Shown: positions 1 to 51,821, counted from the first letter of the stretch. The stretch: 51,821 bases of DNA from Candidatus Omnitrophota bacterium (GCA_026387315.1 JAPLLY010000057.1:1-51821), one strand, 5' to 3'. Numbers and translations: made by a program. Notes: generated by a model not told the origin, from the sequence alone.

Positions 1-159
1 TAGGTGATGCCGGTTTCGGGCCTAAATCGAATTCATTCAAAGCCGCCTTTAATTTCTTAAAAATTTCTCTACTTATACAAAGAACTTTCGTTAACTTTAC
101 CTCACAGGGGAGGGGGTAATGATGTATGGTATCATTCCCACAAGGGTAGCGGGATTCCC

Positions 160-187
160 TTGACTTAGGTTTTTTTTTGTGTATAAT
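160..187 (+). promoter_or_regulatory. Sigma70-type promoter of eno
   Basis: TTGACT at 160-165 and TATAAT at 182-187 are separated by 16 bases. Transcription would begin near 194 and give eno a leader of about 120 nt that contains the structured repeat at 243-300. Confidence 0.75.
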
Positions 188-242
188 TAATAAGTTGTCT
201 AAAATTAAAAGTTTCAAGAAAAATCTAAGCAAAGTAATGTTG

Positions 243-300
243 CCCCCTCGCGGGAGCTCGGGGTCATTTTTCCCCAAGCGCCGGAGGCTGGGGAAAAATG
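243..300 (+). repeat. Structured leader repeat upstream of eno
   Basis: A GC-rich unit begins with a CTCGCGGGAG hairpin and continues into a strong hairpin with an 11-bp perfect stem (265-275 pairs with 290-300). It ends directly at the eno Shine-Dalgarno sequence. The same unit recurs in tandem at 2971-3105, again directly before a ribosome-binding site. It could be a cis-regulatory RNA or a mobile palindrome that has come to carry translation signals. Confidence 0.6.
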
Positions 301-313
301 AGGAGAGTTTAAG

Positions 314-1579
314 ATGGCTAAGATTAAGCGAGTTTTCGCGCGAGAAATTTTAGATTCACGCGGCAACCCCACAATTGAGGTGGATTGTCTTCTGACCAAT
401 GGTATTTTAGGGCGCGCCGCAGTTCCTTCGGGCGCCTCTACCGGAGATAAAGAGGCTTTAGAGCTAAGGGATAATGATTCCGCCAGGTATTTAGGCAAAG
501 GGGTATTAAAAGCAGCAGCTAATGTTAATACTCTAATTAACTCTGCCATCAAGGGCCAAATCGCGGATTTTGCTAAGGTCGATAAACTTTTAATTAAGCT
601 CGATGGCACAGAGTTTAAGTCTAGGCTTGGGGCAAACGCCATCTTGGGGGTTTCCCTGGCAGTAGCCAAGGCAGCCGCGCTGGCTAAAAAACAACCGCTT
701 TATCGATTTCTCGGAGGAGAAAAAGCAAAAATTTTACCGGTCCCCCAGATGAATATTTTAAACGGCGGCATGCATGCGGATAACAATCTGGATATTCAGG
801 AGTTTATGATTATGCCGCAAGGTGCCCCGGCCTTTTCCGATGCCCTGCGTATGGCCACTGAGGTATTTCATAGGTTAAAATCAATCCTTAAATCTAAAAA
901 ACTTTCTACATCTGTTGGCGATGAGGGTGGCTTTGCGCCCAGCCTTAATTCCAATGAAGAGGCCCTAAGCTTAATTATCGAGGCGATTAAGGCAGCCGGA
1001 TATATCCCGGGTGAAGATATCTCTTTGGCCCTGGATTGCGCGGCCAGTTCTTTTTGTAAAGATGGTAAATATACTTTTGAAGGATCAGTCAAAACTTCCC
1101 TGGATTTAATCGCTATTTATGAGGGGTGGCTTGGCCGTTATCCGATTTTATCTATTGAAGATGGCCTTTCGGAGCATGATTGGGCTGGTTGGCGCCAGAT
1201 GACTAAAAGAATCGGTGATAAAGTGCAGTTGGTGGGGGATGATATATTTGTTACTAATCCCAAGATATTCAAAAAAGGGATTGCGGAAAGAATTGGCAAT
1301 GCTATACTAATTAAAGTTAATCAAATTGGTTCGTTATCGGAGACTCTGGAAGCGATTGCGATTGCGAAAAAGAATAAATATAAGGTTATAATTTCGCATC
1401 GTTCCGGTGAAACTGAAGATACGACGATTGCGCACTTAGCGGTGGCTACCGGCGTAGGGCAAATTAAAACCGGTTCTTTGTCGCGCACCGATAGGATTTG
1501 TAAGTATAACGAGCTGCTTAGGATTCAAGAGGAATTAGGCAAAAAAGCAGTTTATGCGGGGATAACTTGGGAGAGATAA
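314..1579 (+). CDS. eno: Enolase
   Basis: Enolase (phosphopyruvate hydratase) interconverts 2-phosphoglycerate and phosphoenolpyruvate in cytosolic glycolysis. The 421-residue length is normal. Visible motifs are the SGASTG loop near residue 40, VGDEGGFAP near 200, the metal ligand motif SIEDGL near 285, GDDIF, the catalytic lysine in LIKVNQIG, and SHRSGETED near 365 followed by KTGS. The ATG at 314 follows a GAGGAG ribosome-binding site by 8 bases. The stop codon touches the start of the next gene (TAAATG), so the divisome gene downstream is probably translationally coupled. Its leader carries a structured repeat. Confidence 0.97.
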
Positions 1580-1876
1580 ATGCTCTCCATGTTAAGAAAG
1601 TCGCTTTGGCTTTTTAGCTTTGCAGTTTTGCTTTTGATTTTATTCCTGCCGGGATATACTAAACTGCAGGAATCAAGAGTCAAGAACCGCCAATTAGAAA
1701 AGAAGTTCCGCAAGATAGCTATTGAAAATGCTCTTCTTCAGGTGGAACTCAAGCGGATTGAGAATGATCCGTTTTATCAAGAGAAAATCGCCCGGGATAA
1801 GATGGGAGTGGTAAGGAAAGGCGAAATTCCCATCAAGATTTTCTCCGGTAAGAAGCAAGAAAATCGGTTTTGGTAA
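1580..1876 (+). CDS. FtsB/DivIC-like septum formation initiator
   Basis: This 98-residue protein has a short cytoplasmic start, one membrane helix (about residues 8-27), and a coiled coil (about 30-60) followed by the NDPFYQEKIARDKMG stretch typical of the FtsB/DivIC family. In this family the protein bridges FtsL and FtsQ/DivIB at the division septum. It starts on the base after the eno stop. eno-ftsB linkage is common in bacteria, which supports the call. Confidence 0.85.
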   Translation: MLSMLRKSLWLFSFAVLLLILFLPGYTKLQESRVKNRQLEKKFRKIAIENALLQVELKRIENDPFYQEKIARDKMGVVRKGEIPIKIFSGKKQENRFW

Positions 1877-1937
1877 ATAAATTAATAAATCACTTTGTTT
1901 ATACCAAATAAGTGGTAGAATATATTTGTTCCGGTCC

Positions 1938-1964
1938 GGTATAGGGAAGTATAAATACTATACC
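1938..1964. repeat. Inverted repeat between ftsB and the initiator tRNA
   Basis: GGTATAG at 1938-1944 pairs with CTATACC at 1958-1964, and an inner AGTAT/ATACT pair continues the stem. No T-run follows, so it is not an obvious terminator; it may be an operator or mRNA hairpin. Confidence 0.4.
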
Positions 1965-2020
1965 ACTGCGAAAATTGCAGTAAATCATTGTTGGATGCAA
2001 TTTTCTTGTTTGAAAAGTTT

Positions 2021-2093
2021 CGCGGGGTGGAGCAGCTTGGTAGCTCGCAAGGCTCATAACCTTGAGGTCGTCCGTTCAAATCGGGCCCCCGCA
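2021..2093 (+). tRNA. Initiator tRNA-fMet (CAT)
   Basis: A full cloverleaf can be folded with acceptor CGCGGGG/CCCCGCA, anticodon loop CTCATAA and T-loop TTCAAAT. The unpaired C1:A72 at the acceptor end and A11:U24 in the D-stem are initiator hallmarks. The anticodon stem is CAAGG/CCTTG, so only two of the usual three consecutive G:C pairs next to the loop are present. CCA is not encoded. Confidence 0.92.
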
Positions 2094-2107
2094 ATTGAAT
2101 ACACACC

Positions 2108-2142
2108 TGCGCCGAGGGGCGCAAAAAAGGCGGGTTTTTTGC
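2108..2142 (+). terminator. Terminator after tRNA-fMet
   Basis: A GCGCC/GGGCGC hairpin is followed by GCAAAAAAGGCGGG and a run of six T, which folds back on the A-run. It lies about 15 bases past the tRNA end. Confidence 0.55.
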
Positions 2143-2161
2143 TATTATTTCGAAATAGAAG

Positions 2162-2170
2162 TGGTATAAT
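2162..2170 (+). promoter_or_regulatory. Extended -10 promoter
   Basis: TGG-TATAAT (TGnTATAAT) lies inside the 14-mer AGAAGTGGTATAAT. The same 14-mer precedes the PilZ gene at 2532-2545. No good -35 is visible, as expected for an extended -10 promoter. It would serve the 39-residue peptide gene at 2237. Confidence 0.5.
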
Positions 2171-2236
2171 AAAAACAAGTGAGAAATCTATTGGAAATGA
2201 ATACCTTTAAGAAGTTATTAATCAGAGGAGGTGAGC

Positions 2237-2356
2237 ATGCTTGTTATCCTAATATTCTTAGCAATAGTGTCGAGTTTTATGCTTGTTTTTATCTTTGATA
2301 TATCGTTTAATCTGCGTCGGATGAATAATAATATTATGAAACTGCTAAATAAATAA
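2237..2356 (+). CDS. Small membrane peptide, 39 residues
   Basis: This is a short reading frame with a very strong ribosome-binding site (AGAGGAGGTGA) five bases before the ATG. It encodes MLVILIFLAIVSSFMLVFIF, a single hydrophobic helix, then a short polar tail with basic residues (NLRRMNNNIMKLLNK). That is a single-pass membrane peptide with a cytoplasmic basic end. I do not recognise a family. An extended -10 promoter precedes it and a terminator-bearing non-coding stretch follows, so it looks like a monocistronic unit. It could be a regulatory small membrane protein or a type I toxin-like peptide; the sequence does not decide. Confidence 0.55.
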   Translation: MLVILIFLAIVSSFMLVFIFDISFNLRRMNNNIMKLLNK

Positions 2357-2387
2357 GCAAAAGTTTCATGATTAACATGTAATAAAA

Positions 2388-2516
2388 CTAGCTTTAACGA
2401 TGATTTTTGGAGACGGCTTAAGCAAGCAGGAGAAGCCGCTGGAGTTTAGAGTTTTATAAGGGCTCATAACCTTTAAAACCCCTGTAACTAAAAAAGTTAT
2501 GGGGATTTTTTATTGT
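2388..2516 (+). ncRNA. Structured untranslated stretch ending in a terminator
   Basis: Between the 39-residue peptide and the PilZ gene there is a CGGCTT/AAGCCG hairpin (about 2414-2439). Further on is a clear intrinsic terminator, CCCCTGTAAC/GTTATGGGG with a T-run, at about 2479-2511. It could be the 3' UTR of the peptide mRNA or a small RNA. No known riboswitch consensus was recognised. Confidence 0.35.
2479..2511 (+). terminator. Intrinsic terminator
   Basis: CCCCTGTAAC, a seven-base A-rich loop, GTTATGGGG, then ATTTTTTA. Confidence 0.75.
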
Positions 2517-2545
2517 TGCCATTTTTGCAATAGAAGTGGTATAAT
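2516..2545 (+). promoter_or_regulatory. Promoter of the PilZ gene
   Basis: TTGCCA at 2516-2521 and an extended TGG-TATAAT (-10 at 2540-2545) are spaced by 18 bases. The start codon is 21 bases further on. Confidence 0.65.
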
Positions 2546-2566
2546 TGCTAAAAATGGAGAGATTAT

Positions 2567-2911
2567 ATGATAGAGCGCAGAAGATGCGTAAGAATTCCGG
2601 AAAGCCTGTCAATAGTTTATGAAGTTGTTCCTGGCCAGACAAGAAAAGAATATATCACCAAGGACATTAGCCAGGGTGGGATGAGGTTTCTAATCAATGA
2701 GTTTATTTCTAAAGATAGCCGTTTGAGAATTAAAATCAGCTTTCATGAAACATTATTTAGTCTTGAAATATGGGTTAAGTGTGCCTGGATCAGAAAAATT
2801 CCTTATAGCGATAGATATGAGATCGGTGTGGAGTTTGTAGATATGCCATCGAAAGCCGGAGATTATCTTATCGGCTTCATAAAAGATTACTTAGATACTA
2901 AAGCTAAATAG
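2567..2911 (+). CDS. PilZ domain protein
   Basis: This 114-residue protein is essentially one PilZ domain, the family that binds cyclic di-GMP and passes the signal on by protein contact. The two ligand motifs are present: an RRxxR-type arginine cluster at the N-terminus (ERRRCVR, residues 3-9) and DISQGG (about residues 38-43) matching the D/N-x-S-x-x-G motif. The rest fits the PilZ beta barrel, and YEIGVEF is typical of its last strands. It has its own promoter. A single-domain PilZ implies cyclic di-GMP signalling in this cell; the target is unknown. Confidence 0.88.
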   Translation: MIERRRCVRIPESLSIVYEVVPGQTRKEYITKDISQGGMRFLINEFISKDSRLRIKISFHETLFSLEIWVKCAWIRKIPYSDRYEIGVEFVDMPSKAGDYLIGFIKDYLDTKAK

Positions 2912-2970
2912 CAAGTTATATTGGTTAAGGTGTTTTTCTAAAAACAGGTAAAAATTAACATAGTAATGTT

Positions 2971-3105
2971 CCCCCTCGCGGGAGCTTGAGGGTCATTTTT
3001 CCCCAAGCGCTGGAGGCTGGGGAAAAACTCTCCCCCTCGCGGGAGCTCGGGGTCATTTTTCCACAAGCGCCGGAGGCTGGGGAAAAACTCTCCCCCTCGC
3101 GGGAG
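2971..3105 (+). repeat. Tandem copies of the eno-leader repeat
   Basis: Two complete copies (2971-3027 and 3032-3087) and the first 14 bases of a third (3092-3105) of the unit found before eno. The first keeps the perfect TTTTTCCCC/GGGGAAAAA stem; the second has one mismatch. The partial third copy runs straight into the ribosome-binding site of the gene at 3122. Confidence 0.75.
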
Positions 3106-3121
3106 AATGAGGAGGAAAATT

Positions 3122-3274
3122 ATGGCAGTAGTTAATTATTCATTTCAAAAGAACCTCAAAGAACAGGCAAGAAAAAAGAAACAAGAGGAGAAAAGATTAT
3201 TGAAGCTAAATAAGAAGATGGCCAAGTTAAAAGTATCAACTCCGGAACCGGTTATTAATCAGGATGGGGCTTAA
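3122..3274 (+). CDS. Small lysine-rich protein, 50 residues
   Basis: A short frame begins 6 bases after a strong GAGGAGG site. The protein starts MAVVNYSFQKNLKEQ and continues with a highly basic helical stretch (ARKKKQEEKRLLKLNKK), ending in a short proline-containing tail. It resembles the widespread short, uncharacterised bacterial proteins with a YSF-x-K start and a KKK-EEKR helix, but I cannot name a family with confidence. It may bind nucleic acid. The gene follows 2.5 copies of the structured repeat that also precedes eno, so the two could share a translational control. Confidence 0.65.
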   Translation: MAVVNYSFQKNLKEQARKKKQEEKRLLKLNKKMAKLKVSTPEPVINQDGA

Positions 3275-3356
3275 GTTTTTTATTGTTTTGTCTAATTGCC
3301 TACCAGTAACATTTTCAATGTCCTTGAAAAACTAAAAGAGTTTAATTTGAATTCCG

Positions 3357-6074
3357 ATGGAAAATAATTTATATAATTTTATAGATGATTCAGGCAGTTT
3401 TAAATCTCTCTTTGCGCACAAGATAAAAAGCCTGTATTTACCGCTTTGTAATGAATTACTTATGTCTTCGGTAACCGCGGATTTAGGCGGAGATATAAAA
3501 AGCGGCCAGAATAGTTTTTTACTGGAGCCGGCCACTAGAACCAGCCTTTCCCTTTCTAAAGTTTCCAGAAATTTTTGGGTTTACGTAAATAAAGATAAGG
3601 TTTGGTCCGCGACGGGAGTTTCTAAAGACCTTAAGCAGCTTCGTCAGGATGAATTTGCCCTAGAAGCCGGGCAGCTTTGGCAGCGGATTAGCCGTCAAAA
3701 TAATAAAATAGGTTTAAAATCTGAAATTTTATCATTCATACCTAGCGGACCAGAGGCATTGGAGGTTATGCAGGTTGCGATCACTAATGTCAGTAAAGAA
3801 AAAATAAGTTTTATTCCTTACGCGGCGATACCTTTATATGCCCGCAGCGCCGATAATTTACGCGATCATCGCCAGGTGACTTCGCTTTTAACCCGGATTA
3901 AAGAGGAAAAATATGGAATTAAGATCAAACCGACGTTGCTTTTTGATGAGTCCGGGCATCGGCCGAATAATACGGTTTACTATGTGGCTGGCTGTGATAA
4001 TCAAGGGAGGGGGCCGCGGTATATTTATCCCACGCAGGAAATTTTTTGCGGAGAGTCCGGAGATTTAGAAGCCCCGGAGGCTGTTTTTGAAAATAAACTC
4101 CCACAGGCTCAGAAAACATCTATCCAAGGCAAGGAGCCAATGGGCGCAATGCGTTTTACCAAGATTACTCTACCTGCGGGCGCCCAAGCAACTTATATCA
4201 TTATTATGGGCATTGCTCAGGGGGATTGTGATTTAGGCTCTTTGATCAGTAAATTTAATCATCGCGCGAAAGTAAACCCCGCTCCCCGTGCTAAAGCACG
4301 GGGCTTTACGGGGAGCGGGGTAAATACGCATTTTGAAAAAACCAAAAAGTTTTGGCAGGCGCAGTCAAAGTTAATCGAAGTTTCCAGCGGCAATAAGCAT
4401 TTTGATAATTGGCTGCGCTGGGTAAGCATTCAGCCGCTGCTTAGAAAGATATTCGGCTGTTCATTTTTACCGGATTTTGATTATGGCAAAGGCGGCCGGG
4501 GATGGCGTGACCTTTGGCAGGATTGCCTGGGGCTTATTTTAAATAACCCTCAGGCAGTGCGTCCGCTTTTAATAAATAATTTTTGCGGGGTAAAAATCGA
4601 CGGGTCAAACGCAACCATTATTGGCAAAAAATCGGGAGAGTTTATTGCCGACCGCAATAATATCAGCCGGGTATGGATGGACCATGGAGTCTGGCCATTA
4701 ATTACTCTGGATTTATATATTCAGGAGACCGCTGATCTGGGGATTTTATTTGAGCCGGCTGTTTATTTTAGAAATCACCAGGTAAACCGAGCCAGAGGCA
4801 TTGATCATTGCTGGAGCCCGGAATACGGCAACCGTTTAAAAACAAAGTCCGGGAAAATTTATTCAGGCACAGTATTAGAACATTTACTGGTTCAGAATTT
4901 GGTGCAGTTTTATAATGTCGGCGCGCATAATCATACGCGCCTGGAAGGCGCGGATTGGAATGATGGCCTGGATATGGCTAAAGAACATGGGGAGAGCGTA
5001 GCTTTTTCTTCGATGTACGCGGCGAACCTCCTTACTCTATCGCGGTTATTGATTAAGGCAGGCATTAAAGACTTGGCGGTGGCCCAAGAGTTAAAGATTC
5101 TACTGGTTGATTTTAACTATGCGGATATAACGCGAAAACATAGAATTTTGGAGCAGTATTTTTCTAAAACTAAGATTCATCTCTCGGGCAAGAAAATTCG
5201 TTTAGACGCCTCTGTCTTGAGCCGTTCTTTGAGAGAAAAGTCTCTTTGGATGAGGGAGCATATTCAAAAAAGTGAGTGGTTAAAAGCAGGATTCTTTAAC
5301 GGGTATTACGATAACCGCAAACATAGAGTGGACGGTAAAAAAGGAAATTTTGTGCGGATGACTTTAGCTTCTCAAGTATTTCCGATAATGAGCCAGGTTG
5401 CCAGCGCCGGCCAAATTCAAAAGATATTATCAAATGTTTATCGTTATTTATACGATCGGCGCGTCGGAGGGGTTCGTTTAAATACTGATTTTAAAAAAGA
5501 GCAGCATGATTTAGGCAGGGCGTTTTCTTTTGCATATGGAGAAAAGGAAAATGGGGCAATCTTTAGCCACATGGTAGTGATGTTTGCCCATGCTTTATAT
5601 AAACAGGGTTATGCGGACGCTGGTTGGAAAGCCTTAAGTTCACTTTATAAAATTGCCGCGCGTACAGCGTCCAGCAAGATTTACCCTTGCCTGCCGGAAT
5701 ATTTTAATCTCCAGGGCCGGGGGATGTATCCATATCTGACCGGTTCAGCCAGCTGGTTTATGCTTACTTTGCTTACTCAATCCTTCGGGGTTAAAGGGCA
5801 GAATGGGGATTTGTTGATTGAACCTAAATTATCTAGCGAACAATTTAAGCCGGCCAACAAAATAAGTGTTACCCGGGTTTTTGCCGGCAGGCGTTTAAAG
5901 ATAGTTTTCTTAAATCCTAACCGGTTGGAAGCGGGTAAGTATCGTATCAAACGCTTTATGCTAAACGCAGAACGGATTTCCATTGAGGAGAATGCCCGGG
6001 TAGTTATCTCCAGGGAAGTTATTATTGGCCTGCCAAAAGACAAGCTCAATATCATCGAAGTGCATTTAGGATAG
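3357..6074 (+). CDS. GH94-type glycoside phosphorylase (cellobiose/chitobiose phosphorylase-like)
   Basis: This 905-residue protein matches the glycosyltransferase-36/GH94 family, which cleaves beta-glucosides with phosphate and also forms the C-terminal module of cyclic beta-glucan synthases. It has an N-terminal beta-sandwich (about 1-290), a linker, an (alpha/alpha)6 barrel (about 330-800) and a small C-terminal beta domain. GADWNDGLDM near residue 540 holds the general-acid aspartate of the family. YSGTVLEHLLVQNL and the HNHTRLEG stretch also fit. There is no signal peptide, so it is cytosolic. The acceptor sugar cannot be told. A 46-bp palindrome inside the gene adds about 15 residues (near 308-322) between the sandwich and the barrel. 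Confidence 0.85.
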   Translation: MENNLYNFIDDSGSFKSLFAHKIKSLYLPLCNELLMSSVTADLGGDIKSGQNSFLLEPATRTSLSLSKVSRNFWVYVNKDKVWSATGVSKDLKQLRQDEFALEAGQLWQRISRQNNKIGLKSEILSFIPSGPEALEVMQVAITNVSKEKISFIPYAAIPLYARSADNLRDHRQVTSLLTRIKEEKYGIKIKPTLLFDESGHRPNNTVYYVAGCDNQGRGPRYIYPTQEIFCGESGDLEAPEAVFENKLPQAQKTSIQGKEPMGAMRFTKITLPAGAQATYIIIMGIAQGDCDLGSLISKFNHRAKVNPAPRAKARGFTGSGVNTHFEKTKKFWQAQSKLIEVSSGNKHFDNWLRWVSIQPLLRKIFGCSFLPDFDYGKGGRGWRDLWQDCLGLILNNPQAVRPLLINNFCGVKIDGSNATIIGKKSGEFIADRNNISRVWMDHGVWPLITLDLYIQETADLGILFEPAVYFRNHQVNRARGIDHCWSPEYGNRLKTKSGKIYSGTVLEHLLVQNLVQFYNVGAHNHTRLEGADWNDGLDMAKEHGESVAFSSMYAANLLTLSRLLIKAGIKDLAVAQELKILLVDFNYADITRKHRILEQYFSKTKIHLSGKKIRLDASVLSRSLREKSLWMREHIQKSEWLKAGFFNGYYDNRKHRVDGKKGNFVRMTLASQVFPIMSQVASAGQIQKILSNVYRYLYDRRVGGVRLNTDFKKEQHDLGRAFSFAYGEKENGAIFSHMVVMFAHALYKQGYADAGWKALSSLYKIAARTASSKIYPCLPEYFNLQGRGMYPYLTGSASWFMLTLLTQSFGVKGQNGDLLIEPKLSSEQFKPANKISVTRVFAGRRLKIVFLNPNRLEAGKYRIKRFMLNAERISIEENARVVISREVIIGLPKDKLNIIEVHLG
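4276..4321. repeat. Palindrome inserted in frame in the phosphorylase gene
   Basis: Perfect 14-bp arms (4276-4289 and 4308-4321) enclose a second possible hairpin, CCCCGTGC/GCACGGGG (4284-4291 with 4296-4303). The element keeps the reading frame open and encodes a proline/arginine/glycine-rich stretch. It looks like a repeat that inserted into a tolerant linker. Confidence 0.75.
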
Positions 6075-6083
6075 AAAACAAAG

Positions 6084-6176
6084 GAAAAACAAGGGGACGG
6101 TTCTGTTTTTTATAATATAAAAAACAGAACCGTCCCCTAGATTCTAAAGAAAAACAGAACCGTCCCCTTGTTTTTC
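6084..6176. repeat. GGGGACGGTTCT palindrome, double copy (family A)
   Basis: An outer GAAAAACAAGGGGACGG arm pairs perfectly with the far 3' arm, and an extra internal copy of the AACCGTCCCC arm gives two alternative stems. It lies between the phosphorylase stop and the hisG promoter. Confidence 0.9.
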
Positions 6177-6188
6177 TATTTTTTTTGC

Positions 6189-6217
6189 TTTACAAGATAC
6201 GTTAATCTGGTTATAAT
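6189..6217 (+). promoter_or_regulatory. Promoter of hisG
   Basis: TTTACA at 6189-6194, 17-base spacer, TATAAT at 6212-6217. The start codon is 33 bases downstream of the -10, after an AAAGGGA site. Confidence 0.78.
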
Positions 6218-6249
6218 AAAACTTGATTAATTTATAAAAAGGGAAACTG

Positions 6250-7134
6250 ATGAAAAATAATGTATTAAAATTAGGTTTACCCAAGGGAAGCCTTCAGGAG
6301 TCTACCTTTAAGATGTTCAAAAAAGCGGGGTTTAATGTAAACCTTCCCAGCCCGCGTTCTTATTTTCCGTCAACAGATGATAGCCAGATTCAGCCGGTAC
6401 TCTTGCGGGCGCAGGAAATGTCGCGCTATGTTCAGGATGGGGTATTGGATTGCGGAATTACCGGTAATGATTGGATTCTGGAGAATAAATCTGATGTAGT
6501 GAGGGTCACGGATTTAAATTATGCTAAGCAAGGCTTGAATAAGGTCAGATGGGTTTTAGCCGTACCGCAGGATTCCGGAATAAAAAAAGTTAAAGATTTG
6601 AACGGTAAGCGCGTGGCTACCGAATTAGTTAATGTAACTAAAGAGTATTTTAAAAAGAATAAAGTTAAGGTTGAGGTGGAGTTTAGTTGGGGGGCGACGG
6701 AGGTTAAAGTTTCAGGCGGCCTAGTAGATGCTATTGTTGAATTAACCGAAACCGGCAGTTCTTTGCGGGCGAATAAATTAGTGGAAATTGCTACTCTTTG
6801 CGAGTCTACCACTCAGTTTATCGCTAATGTTGGCGCTTATAAAGATAGTTGGAAAAGAGCTAAAATGGATCAGATTACTCTACTTTTAAAAGGAGCGATT
6901 GCCGCGGAAGATAAAGTCGGACTAAAGATGAATGTGAAAAAAGAAAATCTTAAGGCCGTGATCGCTCAGCTTCCGGCATTAAAAAAGCCTACTATTTCCG
7001 GTTTAAGCGATAACGGTTGGTTCGCCATTGAGACTATTATCGACGAGAAAGTTGTGAGGGTGCTCATCCCGGCGTTAAAGCAGGCCGGCGCCCAGGGGAT
7101 TATTGAATACCCGTTGAATAAGGTTATTTATTAA
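6250..7134 (+). CDS. hisG: ATP phosphoribosyltransferase, long form
   Basis: HisG joins ATP and PRPP in the first, feedback-controlled step of histidine synthesis. The protein begins [12 protein letters not shown], the usual HisG start. [13 protein letters not shown] near residue 165 is the PRPP-binding motif. At 294 residues it is the long form, with a C-terminal ACT-like regulatory domain (about 215-294) that binds histidine, and so needs no HisZ. No other his gene is in the window, so it is separated from the rest of the pathway. It has its own strong promoter and heads a run of closely packed genes. Confidence 0.95.
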
Positions 7135-7146
7135 GGAGAAGTAGTT

Positions 7147-7257
7147 ATGCCTTGTGGAAAAAAAAGAAAAAGACAAAAGATCAAAACTCATAAGCGTAAG
7201 AAATTACGCCGCCGCCTGCGTCACTTGAAGAAGAGAGACTGGGGTGGTAAGGGTTAA
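7147..7257 (+). CDS. mS38/bS22-like mini-protein (AURKAIP1/COX24 family)
   Basis: A 36-residue, extremely basic protein begins MPCGKKRKRQKIKTHKRKK and continues with arginine-rich sequence to DWGGKG. The pattern matches the short bacterial proteins of the AURKAIP1/COX24 family, related to mitochondrial small-subunit protein mS38 and to actinobacterial bS22. Those sit in the small ribosomal subunit near the decoding centre. The ATG at 7147 follows an AAGGAG site by 6 bases, 12 bases after the hisG stop. The 3' end overlaps the next start by 14 bases. Function here is inferred from family likeness only. Confidence 0.75.
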   Translation: MPCGKKRKRQKIKTHKRKKLRRRLRHLKKRDWGGKG

Positions 7258-8224
7258 ATATCTTAACGGTGTAATCTGTTTTTGCCTTACATTGGCCTCA
7301 AGCGTTTTACCCGCCCAGGCTTTAGATACGCATAAAGAAGAGACCAGAAGTTTAAGCCACTATATTGTAGGGGTTTATTGCGAAGGCCTCGGGGATTTAG
7401 AGGGGGCGGTTGGGGAATATCAAAAGTCGTTAGAAGCTGACCCGGGAAGTTCTTGGTTGCATTTGAATTTGGCATTAGTTTTCATCCAAAAGGATAATCC
7501 GGTTTTAGCCATTAAAGAATTAAAGCAGTCGATTGAGTTTGCTCCGGAAATTGTGCAGCCGCACGCGTTATTGGCTTTAGTTTACGCCGCCCAGGATAAA
7601 GCGGATTTGGCGGACGGGGAATATATCCTGGCGCTCCAAAATGCCACGAAGTTTGAGCCAGAGAATATTGATATTTATAAGGGTTTAGGCGCGATTTATC
7701 TGCAGCAGAAGAAACTAAAACAAGCCGAGGGTATTTTTAAACTGATTCTAAATTTGGCTCCGGCAGACGCGCAGGCGCATTTTTATCTAGGCAGCATTTA
7801 TTATAATTTAGAAGATTATCCTTCCGTAGAGAAAGAGCTAAAGAGCGCGGTAAAATTAAAACCGGATTATCCTGAAGCCTTAAATTTCCTGGGGTATTTT
7901 TATCTCCAACAGGGTAAAAATATTGATCAGGCAGGCTTAATGATTAAGCGGGCATTAGTTTTTGAGCCGGAAAATGGCGCTTACCTGGATAGTTTAGGCT
8001 GGTTTTATTACAAAAAAGGAAGCTTCCAAGAAGCATTAAGCCATTTAGAAAGAGCGGCTTCTTTTTTGACTGACCCGGAGATTTACGATCATCTGGGGGA
8101 TGTTTTCTTAAAATTAGGTAATTTAGATAGCGCGAAATTGAATTGGGAGAAATCCCTGAAATTAGATTCTCAAAGCGCTAAAGTAAAAGCCAAGCTGTTT
8201 AAACTTACTAATCATGGCCAATAA
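7244..8224 (+). CDS. Secreted tetratricopeptide-repeat protein
   Basis: The 326-residue protein opens with a signal peptide (about residues 4-27, ending LPAQA) and is then almost wholly TPR repeats, about seven 34-residue units from residue 40 to 320. It is probably periplasmic and a scaffold for protein contacts. The GTG start at 7244 lies inside the mini-protein gene, giving a 14-base overlap, and its own end overlaps the transketolase start by 11 bases, so translation is probably coupled. No enzymatic domain is visible and the partner is unknown. Confidence 0.85.
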   Translation: MVRVKYLNGVICFCLTLASSVLPAQALDTHKEETRSLSHYIVGVYCEGLGDLEGAVGEYQKSLEADPGSSWLHLNLALVFIQKDNPVLAIKELKQSIEFAPEIVQPHALLALVYAAQDKADLADGEYILALQNATKFEPENIDIYKGLGAIYLQQKKLKQAEGIFKLILNLAPADAQAHFYLGSIYYNLEDYPSVEKELKSAVKLKPDYPEALNFLGYFYLQQGKNIDQAGLMIKRALVFEPENGAYLDSLGWFYYKKGSFQEALSHLERAASFLTDPEIYDHLGDVFLKLGNLDSAKLNWEKSLKLDSQSAKVKAKLFKLTNHGQ

Positions 8225-9035
8225 GCAATTAACTCCCGATGAATTAATTGTTCAGGCTCGCCAAATTCGGCGTTTGATAATTCAGATGCTCGCGCAAGCC
8301 GGTTCAGGGCATCCCGGAGGAAGCCTTTCCGCCGCGGATTTAATTACCGCGCTATATTTTAATGTCTTACGTTTTAATCCAGCCGATCCACAATGGCCGG
8401 ATAGAGACCGTTTCCATATGTCTAAAGGCCACGCCTGTCCGCTTTGGTATGCGGTCTTAGCCCAGGCCGGTTACTTCCCAAAAGAAAAATTATTCACCTT
8501 GCGGCAATTTGGTTCAATGCTTCAGGGGCATCCGGATCGCAGGACACCGGGGGTTGAATCTGCTTCCGGTTCACTTGGCCAGGGGCTTTCCATTGCTTTA
8601 GGGATGAGCCTGGCGGCAAAAGTAGATAAAAAAGATTATCGGGTTTATGTTTTATTAGGCGACGGAGAGGTGCAGGAGGGTAATATCTGGGAGGCGGCAA
8701 TGGCCTGCGGACATTTCGCCTGCAGCAACCTTTGCGCTATTTTGGATTTTAATGGTTGTCAGATTGACGGAAGATGCCAGGATATTATGGGAGTAGAGCC
8801 TTTGGCTGCCAAATGGCAGGCATTTGGCTGGCAGGTTATCGAGATTGACGGGCATGATATGCGGCAGATTCTAGCCGCGTACGATCAAGCTAAAACAATT
8901 AAAAATAAGCCGGCCATCATTATTGCCCGGACCGTAAAAGGTAAAGGCGTGTCTTTTATGGAGGGAGTAGTGGGTTTTCATGGCCGAGCTCCTACTCAGG
9001 AAGAAGCTCAGAGGGCTTTAAAGGAATTAGCATAA
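8214..9035 (+). CDS. Transketolase, N-terminal subunit
   Basis: This is the thiamine-diphosphate-binding half (273 residues) of a split transketolase, which moves two-carbon units between sugar phosphates in the pentose phosphate pathway. SGHPGGSLS near residue 31 and the TPP/Mg motif GDGEVQEGN (about 145-153) are visible, and KGKGVSFME near the end is typical. The C-terminal half is the next gene, overlapping by one base (TAATG), so the two form one enzyme. Split transketolases of this size are common in archaea and many anaerobic bacteria. Confidence 0.93.
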   Translation: MANKQLTPDELIVQARQIRRLIIQMLAQAGSGHPGGSLSAADLITALYFNVLRFNPADPQWPDRDRFHMSKGHACPLWYAVLAQAGYFPKEKLFTLRQFGSMLQGHPDRRTPGVESASGSLGQGLSIALGMSLAAKVDKKDYRVYVLLGDGEVQEGNIWEAAMACGHFACSNLCAILDFNGCQIDGRCQDIMGVEPLAAKWQAFGWQVIEIDGHDMRQILAAYDQAKTIKNKPAIIIARTVKGKGVSFMEGVVGFHGRAPTQEEAQRALKELA

Positions 9036-9964
9036 TGGTAGAGCAACTTTATCAAAGAGATGTTTATGGCCAAGCCTTAGTAAAATTGGGGTCATTGGAT
9101 AAAAATATTGTGGTTTTGGACGCGGATCTTTCCAGCTCTACCCGCACTAATCTTTTTGCCAAGCAATTTCCGGACAGATTTTTTAACTGCGGCGTAGCCG
9201 AGCAAAATTTAATGGCCACCGCGGCTGGATTAGCCAGCTGCGGCAAGACGGTTTTTGTTTCAACCTTTGCCGTATTTGCCGCGGGCCGCGCCTGGGACCA
9301 GGTGCGGGTCTGTATAAGTTATAATAATTTTAATGTTAAAATCGTAGCGACGCATGCCGGTATTACCGTCGGGCCGGATGGAGCCAGCCATCAGGCTTTG
9401 GAGGATATCGCGCTGATGCGCGTGTTGGCGAATATGAATATTATTGTTCCTGGCGATGCTCCGCAGACAGAGGGCGCGGTAATGGCTGCTGTAGATAATC
9501 CTGGGCCTTTTTATATTCGCTTAGGCAGATCCAAGGTTACTACTATTGAGAATAAAGGTGAGTTTAAATTTGGCCAAGCCCAACTTTTAACCGAAGGTAA
9601 TGATGTTACGATTGTCGCCTGCGGGATGATGGTCGCCCAGGCGCTGGCAGCAGTAAAAGATCTGGCGGCTAAGGGTATTGGAGCGCGCTTGATTAATATG
9701 CATACTATTCGGCCGCTAGATAATGCCATTATCCTTAAGGCAGCAAAAGAAACTAAGTTGATTATTGTTTGCGAAGAGCATAATATTATCGGCGGTTTGG
9801 CTTCCTGTATCGATGAAGTAGTTGCCGAGAATTTTCCGGTTAAGGTAATCCGCGTGGGCGTGCGTAATCGCTTCGGCCAATCGGGCGAGCCGGAAGAGCT
9901 ATTAAAAGAGTATCATTTAAGCAGCCTGGATATCGAGAAAGCGGTTTTAGACAATATCTCTTAG
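9035..9964 (+). CDS. Transketolase, C-terminal subunit
   Basis: The 309-residue partner of the upstream gene carries the pyrimidine-binding and C-terminal domains. VLDADLSSSTRT near residue 28 and the conserved glutamate in NCGVAEQNLMATAAGLA (about 51-66), which activates thiamine diphosphate, are present. A regulatory C-terminal domain follows from about 185. Its stop codon lies inside a 32-bp perfect palindrome that probably acts as the 3' end structure of this transcript. Confidence 0.93.
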   Translation: MVEQLYQRDVYGQALVKLGSLDKNIVVLDADLSSSTRTNLFAKQFPDRFFNCGVAEQNLMATAAGLASCGKTVFVSTFAVFAAGRAWDQVRVCISYNNFNVKIVATHAGITVGPDGASHQALEDIALMRVLANMNIIVPGDAPQTEGAVMAAVDNPGPFYIRLGRSKVTTIENKGEFKFGQAQLLTEGNDVTIVACGMMVAQALAAVKDLAAKGIGARLINMHTIRPLDNAIILKAAKETKLIIVCEEHNIIGGLASCIDEVVAENFPVKVIRVGVRNRFGQSGEPEELLKEYHLSSLDIEKAVLDNIS

Positions 9965-9994
9965 TGTAGGGGAGGTTTAAACCTCCCCTACACT
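9963..9994. terminator. Perfect 32-bp palindrome at the end of the transketolase gene
   Basis: The 16-base arm AGTGTAGGGGAGGTTT is followed at once by its exact complement. It includes the last two bases of the transketolase stop codon. There is no T-run, so it is either a 3' stabilising hairpin or a Rho-dependent/bidirectional end; it may also be a repeat element. Confidence 0.55.
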
Positions 9995-10012
9995 AGTCAA
10001 AAATTTAAGTTC

Positions 10013-10984
10013 ATGAAGCAATCTTCTTCTGTGCTAGCCATTAAATCCTTCGCCAAATTAAATCTTTATCTGCAGGTTTTAAACAAGCGTAAAGATAACT
10101 TTCATAATTTGAGCACTTTGTTCGCGCGTATTGATTTAGCCGATACGCTAACCTTTAGAAAACGCAGCGATAGTTTAATTAAGATTAAGTGTGACAGCCG
10201 GCAGGTGCCTAAGGATAAGGCTAACCTTTGTTATCGCGCCGCGGCATTATTAAAGCAGGAACTTAAGTTAAGTTTAGGGATAGAGATAGAGCTTAAGAAA
10301 CGCATACCCGTGGGCGCGGGTTTGGGCGGAGGTTCTTCTAACGCTGCCAGCGTGCTTTTGGGATTAAATAGATTCTGGAATTTAAATTTATCTAGAACAA
10401 GATTAGTAAAATTAGGGGCTAAATTAGGCAGTGATGTCCCGTTTTTTATATATCAGGCGAAATTTGCTTTAGGGAGCCAGCGGGGAGATAAAATTAAGCC
10501 GTTAATTTCTTTGAATAAGCTTAAGCTTTGGTTTATCCTGGTTTATCCCAATATTAAGGTTTCTACGCCTTGGATTTATCAGAAATTTGATGTTTATTTT
10601 TCGGCTGGCAGGACTTTTTCTCGGTTGACCCCGCACCTTGCGCGAATTCAAGATGGTAAAAAGCTGAATAAAAAACAAGGTGCGGGGTTGACAAGGCCAG
10701 GCTGTAATGTTAAAATATTGACTTCACAGCTACTGAAAAAAGGTAAGGTAGTTGATACCCGTTGTCTGTTTAACGGCTTAGAGGTTATCACGAGCAATCT
10801 TTATCCTGTAGTCAAACAGGTCAAAAACGCCCTTTTCGGTATAGGGTTAGATAAAGTAATGATGTCCGGGAGTGGCCCAGCGGTATTTGCAATCTGTGAT
10901 TCTTGTATGCAGGCTCAGAGTTTAAGGAGAAAGTTGTGTAAGCAATATAAATCCTGGAAGGTTTTTGTAGTTTCTTGCGTTTAG
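10013..10984 (+). CDS. ispE: 4-diphosphocytidyl-2-C-methyl-D-erythritol kinase
   Basis: IspE phosphorylates CDP-methylerythritol in the non-mevalonate isoprenoid pathway. It is a GHMP kinase: SFAKLNLYLQV near residue 12 and the phosphate loop PVGAGLGGGSSNAA near 100 are clear, as is MMSGSGPAVFA near residue 283. Its 323 residues exceed the usual 280-300. The excess lies around residues 205-226, where a palindrome with 13-bp arms has inserted in frame. No ribosome-binding site is evident before the ATG at 10013. Confidence 0.94.
   Translation: MKQSSSVLAIKSFAKLNLYLQVLNKRKDNFHNLSTLFARIDLADTLTFRKRSDSLIKIKCDSRQVPKDKANLCYRAAALLKQELKLSLGIEIELKKRIPVGAGLGGGSSNAASVLLGLNRFWNLNLSRTRLVKLGAKLGSDVPFFIYQAKFALGSQRGDKIKPLISLNKLKLWFILVYPNIKVSTPWIYQKFDVYFSAGRTFSRLTPHLARIQDGKKLNKKQGAGLTRPGCNVKILTSQLLKKGKVVDTRCLFNGLEVITSNLYPVVKQVKNALFGIGLDKVMMSGSGPAVFAICDSCMQAQSLRRKLCKQYKSWKVFVVSCV
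10628..10688. repeat. AAGGTGCGGGGT palindrome inside ispE (family C)
   Basis: ACCCCGCACCTTG at 10628-10640 is the exact complement of 10676-10688. The same core occurs at the glmU 3' end and twice before rplI. Frame is kept, adding a basic loop to IspE. Confidence 0.8.
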
Positions 10985-11005
10985 TGGTGGCAGGAGGGCG
11001 TAGGC

Positions 11006-11410
11006 GTGGAGATAACGGAAGTTAGAATAATATTAAAGGATTCTCAGGATAAGAAATTAAAAGCCTACGCTACGGTTACTTTTGATAATGTTTTTGTGGT
11101 AAGAGATATTAAGGTAATCCAAGGAGGTACGGATTTATTTATCGCCATGCCTTCTCGCAAAGTGAAGCATGCTTGTCCCAAGTGTGCTTTTAAAAATGAA
11201 TTGCGCAGTAAATATTGCAATCAATGCGCCGCGCTCCTGCCAGTTGAAGCTAATCCGCAGCGCGCGGAAGAGGTACCTAGCAGCCAGGCCGAGCACAGAG
11301 ATATTGCTCATCCGATAACGCAGTCATTCAGGGAACACCTACAGAAAAAAGTTCTTGAGGTTTATACTCAGGAAAAAGCCAAGGCGCATTCTGGCCTGTC
11401 TGGCGAATAA
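11006..11410 (+). CDS. spoVG: SpoVG-family protein with inserted zinc ribbon
   Basis: The N-terminal 52 residues are typical SpoVG (EITEVRII, then VVRDIKVIQGG and FIAMPSRK), a small DNA/RNA-binding regulator. Between MPSRK and the second conserved block HRDIAHPI (about residue 97) lies a zinc ribbon, CPKC followed 14 residues later by CNQC, plus a linker. The total of 134 residues compares with about 85-100 for ordinary SpoVG. The GTG start at 11006 is 7 bases after AGGAGGG. The insertion may add nucleic-acid or protein binding; its role is not known to me. Confidence 0.87.
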   Translation: MEITEVRIILKDSQDKKLKAYATVTFDNVFVVRDIKVIQGGTDLFIAMPSRKVKHACPKCAFKNELRSKYCNQCAALLPVEANPQRAEEVPSSQAEHRDIAHPITQSFREHLQKKVLEVYTQEKAKAHSGLSGE

Positions 11411-11413
11411 CTT

Positions 11414-11484
11414 TGGGATGTCGTCCAATGGTAGGACTCCAGAATTTGGGTCTGGCTATCATGGTTCGAATCCATGCGTCCCAA
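11414..11484 (+). tRNA. tRNA-Gln (TTG)
   Basis: Acceptor TGGGATG/CGTCCCA, anticodon arm CCAGA-ATTTGGG-TCTGG with anticodon TTG, T-arm CATGG-TTCGAAT-CCATG, discriminator A. CCA is not encoded. It lies four bases after the spoVG stop. Confidence 0.95.
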
Positions 11485-11645
11485 TGAAAGTATATTACAA
11501 GAAAGGATAAATATGCCGCCAAAAACTGAAATATTAACGATAATGCGGTAGTATTTCAATGAGATAAAAACAAGTTGCCACTTTTTAGAGGGCAAGTTAA
11601 TCGTATTTTGAGTAAAAGGGTTTTCAGCATTAACTAATTATTTTC

Positions 11646-11674
11646 TTGCTATACTTGTATAACAATGTTATACT
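11646..11674 (+). promoter_or_regulatory. Promoter and operator of the toxin-antitoxin pair
   Basis: TTGCTA at 11646-11651 and TATACT at 11669-11674 are 17 bases apart. The 17-bp perfect palindrome GTATAACAATGTTATAC (11657-11673) fills the spacer and overlaps the -10, the expected place for autorepression by the antitoxin. Confidence 0.75.
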
Positions 11675-11745
11675 TATATTGCAGGTTCCGCCTGCGGCGG
11701 AGTTTCACTAGATAAAAACCTTTTGTACTTAAGGAGAGTGAGATT

Positions 11746-11964
11746 ATGACTTTATTAAAAGCATTTCGTTTACCGGCTGGGTTAGTTAACAGGTTAGCCT
11801 CATTGGCAAAAGCCACGCATCGCAGCGAAACTTTTTATGTTACTGATGCCTTAGCTTACTATTTGGAAGACTACGCTGACGCGCAAATCGCCAAAGACCG
11901 TTTTAATGATCCTAAATCCAGAATTATTTCTGGCGCGGAACTAAGGAAAAGACTTGGTGTATAA
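11746..11964 (+). CDS. RelB/RHH-type antitoxin
   Basis: A 72-residue protein with a ribbon-helix-helix start (LLKAFRLPAGLVNRLASLAKATHRSET) followed by a helical tail that would wrap the toxin. It would bind the palindromic operator in its own promoter and neutralise the toxin made from the next gene. The start follows AAGGAGAG. The coding end overlaps the toxin start by about 10 bases, the usual coupled arrangement. The fit to the RelB/StbD-like group is by pattern, not by search. Confidence 0.85.
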   Translation: MTLLKAFRLPAGLVNRLASLAKATHRSETFYVTDALAYYLEDYADAQIAKDRFNDPKSRIISGAELRKRLGV

Positions 11965-12214
11965 AGTTGCCTATCTTGATTCTGTTGAGGTAGAACTTAA
12001 GAGGCTAGATAAATCTACGGTTAAGAAAATTCTTACCCGCATCGAGGCCTATCTTGCCCAGGATCCTAAAGGATTAGGAAAGCCATTAAAAGGAGATTTC
12101 CAGGGGTATTGGCGGTACCGTTGGGGGGATTACCGCGTTATTTATAAGATAGCGGAACGAGAGATTTTGATTCTTGTTTTGCGGATTAGCAACAGAAAAG
12201 ATGTATATAGATAA
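11954..12214 (+). CDS. RelE/ParE-family toxin
   Basis: An 86-residue protein with the compact RelE fold pattern: VAYLDSVEVELKRLDKSTVKKIL helices, then GDFQGYWRYRWGDYRVIYKI and a final strand ILVLRISNRKDVYR. Members usually cut mRNA in the ribosome. Arginines in YWRYRWGDYRVIY and the terminal RKDVY block sit where catalytic residues of RelE lie. The start is TTG at 11954 or GTG at 11957, both inside the antitoxin end. The stop is two bases before glmU. Confidence 0.88.
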   Translation: MVYKVAYLDSVEVELKRLDKSTVKKILTRIEAYLAQDPKGLGKPLKGDFQGYWRYRWGDYRVIYKIAEREILILVLRISNRKDVYR

Positions 12215-12216
12215 AT

Positions 12217-13497
12217 ATGAAAAAAAAGATCGCCGTAATAATTTTAGCCGCGGGTAAGAGTACGCGCATGAAATCTGAGTTACCTAAAGTATTGCATCAA
12301 CTTTGCGGCAGGCCGATGCTCGGCTATGTCCTGGATTTAGCAGGCGCCCTGAAACCCGCGCAGATGGTCGCGGTTTTAGGATATCAGCAGGAGTTAGTGC
12401 GTAAGTTTATACCTAAAGGCATTAAAATTGCCATCCAGAAAAAACTTAGGGGCACAGCGGATGCCGTAAAAGCGGGGCTGGCAGAATTAAAAGGTTTTAA
12501 AGGCACGGTGCTAATTCTTTACGGAGACAATCCTCTTTTAAAGAAAGAGACACTCAAGAAGCTCCTGGATTACCATTTAGAGAATAATGTTGATGCTACT
12601 TTATTAACCGCGCGACTAAAAAAACCTTTTGGGTATGGCCGGATTACGCGCGATAAATATTTTAGTATCTGCGGAGTCGTCGAGGAGAAGGATGCGGATG
12701 AACTGCAGAAAGATATTAAAGAGATTAATACCGGGATTATGGCGTTTAAAAAAGAAAAGTTGCTGGCCAACTTAGGGTTAGTTCGGCCGAATAATCGTAA
12801 AAAAGAATATTATTTAACTGATATAATTGAGATTTTTGCCAAGAAAAATTATCTGGTTGATGGTTTAAAAATTAAGGATACTCAGGAAGCCCTGGGGGTC
12901 AATACCCGCGCGGAATTAGCCAAAGCTAACTGCCTGATGCAAAAAACGATTAATGATAAATTTATGCGGGATGGCGTAACGATAATTGACCCGGTATCTA
13001 CCTTTATTAATTTCGGGACGGCGATTGGCAAGGATACGGTGATTTATCCCTTTACAGTAATTGAAAGGGATGTTAAAATTGGAAAACGTTGTTTCCTGGG
13101 GCCTTTCGCGCATCTGCGTGAAGGTGTCAGGTTGGGAGATGATGTGACTGCCGGTAACTTCATTGAGATGGTGCGTTCCCGGATTGGCGCGAAGACATTG
13201 ATTAAACATTTTTCTTACCTGGGAGACTGCTCTGTAGGCGCAAACGTGAATATCGGAGCCGGGACAGTTACGGCTAATTTCGACGGTAGAAATAAAAATT
13301 ACACGCTGATTAAAGATAATGTTAACATCGGTTCGGATACCGTGATGGTTGCTCCGGTAAAAATCGGTAAATTCGCGATTACCGGCGCCGGTTCGGTGGT
13401 GACTAGAAATATCCCGGACAAGGCAGTGGTGGCAGGGGTTCCGGCGAGAATTTTAAGGAAAAGGAAGGAAGGGCGGAGTGGACCCCGCACCTTCTAA
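12217..13497 (+). CDS. glmU: Bifunctional GlcN-1-P acetyltransferase / GlcNAc-1-P uridyltransferase
   Basis: GlmU makes UDP-GlcNAc, the precursor of peptidoglycan and lipid A. Residues 1-230 are the uridyltransferase, with LAAGKSTRMKSELPK at 10-24 as nucleotide motif. The rest is a left-handed beta-helix acetyltransferase with hexapeptide repeats and the catalytic region IKHFSYLGDCSVG. At 426 residues it is shorter than the usual 450-460, and the last residues (GRSGPRTF) are encoded by one arm of a family C palindrome, so the natural C-terminus has probably been replaced. No ribosome-binding site is evident. It supplies the lpx genes further along. Confidence 0.94.
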   Translation: MKKKIAVIILAAGKSTRMKSELPKVLHQLCGRPMLGYVLDLAGALKPAQMVAVLGYQQELVRKFIPKGIKIAIQKKLRGTADAVKAGLAELKGFKGTVLILYGDNPLLKKETLKKLLDYHLENNVDATLLTARLKKPFGYGRITRDKYFSICGVVEEKDADELQKDIKEINTGIMAFKKEKLLANLGLVRPNNRKKEYYLTDIIEIFAKKNYLVDGLKIKDTQEALGVNTRAELAKANCLMQKTINDKFMRDGVTIIDPVSTFINFGTAIGKDTVIYPFTVIERDVKIGKRCFLGPFAHLREGVRLGDDVTAGNFIEMVRSRIGAKTLIKHFSYLGDCSVGANVNIGAGTVTANFDGRNKNYTLIKDNVNIGSDTVMVAPVKIGKFAITGAGSVVTRNIPDKAVVAGVPARILRKRKEGRSGPRTF

Positions 13498-13506
13498 TGA
13501 TTTGGA

Positions 13507-13550
13507 TTAGACCTACGCGGTCTACATATATGTAGACCGCGTAGGTCTAA
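13507..13550. repeat. 44-bp perfect palindrome (family B)
   Basis: The arm TTAGACCTACGCGGTCTACA is followed by its complement around a central TA-rich core. The same palindrome occurs at 14595-14638, 16330-16374 and 26687-26730. Confidence 0.92.
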
Positions 13551-13606
13551 ATATTCAGCTATTAAGGCCATACGGTTTAATAAATGAAATAAGAAAGAAG
13601 GTCGGG
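13551..13606 (+). repeat. Leader duplicated before prs and rplI
   Basis: This stretch, including CCATACGGTTTAATAA and the GAAAGAAGG ribosome-binding region, is almost identical to 17322-17380 before rplI. It supplies the translation signal of prs. Confidence 0.8.
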
Positions 13607-14545
13607 GTGGATAAACTAGCGATTTTTAGCGGTAACGCGAATCTGGAGTTGGCGCATAGTATTTGTAAAGATCTAAAGGTAAAATTGCAGGATGCCCTGG
13701 TGGGTAGATTTAGCGAAGGTGAGATCCGGGTCAAGATTAATGAGAATGTGCGCGGCAAGGATGTTTTTATCGTTCAGCCGACCTGTCCGCCCTCGAATGA
13801 TAATCTCATGGAATTATTAATTATGATTGACGCGCTGCGCAGGGCTTCAGCTCACCGGATTACCGCGGTTATTCCTTATTTTGGTTACGCGCGCCAGGAC
13901 AGGAAGGATCAGCCACGCGTGCCGATTACGGCAAAATTAGTGGCTAATCTTTTAACTGTCTCCGGGGCAAATCGGATTTTGACTATGGATTTACACGCCG
14001 GCCAGATTCAGGGGTTTTTTGATATTCCCGTGGATCATCTATTTTCGGTGGGTGTATTCGTGGATTATTTCTCTAAAATGAATATTAAAGACCTGGTGGC
14101 TGTTTCTCCTGATGTGGGAAGCATTAAGATGGCCAGGGCTTACGCTAAAAGAGTTTCCGCTGACCTGGCGATTATTGATAAACGCCGGGTTTCTCCCGAG
14201 AAGGCCGAAGCCATACATATTATGGGAGAAGTAGAAGATAAAAATGTAATTATTGTTGATGATATGATTGCCACCGGCAGTTCGCTGATTGAGGCGGTGG
14301 AGGCCTTAAAGAAAGCCAAAGCTAAAACTATTTACGCGGCAATTAGCCATGGTATTTTATCCGGGCCGGCAATCCAGCGCATTAATCAATGTCAAGGTTT
14401 AGAGAAGCTGCTTATTTCTGATAGTGTGCCTTTATTGGCTCAAAAGAAGAGCCCAAAAATCCAGGTGCTTTCAGTGGCCAATCTTTTGGCGGAAGCCATC
14501 AAGAGAATACACAACGAGGAATCGGTTAGCTGTTTATTTGATTAG
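13607..14545 (+). CDS. prs: Ribose-phosphate pyrophosphokinase
   Basis: Prs makes PRPP from ribose-5-phosphate and ATP for nucleotide, histidine and tryptophan synthesis. The 312-residue length is standard. ERGLDLHAGQI-type motif is seen as LTMDLHAGQIQGFFDIP near residue 125, and the PRPP loop VDDMIATGSS near residue 217. FGYARQDRK near residue 93 is also typical. A GTG start at 13607 follows GAAGGTCGGG. The prs-rplY-pth order that follows is widely conserved. Its leader is nearly the same as that of rplI. Confidence 0.96.
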   Translation: MDKLAIFSGNANLELAHSICKDLKVKLQDALVGRFSEGEIRVKINENVRGKDVFIVQPTCPPSNDNLMELLIMIDALRRASAHRITAVIPYFGYARQDRKDQPRVPITAKLVANLLTVSGANRILTMDLHAGQIQGFFDIPVDHLFSVGVFVDYFSKMNIKDLVAVSPDVGSIKMARAYAKRVSADLAIIDKRRVSPEKAEAIHIMGEVEDKNVIIVDDMIATGSSLIEAVEALKKAKAKTIYAAISHGILSGPAIQRINQCQGLEKLLISDSVPLLAQKKSPKIQVLSVANLLAEAIKRIHNEESVSCLFD

Positions 14546-14551
14546 AAACTA

Positions 14552-14671
14552 GGGGACGGTTGTATTTTTTAATACCGTTATTCCCGCGAACCACGTAGAC
14601 CTACGCGGTCTACATATATGTAGACCGCGTAGGTCTACACAGGTAAATCAAGGAAAAATAGAACCGTCCCC
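14552..14671. repeat. Composite repeat: family B palindrome nested in family A
   Basis: Outer arms are GGGGACGG...and CCGTCCCC of family A; the 44-bp family B palindrome sits at 14595-14638 between them. An almost identical 120-bp composite is at 26644-26763, with the same junctions. Confidence 0.9.
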
Positions 14672-14703
14672 ATGATTCTTTAGCTAAAAAGAAAGGTAAA
14701 AAA

Positions 14704-15417
14704 ATGGAAGAGATTGTTTTAGAGGCAGAGTTAAGAGAGGGTAAAGGAAGGGCCAAGGCTAAAGATTTAAGAGAGAGCGGCTATTTACCTGGCGTGGTTT
14801 ATTTTCATGGCCAGGACGCCTTATCGGTAAAAATTTCCCGGAGCGCGCTCTTAAAATTAGTGCATCAGCATCGTTTAGAAAGTATAATTATTAATTTAAA
14901 GATTAAAGATGATAAGTTAGAGAATAAAAAGTCCAAAGGCAGGCCTTGCCTGGTCAAAGAGGTTCAGTATGACCCGGTGCGTGAAGATATTATCCACATA
15001 GATTTTAATGAGATCTCATTAACCGAGGCAATTAAAGTTAATGTTCCTATTCAGATTAAGGGTGAAGCTATCGGCGTTAAGCAGGAGGGCGGATCTTTAG
15101 AGCATTTACTTTGGGAAATCGAAGTAGAATGTTTGCCTACGAATATTCCCAAAGATATACAAGTAGATATTACCGCCCTTAAAATGGGCGAGGCTATTCA
15201 TATCAAGGATATAGTTTTTCCGGAGGGAGTTAAGCCTTTAAATGATTTGGCCGCGATTGTCTTGCATGTGGCTGCTCCGATGAAGGAAGAGGCGCCCCAA
15301 GAGGCTATCGAAGGAGAGACAGCCAAGGAGCCCGAGGTAATTAAAGAAAAGAAAGAAGTTCCTTCTGAAGCCGCTCCAGCTGATGGGGCCAAAGAAAAAG
15401 ATAAGAAGCCCCATTAG
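14704..15417 (+). CDS. rplY: Ribosomal protein bL25 (CTC form)
   Basis: A 237-residue bL25 of the long CTC type, which binds 5S rRNA. The N-terminal RNA-binding domain (about 1-100) begins ELREGKGRAKAKDLRESGYLPGVVY, the typical L25 signature. The C-terminal beta domain follows (about 100-190) and the tail is rich in glutamate and lysine. It lies between prs and pth, the usual place for this gene in many bacteria. The long tail is low complexity and probably disordered. Confidence 0.94.
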   Translation: MEEIVLEAELREGKGRAKAKDLRESGYLPGVVYFHGQDALSVKISRSALLKLVHQHRLESIIINLKIKDDKLENKKSKGRPCLVKEVQYDPVREDIIHIDFNEISLTEAIKVNVPIQIKGEAIGVKQEGGSLEHLLWEIEVECLPTNIPKDIQVDITALKMGEAIHIKDIVFPEGVKPLNDLAAIVLHVAAPMKEEAPQEAIEGETAKEPEVIKEKKEVPSEAAPADGAKEKDKKPH

Positions 15418-15430
15418 GAATAATATTCTA

Positions 15431-16024
15431 ATGATTTCTGACGGGACAAAATTGATTGTGGGTTTAGGGAATCCCGGTTTAATTTATGCCGGAAGCCGGC
15501 ACAATATCGGTTTTGTGGTTTTGAAATTTTTAGCTAGTTCTTTAAAAATTAATTTTAAGAGGGATAGTTCGGTTTCGGCATTAGTGGCTAAGGACAAACT
15601 GCTGGCGCAGGATGTAGTTTTAGCCTTGCCGCAGACTTATATGAATTTAAGCGGTATAGCGGTTGCAGCCTTGCTTAAGAAATTTAAAGTTAACCCGAAA
15701 GATCTTTTAGTAGTTTGTGATGATTTAGATTTAGAATTGGGTAAAATGAAGATTCGCCCGCAGGGCTCAAGCGGCGGGCAGCGCGGCCTAGAATCGATCA
15801 TTGAGCGCTTGGGAACGCGGGATTTTGGACGTTTGCGTATCGGAATTGGACGGCCAAAAAGTTCAGTTGATGCCTCAAAGTATGTTCTTTCGGGTTTTTT
15901 ACGTAAGGAGAAAGCAGCCGTCAAACAGATAAAAGAAGATGCCGTTAGCTGCTGCCTGAGCTGGGTAAAAAATGGCATAGCGCAAACGATGAATACATTT
16001 AACCTAAGGAGTAGAAATGAATAA
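15431..16024 (+). CDS. pth: Peptidyl-tRNA hydrolase
   Basis: Pth frees tRNA from peptidyl-tRNA dropped by stalled ribosomes. KLIVGLGNPG near the start, the catalytic histidine in SRHNIGF, and VVCDDLDLELGKMKIRPQGSSGGQRGLESI are all family hallmarks. I place the start at the ATG at 15431, which gives 197 residues, a normal length, with AGGAA nine bases upstream. An in-frame start 48 bases earlier would overlap rplY and add an unusual basic extension. The end overlaps rpsF by eight bases. Confidence 0.94.
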   Translation: MISDGTKLIVGLGNPGLIYAGSRHNIGFVVLKFLASSLKINFKRDSSVSALVAKDKLLAQDVVLALPQTYMNLSGIAVAALLKKFKVNPKDLLVVCDDLDLELGKMKIRPQGSSGGQRGLESIIERLGTRDFGRLRIGIGRPKSSVDASKYVLSGFLRKEKAAVKQIKEDAVSCCLSWVKNGIAQTMNTFNLRSRNE

Positions 16025-16307
16025 GTATGAAGCGATGGTAATTATTAAGCCCGGCTTATCCGATGAAGATAAGAAAACGTTATTTAAGCAGCTCAATGAT
16101 GCGATAATTAAGAATAGCGGCCAGATTACTCAGTCAGGAGTCTGGGCGGAAAGGCGTAAATTATATTTTCCGATTAATAAATTTATGGAAGGGATTTATT
16201 ATTTGGCGGCTTTTAGCGCGCCGGCAGCGGCGATTAAAGAAATACGCGGCACTTACAAGCTTAATGAAAATATCTTAAGAGTCCTGTTTACGCGTATGGA
16301 TATCTAA
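16017..16307 (+). CDS. rpsF: Ribosomal protein bS6
   Basis: A 96-residue bS6, start MNKYEAMVIIKPGLSDED, with the conserved WAERRKLYFPINKFMEGIYYLAAF middle and NENILRVLFTRMD end. It binds uS15 and bS18 on the platform of the small subunit. The AAGGAG site is six bases before the ATG, inside the end of pth. It opens the conserved rpsF-ssb-rpsR-rplI-dnaB run. Confidence 0.96.
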   Translation: MNKYEAMVIIKPGLSDEDKKTLFKQLNDAIIKNSGQITQSGVWAERRKLYFPINKFMEGIYYLAAFSAPAAAIKEIRGTYKLNENILRVLFTRMDI

Positions 16308-16329
16308 ACCTGTTTTTTAAAGACCTGAT

Positions 16330-16374
16330 GTAGACCTACGCGGTCTACATCAAATGTAGACCGCGTAGGTCTAC
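16330..16374. repeat. Family B palindrome with CAA loop
   Basis: Perfect 21-bp arms around a CAA centre, between rpsF and ssb. The arm sequence is the same as at 13507, 14595 and 26687. Confidence 0.92.
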
Positions 16375-16395
16375 AGCGGTAGACAAGGAGGTTAT

Positions 16396-16851
16396 ATGGC
16401 TAGTTATAATAAAGTATTATTGATGGGCAATCTTACCAAGGACCCGGAGTTGCGTTATACTTCGGCCGGCATGGCGGTGGCTAATTTACGCTTGGCGGTA
16501 AATCGTAAATACCGCACTAAAGATCAAGAATTAAAAGAAGAGGTTTGTTTCATCACCGCGGTGGTTTGGAATAAACAAGCAGAAACATGCAACCAGTATT
16601 TACATAAAGGAAGCAGCCTTTTTGTTGAGGGCCGGCTGCAGTCGCGTTCCTGGGAGGACGCTGCCGGTGCCAAGCGCTCGGTAATTGAAGTGCGGGCGGA
16701 ACGTGTGCAATTTATGGGTTCTGGGGGCCAAGCTAAGCCGTCCAGCCCGGTTAGCCCGGCGCAGCCTGAGGTATTAGCTGAGGAGCCAACAAGCAGTGAA
16801 TCAACCTGGTTAGCAGAAAGCGAGGATGAGCCCCGCTCTTCCGATGAATAA
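16396..16851 (+). CDS. ssb: Single-stranded DNA-binding protein
   Basis: A 151-residue SSB with an OB fold in residues 1-110 (NKVLLMGNLTKDPELRYTSAGMAVANLRLAVNR and FVEGRLQSRSWEDAAGAKR). A proline- and serine-rich linker follows. AAGGAGG lies seven bases before the ATG. The C-terminus ends EDEPRSSDE and lacks the usual hydrophobic DDDIPF tip through which SSB recruits partner enzymes, although it is acidic. I see no frameshift that would restore such a tip. Confidence 0.95.
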   Translation: MASYNKVLLMGNLTKDPELRYTSAGMAVANLRLAVNRKYRTKDQELKEEVCFITAVVWNKQAETCNQYLHKGSSLFVEGRLQSRSWEDAAGAKRSVIEVRAERVQFMGSGGQAKPSSPVSPAQPEVLAEEPTSSESTWLAESEDEPRSSDE

Positions 16852-16926
16852 TTAATTTAATATGTATATAATATAGAGGATAGGGTAATGGGAATTATAT
16901 AATTAGAATAAAAGAGGAAGGGCGGG

Positions 16927-17211
16927 GTGAAGCACATGAAGGTTAAAACCAGAGGTTTTGGCAAGGACAAAAAGATTATTAAGAAAAAAAAGGACGCGCT
17001 GGGCCCGGTAAGAAAAAGATTCTGCCGATTTTGCGCGGATAAGTTAGGCAGTATTGATTATAAGGATATCAAGAGGTTAGAGGTTTTCATAACTGAGAAG
17101 GGTAAAATCAATGCCAGCCGTTTTTCCGGTAATTGCGCTAAGCATCAGAGGAGAATTAAGGGGCTGATTAAGAAGGCTAGATTTTTATCCCTGCTTCCTT
17201 ATACCCGATAA
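16927..17211 (+). CDS. rpsR: Ribosomal protein bS18, zinc-binding form
   Basis: A 94-residue bS18. [33 protein letters not shown] is the core; CRFC plus NCAKH give a four-ligand zinc site as in zinc-dependent bS18. [20 protein letters not shown] is the usual ending. The GTG at 16927 has GAGGAAG six bases upstream, better placed than for the ATG at 16936, so the protein probably starts VKHMKVK with a basic extension. Confidence 0.94.
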
Positions 17212-17243
17212 ATACTCAAGCCTCCAATAAATAATGTAAAACA

Positions 17244-17279
17244 GGGGACGGTTCTCTTAAAAAAAAGAGAACCGTCCCC
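17244..17279. repeat. Family A palindrome
   Basis: GGGGACGGTTCTCTT and its complement around a short A-run, between rpsR and rplI. Confidence 0.9.
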
Positions 17280-17292
17280 GCGATTTAAAAAA

Positions 17293-17320
17293 GAAGGTGC
17301 GGGGTGGATCCCGCACCTTC
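17293..17320. repeat. Family C palindrome before rplI
   Basis: GAAGGTGCGGG pairs with CCCGCACCTTC around GTGGAT. A further direct copy of GAAGGTGCGGG at 17370-17380 abuts the rplI start codon. Confidence 0.88.
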
Positions 17321-17321
17321 T

Positions 17322-17380
17322 GAATATTCAACTATTAAAGCCATACGGTTTAATAAGTGAAATAAAAAAGAAGGTGCGGG
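17322..17380 (+). repeat. Second copy of the prs/rplI leader
   Basis: This is nearly the same sequence as 13551-13606 before prs. It ends in GAAGGTGCGGG, which provides the only purine-rich site before rplI. Confidence 0.8.
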
Positions 17381-17824
17381 ATGGAAGTAATTTTAAATAA
17401 AGACGTGGAAAAGATCGGCCGGGCAGGCACGGTGGTTTGCGTTAAAGAGGGGTTTGCCAGGAATTTTCTTTTTCCGCGTAACTTGGCTAAGCCGGCTACG
17501 GCCAGCAGCCTTAAAAAATTAGAGCAAGACCAACTTGCTCGATTCGCTCAATCCGCTAAAATTAAAGAGGAGTCGGAGTTAGTTAAGCAGCGCTTAAGTA
17601 CGCTGGCTTTAACCATCCCCGCGTTAACTCAAGGTGAAGAAAAGTTATATGGCAGTATTCACGCACTTGAAATAGCTGAAGCCTTAAAGGCGGAAGGTTT
17701 TTTCATTGATAAGAGTATTATTGATTTGGTTGAGCCGATAAAATCTTTAGGAATTTACCAGATACCGGTGAAACTGCATCCGGATGTAATTGCCACGGTA
17801 AAGCTGTGGGTAGTGAAGAAGTAG
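17381..17824 (+). CDS. rplI: Ribosomal protein bL9
   Basis: A 147-residue bL9 with the N-terminal RNA-binding domain (MEVILNKDVEKIGRAGTVVCVKEGFARNFLFPRNLA), the long central helix, and a C-terminal domain with GEEKLYGSI. It sits near the L1 stalk of the large subunit. The start codon directly follows an arm of a family C repeat, so this repeat provides its ribosome-binding context. Confidence 0.96.
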   Translation: MEVILNKDVEKIGRAGTVVCVKEGFARNFLFPRNLAKPATASSLKKLEQDQLARFAQSAKIKEESELVKQRLSTLALTIPALTQGEEKLYGSIHALEIAEALKAEGFFIDKSIIDLVEPIKSLGIYQIPVKLHPDVIATVKLWVVKK

Positions 17825-17839
17825 CTCAAAAAGCCACCA

Positions 17840-17874
17840 TAAGCTGTAAGTTGTAAGCTATAAGCTATAAGCTA
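17840..17874 (+). repeat. Heptanucleotide tandem repeat before dnaB
   Basis: Five units of TAAGCTA/TAAGCTG/TAAGTTG in a row, the last three identical, ending 12 bases before the dnaB start. No ribosome-binding site separates it from dnaB. Confidence 0.8.
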
Positions 17875-17886
17875 TAAAATTAAAAT

Positions 17887-19227
17887 ATGGCCAAAGACTT
17901 AATTTTAGATAAGCTTCCCCCGCAAAATCTTGACGCGGAGATGGCGGTATTGGGATCTATGCTGCTGGATGAAGAAGCAGTTTCAATTTCTGCTGAGAAA
18001 TTGGATGCTGCCTGTTTTTATAAAGATACCCACCGTAAGATATTCCAGGCAATCAGTGATCTTTATAATGCCAATAAAGCCGTGGATTTAATTACTCTGG
18101 CTGATGTTTTAAGGATGGATGGCGCGTTGGATGAGATAGGCGGGGCAAGCTATCTAACCTCTTTGGCCAATGCCGTTCCCACCGCGGCTAATATTAATCA
18201 CTATGCCGGAATTGTGCGTGAAAAATATATTTTAAGAACTTTAATCAATAACTCTACTAAAATCATTACTGTTTGCCATGAGAGCCAAGGAAATATCACT
18301 GAAGTTGTGGATACCGCTGAGAAGCTTATCTTTGAGGTCAGCGACCGTAAAAATCAAGGCACCTATTTACAGCTTAAAGAAATTGTTAAGGAAACCATTG
18401 AAACTATTGATAGGCTTTATCAGAATAAGGCGCACGTTACCGGCATACCCACCGGCTATATAGATTTTGATATAAAAACCGCGGGGCTGCAGCCATCAGA
18501 TTTAATTATTATTGCCGGCAGGCCTTCTATGGGCAAAAGCGCTTTTGCTTTAGGGATTGCCGAATATGCCGGAGTAATTGAGAAGGTGCCTATGGCGATC
18601 TTTAGCTTGGAGATGTCTAAAGAGCAATTGGTGCAGAGGATGCTTTGTTCGCACGCGCGGGTGGACGCGCATAAAGTAAGAACAGGGTATTTGGCGACGA
18701 GCGATTGGCCGCGCCTGACCGCGGCTGCCGGAAAGCTCTCGGAGGCGCCGATATTTATTGATGATACTCCGGCGATCTCGGTGATGGAGCTGCGCGCCAG
18801 GGCCCGGCGCTTAAAATCACACCATGGCATAAAATTGATTATTTTAGATTACATGCAGTTAATGCGCGGCTCAGCGATGAATATGGAGAGCAGGCAGCAG
18901 GAGATTTCTGAAATTTCACGCTCTTTAAAAGCTTTGGCCAGAGAGCTAAATGTGCCGGTGATTGCGATTAGCCAATTATCCCGGGCAGTAGAGTCGCGTA
19001 CCGACCATCGGCCGCAACTTTCAGATTTAAGAGAGTCCGGGGCAATTGAACAAGACGCGGATGTGGTGGTGCTGATCTTAAGGGAGGAGTATTACAATCC
19101 TTCCCCGGATAATCAGGGGGTCGCTGAAGCAATTATTGCCAAACAACGTAATGGCCCGGTGGGGTCTTTGAAGTTAGCTTTTATTAAGGAGTTCACCAGG
19201 TTTGATAATTTATCCCGGGTTGAATAA
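17887..19227 (+). CDS. dnaB: Replicative DNA helicase
   Basis: DnaB unwinds DNA at the replication fork as a hexamer. The 446-residue protein has the N-terminal DnaB domain (PPQNLDAEMAVLGSMLLD, about 10-115) and a RecA-like helicase domain with Walker A IIAGRPSMGKSA (near 210-221) and Walker B LIILDYMQLM (near 317). RQQEISEISRSLKALARELNVPVIAISQLSR is the usual downstream motif. It closes the rpsF-dnaB run. No intein is present. Confidence 0.97.
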   Translation: MAKDLILDKLPPQNLDAEMAVLGSMLLDEEAVSISAEKLDAACFYKDTHRKIFQAISDLYNANKAVDLITLADVLRMDGALDEIGGASYLTSLANAVPTAANINHYAGIVREKYILRTLINNSTKIITVCHESQGNITEVVDTAEKLIFEVSDRKNQGTYLQLKEIVKETIETIDRLYQNKAHVTGIPTGYIDFDIKTAGLQPSDLIIIAGRPSMGKSAFALGIAEYAGVIEKVPMAIFSLEMSKEQLVQRMLCSHARVDAHKVRTGYLATSDWPRLTAAAGKLSEAPIFIDDTPAISVMELRARARRLKSHHGIKLIILDYMQLMRGSAMNMESRQQEISEISRSLKALARELNVPVIAISQLSRAVESRTDHRPQLSDLRESGAIEQDADVVVLILREEYYNPSPDNQGVAEAIIAKQRNGPVGSLKLAFIKEFTRFDNLSRVE

Positions 19228-19238
19228 GCAGCGCTTAA

Positions 19239-19259
19239 CCCCAACGCCGGGGGTTGGGG
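19239..19259. terminator. GC-rich hairpin after dnaB
   Basis: CCCCAAC pairs with GTTGGGG around a GCCGGGG loop, just past the dnaB stop. No T-run follows, so it is only a possible transcript end. Confidence 0.35.
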
Positions 19260-19283
19260 GGTTGGATGGGTTGAAAAATTGTA

Positions 19284-19312
19284 TTGATTTGGAGAATATG
19301 TTCTTATATAAT
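19284..19312 (+). promoter_or_regulatory. Promoter of bamA
   Basis: TTGATT at 19284-19289, 17-base spacer, TATAAT at 19307-19312. The bamA ATG is at 19320, seven bases past the -10, so the mRNA would be leaderless or nearly so. Confidence 0.7.
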
Positions 19313-19319
19313 AATTAAA

Positions 19320-21734
19320 ATGCGTAAAGCTATCTTAGTATTCTTAACCGTTTTGTTTTTCTTTAGCGGAATGCCTTTTATTTTCGCTGAGGATGCGCTT
19401 CAGAATCAGGCTGAACAAAAAATAGTTTCTGTGCCTGAAACTGCCCCGGCAGTATTAAAAAATGTTACCGCGATAGAGGTTACGGGCAATAAATCTATCA
19501 GCACCAATGTTATTGCCTCCAAGATGAAGACGCGTATCGGCAGCGCCTATCAAGAGAATATTATTAGCGATGATTTAAAGAGGCTGTATCTATTGGGTTT
19601 TTTTAGCGATATCAAAATCGATACCCAGGATTATAAAGATGGCTTAAAAATCCTGATTACTGTCGTGGAAAGGCCGATTATAGAGAAAATTAGTTTTTCA
19701 GGGATTAATCTTATTACGGCCAAGGATGAGAAATTGAAGCAGCAGCTAAAATCCAAAGAAACACAGTATTTGGATTATCCCGCTCTAGCCGAAGATACGC
19801 GGATATTAAAAACGATGTATGAAAAAATGGGTTATAGCCAGGCGGATATTTCCTATAAAGTGGATGAGAACGCGCAAGCCAATAAAGCAAATATAGTTTT
19901 TACTGTTGCAGAAGGCAGGAAGGTGCGGATTAAAGATATTCTTATCCAGGGTAATCAGGCCTTTTCCGGCGGGCGTATCCTAAAATTGCTTAAGACTAAG
20001 CGCGCCTGGTTTTTTAACGCCGGAGTTTTAAAAGATGAGGTGCTCAAAGAGGACCTCGAGCGGATTAAATCTTTCTATCAGCGGGAAGGCTTTACGGATG
20101 TTACCGTAACTTATGAAGTTAAGCCCGACGCCAAGAAGGCTTACCTGTTATTTATTACGTTTAAAGTTTCTGAAGGTAAAAAATACCTGGTGGGTTCGGT
20201 GATGGTGCGAGGCAACCAAGATGTTACGGAGAAAGAGATTTTAAAAAGTTTGGCCGATTGTATCCCCGGAAAAGTTTTTAGCCAGGAGGCGATGAAAAAA
20301 GATGTAACTGGCATCCAAGGGTTATATTCTGACCGGGGATATATTTCCGCGCAGGTTCAGGAGTCTACTTTGGTCAATACCGATAGCGGACGGGTAGACG
20401 TAACTTATGAGATTATGGAAAACCAGGTTGTTTACGTGGATAAAATTAAAATCCGGGGTAATATTAAAACCAGGGATTTGGTAATCCGCAGGGAAATGAG
20501 GATTCATCCCGGAGAGAAATTTGACGGAGAGAAATTACGCCGGAGCAAGGAAAGATTACAGAATTTAGGATTCTTTAAAGATCCGCAGCGGGATGGCGAG
20601 GAAGGCGTGAGCTATGATACTGAGGAGACGAATGATCCGGCTAAAAAGAATTTAGTGGTGGATGTCAAAGAAACTAAGACCGGAGCTTTTAGTTTTGGCG
20701 GCGGCTATAGCACAGTGGACCAATTTGTAGGTTTTGTGGAGGTTGAGCAGAAGAATTTTGATTGGAGGAATTGGCCTTATTTTACCGGAGCTGGACAAAG
20801 TTTGAAGCTGCGCGCTTCCATCGGCAGCTTAAGTCAGGGTTATGAGTTGAGTTTTATAGAGCCATGGATGTTTGATTATCCGGTTGCTTTCGGGTTTGAT
20901 TTATACCGCCGTACGCATACGCGCGATACTGAATCAGGATATGGATATGATGAAGCAGTGACCGGAGGGGATTTGCGTTTAGGTAAGGAGCTATCTGAAT
21001 ATTTAAGAGGTGATCTTATCTATCGGCTGGATCAGATAAAGATTAGCAATCCTACAGACGACGCTTCCCAGGATTTAAAGAATGAGGTAGGCACGAATGT
21101 AATTAGCGTTATTTCTCCCAGCTTTACCTATGATTCCCGGGATAATATTTTTAATACTCGAAAAGGAGATTACTTTACCGCGGCTTTTGATTTTGCCGGC
21201 TTGGGCGGAGATAAAAATTACACGAAATTTTTTGGCCGAGCGTCGCATTATTTCCCGATGCCGCGCGGCGCTGTGCTGGAGGTAAGAGGCAGGTTGGGGT
21301 TGGCGCAGCCGTATGGCAACACGGAAAAATTACCTATTTATGAGAGATTTTTTGCCGGCGGAGCTTATACGATTAGGGGCTACGAGGAGAGAGGAGTTGG
21401 CCCGGTTGATAAGACATCTAAAGATCCTTTAGGTGGAGCATCGATGGTGGTAGGCAATATTGAATATACTTATCCGTTATTTAGCTTTTTGAAGGTGGCG
21501 GCATTCTATGATGTTGGTAATGTTTGGGAAAAATTGGGGGATATTTTTTCCTCTAAAGATACAAGTGACCCGATTAATACCGGAGGTTTTAAATCGGGCG
21601 TAGGTATAGGTTTACGGATTAATACTCCAATTGGCCCGATCATGCTGGATTATGGTATACCGATGGATAAAGCATCTGGCGAGGATACTAAGAAGAGCGG
21701 GCGATTCTATTTCAGCGCCAGCCACGGATTCTAA
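19320..21734 (+). CDS. bamA: Outer membrane protein assembly factor BamA
   Basis: BamA inserts beta-barrel proteins into the outer membrane. The 804-residue protein has a signal peptide (MRKAILVFLTVLFFFSGMPFIFA), about five POTRA domains (residues about 45-430), and a C-terminal barrel with the conserved loop motif (IRGYEERGVGP near 695) and an aromatic C-terminal residue (SASHGF). I prefer the ATG at 19320 since it starts a clean signal peptide; a TTG 36 bases upstream coincides with the -35. It heads the bamA-ompH-lpxD-lpxC/fabZ-lpxA-lpxI envelope cluster. Confidence 0.95.
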   Translation: MRKAILVFLTVLFFFSGMPFIFAEDALQNQAEQKIVSVPETAPAVLKNVTAIEVTGNKSISTNVIASKMKTRIGSAYQENIISDDLKRLYLLGFFSDIKIDTQDYKDGLKILITVVERPIIEKISFSGINLITAKDEKLKQQLKSKETQYLDYPALAEDTRILKTMYEKMGYSQADISYKVDENAQANKANIVFTVAEGRKVRIKDILIQGNQAFSGGRILKLLKTKRAWFFNAGVLKDEVLKEDLERIKSFYQREGFTDVTVTYEVKPDAKKAYLLFITFKVSEGKKYLVGSVMVRGNQDVTEKEILKSLADCIPGKVFSQEAMKKDVTGIQGLYSDRGYISAQVQESTLVNTDSGRVDVTYEIMENQVVYVDKIKIRGNIKTRDLVIRREMRIHPGEKFDGEKLRRSKERLQNLGFFKDPQRDGEEGVSYDTEETNDPAKKNLVVDVKETKTGAFSFGGGYSTVDQFVGFVEVEQKNFDWRNWPYFTGAGQSLKLRASIGSLSQGYELSFIEPWMFDYPVAFGFDLYRRTHTRDTESGYGYDEAVTGGDLRLGKELSEYLRGDLIYRLDQIKISNPTDDASQDLKNEVGTNVISVISPSFTYDSRDNIFNTRKGDYFTAAFDFAGLGGDKNYTKFFGRASHYFPMPRGAVLEVRGRLGLAQPYGNTEKLPIYERFFAGGAYTIRGYEERGVGPVDKTSKDPLGGASMVVGNIEYTYPLFSFLKVAAFYDVGNVWEKLGDIFSSKDTSDPINTGGFKSGVGIGLRINTPIGPIMLDYGIPMDKASGEDTKKSGRFYFSASHGF

Positions 21735-21749
21735 TAAAATAAAAAACAA

Positions 21750-21782
21750 GGGGACGGTTCTGGGATTCCTAGAACCGTCCCC
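21750..21782. repeat. Family A palindrome
   Basis: GGGGACGGTTCT and AGAACCGTCCCC around GGGATTCCT, between bamA and ompH. Confidence 0.9.
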
Positions 21783-21811
21783 TGGATTCTCAAAAAAAGG
21801 AGGGAATGGAA

Positions 21812-22324
21812 ATGAAAAAAACAGCAGTAGTTTTAAGCGGGGTAATTTTTAGTTTAGGTTTATTTTTAGGGATTGCGCAGGCCGCGGATAAGTTCGCTTA
21901 TATTGATTTAAGCCGTACTTTTAGCGAATATAGTAAAACCAAAGGATATGACAAGGCGTTAAGTGATAAAGAAAAGGCCTATACCGAAGAGCGGGATAAA
22001 AAAGTCGCGGATTTAAAAGCTTTTCAAGATAAAGTAAGTTTGCTTAATGATAAAGAAAGAGAAGCCAAGGGGCCTGAGCTTCAGTCCAAGGTAAAAGAAT
22101 TTCAGGATTATGACCGCCAGAAGCAGGCGGATTTACGTAAAGAGCAGGATGAAAGAATGAAGGAAATCCTTAAAGATATTGAGGAAGCGGTGAAGAAATA
22201 TTCCGAGAAACAAGGATATACCCTGGTGTTTAATGACCGGGTATTGGTTTATCAGACCAAGAGTATGGAAATTACCAGCCAGATTATTGCTGTTTTAAAT
22301 GCTGGTGGCAGCGGGAAGAAATAA
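21812..22324 (+). CDS. OmpH/Skp-family periplasmic chaperone
   Basis: A 170-residue protein with a signal peptide (MKKTAVVLSGVIFSLGLFLGIAQAA), then KFAYIDLSRTFSEYSKTKGYDKALSDKEK and a long charged coiled coil (about 55-140), the Skp tentacle pattern. Skp-type chaperones carry unfolded barrel proteins across the periplasm, consistent with its place between bamA and lpxD. The ATG at 21812 has AGGAGGG seven bases upstream, while the ATG at 21806 is too close to it. Confidence 0.9.
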   Translation: MKKTAVVLSGVIFSLGLFLGIAQAADKFAYIDLSRTFSEYSKTKGYDKALSDKEKAYTEERDKKVADLKAFQDKVSLLNDKEREAKGPELQSKVKEFQDYDRQKQADLRKEQDERMKEILKDIEEAVKKYSEKQGYTLVFNDRVLVYQTKSMEITSQIIAVLNAGGSGKK

Positions 22325-22337
22325 GCCTTAGAATAAA

Positions 22338-22403
22338 GGGGACGGTTCTCTTTTTTCTAAAAGAAAAAAGAGAACCGTCCCCGAGATTTTAAAATTCGTC
22401 CCC
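22338..22403. repeat. Family A palindrome plus a half copy
   Basis: A full stem (22338-22382) with 20-base arms is followed by a repeated CGTCCCCGAGATT half unit at 22397-22410, between ompH and lpxD. Confidence 0.88.
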
Positions 22404-22430
22404 GAGATTCTAAAATAATTCGCTCATTAA

Positions 22431-23498
22431 ATGCAAAAGACCCTAAAAGAAATAGCCAAACTTATTGACGGAGAGGTTATCGGTAACGGGGACACCTTGA
22501 TTACCGGAGCCTCCGGAATCAAAGAGGCAGCCGAAGGGGATATTACTTTTCTGGCTAATTCCAAGTATAGCCCGTTGATGGATAAAACCCGCGCCGCGGC
22601 GATTATTACCTCTAGCGGCGCGCAAGGAACGGCTAAACCGATTATTTTAACCCAGAACCCTTCTTTGGCTTTTATCAAAATTATTTCTATGTTTACGCCT
22701 CTTGATGCCGGGCATCCTAGCGGCATACACCATACTGCTGTTATGGGCAAGCATGTTTCTTTGGGTAAAGACGTAACGCTCGGAGCTTATTGCGTTATCG
22801 GGGATAATGTCACCATCGGGGATAATGTAATAATTTACGCCGGCTGTTATATCGGCCACCACACAAAAATAGGCAGCCGGACATTAATTTATCCGCATGT
22901 TTCCATACGTGAACGGATCAGTATCGGCAGGGGCGTAATTATTCATTCCGGAGCAGTGATTGGTTCTGATGGTTTTGGATTTATTACGATTAAAGGGGCG
23001 CATCATAAAATTCCTCAGGTGGGGATAGTTCAAATTGATGATGATGTGGAGATTGGGGCTAATGTTACCATTGACCGGGCGCGTTTTGATAAAACGGTTA
23101 TTGGCCGCGGTACTAAAATTGATAACCTGGTGCAGATTGCTCATAATGTGATCATCGGCCAGAACGCTCTGATTGTCGCTCAGGTGGGTATCGCCGGCAC
23201 CGTGATTATTGGCAATAATGTAACCTTAGGCGGCCAGGCGGGATTAGTCGGGCACATTACTATCGGGGATAACGCCATTGTGACGGGCCAATCCGGAGTG
23301 GCTAAGTCCGTCCCGGCGGATACGATGGTTTCGGGTTATCCGGCCAGGCCTTTTATGACTACTCAGAGAGTTAACGCCAGCTTACAAAACTTGCCTAAAC
23401 TATTTAATCAGGTTAAGGAACTAAAGAAAAGGATTGAAGAATTTGAAATAAGGGATAATGTCAAAAGTTCTATGAAGAATAAGCATAACTCGGGATAA
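22431..23498 (+). CDS. lpxD: UDP-3-O-acyl-glucosamine N-acyltransferase
   Basis: LpxD adds the second acyl chain in lipid A synthesis. The 355-residue protein has the N-terminal uridine-binding domain (about 1-100, [16 protein letters not shown]), a left-handed beta-helix of hexapeptide repeats, and GSDGFGF near residue 183, the family signature. The catalytic histidine lies in [13 protein letters not shown] short C-terminal coiled helix follows. No ribosome-binding site is visible before the ATG. A family A repeat separates it from ompH. Confidence 0.95.
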
Positions 23499-23520
23499 AG
23501 ATATGTAAGATTTTAGATAA

Positions 23521-23617
23521 ATTCCCCTCCCCTGGTGGGAGGGGCTAGGGGTGGGGGGATTGCCGGGCATTTAAAATCCCCCCCCTCCCTAACCCTCCCC
23601 ACAAGGGGGAGGGGAAT
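23521..23617. repeat. CCCCTCCC-type long inverted repeat
   Basis: ATTCCCCTCCCC at 23521 and GGGGAGGGGAAT at 23606-23617 end an imperfect 97-bp palindrome, with CTAGGGGTGGGGGGAT paired to the middle. Related truncated units are at about 38812 and 40043 in the island. Confidence 0.85.
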
Positions 23618-23655
23618 CCGTTTGACAGAACGAGATAAGGTTAAAGGATAAATAA

Positions 23656-24951
23656 ATGGAAAAACAGAAGACGATTGTCAACCAGGTTACCCTTAAAGGT
23701 GTTGGCATTCACACCGGTAATCAGGCCAAGGTAACATTTAAGCCGGCAGAGGCGGATTCCGGGGTAACTTTTATTCGTACGGATATTCCGGGAGCCCCCC
23801 GGATTAAAGCGGATGTGGGGTCTTTATTGCTGGCGCCTAAATTCAACCGGCGTTCTTCTATTGGCAATGATCAGGCAGAGGTGCAGACGGTTGAGCATCT
23901 GATGGCGGCTTTATCCAGTTTGGGGATAGATAATATTGATATCCAGATCGATAATAATGAGGTTCCCGGGCTAGACGGAAGCGCGATTAATTTCCTCGAG
24001 GCGTTGGAAAAAGCAGGGCTAGCGTATCAGGACGCGCCCAGATATGTTTATATTGTCAAGGAGCCGATATGTATTCAGGAGGGCTCAAGCTCGATTACTA
24101 TACTTGCGGCTAAAGAATTTAAGGTTTCCTATACCTTAAACTATGATCATCCCATGTTGGCGGCGCAATTTTTAGAGGTAGTCGTTAATGCTGAATCTTT
24201 TAAAACCGCTCTTTCTTCGGCGCGTACTTTTTGCCTGGAGAGCGAAGCCAGCGAGCTACAAAGTCAAGGCCTGGGCTTGGGCGCTAATTATGAAAATACT
24301 TTAGTGGTGGGTAAAGCGGGCGTAATTAAAAACAAGCTTCGGTTTAATGATGAGTTTGTCAGGCATAAAATTCTGGATTTAATCGGAGACCTTTATTTGG
24401 CAGGTTGCCCTCTTTGCGGCCATGTGGTGGCTTTAAAAAGCGGGCATTCCTTAAATTTGAAGATCGCCCGGAAGATCTATGAGCAGAGGGTAAAAACACA
24501 AGGAACCGGTAATGCGCAAGGGGTTTTAGATGTTAATGAGATCATGAAGATTATACCGCACCGGGAACCGTTTTTATTCGTGGACCGGGTGATCCTTTTG
24601 GAAAAAGGCAAACGCGCCACTGGCGTTAAAAACGTAACGATAAACGATTATTTTTTTAGAGGCCATTTTCCGGGGCGGCCGGTGATGCCCGGAGTAATTA
24701 TTGTGGAAGCGATGGCGCAGGTAGGCGGGGTGATGATGCTGGCCTCGGAAGAGAACAAAGGAAAACTGGCCTTCTTTTTATCTATTAATAACGTGAAATT
24801 TCGTAAGCCGGTAGTCCCCGGCGATCAATTAATCCTTGAGGTTGAGGCAATCAAAGTAAAGTCCAAAACCGGCCAAGTCCGCGGCAGGGCGTTAGTCGAC
24901 GGCAAGGTCGTGGCGGAAGCGGATTTTGTATGCGCTTTGGTTAGTAATTAA
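23656..24951 (+). CDS. LpxC-FabZ fusion
   Basis: Residues 1-280 are LpxC, the zinc deacetylase that commits UDP-acyl-GlcNAc to lipid A: LKGVGIHTG near 13, the zinc histidine in QTVEHLMAALSSLGIDN, and RHKILDLIGDLYLAG. Residues 290-431 are FabZ, the hydroxyacyl-ACP dehydratase: IMKIIPHREPFLFVDRV and FRGHFPGRPVMPGVIIVEAMAQ. Fusion of the two is known in Bacteroidetes and some other diderms and couples acyl supply to lipid A use. It lies between lpxD and lpxA, starting with AAAGGATAA upstream. Confidence 0.96.
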   Translation: MEKQKTIVNQVTLKGVGIHTGNQAKVTFKPAEADSGVTFIRTDIPGAPRIKADVGSLLLAPKFNRRSSIGNDQAEVQTVEHLMAALSSLGIDNIDIQIDNNEVPGLDGSAINFLEALEKAGLAYQDAPRYVYIVKEPICIQEGSSSITILAAKEFKVSYTLNYDHPMLAAQFLEVVVNAESFKTALSSARTFCLESEASELQSQGLGLGANYENTLVVGKAGVIKNKLRFNDEFVRHKILDLIGDLYLAGCPLCGHVVALKSGHSLNLKIARKIYEQRVKTQGTGNAQGVLDVNEIMKIIPHREPFLFVDRVILLEKGKRATGVKNVTINDYFFRGHFPGRPVMPGVIIVEAMAQVGGVMMLASEENKGKLAFFLSINNVKFRKPVVPGDQLILEVEAIKVKSKTGQVRGRALVDGKVVAEADFVCALVSN

Positions 24952-24971
24952 AACCGAGCCTCCAATAAATA

Positions 24972-25751
24972 ATGCGGATACATCCTAGCGCGATAGTTTC
25001 TCCTAAAGCAAAATTAGCCGATAACGTTAGCGTCGGGCCGTATAGTATAATCAGCGATAACGTGAGTATCGGCGCGGGTACTAAAATCGGCGCGCATTGC
25101 GTTATTGAGGGCAATACGACGATCGGTAAAAAATGCGAGATATTTACTGGAGCCGTAGTGGGCAGCCGGCCGCAGGACCTTAAATTTAAAGATGAAAAAG
25201 TTTTTTTAGAGATTGGTAATAACAATATTATCCGCGAGTATTGCACGCTTAATCCGGGGACCGCTGAAGGCTCTAAGACTTCTGTCGGCGATGATAATTT
25301 GCTGATGGCCTATTCACATGTTGCCCATGATTGCCGGGTAGGTAACGGTTGTGTTTTAGCCAACAATAGCACCCTGGCCGGCCATGTCAGCATTGAAGAT
25401 AAAGCAGTGATCGGAGGCCTGGTGGCTATTCATCAGTTCACGCGCATCGGCAGGCTGGCAATTATCGGAGGATGCTCTAAGGTGGTGCGAGACATTCCTC
25501 CGTTCTCCACCTGCGATGGCCACCCGGCGCGCGTCTATGGCTTAAACCTTATCGGTTTAAGGCGCAACGGCATTGGCCATAATTCGATTAAGAAAATTGA
25601 TCAGGCGTTTAAATTGATATTTAATTCCGGTTTATCCGCCAAACACGCCTTAGCCAGAGTAGAAAAAGAAATTGAAAAAACCGAAGAGATAATTTATCTG
25701 GTTAATTTTGTCAAAAGCTCTGAGCGCGGTTTGGCCCGCTCTTGTCGATAA
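24972..25751 (+). CDS. lpxA: UDP-N-acetylglucosamine acyltransferase
   Basis: LpxA adds the first acyl chain to UDP-GlcNAc. The 259 residues are the normal length: a hexapeptide beta-helix (about 1-190) and C-terminal helices. The catalytic histidine is in YSHVAHDCRVG (near 120), and CDGHPARVYGLNLIGLRR is a family hallmark. There is no clear ribosome-binding site. The stretch GCCTCCAATAAATAATG containing the start codon also occurs at 17220-17236 after rpsR. Confidence 0.96.
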   Translation: MRIHPSAIVSPKAKLADNVSVGPYSIISDNVSIGAGTKIGAHCVIEGNTTIGKKCEIFTGAVVGSRPQDLKFKDEKVFLEIGNNNIIREYCTLNPGTAEGSKTSVGDDNLLMAYSHVAHDCRVGNGCVLANNSTLAGHVSIEDKAVIGGLVAIHQFTRIGRLAIIGGCSKVVRDIPPFSTCDGHPARVYGLNLIGLRRNGIGHNSIKKIDQAFKLIFNSGLSAKHALARVEKEIEKTEEIIYLVNFVKSSERGLARSCR

Positions 25752-25771
25752 AGAAATCGGCTTAAAAACAA

Positions 25772-25816
25772 GGGGACGGTTCTCTTTTTTATATTATAAA
25801 AAAGAGAACCGTCCCC
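25772..25816. repeat. Family A palindrome
   Basis: GGGGACGGTTCTCTTTTTTA and its complement, between lpxA and lpxI. Confidence 0.9.
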
Positions 25817-25835
25817 GAGATTTCCAAGATTAAAT

Positions 25836-26639
25836 ATGAAAAAGATAGGTTTAATTGCCGGAAATAGAAAATTTCCCCTGCTTTTTGCCGCCAGCGCCAA
25901 GAAAAAAGGCTGTAAAATTATCGCGATTGCCATTAAAGGCGATACCTCCCCAAAATTAAAAAAATTCGTGGATAAAATTTATTGGCTCAAGCTTTCTGAA
26001 TTCCAAAAAATGTTTGATATATTTAAAGCCGAAGCCGTAGAGTCGGTGGTGATGGCCGGGCAAATCAGCCCGCGCAGGTTATTTAGCCAAGAAACTCAAT
26101 CCTGCCCGCAGTTAAGGCAGATACTGGATACGCTTAAAGATAAGCAGGCGGATACATTATTTGGAGCAGTAGCCAAAAGGTTAGAAGCTGCCGGGCTTAC
26201 CCTTCTGGATTCCACCACTTTTATCGAAGAATATTTACCTAAAAAAGGCACACTTACAAAACAAGAGCCGGATTTTGATACCTGGGAGGATGTTTATTTT
26301 GGTTTGAGTTTAGCTAAAGCCGTGGCTAATCTGGATATCGGCCAGACGGTTGCCGTTAAAAGCAAAACTATAGTCGCGGTGGAGGCTTTTGAGGGGACGG
26401 ATAATTTAATCCGCCGGGCGGGTAAACTTGGCCGGGGCAGGGTGGTAATTGTTAAGGTGAGCAAACCTAAGCAGGATATGCGTTTTGATATTCCGGTTAT
26501 CGGGTTAAATACAATTAAGAATTTAGTTAAGGCAAGATGCCGCTGCCTGGCTTTTGAAGCCGGTAAAACACTTTTTATTGATCAAGAAGAAAGTATCCGG
26601 CTGGCAGACCGCCGAGGCATTTCCATAGTGGCAGTTTAA
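25836..26639 (+). CDS. lpxI: LpxI-family UDP-2,3-diacylglucosamine hydrolase
   Basis: A 267-residue protein of the DUF1009/LpxI family, which makes lipid X from UDP-2,3-diacylglucosamine and replaces LpxH in many bacteria. The start KKIGLIAGNRKFPLLFAASAKKKGCKI, the middle GQISPRRLF, and the C-terminal KVSKPKQDMRFDIPVIGLNTI agree with the family. Placement after lpxA supports the role. LpxB and later lipid A genes are not in the window. No ribosome-binding site is evident. Confidence 0.92.
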   Translation: MKKIGLIAGNRKFPLLFAASAKKKGCKIIAIAIKGDTSPKLKKFVDKIYWLKLSEFQKMFDIFKAEAVESVVMAGQISPRRLFSQETQSCPQLRQILDTLKDKQADTLFGAVAKRLEAAGLTLLDSTTFIEEYLPKKGTLTKQEPDFDTWEDVYFGLSLAKAVANLDIGQTVAVKSKTIVAVEAFEGTDNLIRRAGKLGRGRVVIVKVSKPKQDMRFDIPVIGLNTIKNLVKARCRCLAFEAGKTLFIDQEESIRLADRRGISIVAV

Positions 26640-26643
26640 AACT

Positions 26644-26763
26644 GGGGACGGTTCTGTTTTTTAATACCGTCATTCCCGCGAACCACGTAGACCTACGCGG
26701 TCTACATATATGTAGACCGCGTAGGTCTACACAGGTAAATCAAGGAAAAATAGAACCGTCCCC
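26644..26763. repeat. Second composite A/B repeat
   Basis: Family A outer arms with the family B palindrome nested at 26687-26730. The whole 120-bp unit differs from 14552-14671 at only a few positions. Confidence 0.9.
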
Positions 26764-26856
26764 CTGATTTTAAAGTAGCTTTTTTCTCTTGACAGCAGCT
26801 GCTTCTGATGTAAAAATATGGTTAGTTTTAAAGGTGCTCAAAAAAAGGGAGGAACT

Positions 26857-27132
26857 ATGCCACGGATAGCTGAAACAAAACCAGCGGAGTTCAAGTTATA
26901 CGCCCCTGGGGCCAAGAAGGTTGTGGTTGCCGGAAGTTTCAATAAATGGGATACCCAGAAATTGCTCGCTAAGAAGGATAGTAAGGGCAGTTGGGCGGCC
27001 AAGGTCGCGCTTAAGCCGGGAAAACACGAGTATAAGTTTATCGTAGACGGAGCCTGGATAAATGATCCTTGTTGCACCTCTTGCGTAGCCAATTCCGTCG
27101 GGTCGCACAATTGTGTGCTTGAGGTTAAATAG
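26857..27132 (+). CDS. CBM48/glycogen-binding-like small protein
   Basis: A 91-residue single-domain protein. EFKLYAPGAKKVVVAGSFNKWDTQKLLAKKDSKGSW and GKHEYKFIVDGAWINDP match the early-set/CBM48 domain of branching enzymes and AMPK beta subunits, which bind alpha-glucans. The start at 26857 has GGGAGGA four bases upstream. A cluster of cysteines (PCCTSC) near residue 73 is unusual and could bind metal. Stand-alone CBM48 proteins of this size occur in many bacteria; the partner enzyme is unknown. Confidence 0.85.
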   Translation: MPRIAETKPAEFKLYAPGAKKVVVAGSFNKWDTQKLLAKKDSKGSWAAKVALKPGKHEYKFIVDGAWINDPCCTSCVANSVGSHNCVLEVK

Positions 27133-27160
27133 TTACTGCTGAAAAACCCAGCAGAAACTA

Positions 27161-27213
27161 GGGGACGGTTCTATTTTTCTGGAATTGGATTCGGGAAAAA
27201 TAGAACCGTCCCC
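27161..27213. repeat. Family A palindrome
   Basis: GGGGACGGTTCTATTTTT and its complement, after the CBM48-like gene. Confidence 0.9.
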
Positions 27214-27299
27214 TGATTTTAAGAAATTCTTAGATCTCTGCCTGACGGCAGTCAGGATTCGCCCGCAATGACACTTCTCCTGTTCACTGACCTATTATT

Positions 27300-28019
27300 A
27301 TGAAATATATCTATGGGCCGATAAAATCGCGCCGGCTGGGGCTTTCTTTAGGTTTAAGCCTTAGCCTGGATAAGGTATGCGACCTGGATTGCGTTTACTG
27401 TCAATGGGGCAGTGTCGGTAAAACAGTCCTGGAAAGAAAAGTTTACGCTAAAGCCGATGAGATTATCCGGGAATTAAAATCTTGGACGCGAGAAAATCCC
27501 CAAGCTGCCCAAGAGCTGAAATTTGTTACTCTTTCCGGGCTGGGTGAGCCGACATTAAATACTGATATTGGAGGGCTGATTGATCAGATAAAAAATATTA
27601 CGGGTTTAAAAATCGCGGTAATTACTAATTCCACGCTTCTAGGAGATCCCGCGGTGCGTCAAGGGCTCCTGAAAGCGGATTTAATTGTGCCTTCTTTAGA
27701 CGCGGTGGACCTGGAGATATTTAAACAAATCGACCGGCCCCATGCCGGTATAAAATTAAATGAAATTATTGACGGCCTGGTGGCTTTAAGAAAAGAGTTT
27801 GACGGCAAGATCTGGCTTGAGGTAATGCTTATCGCCGGGATGAATGATGGCCTTAGGCATATTGAAGAATTAAAAAAGGTAATTTGGCGCATAAATCCGG
27901 ATAAAATTCAGCTTAACTCTCCGGTGCGCTCTACCGCGGAGAAAAACGTCTTTGGCGTGGGAAAAGCCAAGCTAGAGAAGATCAGAGAGGTTTTAGGGGA
28001 TAAAGCGGAAATCATTTAG
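27300..28019 (+). CDS. Radical SAM protein, TYW1-like (COG0731 type)
   Basis: A 239-residue radical SAM enzyme. The start KYIYGPIKSRRLGLSLGLSL is typical of the COG0731 group, related to wyosine-type tRNA modification enzymes. CDLDCVYCQWG at about 28-38 is the CxxxCxxC iron-sulphur motif, and TLSGLGEPTLN near 80 is the GGE-like SAM motif. The fold ends near residue 235. The substrate is unknown; bacterial members mostly lack study. The G of its stop codon is the first base of tRNA-Arg. Confidence 0.9.
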   Translation: MKYIYGPIKSRRLGLSLGLSLSLDKVCDLDCVYCQWGSVGKTVLERKVYAKADEIIRELKSWTRENPQAAQELKFVTLSGLGEPTLNTDIGGLIDQIKNITGLKIAVITNSTLLGDPAVRQGLLKADLIVPSLDAVDLEIFKQIDRPHAGIKLNEIIDGLVALRKEFDGKIWLEVMLIAGMNDGLRHIEELKKVIWRINPDKIQLNSPVRSTAEKNVFGVGKAKLEKIREVLGDKAEII

Positions 28020-28091
28020 CGCCTATCGCCTAATGGATAAGGCACCAGTCTTCGGAACTGGTTATTGGTGGTTCGAGCCCACCTAGGCGCA
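28019..28091 (+). tRNA. tRNA-Arg (TCG)
   Basis: Acceptor GCGCCTA/TAGGCGC, anticodon arm CCAGT-CTTCGGA-ACTGG with anticodon TCG, T-arm GGTGG-TTCGAGC-CCACC, discriminator A. Its first base overlaps the stop codon of the radical SAM gene. Confidence 0.95.
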
Positions 28092-28101
28092 CTAAAAACA
28101 A

Positions 28102-28131
28102 GGGGAGGGTTCTCGTAAGAGAACCGTCCCC
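28102..28131. repeat. Short family A palindrome
   Basis: GGGGAGGGTTCTC and GAGAACCGTCCCC around GTAA, directly after tRNA-Arg; it could act as its terminator. Confidence 0.85.
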
Positions 28132-28249
28132 TGGATTTAAGGATGTAACTAATTGCGCCGCAGCATTAATCTAGTCTGATACAAATTTGTTCTGCTAGGA
28201 ACCAAGAGAATAAGATATGAAACCGCTTTCTTTTTGCCCCAAATATCTC

Positions 28250-28278
28250 TTGACAAAGGGCTCAGGCAGTGTTACATT
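28250..28278 (+). promoter_or_regulatory. Promoter of the fimbria-like operon
   Basis: TTGACA at 28250-28255, 17-base spacer, TACATT at 28273-28278. Transcription would start near 28285. Confidence 0.65.
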
Positions 28279-28284
28279 TGTTAT

Positions 28285-28384
28285 ACAAAGCTAAGGTAAG
28301 AATATTCGGGATCCTTTGCTGGAGGGCAAAGGAGCCACGTGATTCAACCGGATAAGACCGAAATTTGATCTGTCCGGTTTTTTA
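28285..28384 (+). ncRNA. Leader RNA with terminator, candidate attenuator
   Basis: From the predicted start the leader holds a CCTTTGC/GCAAAGG hairpin (28313-28332), then an intrinsic terminator AACCGGA/TCCGGTT followed by six T (28346-28383). The first gene begins only 40 bases later. A terminator between promoter and gene suggests conditional read-through. I could not match the aptamer part to a known riboswitch. Confidence 0.5.
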
Positions 28385-28422
28385 TTTTTCTATTGCAATT
28401 GAAGCTAAATAATGGTAGAATT

Positions 28423-29838
28423 ATGAAAATGCAAAAAGTATTTAAGATAATCATTTTTGGCCTAATAATGCTGGCAGGCTCTGGAATTTTCTGCCGGCAA
28501 GCCTTCGCTTTTGACTTAATTGTTGATGGAAAATCTCAGCTGGTGCTTGACCAAAGCACCCTTTCCAATGGCACCTTTTCCCAGGAAATAATATTTAGGA
28601 CAGTAGACACGGTTAATAATGAATATGAGGTACGTCAGTTTATTGATGCCCCGCTGACGAGCGGGTCACATACTATCGGCGGGGATAATTTCAAAGTTAG
28701 GGGGATTCGCGGCTCGAATGTATATGGTAAATTATTTATTCCCACCGGGGGCCCTAACTGGGGTATTGACGTAAAGAATAATGAGCCTATTTATCATTCT
28801 AATGCTGCCGGAACAGCTGATTTATTTACTCTAGTGTATGGCATTACAACTTCGCCGCCACTGTCCCCCGGCTATTACACCGGCCACATTACTTTAGTTT
28901 TGATCCCGATTAATTCACCTGAGAGTCAAGAGATCCAACGCATTGATGTTATTGTGGATATTCCTAATGATGGCGGCTCGTTATCGGTTTCCGTGGCTCC
29001 GGCAGAAGGAGCAAGCTCGCTTATACTTAATCCTTTAGCTGCTAATGATCCGCGCGGCGCGGCTAACGCCGTGGTTACGATTAATAGTTCTTTTAACGGG
29101 CCATTCAGGATTATGCAGGTGCTTCCGGGGCCGATTCAGTCTGGCGATGGTAAATTTATTGATAATAGTAACCTTCTTTTTAGTATTCCTGATGCCCAAA
29201 AAGGCGTGGCGATAAATCAGCCGACTCCGGTTTCAAACAATATCCAGACAATATATTCTTCCCGCCCTGACGGCGGCGCGGATAAGGCCTTTACCATCGC
29301 CTATTCTTTAGCCGATCCATTAAGCCTGGCAGCCGGTAACTACCGTTCGCGTATTCAGTACCTTTTGGAATCCGCGGGCAAACAGGTAAGTTTAGGAGCT
29401 CTGGATTTAGAAATCCGGCAGGAGCGTATCTTTGAAATTTCTATCTCTCCGCAGGATCAGCGCTATAGTATTGATTTTGTGAATCTTAAACCTAGCGATG
29501 GCCCGCGTTTAAATGAAGTGTTGATTGAAGTAAAATCAAATCTTGGCCGGCCGTATCAGGTAACCCAAAATGTTCTTTCGGGACTGGTAAGCGGCGAAGG
29601 AGAAAAAATTCCTTCCCAGTATTTTTCACTGCAGGCTCTTTCGGTAAATGATACTACTAAAGGAAATTTAAAGATTGCCAGTAAAATTCCGGTTGAAAAA
29701 GGCAATGTCCTGTTATTTGTTTCCGATGCCAATGGTTCCGCTGATAAATTTAAAGTCGTTTATGAATTAACTTGCCCAGCTGATTTAAGGGCGGGCAATT
29801 ATTCATCGCGAATAACTTATACTTTAACCGAAATTTAG
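28423..29838 (+). CDS. Secreted protein with three repeated beta domains, probable adhesin or tip subunit
   Basis: The 471-residue protein begins with a signal peptide ending QAFAF (about residue 29). Three related domains of about 145 residues follow, each closing with a similar strand pair (PGYYTGHITL, AGNYRSRIQY, AGNYSSRITY) and each with a Q/N-rich opening strand. These look like immunoglobulin-like beta sandwiches. It is the first gene of a locus with two pilin-like genes, a chaperone-like gene and an outer-membrane gene, so a tip or adhesin role is inferred. The ATG at 28423 is chosen because it starts the signal peptide. I do not recognise a named family. Confidence 0.7.
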   Translation: MKMQKVFKIIIFGLIMLAGSGIFCRQAFAFDLIVDGKSQLVLDQSTLSNGTFSQEIIFRTVDTVNNEYEVRQFIDAPLTSGSHTIGGDNFKVRGIRGSNVYGKLFIPTGGPNWGIDVKNNEPIYHSNAAGTADLFTLVYGITTSPPLSPGYYTGHITLVLIPINSPESQEIQRIDVIVDIPNDGGSLSVSVAPAEGASSLILNPLAANDPRGAANAVVTINSSFNGPFRIMQVLPGPIQSGDGKFIDNSNLLFSIPDAQKGVAINQPTPVSNNIQTIYSSRPDGGADKAFTIAYSLADPLSLAAGNYRSRIQYLLESAGKQVSLGALDLEIRQERIFEISISPQDQRYSIDFVNLKPSDGPRLNEVLIEVKSNLGRPYQVTQNVLSGLVSGEGEKIPSQYFSLQALSVNDTTKGNLKIASKIPVEKGNVLLFVSDANGSADKFKVVYELTCPADLRAGNYSSRITYTLTEI

Positions 29839-29905
29839 AGAGGAGGGAGAGATGTTTAAAAATAACAACTCTAAACAAAAAGAATCAAAAAAGGAGGTGA
29901 TAAAA

Positions 29906-30529
29906 ATGAAAAACATACTTATTTGTATGGTTTTCGTAGTGGCTGCCTTTTGCGCGACAAGCGCTTGGGCAAGGGTTACGAGTGTTCCCATTACCGTTAA
30001 GGCTGAGATTCCTAAAATGACTGAAGGATTATCAGTTGGCATTAGCAAGGTAACCGGTGAGGCCGAGAATGGTACGGGTGGGGAGTGGACTACTCTGCCA
30101 GCAGGATCACCGCTCGACTTCGGAATATTGAAGTGGACTACCACGAACAATATCAATATTTTTCTGCCTACCTGCTATTTCGCTGTTGATATTGGCGTGC
30201 AAGACAACTCTGGATCTACCTGGACCATAATTCATGAATTTACGTCACTCAACAATTCATCAGGCGGTAACATTGATGATAAAGTTAATGTTACTTTTGC
30301 AAACCAGGCTGATAAAACTCACGGCACAACACTTCTGTATACTAGTTTCCTTGGCAGTGGGAATATTTCTTATACTAAGGAGGCCTTAGGGAAGGGTTGG
30401 TTACGAATATATTATGGTATTGGTACTGGAAATCTCACGAAACCTGATGCCTCGGGTGTAACACCGATTGGCATGGATACACCATACGGACAATATTCTG
30501 GTTCTGTTAAGATTACGCTTGTACCGTAA
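29906..30529 (+). CDS. Pilin-like secreted protein 1
   Basis: A 207-residue protein whose ATG at 29906 follows the near-perfect site AAGGAGGTGAT. The signal peptide is MKNILICMVFVVAAFCATSA ending WA. The mature part is beta-rich, with FLPTCYFAVDIGV, GGNIDDKVNVTF and a C-terminal YSGSVKITLVP, the kind of final strand used in donor-strand exchange by chaperone-usher subunits. It is a close paralogue of the next gene. An upstream in-frame ATG at 29852, with its own GGAGG site, would add 18 polar residues before the signal peptide and is less likely. Confidence 0.72.
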   Translation: MKNILICMVFVVAAFCATSAWARVTSVPITVKAEIPKMTEGLSVGISKVTGEAENGTGGEWTTLPAGSPLDFGILKWTTTNNINIFLPTCYFAVDIGVQDNSGSTWTIIHEFTSLNNSSGGNIDDKVNVTFANQADKTHGTTLLYTSFLGSGNISYTKEALGKGWLRIYYGIGTGNLTKPDASGVTPIGMDTPYGQYSGSVKITLVP

Positions 30530-30567
30530 TTCGGGGTATTTTGTGTACCATAAAGGTGGTGGTAAAA

Positions 30568-31152
30568 ATGAAAAACATACTTATTTGTATGGTTTTCGGA
30601 GTCGTTGCCTTTTGCGCGACAAGCGCCCGGGCTGATTTAGCTCAAACCGTTACTGTTAATGCTAATATTGCTACATTGGCTGATGGATTAAACGTCACTG
30701 TAAATAAAGTTATTGATACTGTTTGGAATGTAGATACGTCTATCAATTTCGACACTTTAGCCTGGGATACCGTAAACCAGATCTTTCTGCCCAACTGTTA
30801 TTACGCTGTGGATATTGTTGTAAGCGATAACACCGCAACTGAATGGACGGTGACGCATACCCGCGCGTCTCTCGTGGGCCCAGGAGGAGCCAACATTGAT
30901 GATAAAGTTAATGTTGTTTTCGTTAAGCAGACTAGCCCTAGCGTTGGCATCGAGTTGAAAAAGCTTAGTTTCGCCAGCAGCAATGATGTTGCTTATGCTA
31001 AAACATTCTTAGTGGGTGGTTGGTTACGTATATATTATGGTGTGGGTACTGGAGATCCAGCAAAGCCTGATGCTCCGGGCGTAACACCGATTGGCTTGGA
31101 TTCGCCGGCAGGAACATATACTGGTTCTGTCACCATTACGCTTACACCGTAA
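30568..31152 (+). CDS. Pilin-like secreted protein 2
   Basis: A 194-residue paralogue of the preceding gene: the signal peptides are nearly identical, and FLPNCYYAVDIVV, GANIDDKVNVVF, GWLRIYYGVGTG and the final strand YTGSVTITLTP line up throughout. The ATG at 30568 follows AAGGTGGTGG. The pair has arisen by tandem duplication. The presence of two similar subunits suggests a major and a minor subunit of one surface fibre, though nothing in the sequence says which is which. Confidence 0.72.
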   Translation: MKNILICMVFGVVAFCATSARADLAQTVTVNANIATLADGLNVTVNKVIDTVWNVDTSINFDTLAWDTVNQIFLPNCYYAVDIVVSDNTATEWTVTHTRASLVGPGGANIDDKVNVVFVKQTSPSVGIELKKLSFASSNDVAYAKTFLVGGWLRIYYGVGTGDPAKPDAPGVTPIGLDSPAGTYTGSVTITLTP

Positions 31153-31191
31153 TTGATACAGGTATAACTGTAATATGATAAAGGGGGTATT

Positions 31192-32076
31192 TTGTTTGCT
31201 CGACTACGTATAATAAGTATTTGGTCTTGTTTTATTGGCAGCCTTTTTGTTTCGATTGCGCAAGCAAATCAGCTGCCTTTTATGAGTCAGTCAAAAATTC
31301 GAGTGGTGGTTTCTCCGGGAGAACGCGGTTTCGGAGAAATCACGCTGGATAATCCGACTGCTGAGGCCAAAAGCATGCATCTTTATCTGGAAGATTGGTA
31401 TTATCTTCCGGGAGGCACAGGGGCTAAGGAATTTCTTCCGGCGAATTCTATTCCCACTTCGGCTTGTCCGTGGATGAGCTTCTCTCCGGCAGATGTAATG
31501 GTGCCCGCGTTTGGGAAACAGAGAATAAACTATTCCGTTAATGTCCCTCCTGACGCCACCGGCGCGCGTTTTGCCACTCTCTTTTTTGAGACATCGATTA
31601 GTAAAAGCATGCTTTCGGGCTCCGGCCGTTCCGCGGGGCTTGATTTTAATGTCAGGGTGGCTACTCTGTTTTATGTGGAAGTAAAGGGCACGATAGAGAG
31701 AACTGCTAAAATCAGCAATTTAAATATCCAGCCTTCCAAAGAGGCAAAAGGATCTTTGGATCTTACCTTGGATTTTGAAAACACCGGCAATACCGACATC
31801 ACTACTTCCGGGAATTTCAACCTGATGAATAATGAGGGCTTGGTCAGCGCCCGCGGGGCATTTAATAATGTTTATACTTTTCCGGGTGGAAAAGGGAGTT
31901 TCTTAGGTACCTGGAAAGACAAAATCCCTGCCGGTGATTATGACCTGGTAATAACCGTTGATTTGGGAAAAGCGCTTACCGACGCTGGCATCGGCAGAGG
32001 GCCGGTGATGACCAAAGAAGCCTCGGTTACAATCGGAGAGAACAATCAAATTGTTCAGATCGGCCAGCTTCAGTAA
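31192..32076 (+). CDS. Periplasmic pilus-chaperone-like protein
   Basis: A 294-residue protein with a signal peptide (ending AQAN) and two beta-sandwich domains. The first has the order seen in FimC/PapD-type chaperones: KIRVVVSPGERGFGEITLDNP, then the edge region around QRINYSVNVPPDATGARFATLFFET. The second domain runs from about residue 170 (NFENTGNTDI). The TTG start at 31192 is preceded by AAGGGGGT. Place between the pilin-like genes and the outer-membrane gene supports a subunit chaperone. Likeness to FimC is remote, so the assignment is an inference. Confidence 0.65.
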   Translation: MFARLRIISIWSCFIGSLFVSIAQANQLPFMSQSKIRVVVSPGERGFGEITLDNPTAEAKSMHLYLEDWYYLPGGTGAKEFLPANSIPTSACPWMSFSPADVMVPAFGKQRINYSVNVPPDATGARFATLFFETSISKSMLSGSGRSAGLDFNVRVATLFYVEVKGTIERTAKISNLNIQPSKEAKGSLDLTLDFENTGNTDITTSGNFNLMNNEGLVSARGAFNNVYTFPGGKGSFLGTWKDKIPAGDYDLVITVDLGKALTDAGIGRGPVMTKEASVTIGENNQIVQIGQLQ

Positions 32077-32077
32077 T

Positions 32078-34921
32078 ATGTTTTTTATTGCTGGGAGGCC
32101 GCCTAAAAAATCCCGCCAGAGTACAGGGCTTTCTGGAAAATTCACTTCTTTTCTAAGTATTTCCTTTCTAGTTTTTAGCTTATTTTTTTCTATTATCATC
32201 ACTCCACATTCAGCTTTTGCTTATAGCCAGATTGCCGAATTTCTCTGCGAGGAAGGCATCAAGGATTTAAATAAGGGTGATTTTCCGGAGGCAGAGGATG
32301 AATTTAACCGAGCTCTTATCGCCGAACCAGGTTATCCGCCCGCAATTTACTATCTTGAGCTGATCAGCGAAATGTCAGGTAAAGTTACTAGCGGCGGCAA
32401 GTTTAACATTCCGGCTTATTCTTCTTCTGCCGGATGGGATCGGCAGACGGTAATGGAGAATGCCTTGGATCAGGCCAAAATCAGGGAAACTATGGGAGAA
32501 GATCAGGGGTTTAGCGCGCAGGACCAGTTTACTGGCGGTATTGTCAGAAAGAAGTACCCAATAAGCTACCTGCTCAATGACCCCAGCCTATCTATTCAGC
32601 AGCCAATAGAGATTGAAGAAGGTAAATATGTGATTATTAGCGGCAGTAATATTAAGCGTTTTCTGGTGGTGCAGCCGGAACTTCTTTACGCGGAAAAGTT
32701 AAATGACAATGAAATTTCTGTCATGGCTAAAAGCAGGGGTTTAGCCTCGATTGTTGTCTGGGATGATTTCGGACGCACGAGCCTAGAGTGCACCGGCATT
32801 ATGCCTATTCCTGAGGGTTTGACCCTGGAAGAAACAATGCGTAAGGAAGAGAAAAGTATGGGTAATTTTAAGTTACGCTATGACCTGGACTGGTATTCTT
32901 ATTATACCGGGAACAGGTTAGAAACAATCCAGCGCAGTGGAAGTTATTCCTGGATTCATAATTTGCGTATGGAGGGGGCTACTCCTTATGGGTTACTTGA
33001 CGCGGCAATAACAGAGCGTGTACTGTCTACTACTACTGATATGACTTCTATCAGCGCGGGCCTGACTAACGGAAAGTTGGGTGATTTTAAGGGTTTTAAG
33101 CTTCGGGCGGGAGATTACAGTTCCAATTTCAATAATTTGGCAATATCGGGTTCGAGTTTAAGGGGTGTTTATTTTTCTTCGCCCGCCTTCAATAATAAGC
33201 TTGATTATGCTATTTTCTGGGGAAAGGAAAATGGCGGACGTTACGGGACATTGTCTACTACTTATAAATCATTGCACTCCTTTATGAGTGGTTTTAATTT
33301 AAACTTTTCTCCGGTTACTTGGCAGAATTATAAGTTTAGCGTAGCCCATGGCTGGGGGCGCGACCGGCAGGATTATCTTAAGGATTATGCTTATGATTTC
33401 ATGGGAAGCTGGAATTTTAAGCATTACGGTTATAGCTATGAAATCGCCAGCGACACTAAGAATTTAGCCCAGTTATTTACCAGCCGTTATAACGGGGATA
33501 AGCTCTACGCGAATCTACAGCTTAGAGATATTGATAAGCAGTTTGTGAGTATCACCGGCTCCGGATGGCGGCAGGGAGAATTCGGCGCTCTTTTAAATTT
33601 AAACTACCGGCCGACAGATAAGTTTACCTTTACCCAGCGTGTTGATATATACCGCGACCGGCTTTATCCGGCAGAAGATAATCTTAATCGTTTTAACGAG
33701 GATCTGGATAGCACGCTTACTTATAAGTTAGACCCGCTAACTAACCTGGAAGCCAGCTATACCCTTCAGAATGACCTGGGTAAATTATCGCAGACAAGAT
33801 ACCAGTCTTCCGGCCTTGGCGCGAACAGGCTATTCTCGTTATTCGGTAAAGAGGTTTCTACCTATTTGAAATATTCTCATCAAGACAATCAGAATTTTTC
33901 CGCTTCCGCCCTGGATTACACCAACGAAAAGTTTTACGCGGGATTACGTTTTAGCGTTATCGGCGCCTTATATTATTATTTTAATCGAGAGTTGAATTGG
34001 CTTACCGGGCGCAACATCGGCAGCCGCGTACGGCCCAATGTTATGGAAACTGGCCTGGACTGGTATGATCGTATCGGCAGGTCTCCGTTTTGGGGATCGA
34101 TGCGTTTTACTTATCGGGATGAAGAACGGGCAGACTCGCCGCTATCATTTCTTTCCGGCGAAGATTATATCGAGGGTTATGGCGAACTTTCATACCGGCC
34201 TGCTGATGGCCAGGAAGTTTACGCTTCTGGCAGGATTAGAAATGTCTGGAAAGAAAATTCTACGGTTACCAGCCGGGTGGAGGCTAGTTTTAACGTAGGG
34301 ATGAAACTGCTTTGGGATACCGGCCTGCGTTGGGATGCTGTCTCTACCATCCAGGGCTATGTCTTTAAAGATTACAATTCCAATGGCCTGATGGAGCGTG
34401 ATGAGCCTCCGGTCTTTGGTATCAAGGTTTGGCTGGGTAAGAATAAATCTCAGATTACCGATGAGCTTGGGTATTTTAGATTTGTTAATGCCCGCGGTAA
34501 GGTAGCTTATGTAACTCTGGATACCGGGACTCTGCCGGCAGGTTATATGTTGACTGTTCCGGTGACCCAGGAGATTCCTATTGCCAATGCCGCCGCCTCT
34601 GGAGTTTATTTCGGGATAACTTCGCGTTCAGAGATTCGCGGTATAGTTTTTGAAGATTTAAACCAAGACAATGAATATTCCATGGGAGAAAAAGGCGTTC
34701 CCGGAGTAGCGATAACTCTGGATGGCAATAAAACAGTGATCACCAGCGTAGACGGCAGCTATGCTTATTCGCAGGCGCTTCCCGGGGAACATGAGCTAAT
34801 TGCGGATTTAGACTCAATACCGGTTTATTACTTACCTTTAGTTGCCCTGAAAAAGAAATTCCCCCTGCAAGAGGGGGAATCTTCGGTTTGGAACATTCCT
34901 CTGCGTAAAATACAAAAATAG
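32078..34921 (+). CDS. Outer-membrane usher-like protein: TPR, CpaC-N-like, barrel, SdrB-like domains
   Basis: A 947-residue protein starting one base after the chaperone stop. In order: hydrophobic signal region (about 24-48), a TPR pair (FLCEEGIKDLNKGDFPEAEDEFNRAL), a domain like the N-terminus of CpaC-type secretins (IEIEEGKYVIISGSNIKRFLVVQP then GLASIVVWDD, about 185-255), a long beta-strand-rich part with alternating aromatic strands typical of an outer-membrane barrel (about 270-750), and two SdrB/carboxypeptidase-regulatory-like units (GYVFKDYNSNGLMERDE and GIVFEDLNQDNEYSMGE). It is in the usher position of the locus but has neither a recognisable plug nor canonical usher N-domain. Confidence 0.7.
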   Translation: MFFIAGRPPKKSRQSTGLSGKFTSFLSISFLVFSLFFSIIITPHSAFAYSQIAEFLCEEGIKDLNKGDFPEAEDEFNRALIAEPGYPPAIYYLELISEMSGKVTSGGKFNIPAYSSSAGWDRQTVMENALDQAKIRETMGEDQGFSAQDQFTGGIVRKKYPISYLLNDPSLSIQQPIEIEEGKYVIISGSNIKRFLVVQPELLYAEKLNDNEISVMAKSRGLASIVVWDDFGRTSLECTGIMPIPEGLTLEETMRKEEKSMGNFKLRYDLDWYSYYTGNRLETIQRSGSYSWIHNLRMEGATPYGLLDAAITERVLSTTTDMTSISAGLTNGKLGDFKGFKLRAGDYSSNFNNLAISGSSLRGVYFSSPAFNNKLDYAIFWGKENGGRYGTLSTTYKSLHSFMSGFNLNFSPVTWQNYKFSVAHGWGRDRQDYLKDYAYDFMGSWNFKHYGYSYEIASDTKNLAQLFTSRYNGDKLYANLQLRDIDKQFVSITGSGWRQGEFGALLNLNYRPTDKFTFTQRVDIYRDRLYPAEDNLNRFNEDLDSTLTYKLDPLTNLEASYTLQNDLGKLSQTRYQSSGLGANRLFSLFGKEVSTYLKYSHQDNQNFSASALDYTNEKFYAGLRFSVIGALYYYFNRELNWLTGRNIGSRVRPNVMETGLDWYDRIGRSPFWGSMRFTYRDEERADSPLSFLSGEDYIEGYGELSYRPADGQEVYASGRIRNVWKENSTVTSRVEASFNVGMKLLWDTGLRWDAVSTIQGYVFKDYNSNGLMERDEPPVFGIKVWLGKNKSQITDELGYFRFVNARGKVAYVTLDTGTLPAGYMLTVPVTQEIPIANAAASGVYFGITSRSEIRGIVFEDLNQDNEYSMGEKGVPGVAITLDGNKTVITSVDGSYAYSQALPGEHELIADLDSIPVYYLPLVALKKKFPLQEGESSVWNIPLRKIQK

Positions 34922-34933
34922 GAGGAGGGCGCG

Positions 34934-35230
34934 TTACCGGGTATAAATTGTTTTTACTTCCGTGGTAACTTTTTCTCCTTGGGCAAGAAGGATTTCTTTC
35001 CTCTCCTCCTTTTCTATAATTTCTTCTCCTACCGTGGCAGTGGAGTTTTTATTGGCGACATCTTCTCGCTGGTAATTCCTAATTAACACCTCCGGAATAC
35101 GAGCCGGAGCATTTACTCCCGGAATAGCAGGTATAGTGCATGACATGCTGATAGTCACACTATCACCAGCCCAGACAGTGGAAACCATCAAAAGAACCAG
35201 TAAACCCGTTAAAATCCCCTTCCTTTCCAT
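34934..35230 (-). CDS. Small secreted protein, possibly fimbria-related
   Basis: A 98-residue protein on the opposite strand, converging on the fimbria-like operon with only 12 bases between the stop codons. Signal peptide MERKGILTGLLVLLMVSTVWA, then a short hydrophobic stretch DSVTISMSCTIPAIPGVNAP that resembles the opening strand of the two pilin-like proteins, and a charged tail rich in glutamate. AAGGAGGT lies six bases before the ATG. Expression appears to be controlled by the RNA element at 35266-35427. Function unknown. Confidence 0.7.
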   Translation of the reverse strand: MERKGILTGLLVLLMVSTVWAGDSVTISMSCTIPAIPGVNAPARIPEVLIRNYQREDVANKNSTATVGEEIIEKEERKEILLAQGEKVTTEVKTIYTR

Positions 35231-35265
35231 TTTGCACCTCCTTGCCCACTAGGCTTACGCCCATT

Positions 35266-35293
35266 AAAAAACCCCGGTTTTTAAGAGCCGGGG
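35266..35293 (-). terminator. Second leader terminator
   Basis: On the minus strand CCCCGG pairs with CCGGGG around CTCTTAAAAA and is followed by TTTTTT, upstream of the small secreted protein gene. Confidence 0.8.
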
Positions 35294-35297
35294 CCAT

Positions 35298-35325
35298 AAA
35301 AAACCCTAAAAGGATAGTTTTAGGG
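35298..35325 (-). terminator. First leader terminator, switchable
   Basis: On the minus strand CCCTAAAA pairs with TTTTAGGG and is followed by T6. The 3' half ATCCTTT can instead pair with AAAGGAT just upstream, giving a competing antiterminator. Confidence 0.75.
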
Positions 35326-35329
35326 TCTC

Positions 35330-35415
35330 ATCCTTTGGCAATGCAGCCCTCCGAAAACTTTCGGAGCTGTCACTTTGCGCCCCAGCATTACTGCTAGTTA
35401 GCCTTTTTCAAAGCT
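35330..35415 (-). ncRNA. Candidate GEMM-family (cyclic dinucleotide) riboswitch
   Basis: Minus-strand reading gives a P1-like pair CTTTG/CAAAG, then GGCTAAC, a short AGC/GCT hairpin, the block GGGGCGCAAAG, a CTCCGAAA/TTTCGGAG hairpin, and CATTGCC. This order matches the GEMM-I layout, whose hallmark is GGGACGCAAAG. The 3' strand of P1 overlaps the antiterminator, so ligand binding would favour termination. Ligand (c-di-GMP or cGAMP) cannot be decided by eye. Confidence 0.55.
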
Positions 35416-35433
35416 GTTCCTGATTGTAGTAAA

Positions 35434-35462
35434 AGTGTAACATATACTTTGGAAGATTTCAA
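35434..35462 (-). promoter_or_regulatory. Promoter of the riboswitch-controlled gene
   Basis: On the minus strand TTGAAA (35457-35462) and TACACT (35434-35439) are spaced by 17 bases; transcription would start near 35427, just before the aptamer. Confidence 0.65.
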
Positions 35463-35556
35463 TAGCCTGGGAAAAATACTTTTTTTCATAATATATTGCT
35501 AATGCTATGGTTATGATTATTATCAATTTAACCATTTTAAAAGTCCCCTTTATTTC

Positions 35557-35585
35557 TTGCAAAACTTGCTATTTTAAGTTAAAAT
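35557..35585 (+). promoter_or_regulatory. Promoter of tRNA-Lys
   Basis: TTGCAA at 35557-35562, 17-base spacer, TAAAAT at 35580-35585, ending 22 bases before the tRNA. Confidence 0.6.
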
Positions 35586-35607
35586 AATTAAACTTAAAAA
35601 AATACAC

Positions 35608-35680
35608 GGGCCATTAGCTCAGCTGGTAGAGCAGGACACTCTTAATGTCAAGGTCGTAGGTTCGACTCCTACATGGCTCA
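35608..35680 (+). tRNA. tRNA-Lys (CTT)
   Basis: Acceptor GGGCCAT/ATGGCTC, anticodon loop CTCTTAA with anticodon CTT, T-arm GTAGG-TTCGACT-CCTAC, discriminator A. CCA is not encoded. Confidence 0.94.
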
Positions 35681-35716
35681 TTTTCTTTGTTTCCCTAAAA
35701 TCCACACTGGAATCCA

Positions 35717-35753
35717 GGGGACGGTTCTCTTTTTAAAAAAGAGAACCGTCCCC
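35717..35753. repeat. Family A palindrome
   Basis: GGGGACGGTTCTCTTTTT and its complement, after tRNA-Lys. Confidence 0.9.
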
Positions 35754-35782
35754 GTTATTTCTAACCGTCAGCAGATATCTTA

Positions 35783-35811
35783 TTGAAAGAATTAAAATCT
35801 AAAGGTATAAT
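35783..35811 (+). promoter_or_regulatory. Promoter of serS
   Basis: TTGAAA at 35783-35788, 17-base spacer, TATAAT at 35806-35811; the start codon is about 70 bases further on. Confidence 0.7.
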
Positions 35812-35880
35812 ATAAATACTTCTATAGTTAGTATATTAGCAAAATAGGTGATTGCGTTTGTTGGCTTAATAAAGGAAAAA

Positions 35881-37149
35881 ATGTTAGATATTAGATTCAT
35901 CAAAGAAAATCAGGATTTAGTAAGGCAGGCAATTAAGAACCGGGCTTTAAAGGTTGATATTGATAGCGTCATTAAAATTGATGACGCGCGGCGAGTGGCC
36001 TTAAGTGAGTTTGAAGAACTAGCTTCTTTGCGGAATAAAGCTAATGACCAAATAGGCGTCCTGCTTAAAGAGAAGAAAGACGCCAAAGCCAAAATTTCTT
36101 CGATGAAAGAAATCTCTAGAAGGATTGGTGAGTTGGAAGCCAAAATAAAAGAGCAGGAAGTAGAATTAAATAAGCTGCTTTTGAATATTCCCAATGTGCC
36201 GCATGATTCTTTACCAGTGGGGGATGTTTCGGCGAATAAAATTGTGCGCAGTTGGGGAGAAGAGAAAAAGTTTAATTTTAAACCCCTTAGCCATATTGAG
36301 ATTTGTCAAAAACTGGATATTGTGGATTTCAACCGGGCAGCCAAGATTACCGGTTCAAATTTTATTCTGTTTAAGGGGTGGGGGGCAAAATTAGAGCGCG
36401 CGCTGATCAATTTCATGCTGGACCTGCATACCAATAAACATGGTTATACTGAAATTTTCCCGCCTTTTCTGGTTAACCGCGCTTCGATGCTGGGTACCGG
36501 GCAGCTTCCTAAATTAGAAGAGGATATGTATAAATTAAAAGATGATGACCTTTTTCTTATCCCTACCGCGGAAGTTCCGTTAACCAATATGTTTCGGGAT
36601 GAGATATTAGAAGAGGATAAGCTTCCAATTTGTTATACTGCTTATACGGCGTGTTTTAGAAGAGAGGCGGGTTCTTATGGTAAGGATACTAAGGGCTTAA
36701 TCCGCGTGCATGAATTTGATAAGGTGGAAATGGTTAAATTTGTCAAGCCCGAAAATTCTTTTGATGAATTAGAGAAACTGGTAGATAATGCCCAGGAAGT
36801 TTTACAGTTTTTAGAGCTGCCTTATCGGGTGGTGATGCTGGCCACGCAGGATTTAAGTTTCTCCGCCAGTAAATGTTATGATTTGGAAGCCTACGCTGGC
36901 GGAACCCAGAAATGGTTGGAGGTATCCAGCTGCAGCAATTTTGAAAGTTTTCAGGCTCGCCGGGCAAATATAAGATTTCGCCGTAAGGAAGGTAAAAAGA
37001 TAGAATTTGTACACACCTTAAACGGTTCCGGTATTGCTTTAGCCCGTACCGTGGTAGCAATATTGGAAAATTACCAACAGGAGGATGGTTCAGTATCAAT
37101 TCCTAAAGTACTGCAACCATATTTAAATGGCCAAGAAAGAATTTCCTGA
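35881..37149 (+). CDS. serS: Seryl-tRNA synthetase
   Basis: SerS charges tRNA-Ser. The 422-residue protein has the N-terminal coiled-coil arm (about 30-105) that holds the long variable arm of tRNA-Ser, then the class II core with motif 2 ([30 protein letters not shown]) and motif 3 ([36 protein letters not shown]). The ATG at 35881 has AAAGGAA just upstream. Two tRNA-Ser genes lie less than 1 kb downstream. Its end overlaps the next gene by 23 bases. Confidence 0.97.
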
Positions 37150-37837
37150 TAAACAAGCAGCAAAAAGTAAGGAGAAGCCTGTTCACAATGATGTTGGCGG
37201 TTTTTCCGGTGATTTCTCCAGCAAGATCTCCGGGTTATCCAGTAAACTCTTCGGGATAATTAAATTTATCCTGGCGATTATTCTTTTGCCCCTGGTTTAT
37301 TCATCGGTGGTATCTTTTATTAATGAGTTTGCCCGGATTGATCAGGCCTTACAGAAGATCTTTTATAATGGCATAATCAGTTTTTTGGCAATCTATCTAT
37401 TTGTTTGGGAACCGGCGGTAATTTATAATAAAGGGCATAAACTGGTGGAAATTATGTTTAGCTTTTTTAAGCCCATGGTTAATGTCGCGCCTTTTCTTTT
37501 GCCGATCTATACGATTTTGTTTTTTATGATTTACGGCTTATTGGCATTGGCCGTTAATTCGGGCTGGTTGATTGAATATACCATTTTTTTGATTGGTTTT
37601 AGCAGTATCCTGCATTTGGTTTTTTCCGCTAAGACTATCCGCACAAAAAAAGGAGATTTCCTAAAAGCAAATTACATTTTTGGTTTTTCATTTATCTTTA
37701 TTCTAAACCTGGCGCTTTTGGCTTTGGGTTTTAGCTTAATTTTTAAAGAGTTCTCATTCGTAAATTTCTGCAACCTATCCTTTACGATGTTCAGGAACAT
37801 ATTCCTCGCGGTTTTTAAGCAGCTTTTTTTGTTTTAG
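37127..37837 (+). CDS. Polytopic membrane protein, unknown function
   Basis: A 236-residue protein with a charged N-terminal tail (about 1-40) and five or six membrane helices: about 42-62, 78-95, 115-140, 148-165 and 182-205, with a last weak one near 215-235. The start lies inside serS, a 23-base overlap that points to coupled translation. No motif or family is recognised. The stop is just before tRNA-Ser(TGA). The inner membrane is the likely location. Confidence 0.75.
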
Positions 37838-37843
37838 ATAGAA

Positions 37844-37930
37844 GGAGGAGTGCCGGAGTGGCCGATCGGGATTGTCTTGAAAACAATTGAGGCCGTAAGG
37901 CCTCCGAAGGTTCGAATCCTTCCTCCTCCG
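37844..37930 (+). tRNA. tRNA-Ser (TGA)
   Basis: Acceptor GGAGGAG/CTCCTCC, anticodon arm ATTGT-CTTGAAA-ACAAT with anticodon TGA, long variable arm GGCC-GTAA-GGCC type, T-arm GAAGG-TTCGAAT-CCTTC, discriminator G. Confidence 0.95.
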
Positions 37931-37951
37931 TTATTAATATAATTTATAGAT

Positions 37952-38036
37952 GGAAGGATGGGAGAGTGGTTGAATCCAGACGCCTCGAAAGCGTCCAGGC
38001 CGCAAGGCCTCGCAGGTTCGAATCCTGCTCCTTCCG
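37952..38036 (+). tRNA. tRNA-Ser (CGA)
   Basis: Acceptor GGAAGGA/TCCTTCC, anticodon arm GACGC-CTCGAAA-GCGTC with anticodon CGA, long variable arm, T-arm GCAGG-TTCGAAT-CCTGC, discriminator G. The accessory island begins directly after it, so it is a likely past integration site. Confidence 0.95.
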
Positions 38037-38071
38037 AAACTGATACCAATTCGAACCTTTAGCGCCACAGG

Positions 38072-38097
38072 GACTGTCCCCGCAGGGGACTGTCCCT
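38072..38097. repeat. GGGACTGTCCC repeat
   Basis: Two near-palindromic AGGGACTGTCCC units face each other around a CGCA centre. Another unit at 38968-38979 interrupts a small reading frame in the island. Confidence 0.65.
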
Positions 38098-38127
38098 GAG
38101 TTTTTAGTGCTACAGGCGCCCTTGAGT

Positions 38128-38776
38128 TTTGGTATTGCTCATCAAGTAAGGCAAGCGTTTGAATTTTTGTATGGGCGACATAATAGGGTTTAAAATTTCG
38201 TTCATCCCCGCTGAATAGTTGGTAAAAATTACCTTCTTTAGTTAAAACCGGCTCTAAATTTATAGGCGCAAGCAGTTCTTTAAGCGCCAGGGAAGAGGAG
38301 ACGGTGTTCTTATTTAGTGTCTCGCGAATAATGATTTCTTCAATCCTTTTTCCGGTCATCGGATCCCTGACAACCTTAGATTTTCTCCAGTTCCATTTAC
38401 CGATATATTTTTCATTCTTAAGGATTCTTGCTACCGTTGAGATATTCCAGCCGCCGCGCCAGTTTCTTTTAGTGGGTATTTTTTCTTCATTTAGCTGAAT
38501 GGCTATTTTATGTATACTTTTACCCTCGTCAAACTCTTTAAATGTTGAAGCTTTCCTTATGATTTTAGCCCAGTGCACAAAATTCCATCATAACTCAATG
38601 GTGAGCAGCATATTGTAGAAAAAACCGGCTACAAATTTAGGAAAGCTTCAGATATGTTCATCGCTAACAGTAATTTCGTGCTCTTTGCAGTAGTTTTTAC
38701 ATACTCTCACCTGATCGTCAATACTTTTTTCGCTTTGATTTTCAGAGGAATATCGTGCGTATATCGCCGCTTTCAT
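38128..38776 (-). pseudogene. Large serine recombinase, decayed
   Basis: The N-terminal fragment (38648-38776) begins MKAAIYARYSSENQSEKSID, the resolvase start with catalytic serine, and stops after 42 codons. Most of the catalytic domain is missing. The recombinase domain resumes on the same strand from 38578 (FDEGKSIHKIAIQLNEEKIPTKRNWRGGWNISTVARILKNEKYIG) and, after another deletion, the C-terminal block PYYVAHTKIQTLALLDE. The remains lie next to tRNA-Ser(CGA), as expected for an integrase that inserted at this tRNA. It cannot be active. Confidence 0.85.
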
Positions 38777-38778
38777 TT

Positions 38779-39055
38779 TCTGCCTCCGTTTATTTCTCTC
38801 CTTTATTCCTTCCTGCGGGGAGGGATAGGGAGGGGGGATACTCATTCGGCACTCTGCAAACACTTCCGGATTCTGCTTAGCTATCATGATGTATTCTTCA
38901 GATATGATCGAACAAATTACATCCAGCAGGCGCTGCGCGGAAGGAGAGTCCTTCCAGCATAGTGAAGGGACTGTCCCTGAGTTTTGTTGGATTTACTTTC
39001 CTCGGTGTCATTGCGAGGCACCGCAGGTGCCGAAGCAATCTCAGTCATACTCATA
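38779..39055 (-). pseudogene. Small recombinase-associated protein, broken copy
   Basis: On the minus strand the reading starts MSMTEIASAPAVP like the intact copy at 40009-40263, but a GGGACTGTCCC element near 38968-38979 shifts the frame. The conserved part (WKDS...QRLLDVICSIISEEYIMIAKQNPEVFAE) is found in another frame. This shows the repeat inserted after the duplication. Confidence 0.7.
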
Positions 39056-39133
39056 ATTTCCTTGCGCTTCTTACTAAACAGGTATATATTAACCCTTAGA
39101 AGTATAAAAATCTAATATACTCTTAATGACTAA

Positions 39134-39161
39134 ATTATACCTCTAAAGGTATAATTGTCAA
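39134..39161 (-). promoter_or_regulatory. Recombinase promoter with palindromic operator, copy 1
   Basis: On the minus strand TTGACA (39156-39161), 16-base spacer, TATAAT (39134-39139). The spacer and -10 are covered by the palindrome ATTATACCTCT/AAAGGTATAAT (one mismatch). It may fire in both directions and so also serve the NYN gene. Confidence 0.75.
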
Positions 39162-39220
39162 GTAGTATTTTAAGGGGTTAATTTAAGTGGGAGTTCTTGT
39201 TTTAAGGAGGGAAAGTTAAC

Positions 39221-39877
39221 ATGGATACTCATCAATCTAAAAATAATCAATTTGATATATTAAAAGAAACAAGCGTAATTGCCTTTTTGGATTTAACAAA
39301 TATGTTTCATTGGCAAGATACGTTGAAATGGAATTTTTCAATTTATTATGTAATTAAACAGCTTTTAAGTATTAAGTCAGTAAAAGAGATTAGGGTATAT
39401 TATGGATTAAATACGCGGGAAATGCAGAAATCAGAGAATTTTCATCAATGTTTACGCAAGGCAGGGGCTATTGTAATAAGTAAGCCGGTTAAATGGATAA
39501 GAAAGAATATAACTAAAAATCTTTTTGTAAAACAGGCTACGCTTAATCTTTTTGATGGGAATGCGCATTCTAAGCTGGACGAGTTGATAGAATATCTTCA
39601 AAAGCAAGGTATTGTTATAGAGGAGCCGAAATGTAATTTTGACGTAGAGATGGCTTTAGATATGCTGGATAGTATAGATAAGGTTTCAGGGATATTGTTA
39701 TTTTCAGGTGATTCTGACTTTAAGGAGCCTTTAGAGCGCTTTAAGCTGAAAGGGAAGCATAGTTATGTTTTTGGCGTTCGGGGACAGGTTGCTGCGGAAC
39801 TATGGAAGGTACTTTCGGAGTACATTGATTTTGGACGGTGGTATGAAGGACCTAGAAAGCGAAAAACCCGCTTGTGA
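39221..39877 (+). CDS. NYN-domain (LabA/DUF88-type) nuclease-like protein
   Basis: A 218-residue protein with the NYN/PIN fold. VIAFLDLTNMF holds the first acidic residue, CNFDVEMALDML the second, and LFSGDSDFKEPLERFKLKGK the third group (SGDSDF), the usual metal-binding set of these RNases. It starts seven bases after AAGGAGGGAAA. It sits between two direct copies of a recombinase promoter region and probably arrived with that duplication or an excised cassette. Target RNA is unknown; NYN proteins occur in defence and RNA turnover. Confidence 0.88.
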   Translation: MDTHQSKNNQFDILKETSVIAFLDLTNMFHWQDTLKWNFSIYYVIKQLLSIKSVKEIRVYYGLNTREMQKSENFHQCLRKAGAIVISKPVKWIRKNITKNLFVKQATLNLFDGNAHSKLDELIEYLQKQGIVIEEPKCNFDVEMALDMLDSIDKVSGILLFSGDSDFKEPLERFKLKGKHSYVFGVRGQVAAELWKVLSEYIDFGRWYEGPRKRKTRL

Positions 39878-39885
39878 AAGCGGGT
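39861..39885 (-). terminator. Minus-strand terminator overlapping the NYN stop codon
   Basis: ACCCGCTT and AAGCGGGT (39866-39873, 39878-39885) form a perfect stem. On the minus strand a T-run follows, so it would end leftward transcripts from the promoter at 40342. The NYN stop codon lies in the loop. Confidence 0.6.
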
Positions 39886-40008
39886 CCGCGTGTATGCGCA
39901 AGTCTGAATTACTTCAGCTTGCAATAAAAGTATAACATAGCAAGGGTTGTTGTCAAGCACATTTTTCGCTCTGATTCTCAGAAGAATATCGCGCGTATAT
40001 CGCCGCTT

Positions 40009-40263
40009 TCATTTTTTACCTCTGTTTATTTCTCCCCCCATATTCCCTCCCCCTTGTGGGGAGGGATCGGGAGGGGGAATACTCATTCGACACTCTGCAA
40101 ACACATCAAGATTCTGCTTAGCTATCATAATGTATTCCTCAGCTAAGATAGAACAGATTACATTCAACAGGCGTTGCGTGGGAAGAGAATCTTTCCAGCT
40201 TAACTTTTTTTGTTCGTCTTTGCGAGGCACCGCAGGTGCCGAAGCAATCTCGGTCATACTCAT
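40009..40263 (-). CDS. Small recombinase-associated protein, intact copy
   Basis: An 84-residue frame on the minus strand. The conserved core KLSWKDSLPTQRLLNVICSILAEEYIMIAKQN (about 19-50) is shared with the broken copy at 38779-39055. The C-terminal third is encoded by a CCCTCCC-type repeat (PPPDPSPQGGG), so the original end has been replaced. Its stop overlaps the ATG of the recombinase remnant (ATGA), which indicates an operon with the recombinase. I do not recognise the family; it may be a partner or regulator of the recombinase. Confidence 0.55.
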   Translation of the reverse strand: MSMTEIASAPAVPRKDEQKKLSWKDSLPTQRLLNVICSILAEEYIMIAKQNLDVFAECRMSIPPPDPSPQGGGNMGGEINRGKK

Positions 40264-40341
40264 AATTTCCTTGCGCTTATTACTAAACGGGTATATATTA
40301 CCTTCAAGAGGTATAAAAACTAATATTCCCTTAATGACTAA

Positions 40342-40369
40342 ATTATACCTTAAAAGGTATAATTGTCAA
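40342..40369 (-). promoter_or_regulatory. Recombinase promoter with palindromic operator, copy 2
   Basis: On the minus strand TTGACA (40364-40369), 16-base spacer, TATAAT (40342-40347). The perfect palindrome ATTATACCTT-AA-AAGGTATAAT covers spacer and -10. Single half sites (GAGGTATAA) recur about 40 bases downstream. Confidence 0.78.
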
Positions 40370-40392
40370 GTGTTATTTTTCCGAGGAATGAA

Positions 40393-41187
40393 ATGATAAA
40401 ATTTAATTTCAAAGCTGCAAAAACATTTATTTTGTTTATTACTACGTTGGGATTATTAATTTGTGGGGTTATGCTTTCTTTCAAAGGTCAATCTGGAAGC
40501 GCAACGGCAACATATGGCGTTGCTATTCTTTGTCTTATATTTACTTCTTTACAAGAATTTGAATGGTTTGAAGGATTCGGAGTAAAGGCTAAACTCGATA
40601 AAAAAATTAAAGAAGCAGACGATGCTATAAAGAAACTTAAAGAGATAGCAATTCCTTTTTCGGAATTACTTTTGACTCAGACGGCTCGTTCTGGAAGATT
40701 GGGAACCATGATAAAGAGAAGAGAGCGGTATCGTTTGGTGAAAGATATTGAAAAGCCGCTTTTAGGTCTAGGTGTAACGGAGCAAGAACTTGAAAAAATA
40801 AAAAAGGATTGGTATGGTTTTGATCTTTTCGATCTTTGTAACCCAATTTGGGATAATTTGAAAGTGAATTTGAACGCTAAGCTTGCGGAAAAAAGAGCGA
40901 ATCTTGCCATAATAAATATAGCTGATGCGCATAAAATGCACGAAGAAATGAGGCAATTAGAGGCATATAAAGAGATTCTTAAAAAAATTGCCTATCAAAA
41001 TAATTTGCATACTACTTATCAAGACTATGCCAATTTTATAAACAACTGTTCAGCATTTGATCAAAAGGAAAAGGAAAAGTTGCTAAAGGAAAATGCCGAC
41101 TTGATCGCTGATCTAAAGTATTACTGCGAGAATCATGATTTTCGGAGACCTGAGTATTGGTTCAAGAAAGACGATGAAAACGATTAG
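40393..41187 (+). CDS. Membrane-anchored coiled-coil protein, unknown
   Basis: A 264-residue protein with two membrane helices near the N-terminus (about 10-32 and 38-58) and a long charged cytoplasmic part. A coiled coil (KLDKKIKEADDAIKKLKEI, about 68-90) is followed by more helices. The ATG at 40393 follows CGAGGA. Base composition is more A-rich than in the core genome to the left. No family is recognised. It sits between the recombinase copy and the XRE regulator in the island. Confidence 0.65.
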   Translation: MIKFNFKAAKTFILFITTLGLLICGVMLSFKGQSGSATATYGVAILCLIFTSLQEFEWFEGFGVKAKLDKKIKEADDAIKKLKEIAIPFSELLLTQTARSGRLGTMIKRRERYRLVKDIEKPLLGLGVTEQELEKIKKDWYGFDLFDLCNPIWDNLKVNLNAKLAEKRANLAIINIADAHKMHEEMRQLEAYKEILKKIAYQNNLHTTYQDYANFINNCSAFDQKEKEKLLKENADLIADLKYYCENHDFRRPEYWFKKDDEND

Positions 41188-41210
41188 GTTATTTATTATT
41201 TGGAGGCCAA

Positions 41211-41411
41211 ATGGACGCCAGAAAGTTAGGTAAGAAGATTAAGATAGCCAGGATTGAGCTTGATATGAACCAAACTGATCTAGCAGATAAGATTAAGGCT
41301 AAACAGAAAAGTATTTCTCGCTACGAAACCGGCCTTTCGATGCCATCTATTGAGACATTAATGAAAATTTCGAAGATACTCAAGAAAGAACCAGCTTATT
41401 TTCTGGAATAA
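41211..41411 (+). CDS. XRE-family regulator
   Basis: A 66-residue protein that is a single helix-turn-helix_3 domain: LGKKIKIARIELDMNQTDLADKIKAKQKSISRYETGLSMPSIETLMKISKILKKEPAYFLE. The recognition helix is near residues 30-40. GGAGG lies six bases before the ATG. It could be the repressor for the palindromic operators at 39134 and 40342, but no binding evidence exists in the sequence. Confidence 0.9.
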   Translation: MDARKLGKKIKIARIELDMNQTDLADKIKAKQKSISRYETGLSMPSIETLMKISKILKKEPAYFLE

Positions 41412-41445
41412 AGTATATTATTATAAACTGTTTTTTAAAATAATC

Positions 41446-41483
41446 CGTTAGAAAATGTTTATTTATGCGTCTATTGTATTGGG
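41446..41483 (+). promoter_or_regulatory. Shared motif upstream of radC
   Basis: GTTAGA at 41447-41452 and CGTCTATT at 41468-41475, 15 bases apart. The same pair with the same spacing precedes rhuM and dinD. Confidence 0.7.
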
Positions 41484-41491
41484 AGGGACGC

Positions 41492-42211
41492 ATGGAAAAA
41501 GCGCGTTTTAGTTTTAAAGGAATTAAAAATTGGCCGAAGGTCGAGCGCCCTCGTGAGAGATTACTTAAACACGGCGAACAGTATTTGACGGATTCGGAAC
41601 TTTTGGCGATATTACTTAGAACCGGAACTCGCGGGGAAAGCGCGTTGGATTTGGCGAGGATAATTCTGCGCAAGTTCGTCGATTTTCGAGGCATGATTCA
41701 CAGGGATTATCGATCGTGGAGAGAGATTAAGGGTGTCGGGGACGCCAAGATCGCGCAAATTAAAGCCGCCATAGAAATCGGAAAAAGACTTTCTTTAATG
41801 GAATCTAATGGTAAAATTAAGATTGGGAATGGCGGAGACGTTTTTAATTTCTTAAAATCGGAATTGCGAGGAGCTAAAAAGGAAAAATTCCTCGTTGTTT
41901 TGCTTAATAGTAAAAATTACGTCATCAGAACGATTGAGGTTACCGACGGGAGCGTGTCGGAAGTTAGGCCCTTTATCCGAGAAGTTATTTCCAGAACGCT
42001 TGAGTATTTCGCCGACAGGTTGATATGCGTTCATAATCATCCGTCCGGCGATCCAAGTCCAAGTCCCGAGGATAGGGCGTTGACGAATGATTTAATACGA
42101 GCGGCGGATTGCGTGGAGGTAAAATTACTCGATCACGTTATTATCGCTGATGATGGATATTTCAGTTTTAATGAAAACGGGGAGATGGGGAATGGTCAAA
42201 AAAGAGAATAA
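41492..42211 (+). CDS. radC: RadC/JAB-domain protein
   Basis: A 239-residue RadC. An N-terminal helix-hairpin-helix part (about 10-105, REIKGVGDAKIAQIKAAIEIG) precedes the JAB/MPN domain with the zinc motif HNHPSGDPSPSPED near 190. LLRTGTRGESALDLA near 45 is also typical. RadC occurs often on mobile elements; a DNA repair role is doubtful. The ATG at 41492 follows GGGAGGGA by three to four bases. Upstream lies the GTTAGA-N15-CGTCTATT motif. The 3' end overlaps the methyltransferase fragment by 20 bases. Confidence 0.93.
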   Translation: MEKARFSFKGIKNWPKVERPRERLLKHGEQYLTDSELLAILLRTGTRGESALDLARIILRKFVDFRGMIHRDYRSWREIKGVGDAKIAQIKAAIEIGKRLSLMESNGKIKIGNGGDVFNFLKSELRGAKKEKFLVVLLNSKNYVIRTIEVTDGSVSEVRPFIREVISRTLEYFADRLICVHNHPSGDPSPSPEDRALTNDLIRAADCVEVKLLDHVIIADDGYFSFNENGEMGNGQKRE

Positions 42212-42635
42212 AGACTTGAAACTTTTGTCACTTTTTTCCGGATGTGGGGGAATGGATCTTGGGTTCGAGGGTGATTTTGATGTTTTAAGTCAGAGCTTGA
42301 ATGAAGATGTTCATCCGGATTGGGTCGAGCGGAAGGATTCACATTGGGTGAGATTACCATCTACTCGTTTTAAGGCCGTGTTTGCTAATGATATTATGCC
42401 AGCCGCAAGAGCGGCTTGGGTGTCGTTTTTTAAGGCGAGAGGGAATAGCGATAGCGATTTCACATTGGAGAGCATCGTGGATTTGGTTAAACGGCATAGA
42501 AGTGGAGAGAAAGTTTTTCCGAATGCTGATATTGTTGTCGGCGGTTTTCCGTGTCAGGATTTTAGCGTGGCGGGTAAGCGTAATGGATTTAATTCTCATA
42601 AGGCTCACCATTTATATAAGGGGGTATCATTATGA
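42192..42635 (+). pseudogene. Cytosine-C5 DNA methyltransferase, truncated
   Basis: The first 147 residues of a Dcm-type enzyme: LSLFSGCGGMDLGFE (motif I) and VVGGFPCQDFSVAGKRNG (motif IV with the catalytic cysteine). After NSHKAHH the frame ends within nine codons, so motifs VI-X and the target recognition domain are missing. It starts inside radC. The break is exactly where the next gene pair (small protein plus Mrr nuclease) begins, and a vsr remnant lies beyond it, suggesting the rest was replaced. Confidence 0.88.
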
Positions 42636-42796
42636 CTAAGAAAGATATGGATCTAATTGTTGATGCTTTACAAGAAGCTCGTTCATTGATTTCTGAAGAA
42701 TACCAAGCTCTTTTGGATGAGGAATTGCGACACAGGTATGATGAGGTGCTTGGAAAGGTTGAAAGGGCTATTAAGCAAATAGGGAAAAGTGTATGA
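42632..42796 (+). CDS. Small helical protein, partner of the Mrr-type nuclease
   Basis: A 54-residue helical, acidic protein beginning MTKKDMDLIVDALQEARSL and ending in AIKQIGKSV. AAGGGGG lies seven bases before the ATG, within the last codons of the methyltransferase fragment. The stop overlaps the nuclease start (ATGA), so the two are translationally coupled and probably arrived together. No family is recognised. It could be a regulator or subunit of the nuclease. Confidence 0.6.
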   Translation: MTKKDMDLIVDALQEARSLISEEYQALLDEELRHRYDEVLGKVERAIKQIGKSV

Positions 42797-43797
42797 TTAG
42801 CGAATTTGTTGTGGGAGAACTTTATTCAAATGAGGAAATTTTTAATACGCTTAAGGTTGCTAATGCGGGTGGTATACGTTTTTCAATCCAAGATAATTTT
42901 GTTGTTAGGGGAGTAATAATGACATCTAGCCAAGATTTTCATTTATCAGGAGAAAATCCTTATCAAGATAGGTTGGAAGGAGAGATTTTAACTTATACGG
43001 CAGCTGGCAAAGTTGGCGAGCAAACATTGGGGGGTATTAATAATCGCATTATTGATCAAAAAGATTATTTGTTTCCTATCCATGGTTTTGCGCTGATCGC
43101 CAGTAGAAGAAATAAAGCAGTTGGCCCAAAGCGTTGGCAATACCTTGGATTAGTTGAGTATTTGCGACATTATCCAGATACCCAATTGGACTCGGACGGC
43201 AAAATTCGACAAGTTTGGCTTTTTGAATTTAGAATCCATCAAAATATAAAAACGATTCCGATTTTATTAGATAGTAATATTTCAAGAGAAATATTGAAAG
43301 ATTCAAGAAAATATTATATTGATGATTCGGATAACGAGATTATTAGTCGAGTCAACGAGGAAGCCATTAATTTTAAAGAGATTGAAAAAATTCGAGCTAA
43401 ATTACTTGTTATGGAACCTAGACAGTTTGAGCTTTTTTTAAAGGATTTATTAATAAGGACTGGTTTCACGGAAGTGTGTGTGACTAAGTATACTGCAGAT
43501 GGAGGCATTGATGTTAATGTTAAAGTTGGCAATAGGATGTGGATATTTGAACACTCCTTTGTTCAGATACAAGCAAAGCGCTGGCTACATTCAGTTGGCC
43601 GTAAAGAAGTAGCAGAATTAAGAGGAAGTTTACAGCCATTTGCAAGAGGAGCTGTTGTTACTACAAGTCATTTTTCCAAAGCTGCTATCCAAGAAGCAAC
43701 GGAAGAAGGTAAAAATCCCATAGCGCTTATTGATGGATTTAGGTTATCTAAAGTTATTATTGAAAAACAATTTCCGATTGATTCGAATAAGTTTTAG
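42793..43797 (+). CDS. Mrr-type restriction endonuclease with N-terminal sensor-like domain
   Basis: A 334-residue protein. The C-terminal third is an Mrr/restriction endonuclease-like domain: MEPRQFELFLKDLLIRTGFTEV, the catalytic aspartate in TADGGIDVNV, and QIQAKRW, then GAVVTTSHFSKAA. The first 190 residues (EGEILTYTAAGKVGEQTLGG, HGFALIASRRN) resemble a PUA/SRA-like DNA-reading domain seen in modification-dependent nucleases, though this is a weak likeness. It is probably a type IV enzyme that cuts modified foreign DNA. It lies between truncated dcm-like and vsr-like genes. Confidence 0.8.
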   Translation: MISEFVVGELYSNEEIFNTLKVANAGGIRFSIQDNFVVRGVIMTSSQDFHLSGENPYQDRLEGEILTYTAAGKVGEQTLGGINNRIIDQKDYLFPIHGFALIASRRNKAVGPKRWQYLGLVEYLRHYPDTQLDSDGKIRQVWLFEFRIHQNIKTIPILLDSNISREILKDSRKYYIDDSDNEIISRVNEEAINFKEIEKIRAKLLVMEPRQFELFLKDLLIRTGFTEVCVTKYTADGGIDVNVKVGNRMWIFEHSFVQIQAKRWLHSVGRKEVAELRGSLQPFARGAVVTTSHFSKAAIQEATEEGKNPIALIDGFRLSKVIIEKQFPIDSNKF

Positions 43798-43894
43798 GAT
43801 AGTTGGGATGATCTGAATTAAACATGATCCATCTTTTAATTTGATGAGATAAATAAGATCACCTCTACAATGGCCTAATGGTTTAAAGAATATC

Positions 43895-44254
43895 TTGTTT
43901 GAGCGTGATTTTATTAAGGCGTTAAAGAAGCGAACGTCGTTAAAGTTTTTTGTTAACGTTACCGCCATTAAGGGAAAGCCGGATATTGTTTTCTGGAAGC
44001 AAAAAGTTTGCGTCTTTCTGGATAGCGATTTTTGGCATGGCTGGCAATATCCGCGATGGAAACATTTACTTAAAGACGACTTTTGGCGCGGCAAAATCGA
44101 AAAGAATCGGATTCGTGACAGAAAGACTACTTTGTCTTTACGCAGGAATGGTTGGTTTGTTTTGCGTATTTGGGAACATCTGATTAAGAATAATGAAGCT
44201 GGGCAGATCCATGAGGTTGTTAAGGTTCTGCAAGGTAAAAAAGATAGCGTTTAA
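43895..44254 (+). pseudogene. Very short patch repair endonuclease, N-terminally truncated
   Basis: The frame contains the core of Vsr: KGKPDIVFWKQKVCVFLDSDFWHGWQYP, then KIEKNRIRDRKTTLSLRRNGWFVLRIWEHL. Vsr nicks at T:G mismatches made by deamination of methylcytosine and usually accompanies a C5 methyltransferase. The usual N-terminal segment is absent, and the start at 43895 (TTG) has no good ribosome-binding site, so this is probably a remnant. It belongs with the truncated methyltransferase at 42192. Confidence 0.78.
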
Positions 44255-44267
44255 TTGAGGAAAATTT

Positions 44268-44308
44268 GGGGACACATAACATAATTCGGAATTAAGTGTG
44301 ATGTCCCC
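44268..44308. repeat. GGGGACACAT palindrome
   Basis: GGGGACA(C)AT and ATGTCCCC arms flank an AATTCGGAATT core. This is another repeat family, similar in layout to family A. Confidence 0.75.
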
Positions 44309-44489
44309 AGAATTCCCCAGAATTCCCAATTTTATACAATTAACGAGAATAAAAATGAACCCACCTCCGTCAATAAAAAGAATATCAAGACGCTGTTGAT
44401 AACTATCTGTAAGCGCTTAAGTTAAGACATAATTATCCATACTAACCCCAATACTGACAGATAGTTAGGCAGTTCTAACATCAAAAGCT

Positions 44490-44660
44490 TTAAAAATTTC
44501 CCCGCTCCCCTCTTTTTTAAAGAGGGGTGAGTTTTGGGAATAACGAGGGTGATTTAACGGGAATTTGAGAATGAGTGGTTTAGGCTAGCTTTGGTCGGTG
44601 TGATTATAATAAGAGGGGAAAATTACCGTGTAATGAGTTGTCCGACAAAATCGGACAACT
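44490..44660. repeat. Partial duplicate of the next gene's 5' region, plus hairpin
   Basis: 44490-44550 matches 44736-44805 (CCCCTCTTT/AAAGAGGGG hairpin and GGGAATAACGA). After a 65-base deletion, 44558-44628 matches 44869-44940, part of the phage-like gene. A perfect AGTTGTCCGA/TCGGACAACT hairpin follows at 44636-44660. The rest of 44309-44806 shows no gene. Confidence 0.75.
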
Positions 44661-44806
44661 GAAGTTGATGTCTTCAGATGGGCGGAATTTTATGTAACTA
44701 AAAAATGGGACCGTTTCTATTTTTCAGAAACGTATTGCTTAAAAATCTCCCCGTTCCCCTCTTTTTCAAAGAGGGGTGAATTTTGGGAATAACGATGGTG
44801 ATTTAA

Positions 44807-45191
44807 ATGTCGGTATACATATATTGCATTAGAGAAAATTACAGGTATCCATCCTCAATAACCGGACGGGAATTTGAGAATGAGTGGTTTAGGCTAGCTT
44901 CGGACGGCCTGATTATAATCAAAGGAACAAATTACCAGGGATATGCCTGGGATGGCTGCAGCCCAAAGTTTAAAATAAAAGATATTTATATCGGAGTACC
45001 AGAGGCAGTGTTAAATTTTGGCACCGGCCAAAGCAAAACCTACTATGCTTCTTTAATCCATGATGTATTCTATCCGCAAAGAAGTTGACAGAGAGTTTTA
45101 CGCTATTTTAAAAAGAGATGATTTTAGGTTCGCGGGGCTTTATTATTTTTCCGTGCGCTTGTTTGGCTGGATATGGTGGGATAGAAGATAA
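44807..45191 (+). pseudogene. Phage-like small protein (DUF1353-like), frameshifted
   Basis: The frame runs MSVYIYCIRENYRYPSS through GYAWDGCSPKFKIKD to ASLIHDVFY and then stops at 45088. Translating the next frame from about 45071 gives SIRKEVDREFYAILKRDDFRFAGLYYFSVRLFGWIWWDRR and a stop at 45191, a natural continuation. A single frameshift near 45070 therefore breaks the gene. The GYAWDGCSP and SLIHDVFY motifs resemble phage DUF1353 proteins. A partial copy lies just upstream. Confidence 0.7.
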
Positions 45192-45221
45192 GTATAAAAA
45201 TAGAAGAACGATAAAATTTTT

Positions 45222-45259
45222 TGTTAGATATTTTCTTTCTTTTCGTCTATTGATATAGA
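45222..45259 (+). promoter_or_regulatory. Shared motif upstream of rhuM
   Basis: GTTAGA at 45223-45228 and CGTCTATT at 45244-45251, 15 bases apart, as before radC and dinD. Confidence 0.7.
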
Positions 45260-45308
45260 AAACAGGAAGAAGAGGGAAGATAGTCAAAGCTAAAAGAGGA
45301 GTTGTCAA

Positions 45309-46295
45309 ATGGAAAGTAAAGAAAATAAGTCCGAATTGATAATTTATCAAACTGAGGATGGGCAGACTAAACTTCAGGTAAAAATGGAGGATGAGACTGT
45401 TTGGCTTACGCAAGACCAGATGGCGGAGCTGTTTGATAAAGGGCGGACAACTATTACTGAGCATATACAAAATACGTTTAAGGAGAGAGAGCTTGTTGAA
45501 AATGCAGTATGTCGGGAATTCCGGCGAACTGGCCCTGACGGTAAAGAATATGCCGTAAAACATTATAATCTCGATGTTATTATTTCGGTTGGATATAGGG
45601 TGAAATCGTTACGGGGGACACAGTTTCGTATTTGGGCTACACAGCGGTTAAAAGAATATATCGTTAAAGGGTTTACGTTAGACGACGAGCGTTTAAAACA
45701 AGGCGGCCAGAAAGCGCGGTATTTTCAGGAGCTTTTACAACGTATCCGCGATATCCGCAGCAGCGAGCGCAATTTTTATCAGAAAGTTACCGATATTTAC
45801 GCCACCAGCATTGATTACCGCAAAGACGACTTGTTGACTGAAGAATTCTTTGCGGCTGTGCAGAATAAAATGCACTATGCCGTCCATGGCCATACTGCCG
45901 CGGAAATAATCGTAAAACGCGCGGATAGTAGGAAGCCGTTGATGGGGCTTACCAGTTTCAAAGGTAATTACATTACAGCGCAGGATACTAAAGTTGCTAA
46001 AAATTATCTTACTGAAAAAGAGTTAAACCAGCTTAATCTTATTGTATCTATGTATCTTGATTTCGCGGAATTACAGGCGGCTAACGGTAGATCGATGAAA
46101 ATGGCAAATTGGATAGTAAAACTTGATGAATTCTTGAAATTAAGCGAACGAGAGCTTTTGGCTAACGCGGGAAACATAAGCGCCGAAGAAGCCGCGCAAA
46201 AGGCTCAAGAAGAATTCGAAAGATACAGAAAAGGGAGAGATAATAATCGCGTTAGTGATTTTGATAAGGCAGTTAAAAAACTTACAAAGAAATAA
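45309..46295 (+). CDS. RhuM-family protein
   Basis: A 328-residue RhuM-type protein, a family first noted in a Salmonella pathogenicity island and common on mobile elements; its biochemical role is unknown. The Fic-like/BRO-like N-terminal part KMEDETVWLTQDQMAELFDKGRTTITEHIQNTF and the central VKHYNLDVIISVGYRVKSLRGTQFRIWATQRLKEYIVKGF are hallmarks. The C-terminal half contains TDIYATSIDYRKDDLLTEEFFAAVQNKMHYAVHGHTAAEII. The upstream motif shared with radC and dinD lies 49 bases before the start codon. Confidence 0.92.
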   Translation: MESKENKSELIIYQTEDGQTKLQVKMEDETVWLTQDQMAELFDKGRTTITEHIQNTFKERELVENAVCREFRRTGPDGKEYAVKHYNLDVIISVGYRVKSLRGTQFRIWATQRLKEYIVKGFTLDDERLKQGGQKARYFQELLQRIRDIRSSERNFYQKVTDIYATSIDYRKDDLLTEEFFAAVQNKMHYAVHGHTAAEIIVKRADSRKPLMGLTSFKGNYITAQDTKVAKNYLTEKELNQLNLIVSMYLDFAELQAANGRSMKMANWIVKLDEFLKLSERELLANAGNISAEEAAQKAQEEFERYRKGRDNNRVSDFDKAVKKLTKK

Positions 46296-46339
46296 AGGGA
46301 AATGGTCGCTATCCTTTTTTGTGGCTTTGGTGGGCTACA

Positions 46340-46426
46340 ATGAATAACTTTTCTTATGATATCCTGCCCGCTGATTTTGATAATCTAGAATTATTTGAAG
46401 AAGCAGGTGATATTTGGCTCGTTTGA
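46340..46426 (+). CDS. Possible short peptide, 28 residues
   Basis: The frame MNNFSYDILPADFDNLELFE ends in GDIWLV and overlaps the PLD gene by 13 bases. It has no strong ribosome-binding site and is acidic. It may be a remnant of a longer gene or a leader peptide that couples translation to the PLD gene. No family recognised. Confidence 0.25.
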   Translation: MNNFSYDILPADFDNLELFEEAGDIWLV

Positions 46427-47565
46427 GCATTAGGCAAAAATCAGGTTGTTTTCTCTTAATTCTTTCCTTTCTGGCTTTCGTTTTTTCTCCCCTATCCGCC
46501 CAGGAAAACTTTTTGCCAGCGCAAGTAAGAGATATTTCAGATCGCGCCTATGAACCGGCGATGATCGAACTTCTGGATGGAGCTAAAAAGTCTATCGTTA
46601 TTTCTATGTACAATATTAGCCTTGGCGCGAAAGAAAGGAATCCGATAGCTTTTCTTCTTCAGGATTTAATAGAGGCGCGCCAGCGTAAAGTTGAAGTCAC
46701 GGTTTACCTGAATACCAATTTTAGGGAAATTGATAAAGAGCCGCATCAGCTTATTAATACTCCTTTCTTTAAGAAACTAGTGGATGCCGGATGCGTTTTC
46801 CATCTTTTACCTTCGCGCCTGCGCCTTCACGATAAACTTGTCATCGTGGATAGCCGCTTCGTAGTTGAAGGGAGCACCAACTGGTCTATCTCTGCCCTGA
46901 AGAGTAACCGTGAATCCGCCACACTGATAGATTCGCCTGAACTTGCCAAAATAAAGTTATTGCGGCTTAAGATGCTGCCGTTAGTCATCGAGCCAAAAGA
47001 AAAAGAAGTCCATAAGGCATTATATTTGGAAAACCTACCCGACAGTATAGCTATCCCCAAGCTTCTTCTCCTTGATGGACGATATTTTTCTAAAATGTTT
47101 ACCGCGCAGGATTCCCGCGGCATGAATCTTTATTTATTGCTTTTGGCTCATAGCCAGGTGGTGGGCAAATCAAGTTTTTTTGTTGATTTGGAAAGTATGG
47201 CGCTTAGCCTGAATATGCCTGTTTCCTGGTTTGACTTTGGCCTTAGGCGTCAGGTTATCAGAAGCCTTAAAAGACTAAGAGATAATTATGGTTTGGTAGG
47301 TGTTAAGTTTTTCCATAGCAAGGATGCCTGGGTTGAATGCATTGATCTTCCCCAGGAGGCCTTTAGCATAAACTCTAAACTTATCACTAACCAAAAAATA
47401 TCTTATCGCCTGAAATTCCTGCTTATGATAAAATCCCTGCTTGAATCCCAAGGAGAAGATCTGTATTCCATCTCCAAACAGGAGCTTGCCAGGCGTTTCC
47501 ATATTCATCCCTGGACCGTAGGCGAAGCCTTTAAAGAACTAAAACAATACGAAAAAGGGGGTTAA
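46414..47565 (+). CDS. Secreted phospholipase D-like protein with C-terminal helix-turn-helix domain
   Basis: A 383-residue protein with a hydrophobic N-terminal segment ending SPLSAQ (about 9-30), then one PLD domain (about 40-195) with a single HKD motif, LHDKLVIVDSRFVVEGSTNWS, as in Nuc-type PLD nucleases that act as dimers. The C-terminal half has a winged-helix look (SQVVGKSSFFVDLESMALSLN and ISKQELARRFHIHPWTVGEAFKEL). Export signal plus DNA-binding-like domain is an odd combination. The TTG start at 46414 is the best available but not certain. Confidence 0.8.
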   Translation: MARLSIRQKSGCFLLILSFLAFVFSPLSAQENFLPAQVRDISDRAYEPAMIELLDGAKKSIVISMYNISLGAKERNPIAFLLQDLIEARQRKVEVTVYLNTNFREIDKEPHQLINTPFFKKLVDAGCVFHLLPSRLRLHDKLVIVDSRFVVEGSTNWSISALKSNRESATLIDSPELAKIKLLRLKMLPLVIEPKEKEVHKALYLENLPDSIAIPKLLLLDGRYFSKMFTAQDSRGMNLYLLLLAHSQVVGKSSFFVDLESMALSLNMPVSWFDFGLRRQVIRSLKRLRDNYGLVGVKFFHSKDAWVECIDLPQEAFSINSKLITNQKISYRLKFLLMIKSLLESQGEDLYSISKQELARRFHIHPWTVGEAFKELKQYEKGG

Positions 47566-47566
47566 C

Positions 47567-47731
47567 ATGGCCGAAGGCGGATTCTTGGTTAAGTTTGACG
47601 GAAAAGAGGTTGAGCGTTGTTACGCGGTAAGCTTTGATTATGACGACTGGCAATATGTGGTTAATGGTGCTGAAAAGAAAGAATTGCCTGCTGGGGTAAA
47701 ATCTATAACCATTGAAGTAGAACGGCAATAA
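47567..47731 (+). CDS. Small protein, 54 residues
   Basis: An ATG one base past the PLD stop opens MAEGGFLVKFDGKEVERCY and continues VSFDYDDWQYVVNGAEKKELPAGVKSITIEVERQ, a compact beta-rich pattern without membrane or signal segments. AAAAAGGGGG precedes it. It is probably in one transcript with the PLD gene. I do not recognise a family; a cognate immunity or accessory role is possible but not shown. Confidence 0.6.
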   Translation: MAEGGFLVKFDGKEVERCYAVSFDYDDWQYVVNGAEKKELPAGVKSITIEVERQ

Positions 47732-47736
47732 ATTTT

Positions 47737-47774
47737 CGTTAGATTATACCTTTTTGCGCGTCTATTATAGTAGG
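47737..47774 (+). promoter_or_regulatory. Shared motif upstream of dinD
   Basis: GTTAGA at 47738-47743 and CGTCTATT at 47759-47766, 15 bases apart, as before radC and rhuM. 28 of 38 positions agree with the radC box without gaps. Confidence 0.72.
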
Positions 47775-47815
47775 AAAAAAGCTGAGATTAATTTTTTATT
47801 AAGGAGCGATAGAAT

Positions 47816-48655
47816 ATGAAAAAAGAAATAATTGTGCAATTGAATAAAACGTTCGAAGAGTCGGCTTATACCCAAAATGGTGTTGAATACTGGATGGCGC
47901 GGGATATACAGAAGTTATTAGATTATACAGATTGGCGCAATTTTCTATTGGTTGTAGACAAAGCTAAGATTGCGTGTTTAAGGTCTGGGCAAAATATTGC
48001 CGACCATTTCGTTGACGTCAACAAAATGGTCAAATTAGGTTCAGGTAGCGAGCGGCAAATCGAAGATATTATGCTTACCCGGTATGCCTGTTATCTTATT
48101 GCTCAAAATGGCGATCCTCGTAAGGAGCAGATCGCTTTTGCTCAAAGTTATTTTGCTATTCAAACCCGCAGGCAGGAATTGCTGGAAGAACGTATTGCGT
48201 TGGTGGAGAGGGTGCGTGCGCGCGAAAAACTAGCTGATACCGAATCAGAACTCTCAGGGGTTGTCTATGTGCGTGGCGTTGATGGAGAGGGTTTTGCGCG
48301 GCTACGTAGTAAGGGCGACCACGCTCTTTTTGGTGGAAACACAACGTTGGATATGAAAAAGAAGCTAGGCGTGCCTGAGAAGAGGCCGTTGGCCGATTTC
48401 TTACCGACTATAACCATTAAAGCTAAAGATCTTGCCGCGGAAATAACGAGCTTTAATACCAAAAAGAATGATTTACGCGGTGAATCGGCTATAACGGGAG
48501 AACATGTAAAGAATAATAGAGATCTCCGTGAATTACTTGGGAAAAGCGGCATAAAGCCTGAAGTTTTGCCTCCGGAGGAAGATATTAAGAAGCTACAGCG
48601 TCGGCTTAGCTCTGAAGGTAAAAAGATTGCCAAGGATGTAAAAAAGTTAAAGTAG
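47816..48655 (+). CDS. dinD: DinD-like DNA-damage-inducible protein D
   Basis: A 279-residue protein matching DinD, known in E. coli to be SOS-induced and to inhibit RecA filaments. The N-terminal BRO-type domain (VEYWMARDIQKLLDYTDWRNFLLVVDKAKIAC) and the conserved ELSGVVYVRGVDGEGFARLRSKGDHALFGG and KLGVPEKRPLADFLPTITIKAKDLAAEIT blocks are clear. AAGGAG lies nine bases before the ATG. No LexA-like box was seen; instead the GTTAGA-N15-CGTCTATT motif precedes it. Confidence 0.92.
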   Translation: MKKEIIVQLNKTFEESAYTQNGVEYWMARDIQKLLDYTDWRNFLLVVDKAKIACLRSGQNIADHFVDVNKMVKLGSGSERQIEDIMLTRYACYLIAQNGDPRKEQIAFAQSYFAIQTRRQELLEERIALVERVRAREKLADTESELSGVVYVRGVDGEGFARLRSKGDHALFGGNTTLDMKKKLGVPEKRPLADFLPTITIKAKDLAAEITSFNTKKNDLRGESAITGEHVKNNRDLRELLGKSGIKPEVLPPEEDIKKLQRRLSSEGKKIAKDVKKLK

Positions 48656-48666
48656 GCCTTGAATAA

Positions 48667-48870
48667 TTATCTTACAACGCTTTCTTTAACATAGATCTCA
48701 AAGGTATTGCCCTTTAATCTTATCCTGTATATTCGCGACTTGGGAATCCATGATTTCCTGCCGTTATCTATTAGTATCGCTTTATCCGTTTCGTGGATTA
48801 TTCTAACTGGCGCCCAGATGAATCTTTCCTTATGGTATATGGCGTTATGGACGCTAAATGGCCAGCTCAT
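48667..48870 (-). CDS. Small protein, 67 residues
   Basis: A minus-strand frame encoding MSWPFSVHNAIYHKERFIWA followed by PVRIIHETDKAILIDNGRKSWIPKSRIYRIRLKG, a small beta-barrel-like pattern. The IPKSRI motif resembles short proteins that accompany phage and plasmid genes. Its start overlaps the stop of the HTH gene at 48867 (ATGA), which argues that both are real and co-translated. No family is named with confidence. Confidence 0.6.
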   Translation of the reverse strand: MSWPFSVHNAIYHKERFIWAPVRIIHETDKAILIDNGRKSWIPKSRIYRIRLKGNTFEIYVKESVVR

Positions 48871-49082
48871 TTTTCGCCTCCTTGAATAGTTTTATAAAAC
48901 TTATAGGCTTTTATAACTGTTCCTTTCGAAATATTTAAACTCTTGGTTATGTCTTTGCAAGGCATACCCAGTAAACGTAATTCTGTTATCTTTTTGGCTA
49001 ATTTTTGATATAATGGGGTTCGCTGTAAGGGTTGGATTATAATATTGGCGGTTATTTCGGACGTGGTTCGAATTGGTTGCAT
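48867..49082 (-). CDS. Small helix-turn-helix protein
   Basis: A 71-residue minus-strand protein: LYQKLAKKITELRLLGMPCKDITKSLNISKGTVIKAYKFYK is a homeodomain-like helix-turn-helix of the resolvase type (recognition helix SKGTVIKAYKFYK). The end overlaps the next gene by four bases. It may regulate or accompany transposition or recombination; no DNA target is evident. Confidence 0.65.
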   Translation of the reverse strand: MQPIRTTSEITANIIIQPLQRTPLYQKLAKKITELRLLGMPCKDITKSLNISKGTVIKAYKFYKTIQGGEK

Positions 49083-49109
49083 TCGGGTCCGTAAAATTGC
49101 CTTAGTTTA

Positions 49110-49472
49110 ATGTCGAGCAAATTTAGCCCGAGTGCAGCGAGGACTAGAGTTACTTTGAGAAAAGGAATATACAATTTTCCCTGGTTTGTTTATATTTTAG
49201 AGTGCCAGGACAAAACTTTATATGTAGGTGTGACATTAGATGTTTTAAGGCGTTTTAAGGAACACAATACTACCAATAAATGTAAATACACGAGATCCCG
49301 CAAGCCATTGAAATTAGTCTATCGGGAAGAATGTTTAGATTATCACACTGCTAGAAATAGAGAGTCAGAGATTAGGAAGTTTAGCAGGAAAAAGAAATTA
49401 GAATTGATTGATATAGGTAAAGATTCCTCGCTCCGAAAAGCGGGGCTCGGGATAAAAAAAATTACTGTGTAA
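49110..49472 (+). CDS. GIY-YIG nuclease-superfamily protein (UPF0213-like)
   Basis: A 120-residue protein with the GIY-YIG core WFVYILECQDKTLYVGVTLDVLRRFKEHN (residues 25-53; the VYI and YVG strands, then the catalytic arginine), and YREECLDYHTARNRESEIRKFSRKKKLELI, which carries the conserved glutamate. Stand-alone proteins of this type are often found on accessory DNA, with uncertain function. The ATG at 49110 has no good ribosome-binding site and the first 24 residues do not fit the family, so the true start may differ. Confidence 0.85.
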   Translation: MSSKFSPSAARTRVTLRKGIYNFPWFVYILECQDKTLYVGVTLDVLRRFKEHNTTNKCKYTRSRKPLKLVYREECLDYHTARNRESEIRKFSRKKKLELIDIGKDSSLRKAGLGIKKITV

Positions 49473-49477
49473 ATTTT

Positions 49478-49560
49478 GGAGGGGTCGCGTAGTGGTCGAG
49501 CGCGCGTGTTTGGAAAACACGTAACCGCAAGGTTCCAGGGTTCGAATCCCTGCCTCTCCG
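49478..49560 (+). tRNA. tRNA-Ser (GGA)
   Basis: Acceptor GGAGGGG/CCTCTCC, anticodon arm CGTGT-TTGGAAA-ACACG with anticodon GGA, short type II variable arm, T-arm CAGGG-TTCGAAT-CCCTG, discriminator G. It lies inside the accessory region. Confidence 0.94.
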
Positions 49561-49596
49561 TTTTGATTTTTAAGCATAACTGATAGATAGACGATA

Positions 49597-49638
49597 AACG
49601 CCTTAACTTGTGTAATTATGACAGGTTAGGGCGTTTTT
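49597..49638 (+). terminator. Terminator after tRNA-Ser(GGA)
   Basis: ACGCCTTAAC and GGTTAGGGCGT pair around an AT-rich loop and are followed by TTTTTT. Confidence 0.8.
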
Positions 49639-49712
49639 TGTTTTCTTGGTATTCTTGGGATTTATGATGTTTTTGGTTTGATTTGTGATTTGTTACGCTA
49701 CGGGAGGAATCT

Positions 49713-50379
49713 ATGAAAAGAATGACTCCAGCTACAAGGCTGCTTCGTGATGTATTAAAAGGCAAATACTTACTGATTGCTTATTCTCTAATAGAAGGCT
49801 ACCTCAAAACATGCTACGAATCTCTGTATAAAACCAAGATCTATTACCTGGCTCAGAAAGGTACGGATTTTATTGATGAAGAAGAATGCTTAGCTAAAGA
49901 CTACCGCTTTGAAAAAAGCTGTCTTGGAGTAAACACATATATCCAGCACAATATGATAGTAGGGGCCTATTTTCAGCTTAAAAAGCACCTAGTGATTAAA
50001 GAATGGGCCTGCGCATGGATTTTAAGAATAGGCGAGCATAGAAGGGCCCTAGTACCCGACAGCTTTATAGTGCTTCAGTTCGGCACAGTTATTGCCTTGG
50101 AAATCGAAACTCAATCTAAGAAGCTTTCTGAGTTGAAGAGGATGGTTGACATATACCGTTATGATATTGACAAAAAGTCCAAGTATCACGGAGTTTGACT
50201 ATGAAGGTATTAAAAAGAGGCTGTTTCATCTTGCGCCGGAATTTTGTTCAAGGGCTTTTGTTTTGGCGGATTTAGATATGTTTAATCAAGGATTGTGTTT
50301 TTATGCAAATGAAGTAAGGAGTTTAGAAGAGGTGTTTAAATTATTGGCGGAGAAAAGAAAAAATGGACAAGAGCTTTAG
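49713..50379 (+). pseudogene. Replication-relaxation-like protein, probably frameshifted
   Basis: The first part (49713-50198, 161 residues) carries RRALVPDSFIVLQFGTVIALEIETQSKKLSELKRMVDIYRYDI, the core of the replication-relaxation (Replic_Relax) family found on conjugative elements and plasmids. It stops after KSKYHGV. A second frame from about 50185 continues with FDYEGIKKRLFHLAPEFCSRAFVLADLDMFNQGLCFYANEVRSLEEVFKLL to 50379, which reads as the missing C-terminus. One frameshift near 50180-50200 would explain both. GGGAGGA precedes the start. Confidence 0.6.
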
Positions 50380-51274
50380 CATAAGAAAATTAGCCGTCAG
50401 ATTATTATTAATACTTCCGCTTATCTATATAGGCTTTGGCTGGTATGTCGGCTTAAACTACGGAAGAAAGGGTGTTATTTTGGGGCCCTATCCGGATATT
50501 CCTGTGGTAATGAAGACTAAGCTTTTAGGCTCTTCTCTTGAGGATATTTCTGGCAGCAACGCGCTAGTTATGGTTGTACCGCCAGGAGAAGCGGCTAAAC
50601 CTGATCAAGACTCAACCTATTTTAAAATAACTAGCTATTTTGAAATTCCTGGAACTTGGGACTTTGATTTTACATCTTCTAACACTGGCCAGAGGTCCTT
50701 TGCTTTAACCGGAAGCTACTCCCGCGTCATAACTCATGAGCTTAAAAATCCGAAGCGAAGCTTAGGAAGCATGTCAGTAAGTCAGCTTAATGATTTTCTT
50801 AAAGCAACCGGAAGAATCAAGGATATGGAAAAGTTAAAGTCTTATCTTTTTCTTGCAAGGCTGGAAGAGAAATATCCTTGGTTATATTCTGATACAGTGT
50901 TTTTATCCAGGGCAATGGGAAATATCTTTAACGATAATATGGCCCCTTATGACATCTTGGGTTTAACAGGCTTATTGGTTTTATTTATCGCTTTAAGTAT
51001 AAGGAGTATTTGGCTATGGATGTATTATTTATTTTGGGTATTTGCTTATTGGCTGGCTAGGATTGGCTATCACGACCCGAATCTTGCCATGAGTAACGAT
51101 GGATGGCAGGTAATCCTCTGGAGTTTTTGGAACGGTTTTATCCAGAAAGAAGGCAGGTTATTTTTGGTGATTGCTATTGGTGGTTCGGTAGTCTTCTTTG
51201 GGGCAGCCGGTCTAGTACATATAATCAGATGTATTCTTAATAAAAATGAGAAACAGGAGATCTTTAAATCTTAA
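50363..51274 (+). CDS. Membrane protein, unknown function
   Basis: A 303-residue protein with an N-terminal membrane helix (about 10-30), an extracytoplasmic region (about 35-190), and three further helices (about 192-210, 216-233 and 265-287). DSTYFKITSYFEIPGTWDFDFTSSNTGQRSF suggests a beta-rich outer domain. The start overlaps the preceding frame by 17 bases. No family is recognised. It may belong to a conjugation or phage-related module with its neighbours, but nothing proves it. Confidence 0.7.
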   Translation: MDKSFSIRKLAVRLLLILPLIYIGFGWYVGLNYGRKGVILGPYPDIPVVMKTKLLGSSLEDISGSNALVMVVPPGEAAKPDQDSTYFKITSYFEIPGTWDFDFTSSNTGQRSFALTGSYSRVITHELKNPKRSLGSMSVSQLNDFLKATGRIKDMEKLKSYLFLARLEEKYPWLYSDTVFLSRAMGNIFNDNMAPYDILGLTGLLVLFIALSIRSIWLWMYYLFWVFAYWLARIGYHDPNLAMSNDGWQVILWSFWNGFIQKEGRLFLVIAIGGSVVFFGAAGLVHIIRCILNKNEKQEIFKS

Positions 51275-51288
51275 AGGGAACTTAAAAT

Positions 51289-51483
51289 ATGCAAATGCAA
51301 AATCTTAGTTTAGCAGAAATAGGATTAATAATTATTGTCATCTTTGGCTTGTATCTCCTGCCTGCATTAATTTACTTTCTAAGGCGGAATAAAAACTGGA
51401 TGGCAGTATTTTTACTTAATCTTTTCTTAGGATGGACTGGTATTGGTTGGGTAGTTGCTTTAGTTTGGTCTGTAATGCGTTAA
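51289..51483 (+). CDS. Superinfection immunity-like membrane protein
   Basis: A 64-residue protein with two membrane helices (about 9-31 and 37-60) and the pattern YLLPALIYFLRRNKNWMAVFLLNLFLGWTGIGWVVALVWSV, which matches the T4 Imm-like superinfection immunity family. The NLFLGWTxIGWVxALxWA segment is the family signature. In phage T4 the relative blocks DNA entry by a second phage. Here it sits in the accessory region and may act in phage exclusion. The preceding gene ends 14 bases earlier. Confidence 0.82.
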   Translation: MQMQNLSLAEIGLIIIVIFGLYLLPALIYFLRRNKNWMAVFLLNLFLGWTGIGWVVALVWSVMR

Positions 51484-51663
51484 TCCTTCCTTTTCTCATC
51501 TTCTTTAGGCTTTAGCCTCCCTTAGTGGTTTTGAGTGATTTTTTTGTGCCTGATATGCGGTTGTCTTCGCAAGGCTTGTTGGAGGGATTGCGCGAAGGCT
51601 ACCGCAGGCAAATAGCTTTAAGTGCTTGGGGATATTTTTTGGTTGTTTCTTGGGATATCTCTG

Positions 51664-51669
51664 ATATAA
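51664..51669 (+). promoter_or_regulatory. -10 element before the last gene
   Basis: An extended TGA-TATAAT lies about 31 bases before the start codon at 51700; no good -35 was found. The rest of 51484-51699 shows no gene. Confidence 0.45.
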
Positions 51670-51699
51670 TATGGCATAAAATGTAACAGAGGAGCCCTA

Positions 51700-51821
51700 A
51701 TGAAAGAATTGTCTGAAGCTTATACCGCAGAAGATGTCGCTCAATATCTTAAACTCCATCCTTACACTGTACGTCGTCTAGCCCGCGAGAAGAAAATACC
51801 GGCGTTTCGCGTCGGTGGCCA
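51700..51821 (+). CDS. Excisionase/MerR-like DNA-binding protein, partial
   Basis: The frame runs off the window. Its first 40 residues, MKELSEAYTAEDVAQYLKLHP then YTVRRLARE and IPAFRVGG, form the helix-turn-helix_17 excisionase domain. GAGGAG precedes the ATG by five bases. Such proteins either direct excision of mobile elements or act as the DNA-binding head of larger proteins; the missing part would decide. Confidence 0.85.
   Translation, partial: MKELSEAYTAEDVAQYLKLHPYTVRRLAREKKIPAFRVGG

Follow-up and report, generated by a model that had tools for sequence, protein, structure and literature searches.

A divergent chaperone–usher-like locus in Omnitrophota that probably builds a surface fibre

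A block of closely spaced genes in a Candidatus Omnitrophota bacterium (GCA_026387315.1, JAPLLY010000057.1:1-51821; this whole stretch of 51,821 nucleotides is referred to here as the window) raises the question of whether it encodes a machine for assembling surface fibres and, if so, whether that machine belongs to a known class. The first-pass annotation had proposed five genes in a row, spanning 28250-34921. ORF analysis of the window located five consecutive plus-strand ORFs at 28393-34921, with intergenic gaps of 11-39 bases and an overlap of 26 bases between the chaperone and outer-membrane genes, in agreement with the five-gene part of that proposal. The extent had to be revised, because a sixth conserved gene, missed earlier, lies directly 3' on the opposite strand and the system therefore reaches 35230 (Table 1). 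Our preferred interpretation, with a probability of about 0.72, is a divergent chaperone–usher-like pathway in which donor-strand exchange would assemble a surface fibre, a mechanism that we infer. The gene order, the homologies, the barrel, the unpaired pilin N-terminus and the shared motif were computed here.

Table 1. Features of the locus, in positions of the window
Feature	Position	Strand	Basis or detail
Three-domain secreted subunit, 481 aa	28393-29838	+	ORF; tandem pilin-like domains
Domain D1 of the three-domain subunit	28510-28968	+	hhalign
Domain D2 of the three-domain subunit	28969-29421	+	hhalign
Domain D3 of the three-domain subunit	29422-29835	+	hhalign
Pilin 1, 225 aa	29852-30529	+	N-terminal donor-like motif ~29981-30013
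Pilin 2, 203 aa	30541-31152	+	Mature start ~30634; donor-like motif ~30643-30672
Periplasmic two-domain chaperone, EcpB/WxLIP-like, 294 aa	31192-32076	+	ORF; profile matches
Predicted G1 donor strand of the chaperone	~31633-31677	+	Alignment to EcpB; residues 148-162
Outer-membrane usher-like protein	32051-34921	+	TTG start gives 956 aa, first internal ATG 947 aa
TPR-type helical region	32219-32377	+	Helices 57-109 in the model; TPR in 31/40 members
CpaC-type N-domain, PF13629	32603-32779	+	E 4.8e-6, above cut-off; 35/40 members
Predicted beta-barrel, residues 274-756	32870-34318	+	DSSP 26 strands (24 if hairpin 329-357 is luminal)
Two SdrD_B/carboxypeptidase-regulatory-like C-terminal beta-domains, probably periplasmic	34349-34909	+	Pfam, model
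Small secreted protein, 98 aa	34934-35230	-	Signal peptide; donor motif 35129-35158; charged linker; conserved C-terminal tail

Many diverged genomes carry these genes in an unchanged order, which excludes a chance arrangement. Profile searches of related genomes found the order of the window again, with the three-domain subunit followed by one or two pilins, the chaperone and the outer-membrane protein. We compared 44 non-redundant loci whose upstream sequence extends for 4.5 kb or more: the gene set was complete in 38, and the chaperone gene lay directly upstream of the outer-membrane gene in 42. Of 384 sampled Omnitrophota genomes, 105 gave a match to the profile of the outer-membrane protein with an E value no higher than 1e-30, a few of the matches spanning only part of the protein, and proteins of ~900 aa matching mainly through the TPR region were left out of the family. 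In the GTDB contig collection, nearly all of the 49 named loci bear the title Omnitrophota or Omnitrophica, the rest being untitled ('bacterium'), and the pathway is so far Omnitrophota-only, the search outside the phylum having covered three DNA-level patterns. The closed genome of the predator Ca. Velamenicoccus archaeovorus LiM also has the locus, small gene included, at L095 5621-12570 (L095 being the handle of this genome's locus), and the draft genome from which the window comes (1.80 Mb) holds one outer-membrane gene, one chaperone gene and two pilins.

Judged by its profile, the two-domain protein annotated earlier as chaperone-like is a remote relative of EcpB, the chaperone of the E. 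coli common pilus. Built from 23 relatives, the profile matched EcpB at E 7.5e-4 and EfmWxLIP1 at E 0.005, a profile of 62 relatives matched EcpB at E 3.5e-4, and hhalign paired the chaperone with EcpB at a probability of 92 (E 6e-7) and with none of the other Ecp proteins. PapD_N (PF00345) was absent from the families listed for the 62 chaperones. Using the sequence criteria of Pakharukova et al. (PMC4654587) for the proline, the G1 residues and Arg89, we located the super-conserved chaperone–usher proline (Pro60 in EcpB) at P99, kept in 60 of the 62 sequences, and the EcpB G1 donor residues 111, 113, 115 and 117 at positions 150, 152, 154 and 156. Positions 150, 152 and 156 are hydrophobic and 154 is mixed, with a large P0 residue at 156, as is typical of the non-classical type of chaperone by the same criteria. 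In EcpB, the super-conserved Arg89 anchors the C-terminal carboxylate of the subunit (PMC4654587), whereas the aligned position 128 is Ala, Ser or Gly in these chaperones; two conserved residues close to the N-terminus, K35 and R37, might take its place, by analogy with the classical Arg8.

The chaperone family, the invariant proline and the G1 pattern with a large P0 are common to the alternative (ECP-type) system EcpA-E of E. coli, as are putative N-terminal donor segments and the pairing of a chaperone with an outer-membrane barrel in one operon. However, the Arg89 anchor is not conserved here, the outer-membrane protein is not alignable to EcpC nor the pilins to EcpA (hhalign gave no match of the outer-membrane protein, the pilins or the first protein to EcpA, EcpC or EcpD), and the locus has a three-domain subunit and a headless donor protein.

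The second affinity of the chaperone points to Gram-positive WxL/WxLIP clusters: the 62-member profile matched EfmWxLIP1 at E 6.5e-5, a WxLIP domain was matched by 17 of the 62 members, and strand insertion is predicted for WxLIP as well, into its partner WxL (PMC10599100). Such likeness would suit a non-exported periplasmic or surface coat complex in which the chaperone is a permanent partner, the barrel an anchor and no fibre is formed. We consider this unlikely, as WxL was absent from the 25 Pfam families listed for 49 pilins, the C-terminal membrane helix of WxLIP is not seen in these chaperone sequences, and the products of this one operon include, by the models, a large barrel of usher-like type as well as N-terminal strands that are free. 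The WxL/WxLIP cluster also differs in having neither outer membrane nor barrel.

The two pilin-like proteins are paralogous (phmmer E ~1e-57), as had been proposed. In an AlphaFold2 model of pilin 2 built from 49 sequences (pLDDT 94.6, pTM 0.87), residues 1-18 of the mature protein are unpaired and lie outside any strand. The 49-sequence alignment showed hydrophobic residues at positions 6, 8 and 12 of the mature N-terminus, a small Ala at 10 and, in most cases, Pro at 13, as well as a conserved last strand (G-x-Y-x-G-x-V-x-I-x-L) with invariant Y and G. This pattern is the one expected for a donor strand on a subunit with a putative open groove. The candidate donor strand was placed N-terminally because the first 18 residues are unpaired in the model and carry the conserved alternating motif; the C-terminal donor strand suggested by the first-pass annotation was ruled out, since the pilin 2 model shows the C-terminal segment as a strand that is already paired.

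In keeping with the earlier view that no classical chaperone–usher subunit family fits, single-protein searches of Pfam and NCBIfam returned no family for the pilins or the chaperone, and chaperone–usher pilins were absent from the top 50 Foldseek matches of the pilin model. Single pilins gave stray matches in NCBIfam, Shiga toxin among them, which were set aside as chance, and a pilin–WxL link, prompted by the C-terminal motif, was dropped after the Pfam scan did not detect WxL. The best PDB match of the pilin 2 model was Pyrodictium cannulae (9h8b, E 3e-3, TM ~0.35, not significant) and the fourth was the weakly matching Pyrobaculum bundling pili (7ueg, E 0.056). These hits, a weak resemblance to the jelly-roll subunit fold of TasA and cannulae, are consistent with a self-assembly model in which subunits would polymerise outside the cell by strand exchange and the barrel would export monomers alone. 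This model appears rather improbable to us, as both fold resemblances are weak (TM ~0.35) and a dedicated EcpB-like chaperone next to an usher-like barrel favours assembly at the pore. The strand-exchange principle is common to TasA, archaeal bundling pili and cannulae, systems that are without an usher-like barrel.

For the 947-residue outer-membrane protein, Pfam and the structural model agree with the TPR, CpaC-like N-domain, long barrel and SdrB-like units described earlier, with two SdrD_B-type domains (Pfam E 7.9e-13) following the last barrel strand. The AlphaFold2 model (21 sequences) reached a pLDDT of 78.8 and a pTM of 0.52. DSSP assigned 26 strands to the predicted barrel, in line with the 20 or more anticipated, with presumed periplasmic turns of 2-8 residues and outer loops of 3-17, and the even/odd hydrophobicity along the strands exceeded 1000 of 1000 shuffles. 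Amphipathicity is absent from strands 329-343, 346-357 and 369-379, so that 24 strands with an inward hairpin are also possible, giving a predicted range of 24-26. No plug domain is present in the barrel model, the longest inter-strand loop being 17 residues.

The top 12 Foldseek matches of this model were all FimD or PapC (E 1.2e-19 to 1.6e-13, the best over ~790 columns), with low TM-scores (~0.3 of the query) and large rmsd, followed lower down by SdrD (4e-12), the FimD barrel alone (5e-10) and porins (~1e-8). We read the protein as usher-like in architecture, which does not by itself prove descent from ushers. A Pfam scan of 40 diverse members found neither Usher (PF00577) nor CooC_C (PF15976) in any, and no secretin domain in these or in the window protein, in which the PF13629 N-domain alone matches secretin-type proteins. 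The notion of a secretin–usher hybrid was not supported: this small domain is all that is held in common with the Tad secretin CpaC (RcpA), and in contrast to CpaC the protein has a large single-chain barrel; its architecture and best structural matches are usher-like. Polysaccharide exporters also have a TPR plus barrel layout and AlgE is among the lower Foldseek matches, but a TPR-porin-type exporter of polysaccharide or small molecules, with the neighbours as accessory surface proteins, is very improbable given that the usher matches are ahead by many orders of magnitude, that the operon is without a glycosyltransferase or synthase and that the barrel gene is linked to pilins and a chaperone.

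The convergent small gene directly after the outer-membrane gene is new in this analysis. Homologues were found in 55 of the 60 loci with sequence to look at, on the opposite strand in all 55. Most of the mature proteins start with a motif like D-S-V-T-I-x-V-S-C-T-I-P, continue into a charged linker and finish with a conserved end, e.g. KTIYSR. The motif is that of the pilins, at an equal distance from the signal peptide, and no pilin body follows. Small-protein and pilin profiles align N-terminus to N-terminus at E 7.6e-4 (controls 0.3-0.5), and when the pilin motif was scored on the small proteins, at most 2 of 200 shuffles reached the score in 27 of the 55. The small protein is perhaps a fibre terminator, whose bodiless donor strand could cap the last subunit, and such a headless donor-strand protein offers a simple way, open to test, in which fibre growth could be stopped.

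For the preferred chaperone–usher-like reading, we infer binding, strand exchange, export, termination and function as follows. The two pilins and the three-domain subunit, which carry signal peptides, would be exported by Sec into the periplasm. Each would there be completed by the G1 strand of the EcpB-like chaperone and handed to the outer-membrane barrel. At the barrel, every newly arriving subunit would use its free N-terminal strand to displace the chaperone strand from the subunit before it, and the growing fibre would exit through the pore. The usher N-domain may have its counterpart in the TPR and CpaC-type domains, and the C-terminal domains of ushers theirs in the two C-terminal beta-domains. 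Addition of the small convergent protein would come last and would end or anchor the fibre, which may be used for attachment to other cells or surfaces.

Neither of the contrary outcomes named in the first-pass annotation, an assignment to a known chaperone–usher clade or a model without a barrel, occurred. Its suggestion of a separate class of fibre machine holds insofar as no known usher clade was matched by sequence; we find the locus better called divergent chaperone–usher-like, and not a wholly separate class, because its architecture and best structural matches are usher-like and a secretin domain is absent. No named clade is claimed, since the defining features were looked for and found lacking. 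With the classical and archaic systems (Fim, Pap, Csu, CupE), the locus has in common a predicted barrel with paired C-terminal beta-domains and a putative N-terminal donor extension; in contrast to them, it shows no PF00577 or PF00345 and no plug-sized insert, it has TPR and a CpaC N-domain, the barrel probably has 26 strands, and the pilin fold is unmatched. It is conceivable, if on balance doubtful, that the translocon evolved independently or is extremely diverged, with a plug-less, TPR/CpaC-gated barrel, a subunit fold other than that of Fim and Pap, fused subunits, enzyme-headed pilins, a headless fibre-ending donor and a chaperone linking Gram-positive WxLIP with chaperone–usher chaperones.

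Across genomes of relatives, PF00577 was found in none of the 125 tested, and PF15976 and PF00345 in none of 58, with positive E. coli controls in each case. Archaic chaperone–usher pili are the most widespread type and have been described from proteobacteria, cyanobacteria and some further phyla, Deinococcota among them (PMC10104325). For Omnitrophota, the main comparative study (PMC10066038) names type-4a and Tad pili, and the words 'usher', 'fimbria' and 'chaperone' are absent from it; our literature search surfaced no paper linking Omnitrophota with ushers. If the reading is true, a chaperone–usher-like pathway of its own exists in a common phylum whose bacteria are nano-sized and partly predatory, and the carriers of the pathway include one species, V. 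archaeovorus, with a closed genome and a proteome, PXD025008, to which PMC12583861 refers.

Finally, the first gene encodes three mutually homologous domains (hhalign probability 99.4-99.8), as expected from its earlier description as a three-domain secreted protein. Their similarity to the pilins is weak (E 5e-5 to 1e-4, probability 58-67) and covers most of the domain, and in a distant locus (L131) two single-domain genes replace the three-domain gene. From these alignments, the best reading of the protein is a single chain of three pilin-like units that perhaps forms the fibre tip. The NCBIfam family 'CPR Pam pilin' matched the first protein at E 3e-4, below its cut-off, and was rejected; it matched 5 of 17 members, the best at E 6e-6 and likewise below the cut-off, and no paper on it was found in the literature search. 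The pilin domain appears modular, since it is fused C-terminally to GH26-like domains in relatives: proteins of ~500 aa, in which a pilin domain comes after a GH26 domain (E 2e-10 to 2e-4), are encoded in L116, L120, L130 and L073, directly before the three-domain gene in L116, L120 and L073. The window has no such fusion gene. ORFs similar to the GH26–pilin fusions were also observed in other genomes of the class.

A gene that converges on the outer-membrane gene is kept in 55 of 60 loci. It encodes a small secreted protein whose donor-strand motif is free-standing, and we count this protein as a component of the putative fibre system. The three-domain secreted subunit and its A4 family members showed a sub-threshold match to NCBIfam NF058581, the pilin of the 'Pam pilus' system from CPR bacteria, a possible link across phyla. 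Genes for an LpxA-like protein, LpxI and a CBM48/AMPK-type glycogen-binding protein lie 5' of the operon, and the lipid A genes among them are consistent with an outer membrane.

TPR-containing proteins of ~900 aa, encoded 5' of the operon in three related loci, weakly matched the outer-membrane profile (57-72 bits), and Pfam identified hardly anything besides TPR in them; similar TPR-only matches are frequent across the order. The presence of two or three chaperone genes plus additional pilins per locus in L048 and L081-L083 suggests duplication of subunit sets. In other relatives, a C-terminal pilin domain is joined to a GH26 glycoside-hydrolase-like domain.

Positions of features in the window and related loci (own coordinates)
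Source	Positions	Strand	Feature
Window	24972-27132		LpxA-like, LpxI, CBM48/AMPK-type
Window	28393-29838	+	Three-domain protein
Window	34934-35230	-	Small secreted protein
L056	2105-4885		TPR protein
L075	2304-4997		TPR protein
L090	3071-5854		TPR protein
L116	6763-8277		GH26-pilin
L120	2366-3877		GH26-pilin
L130	9566-11095		GH26-pilin
L073	392-1855		GH26-pilin
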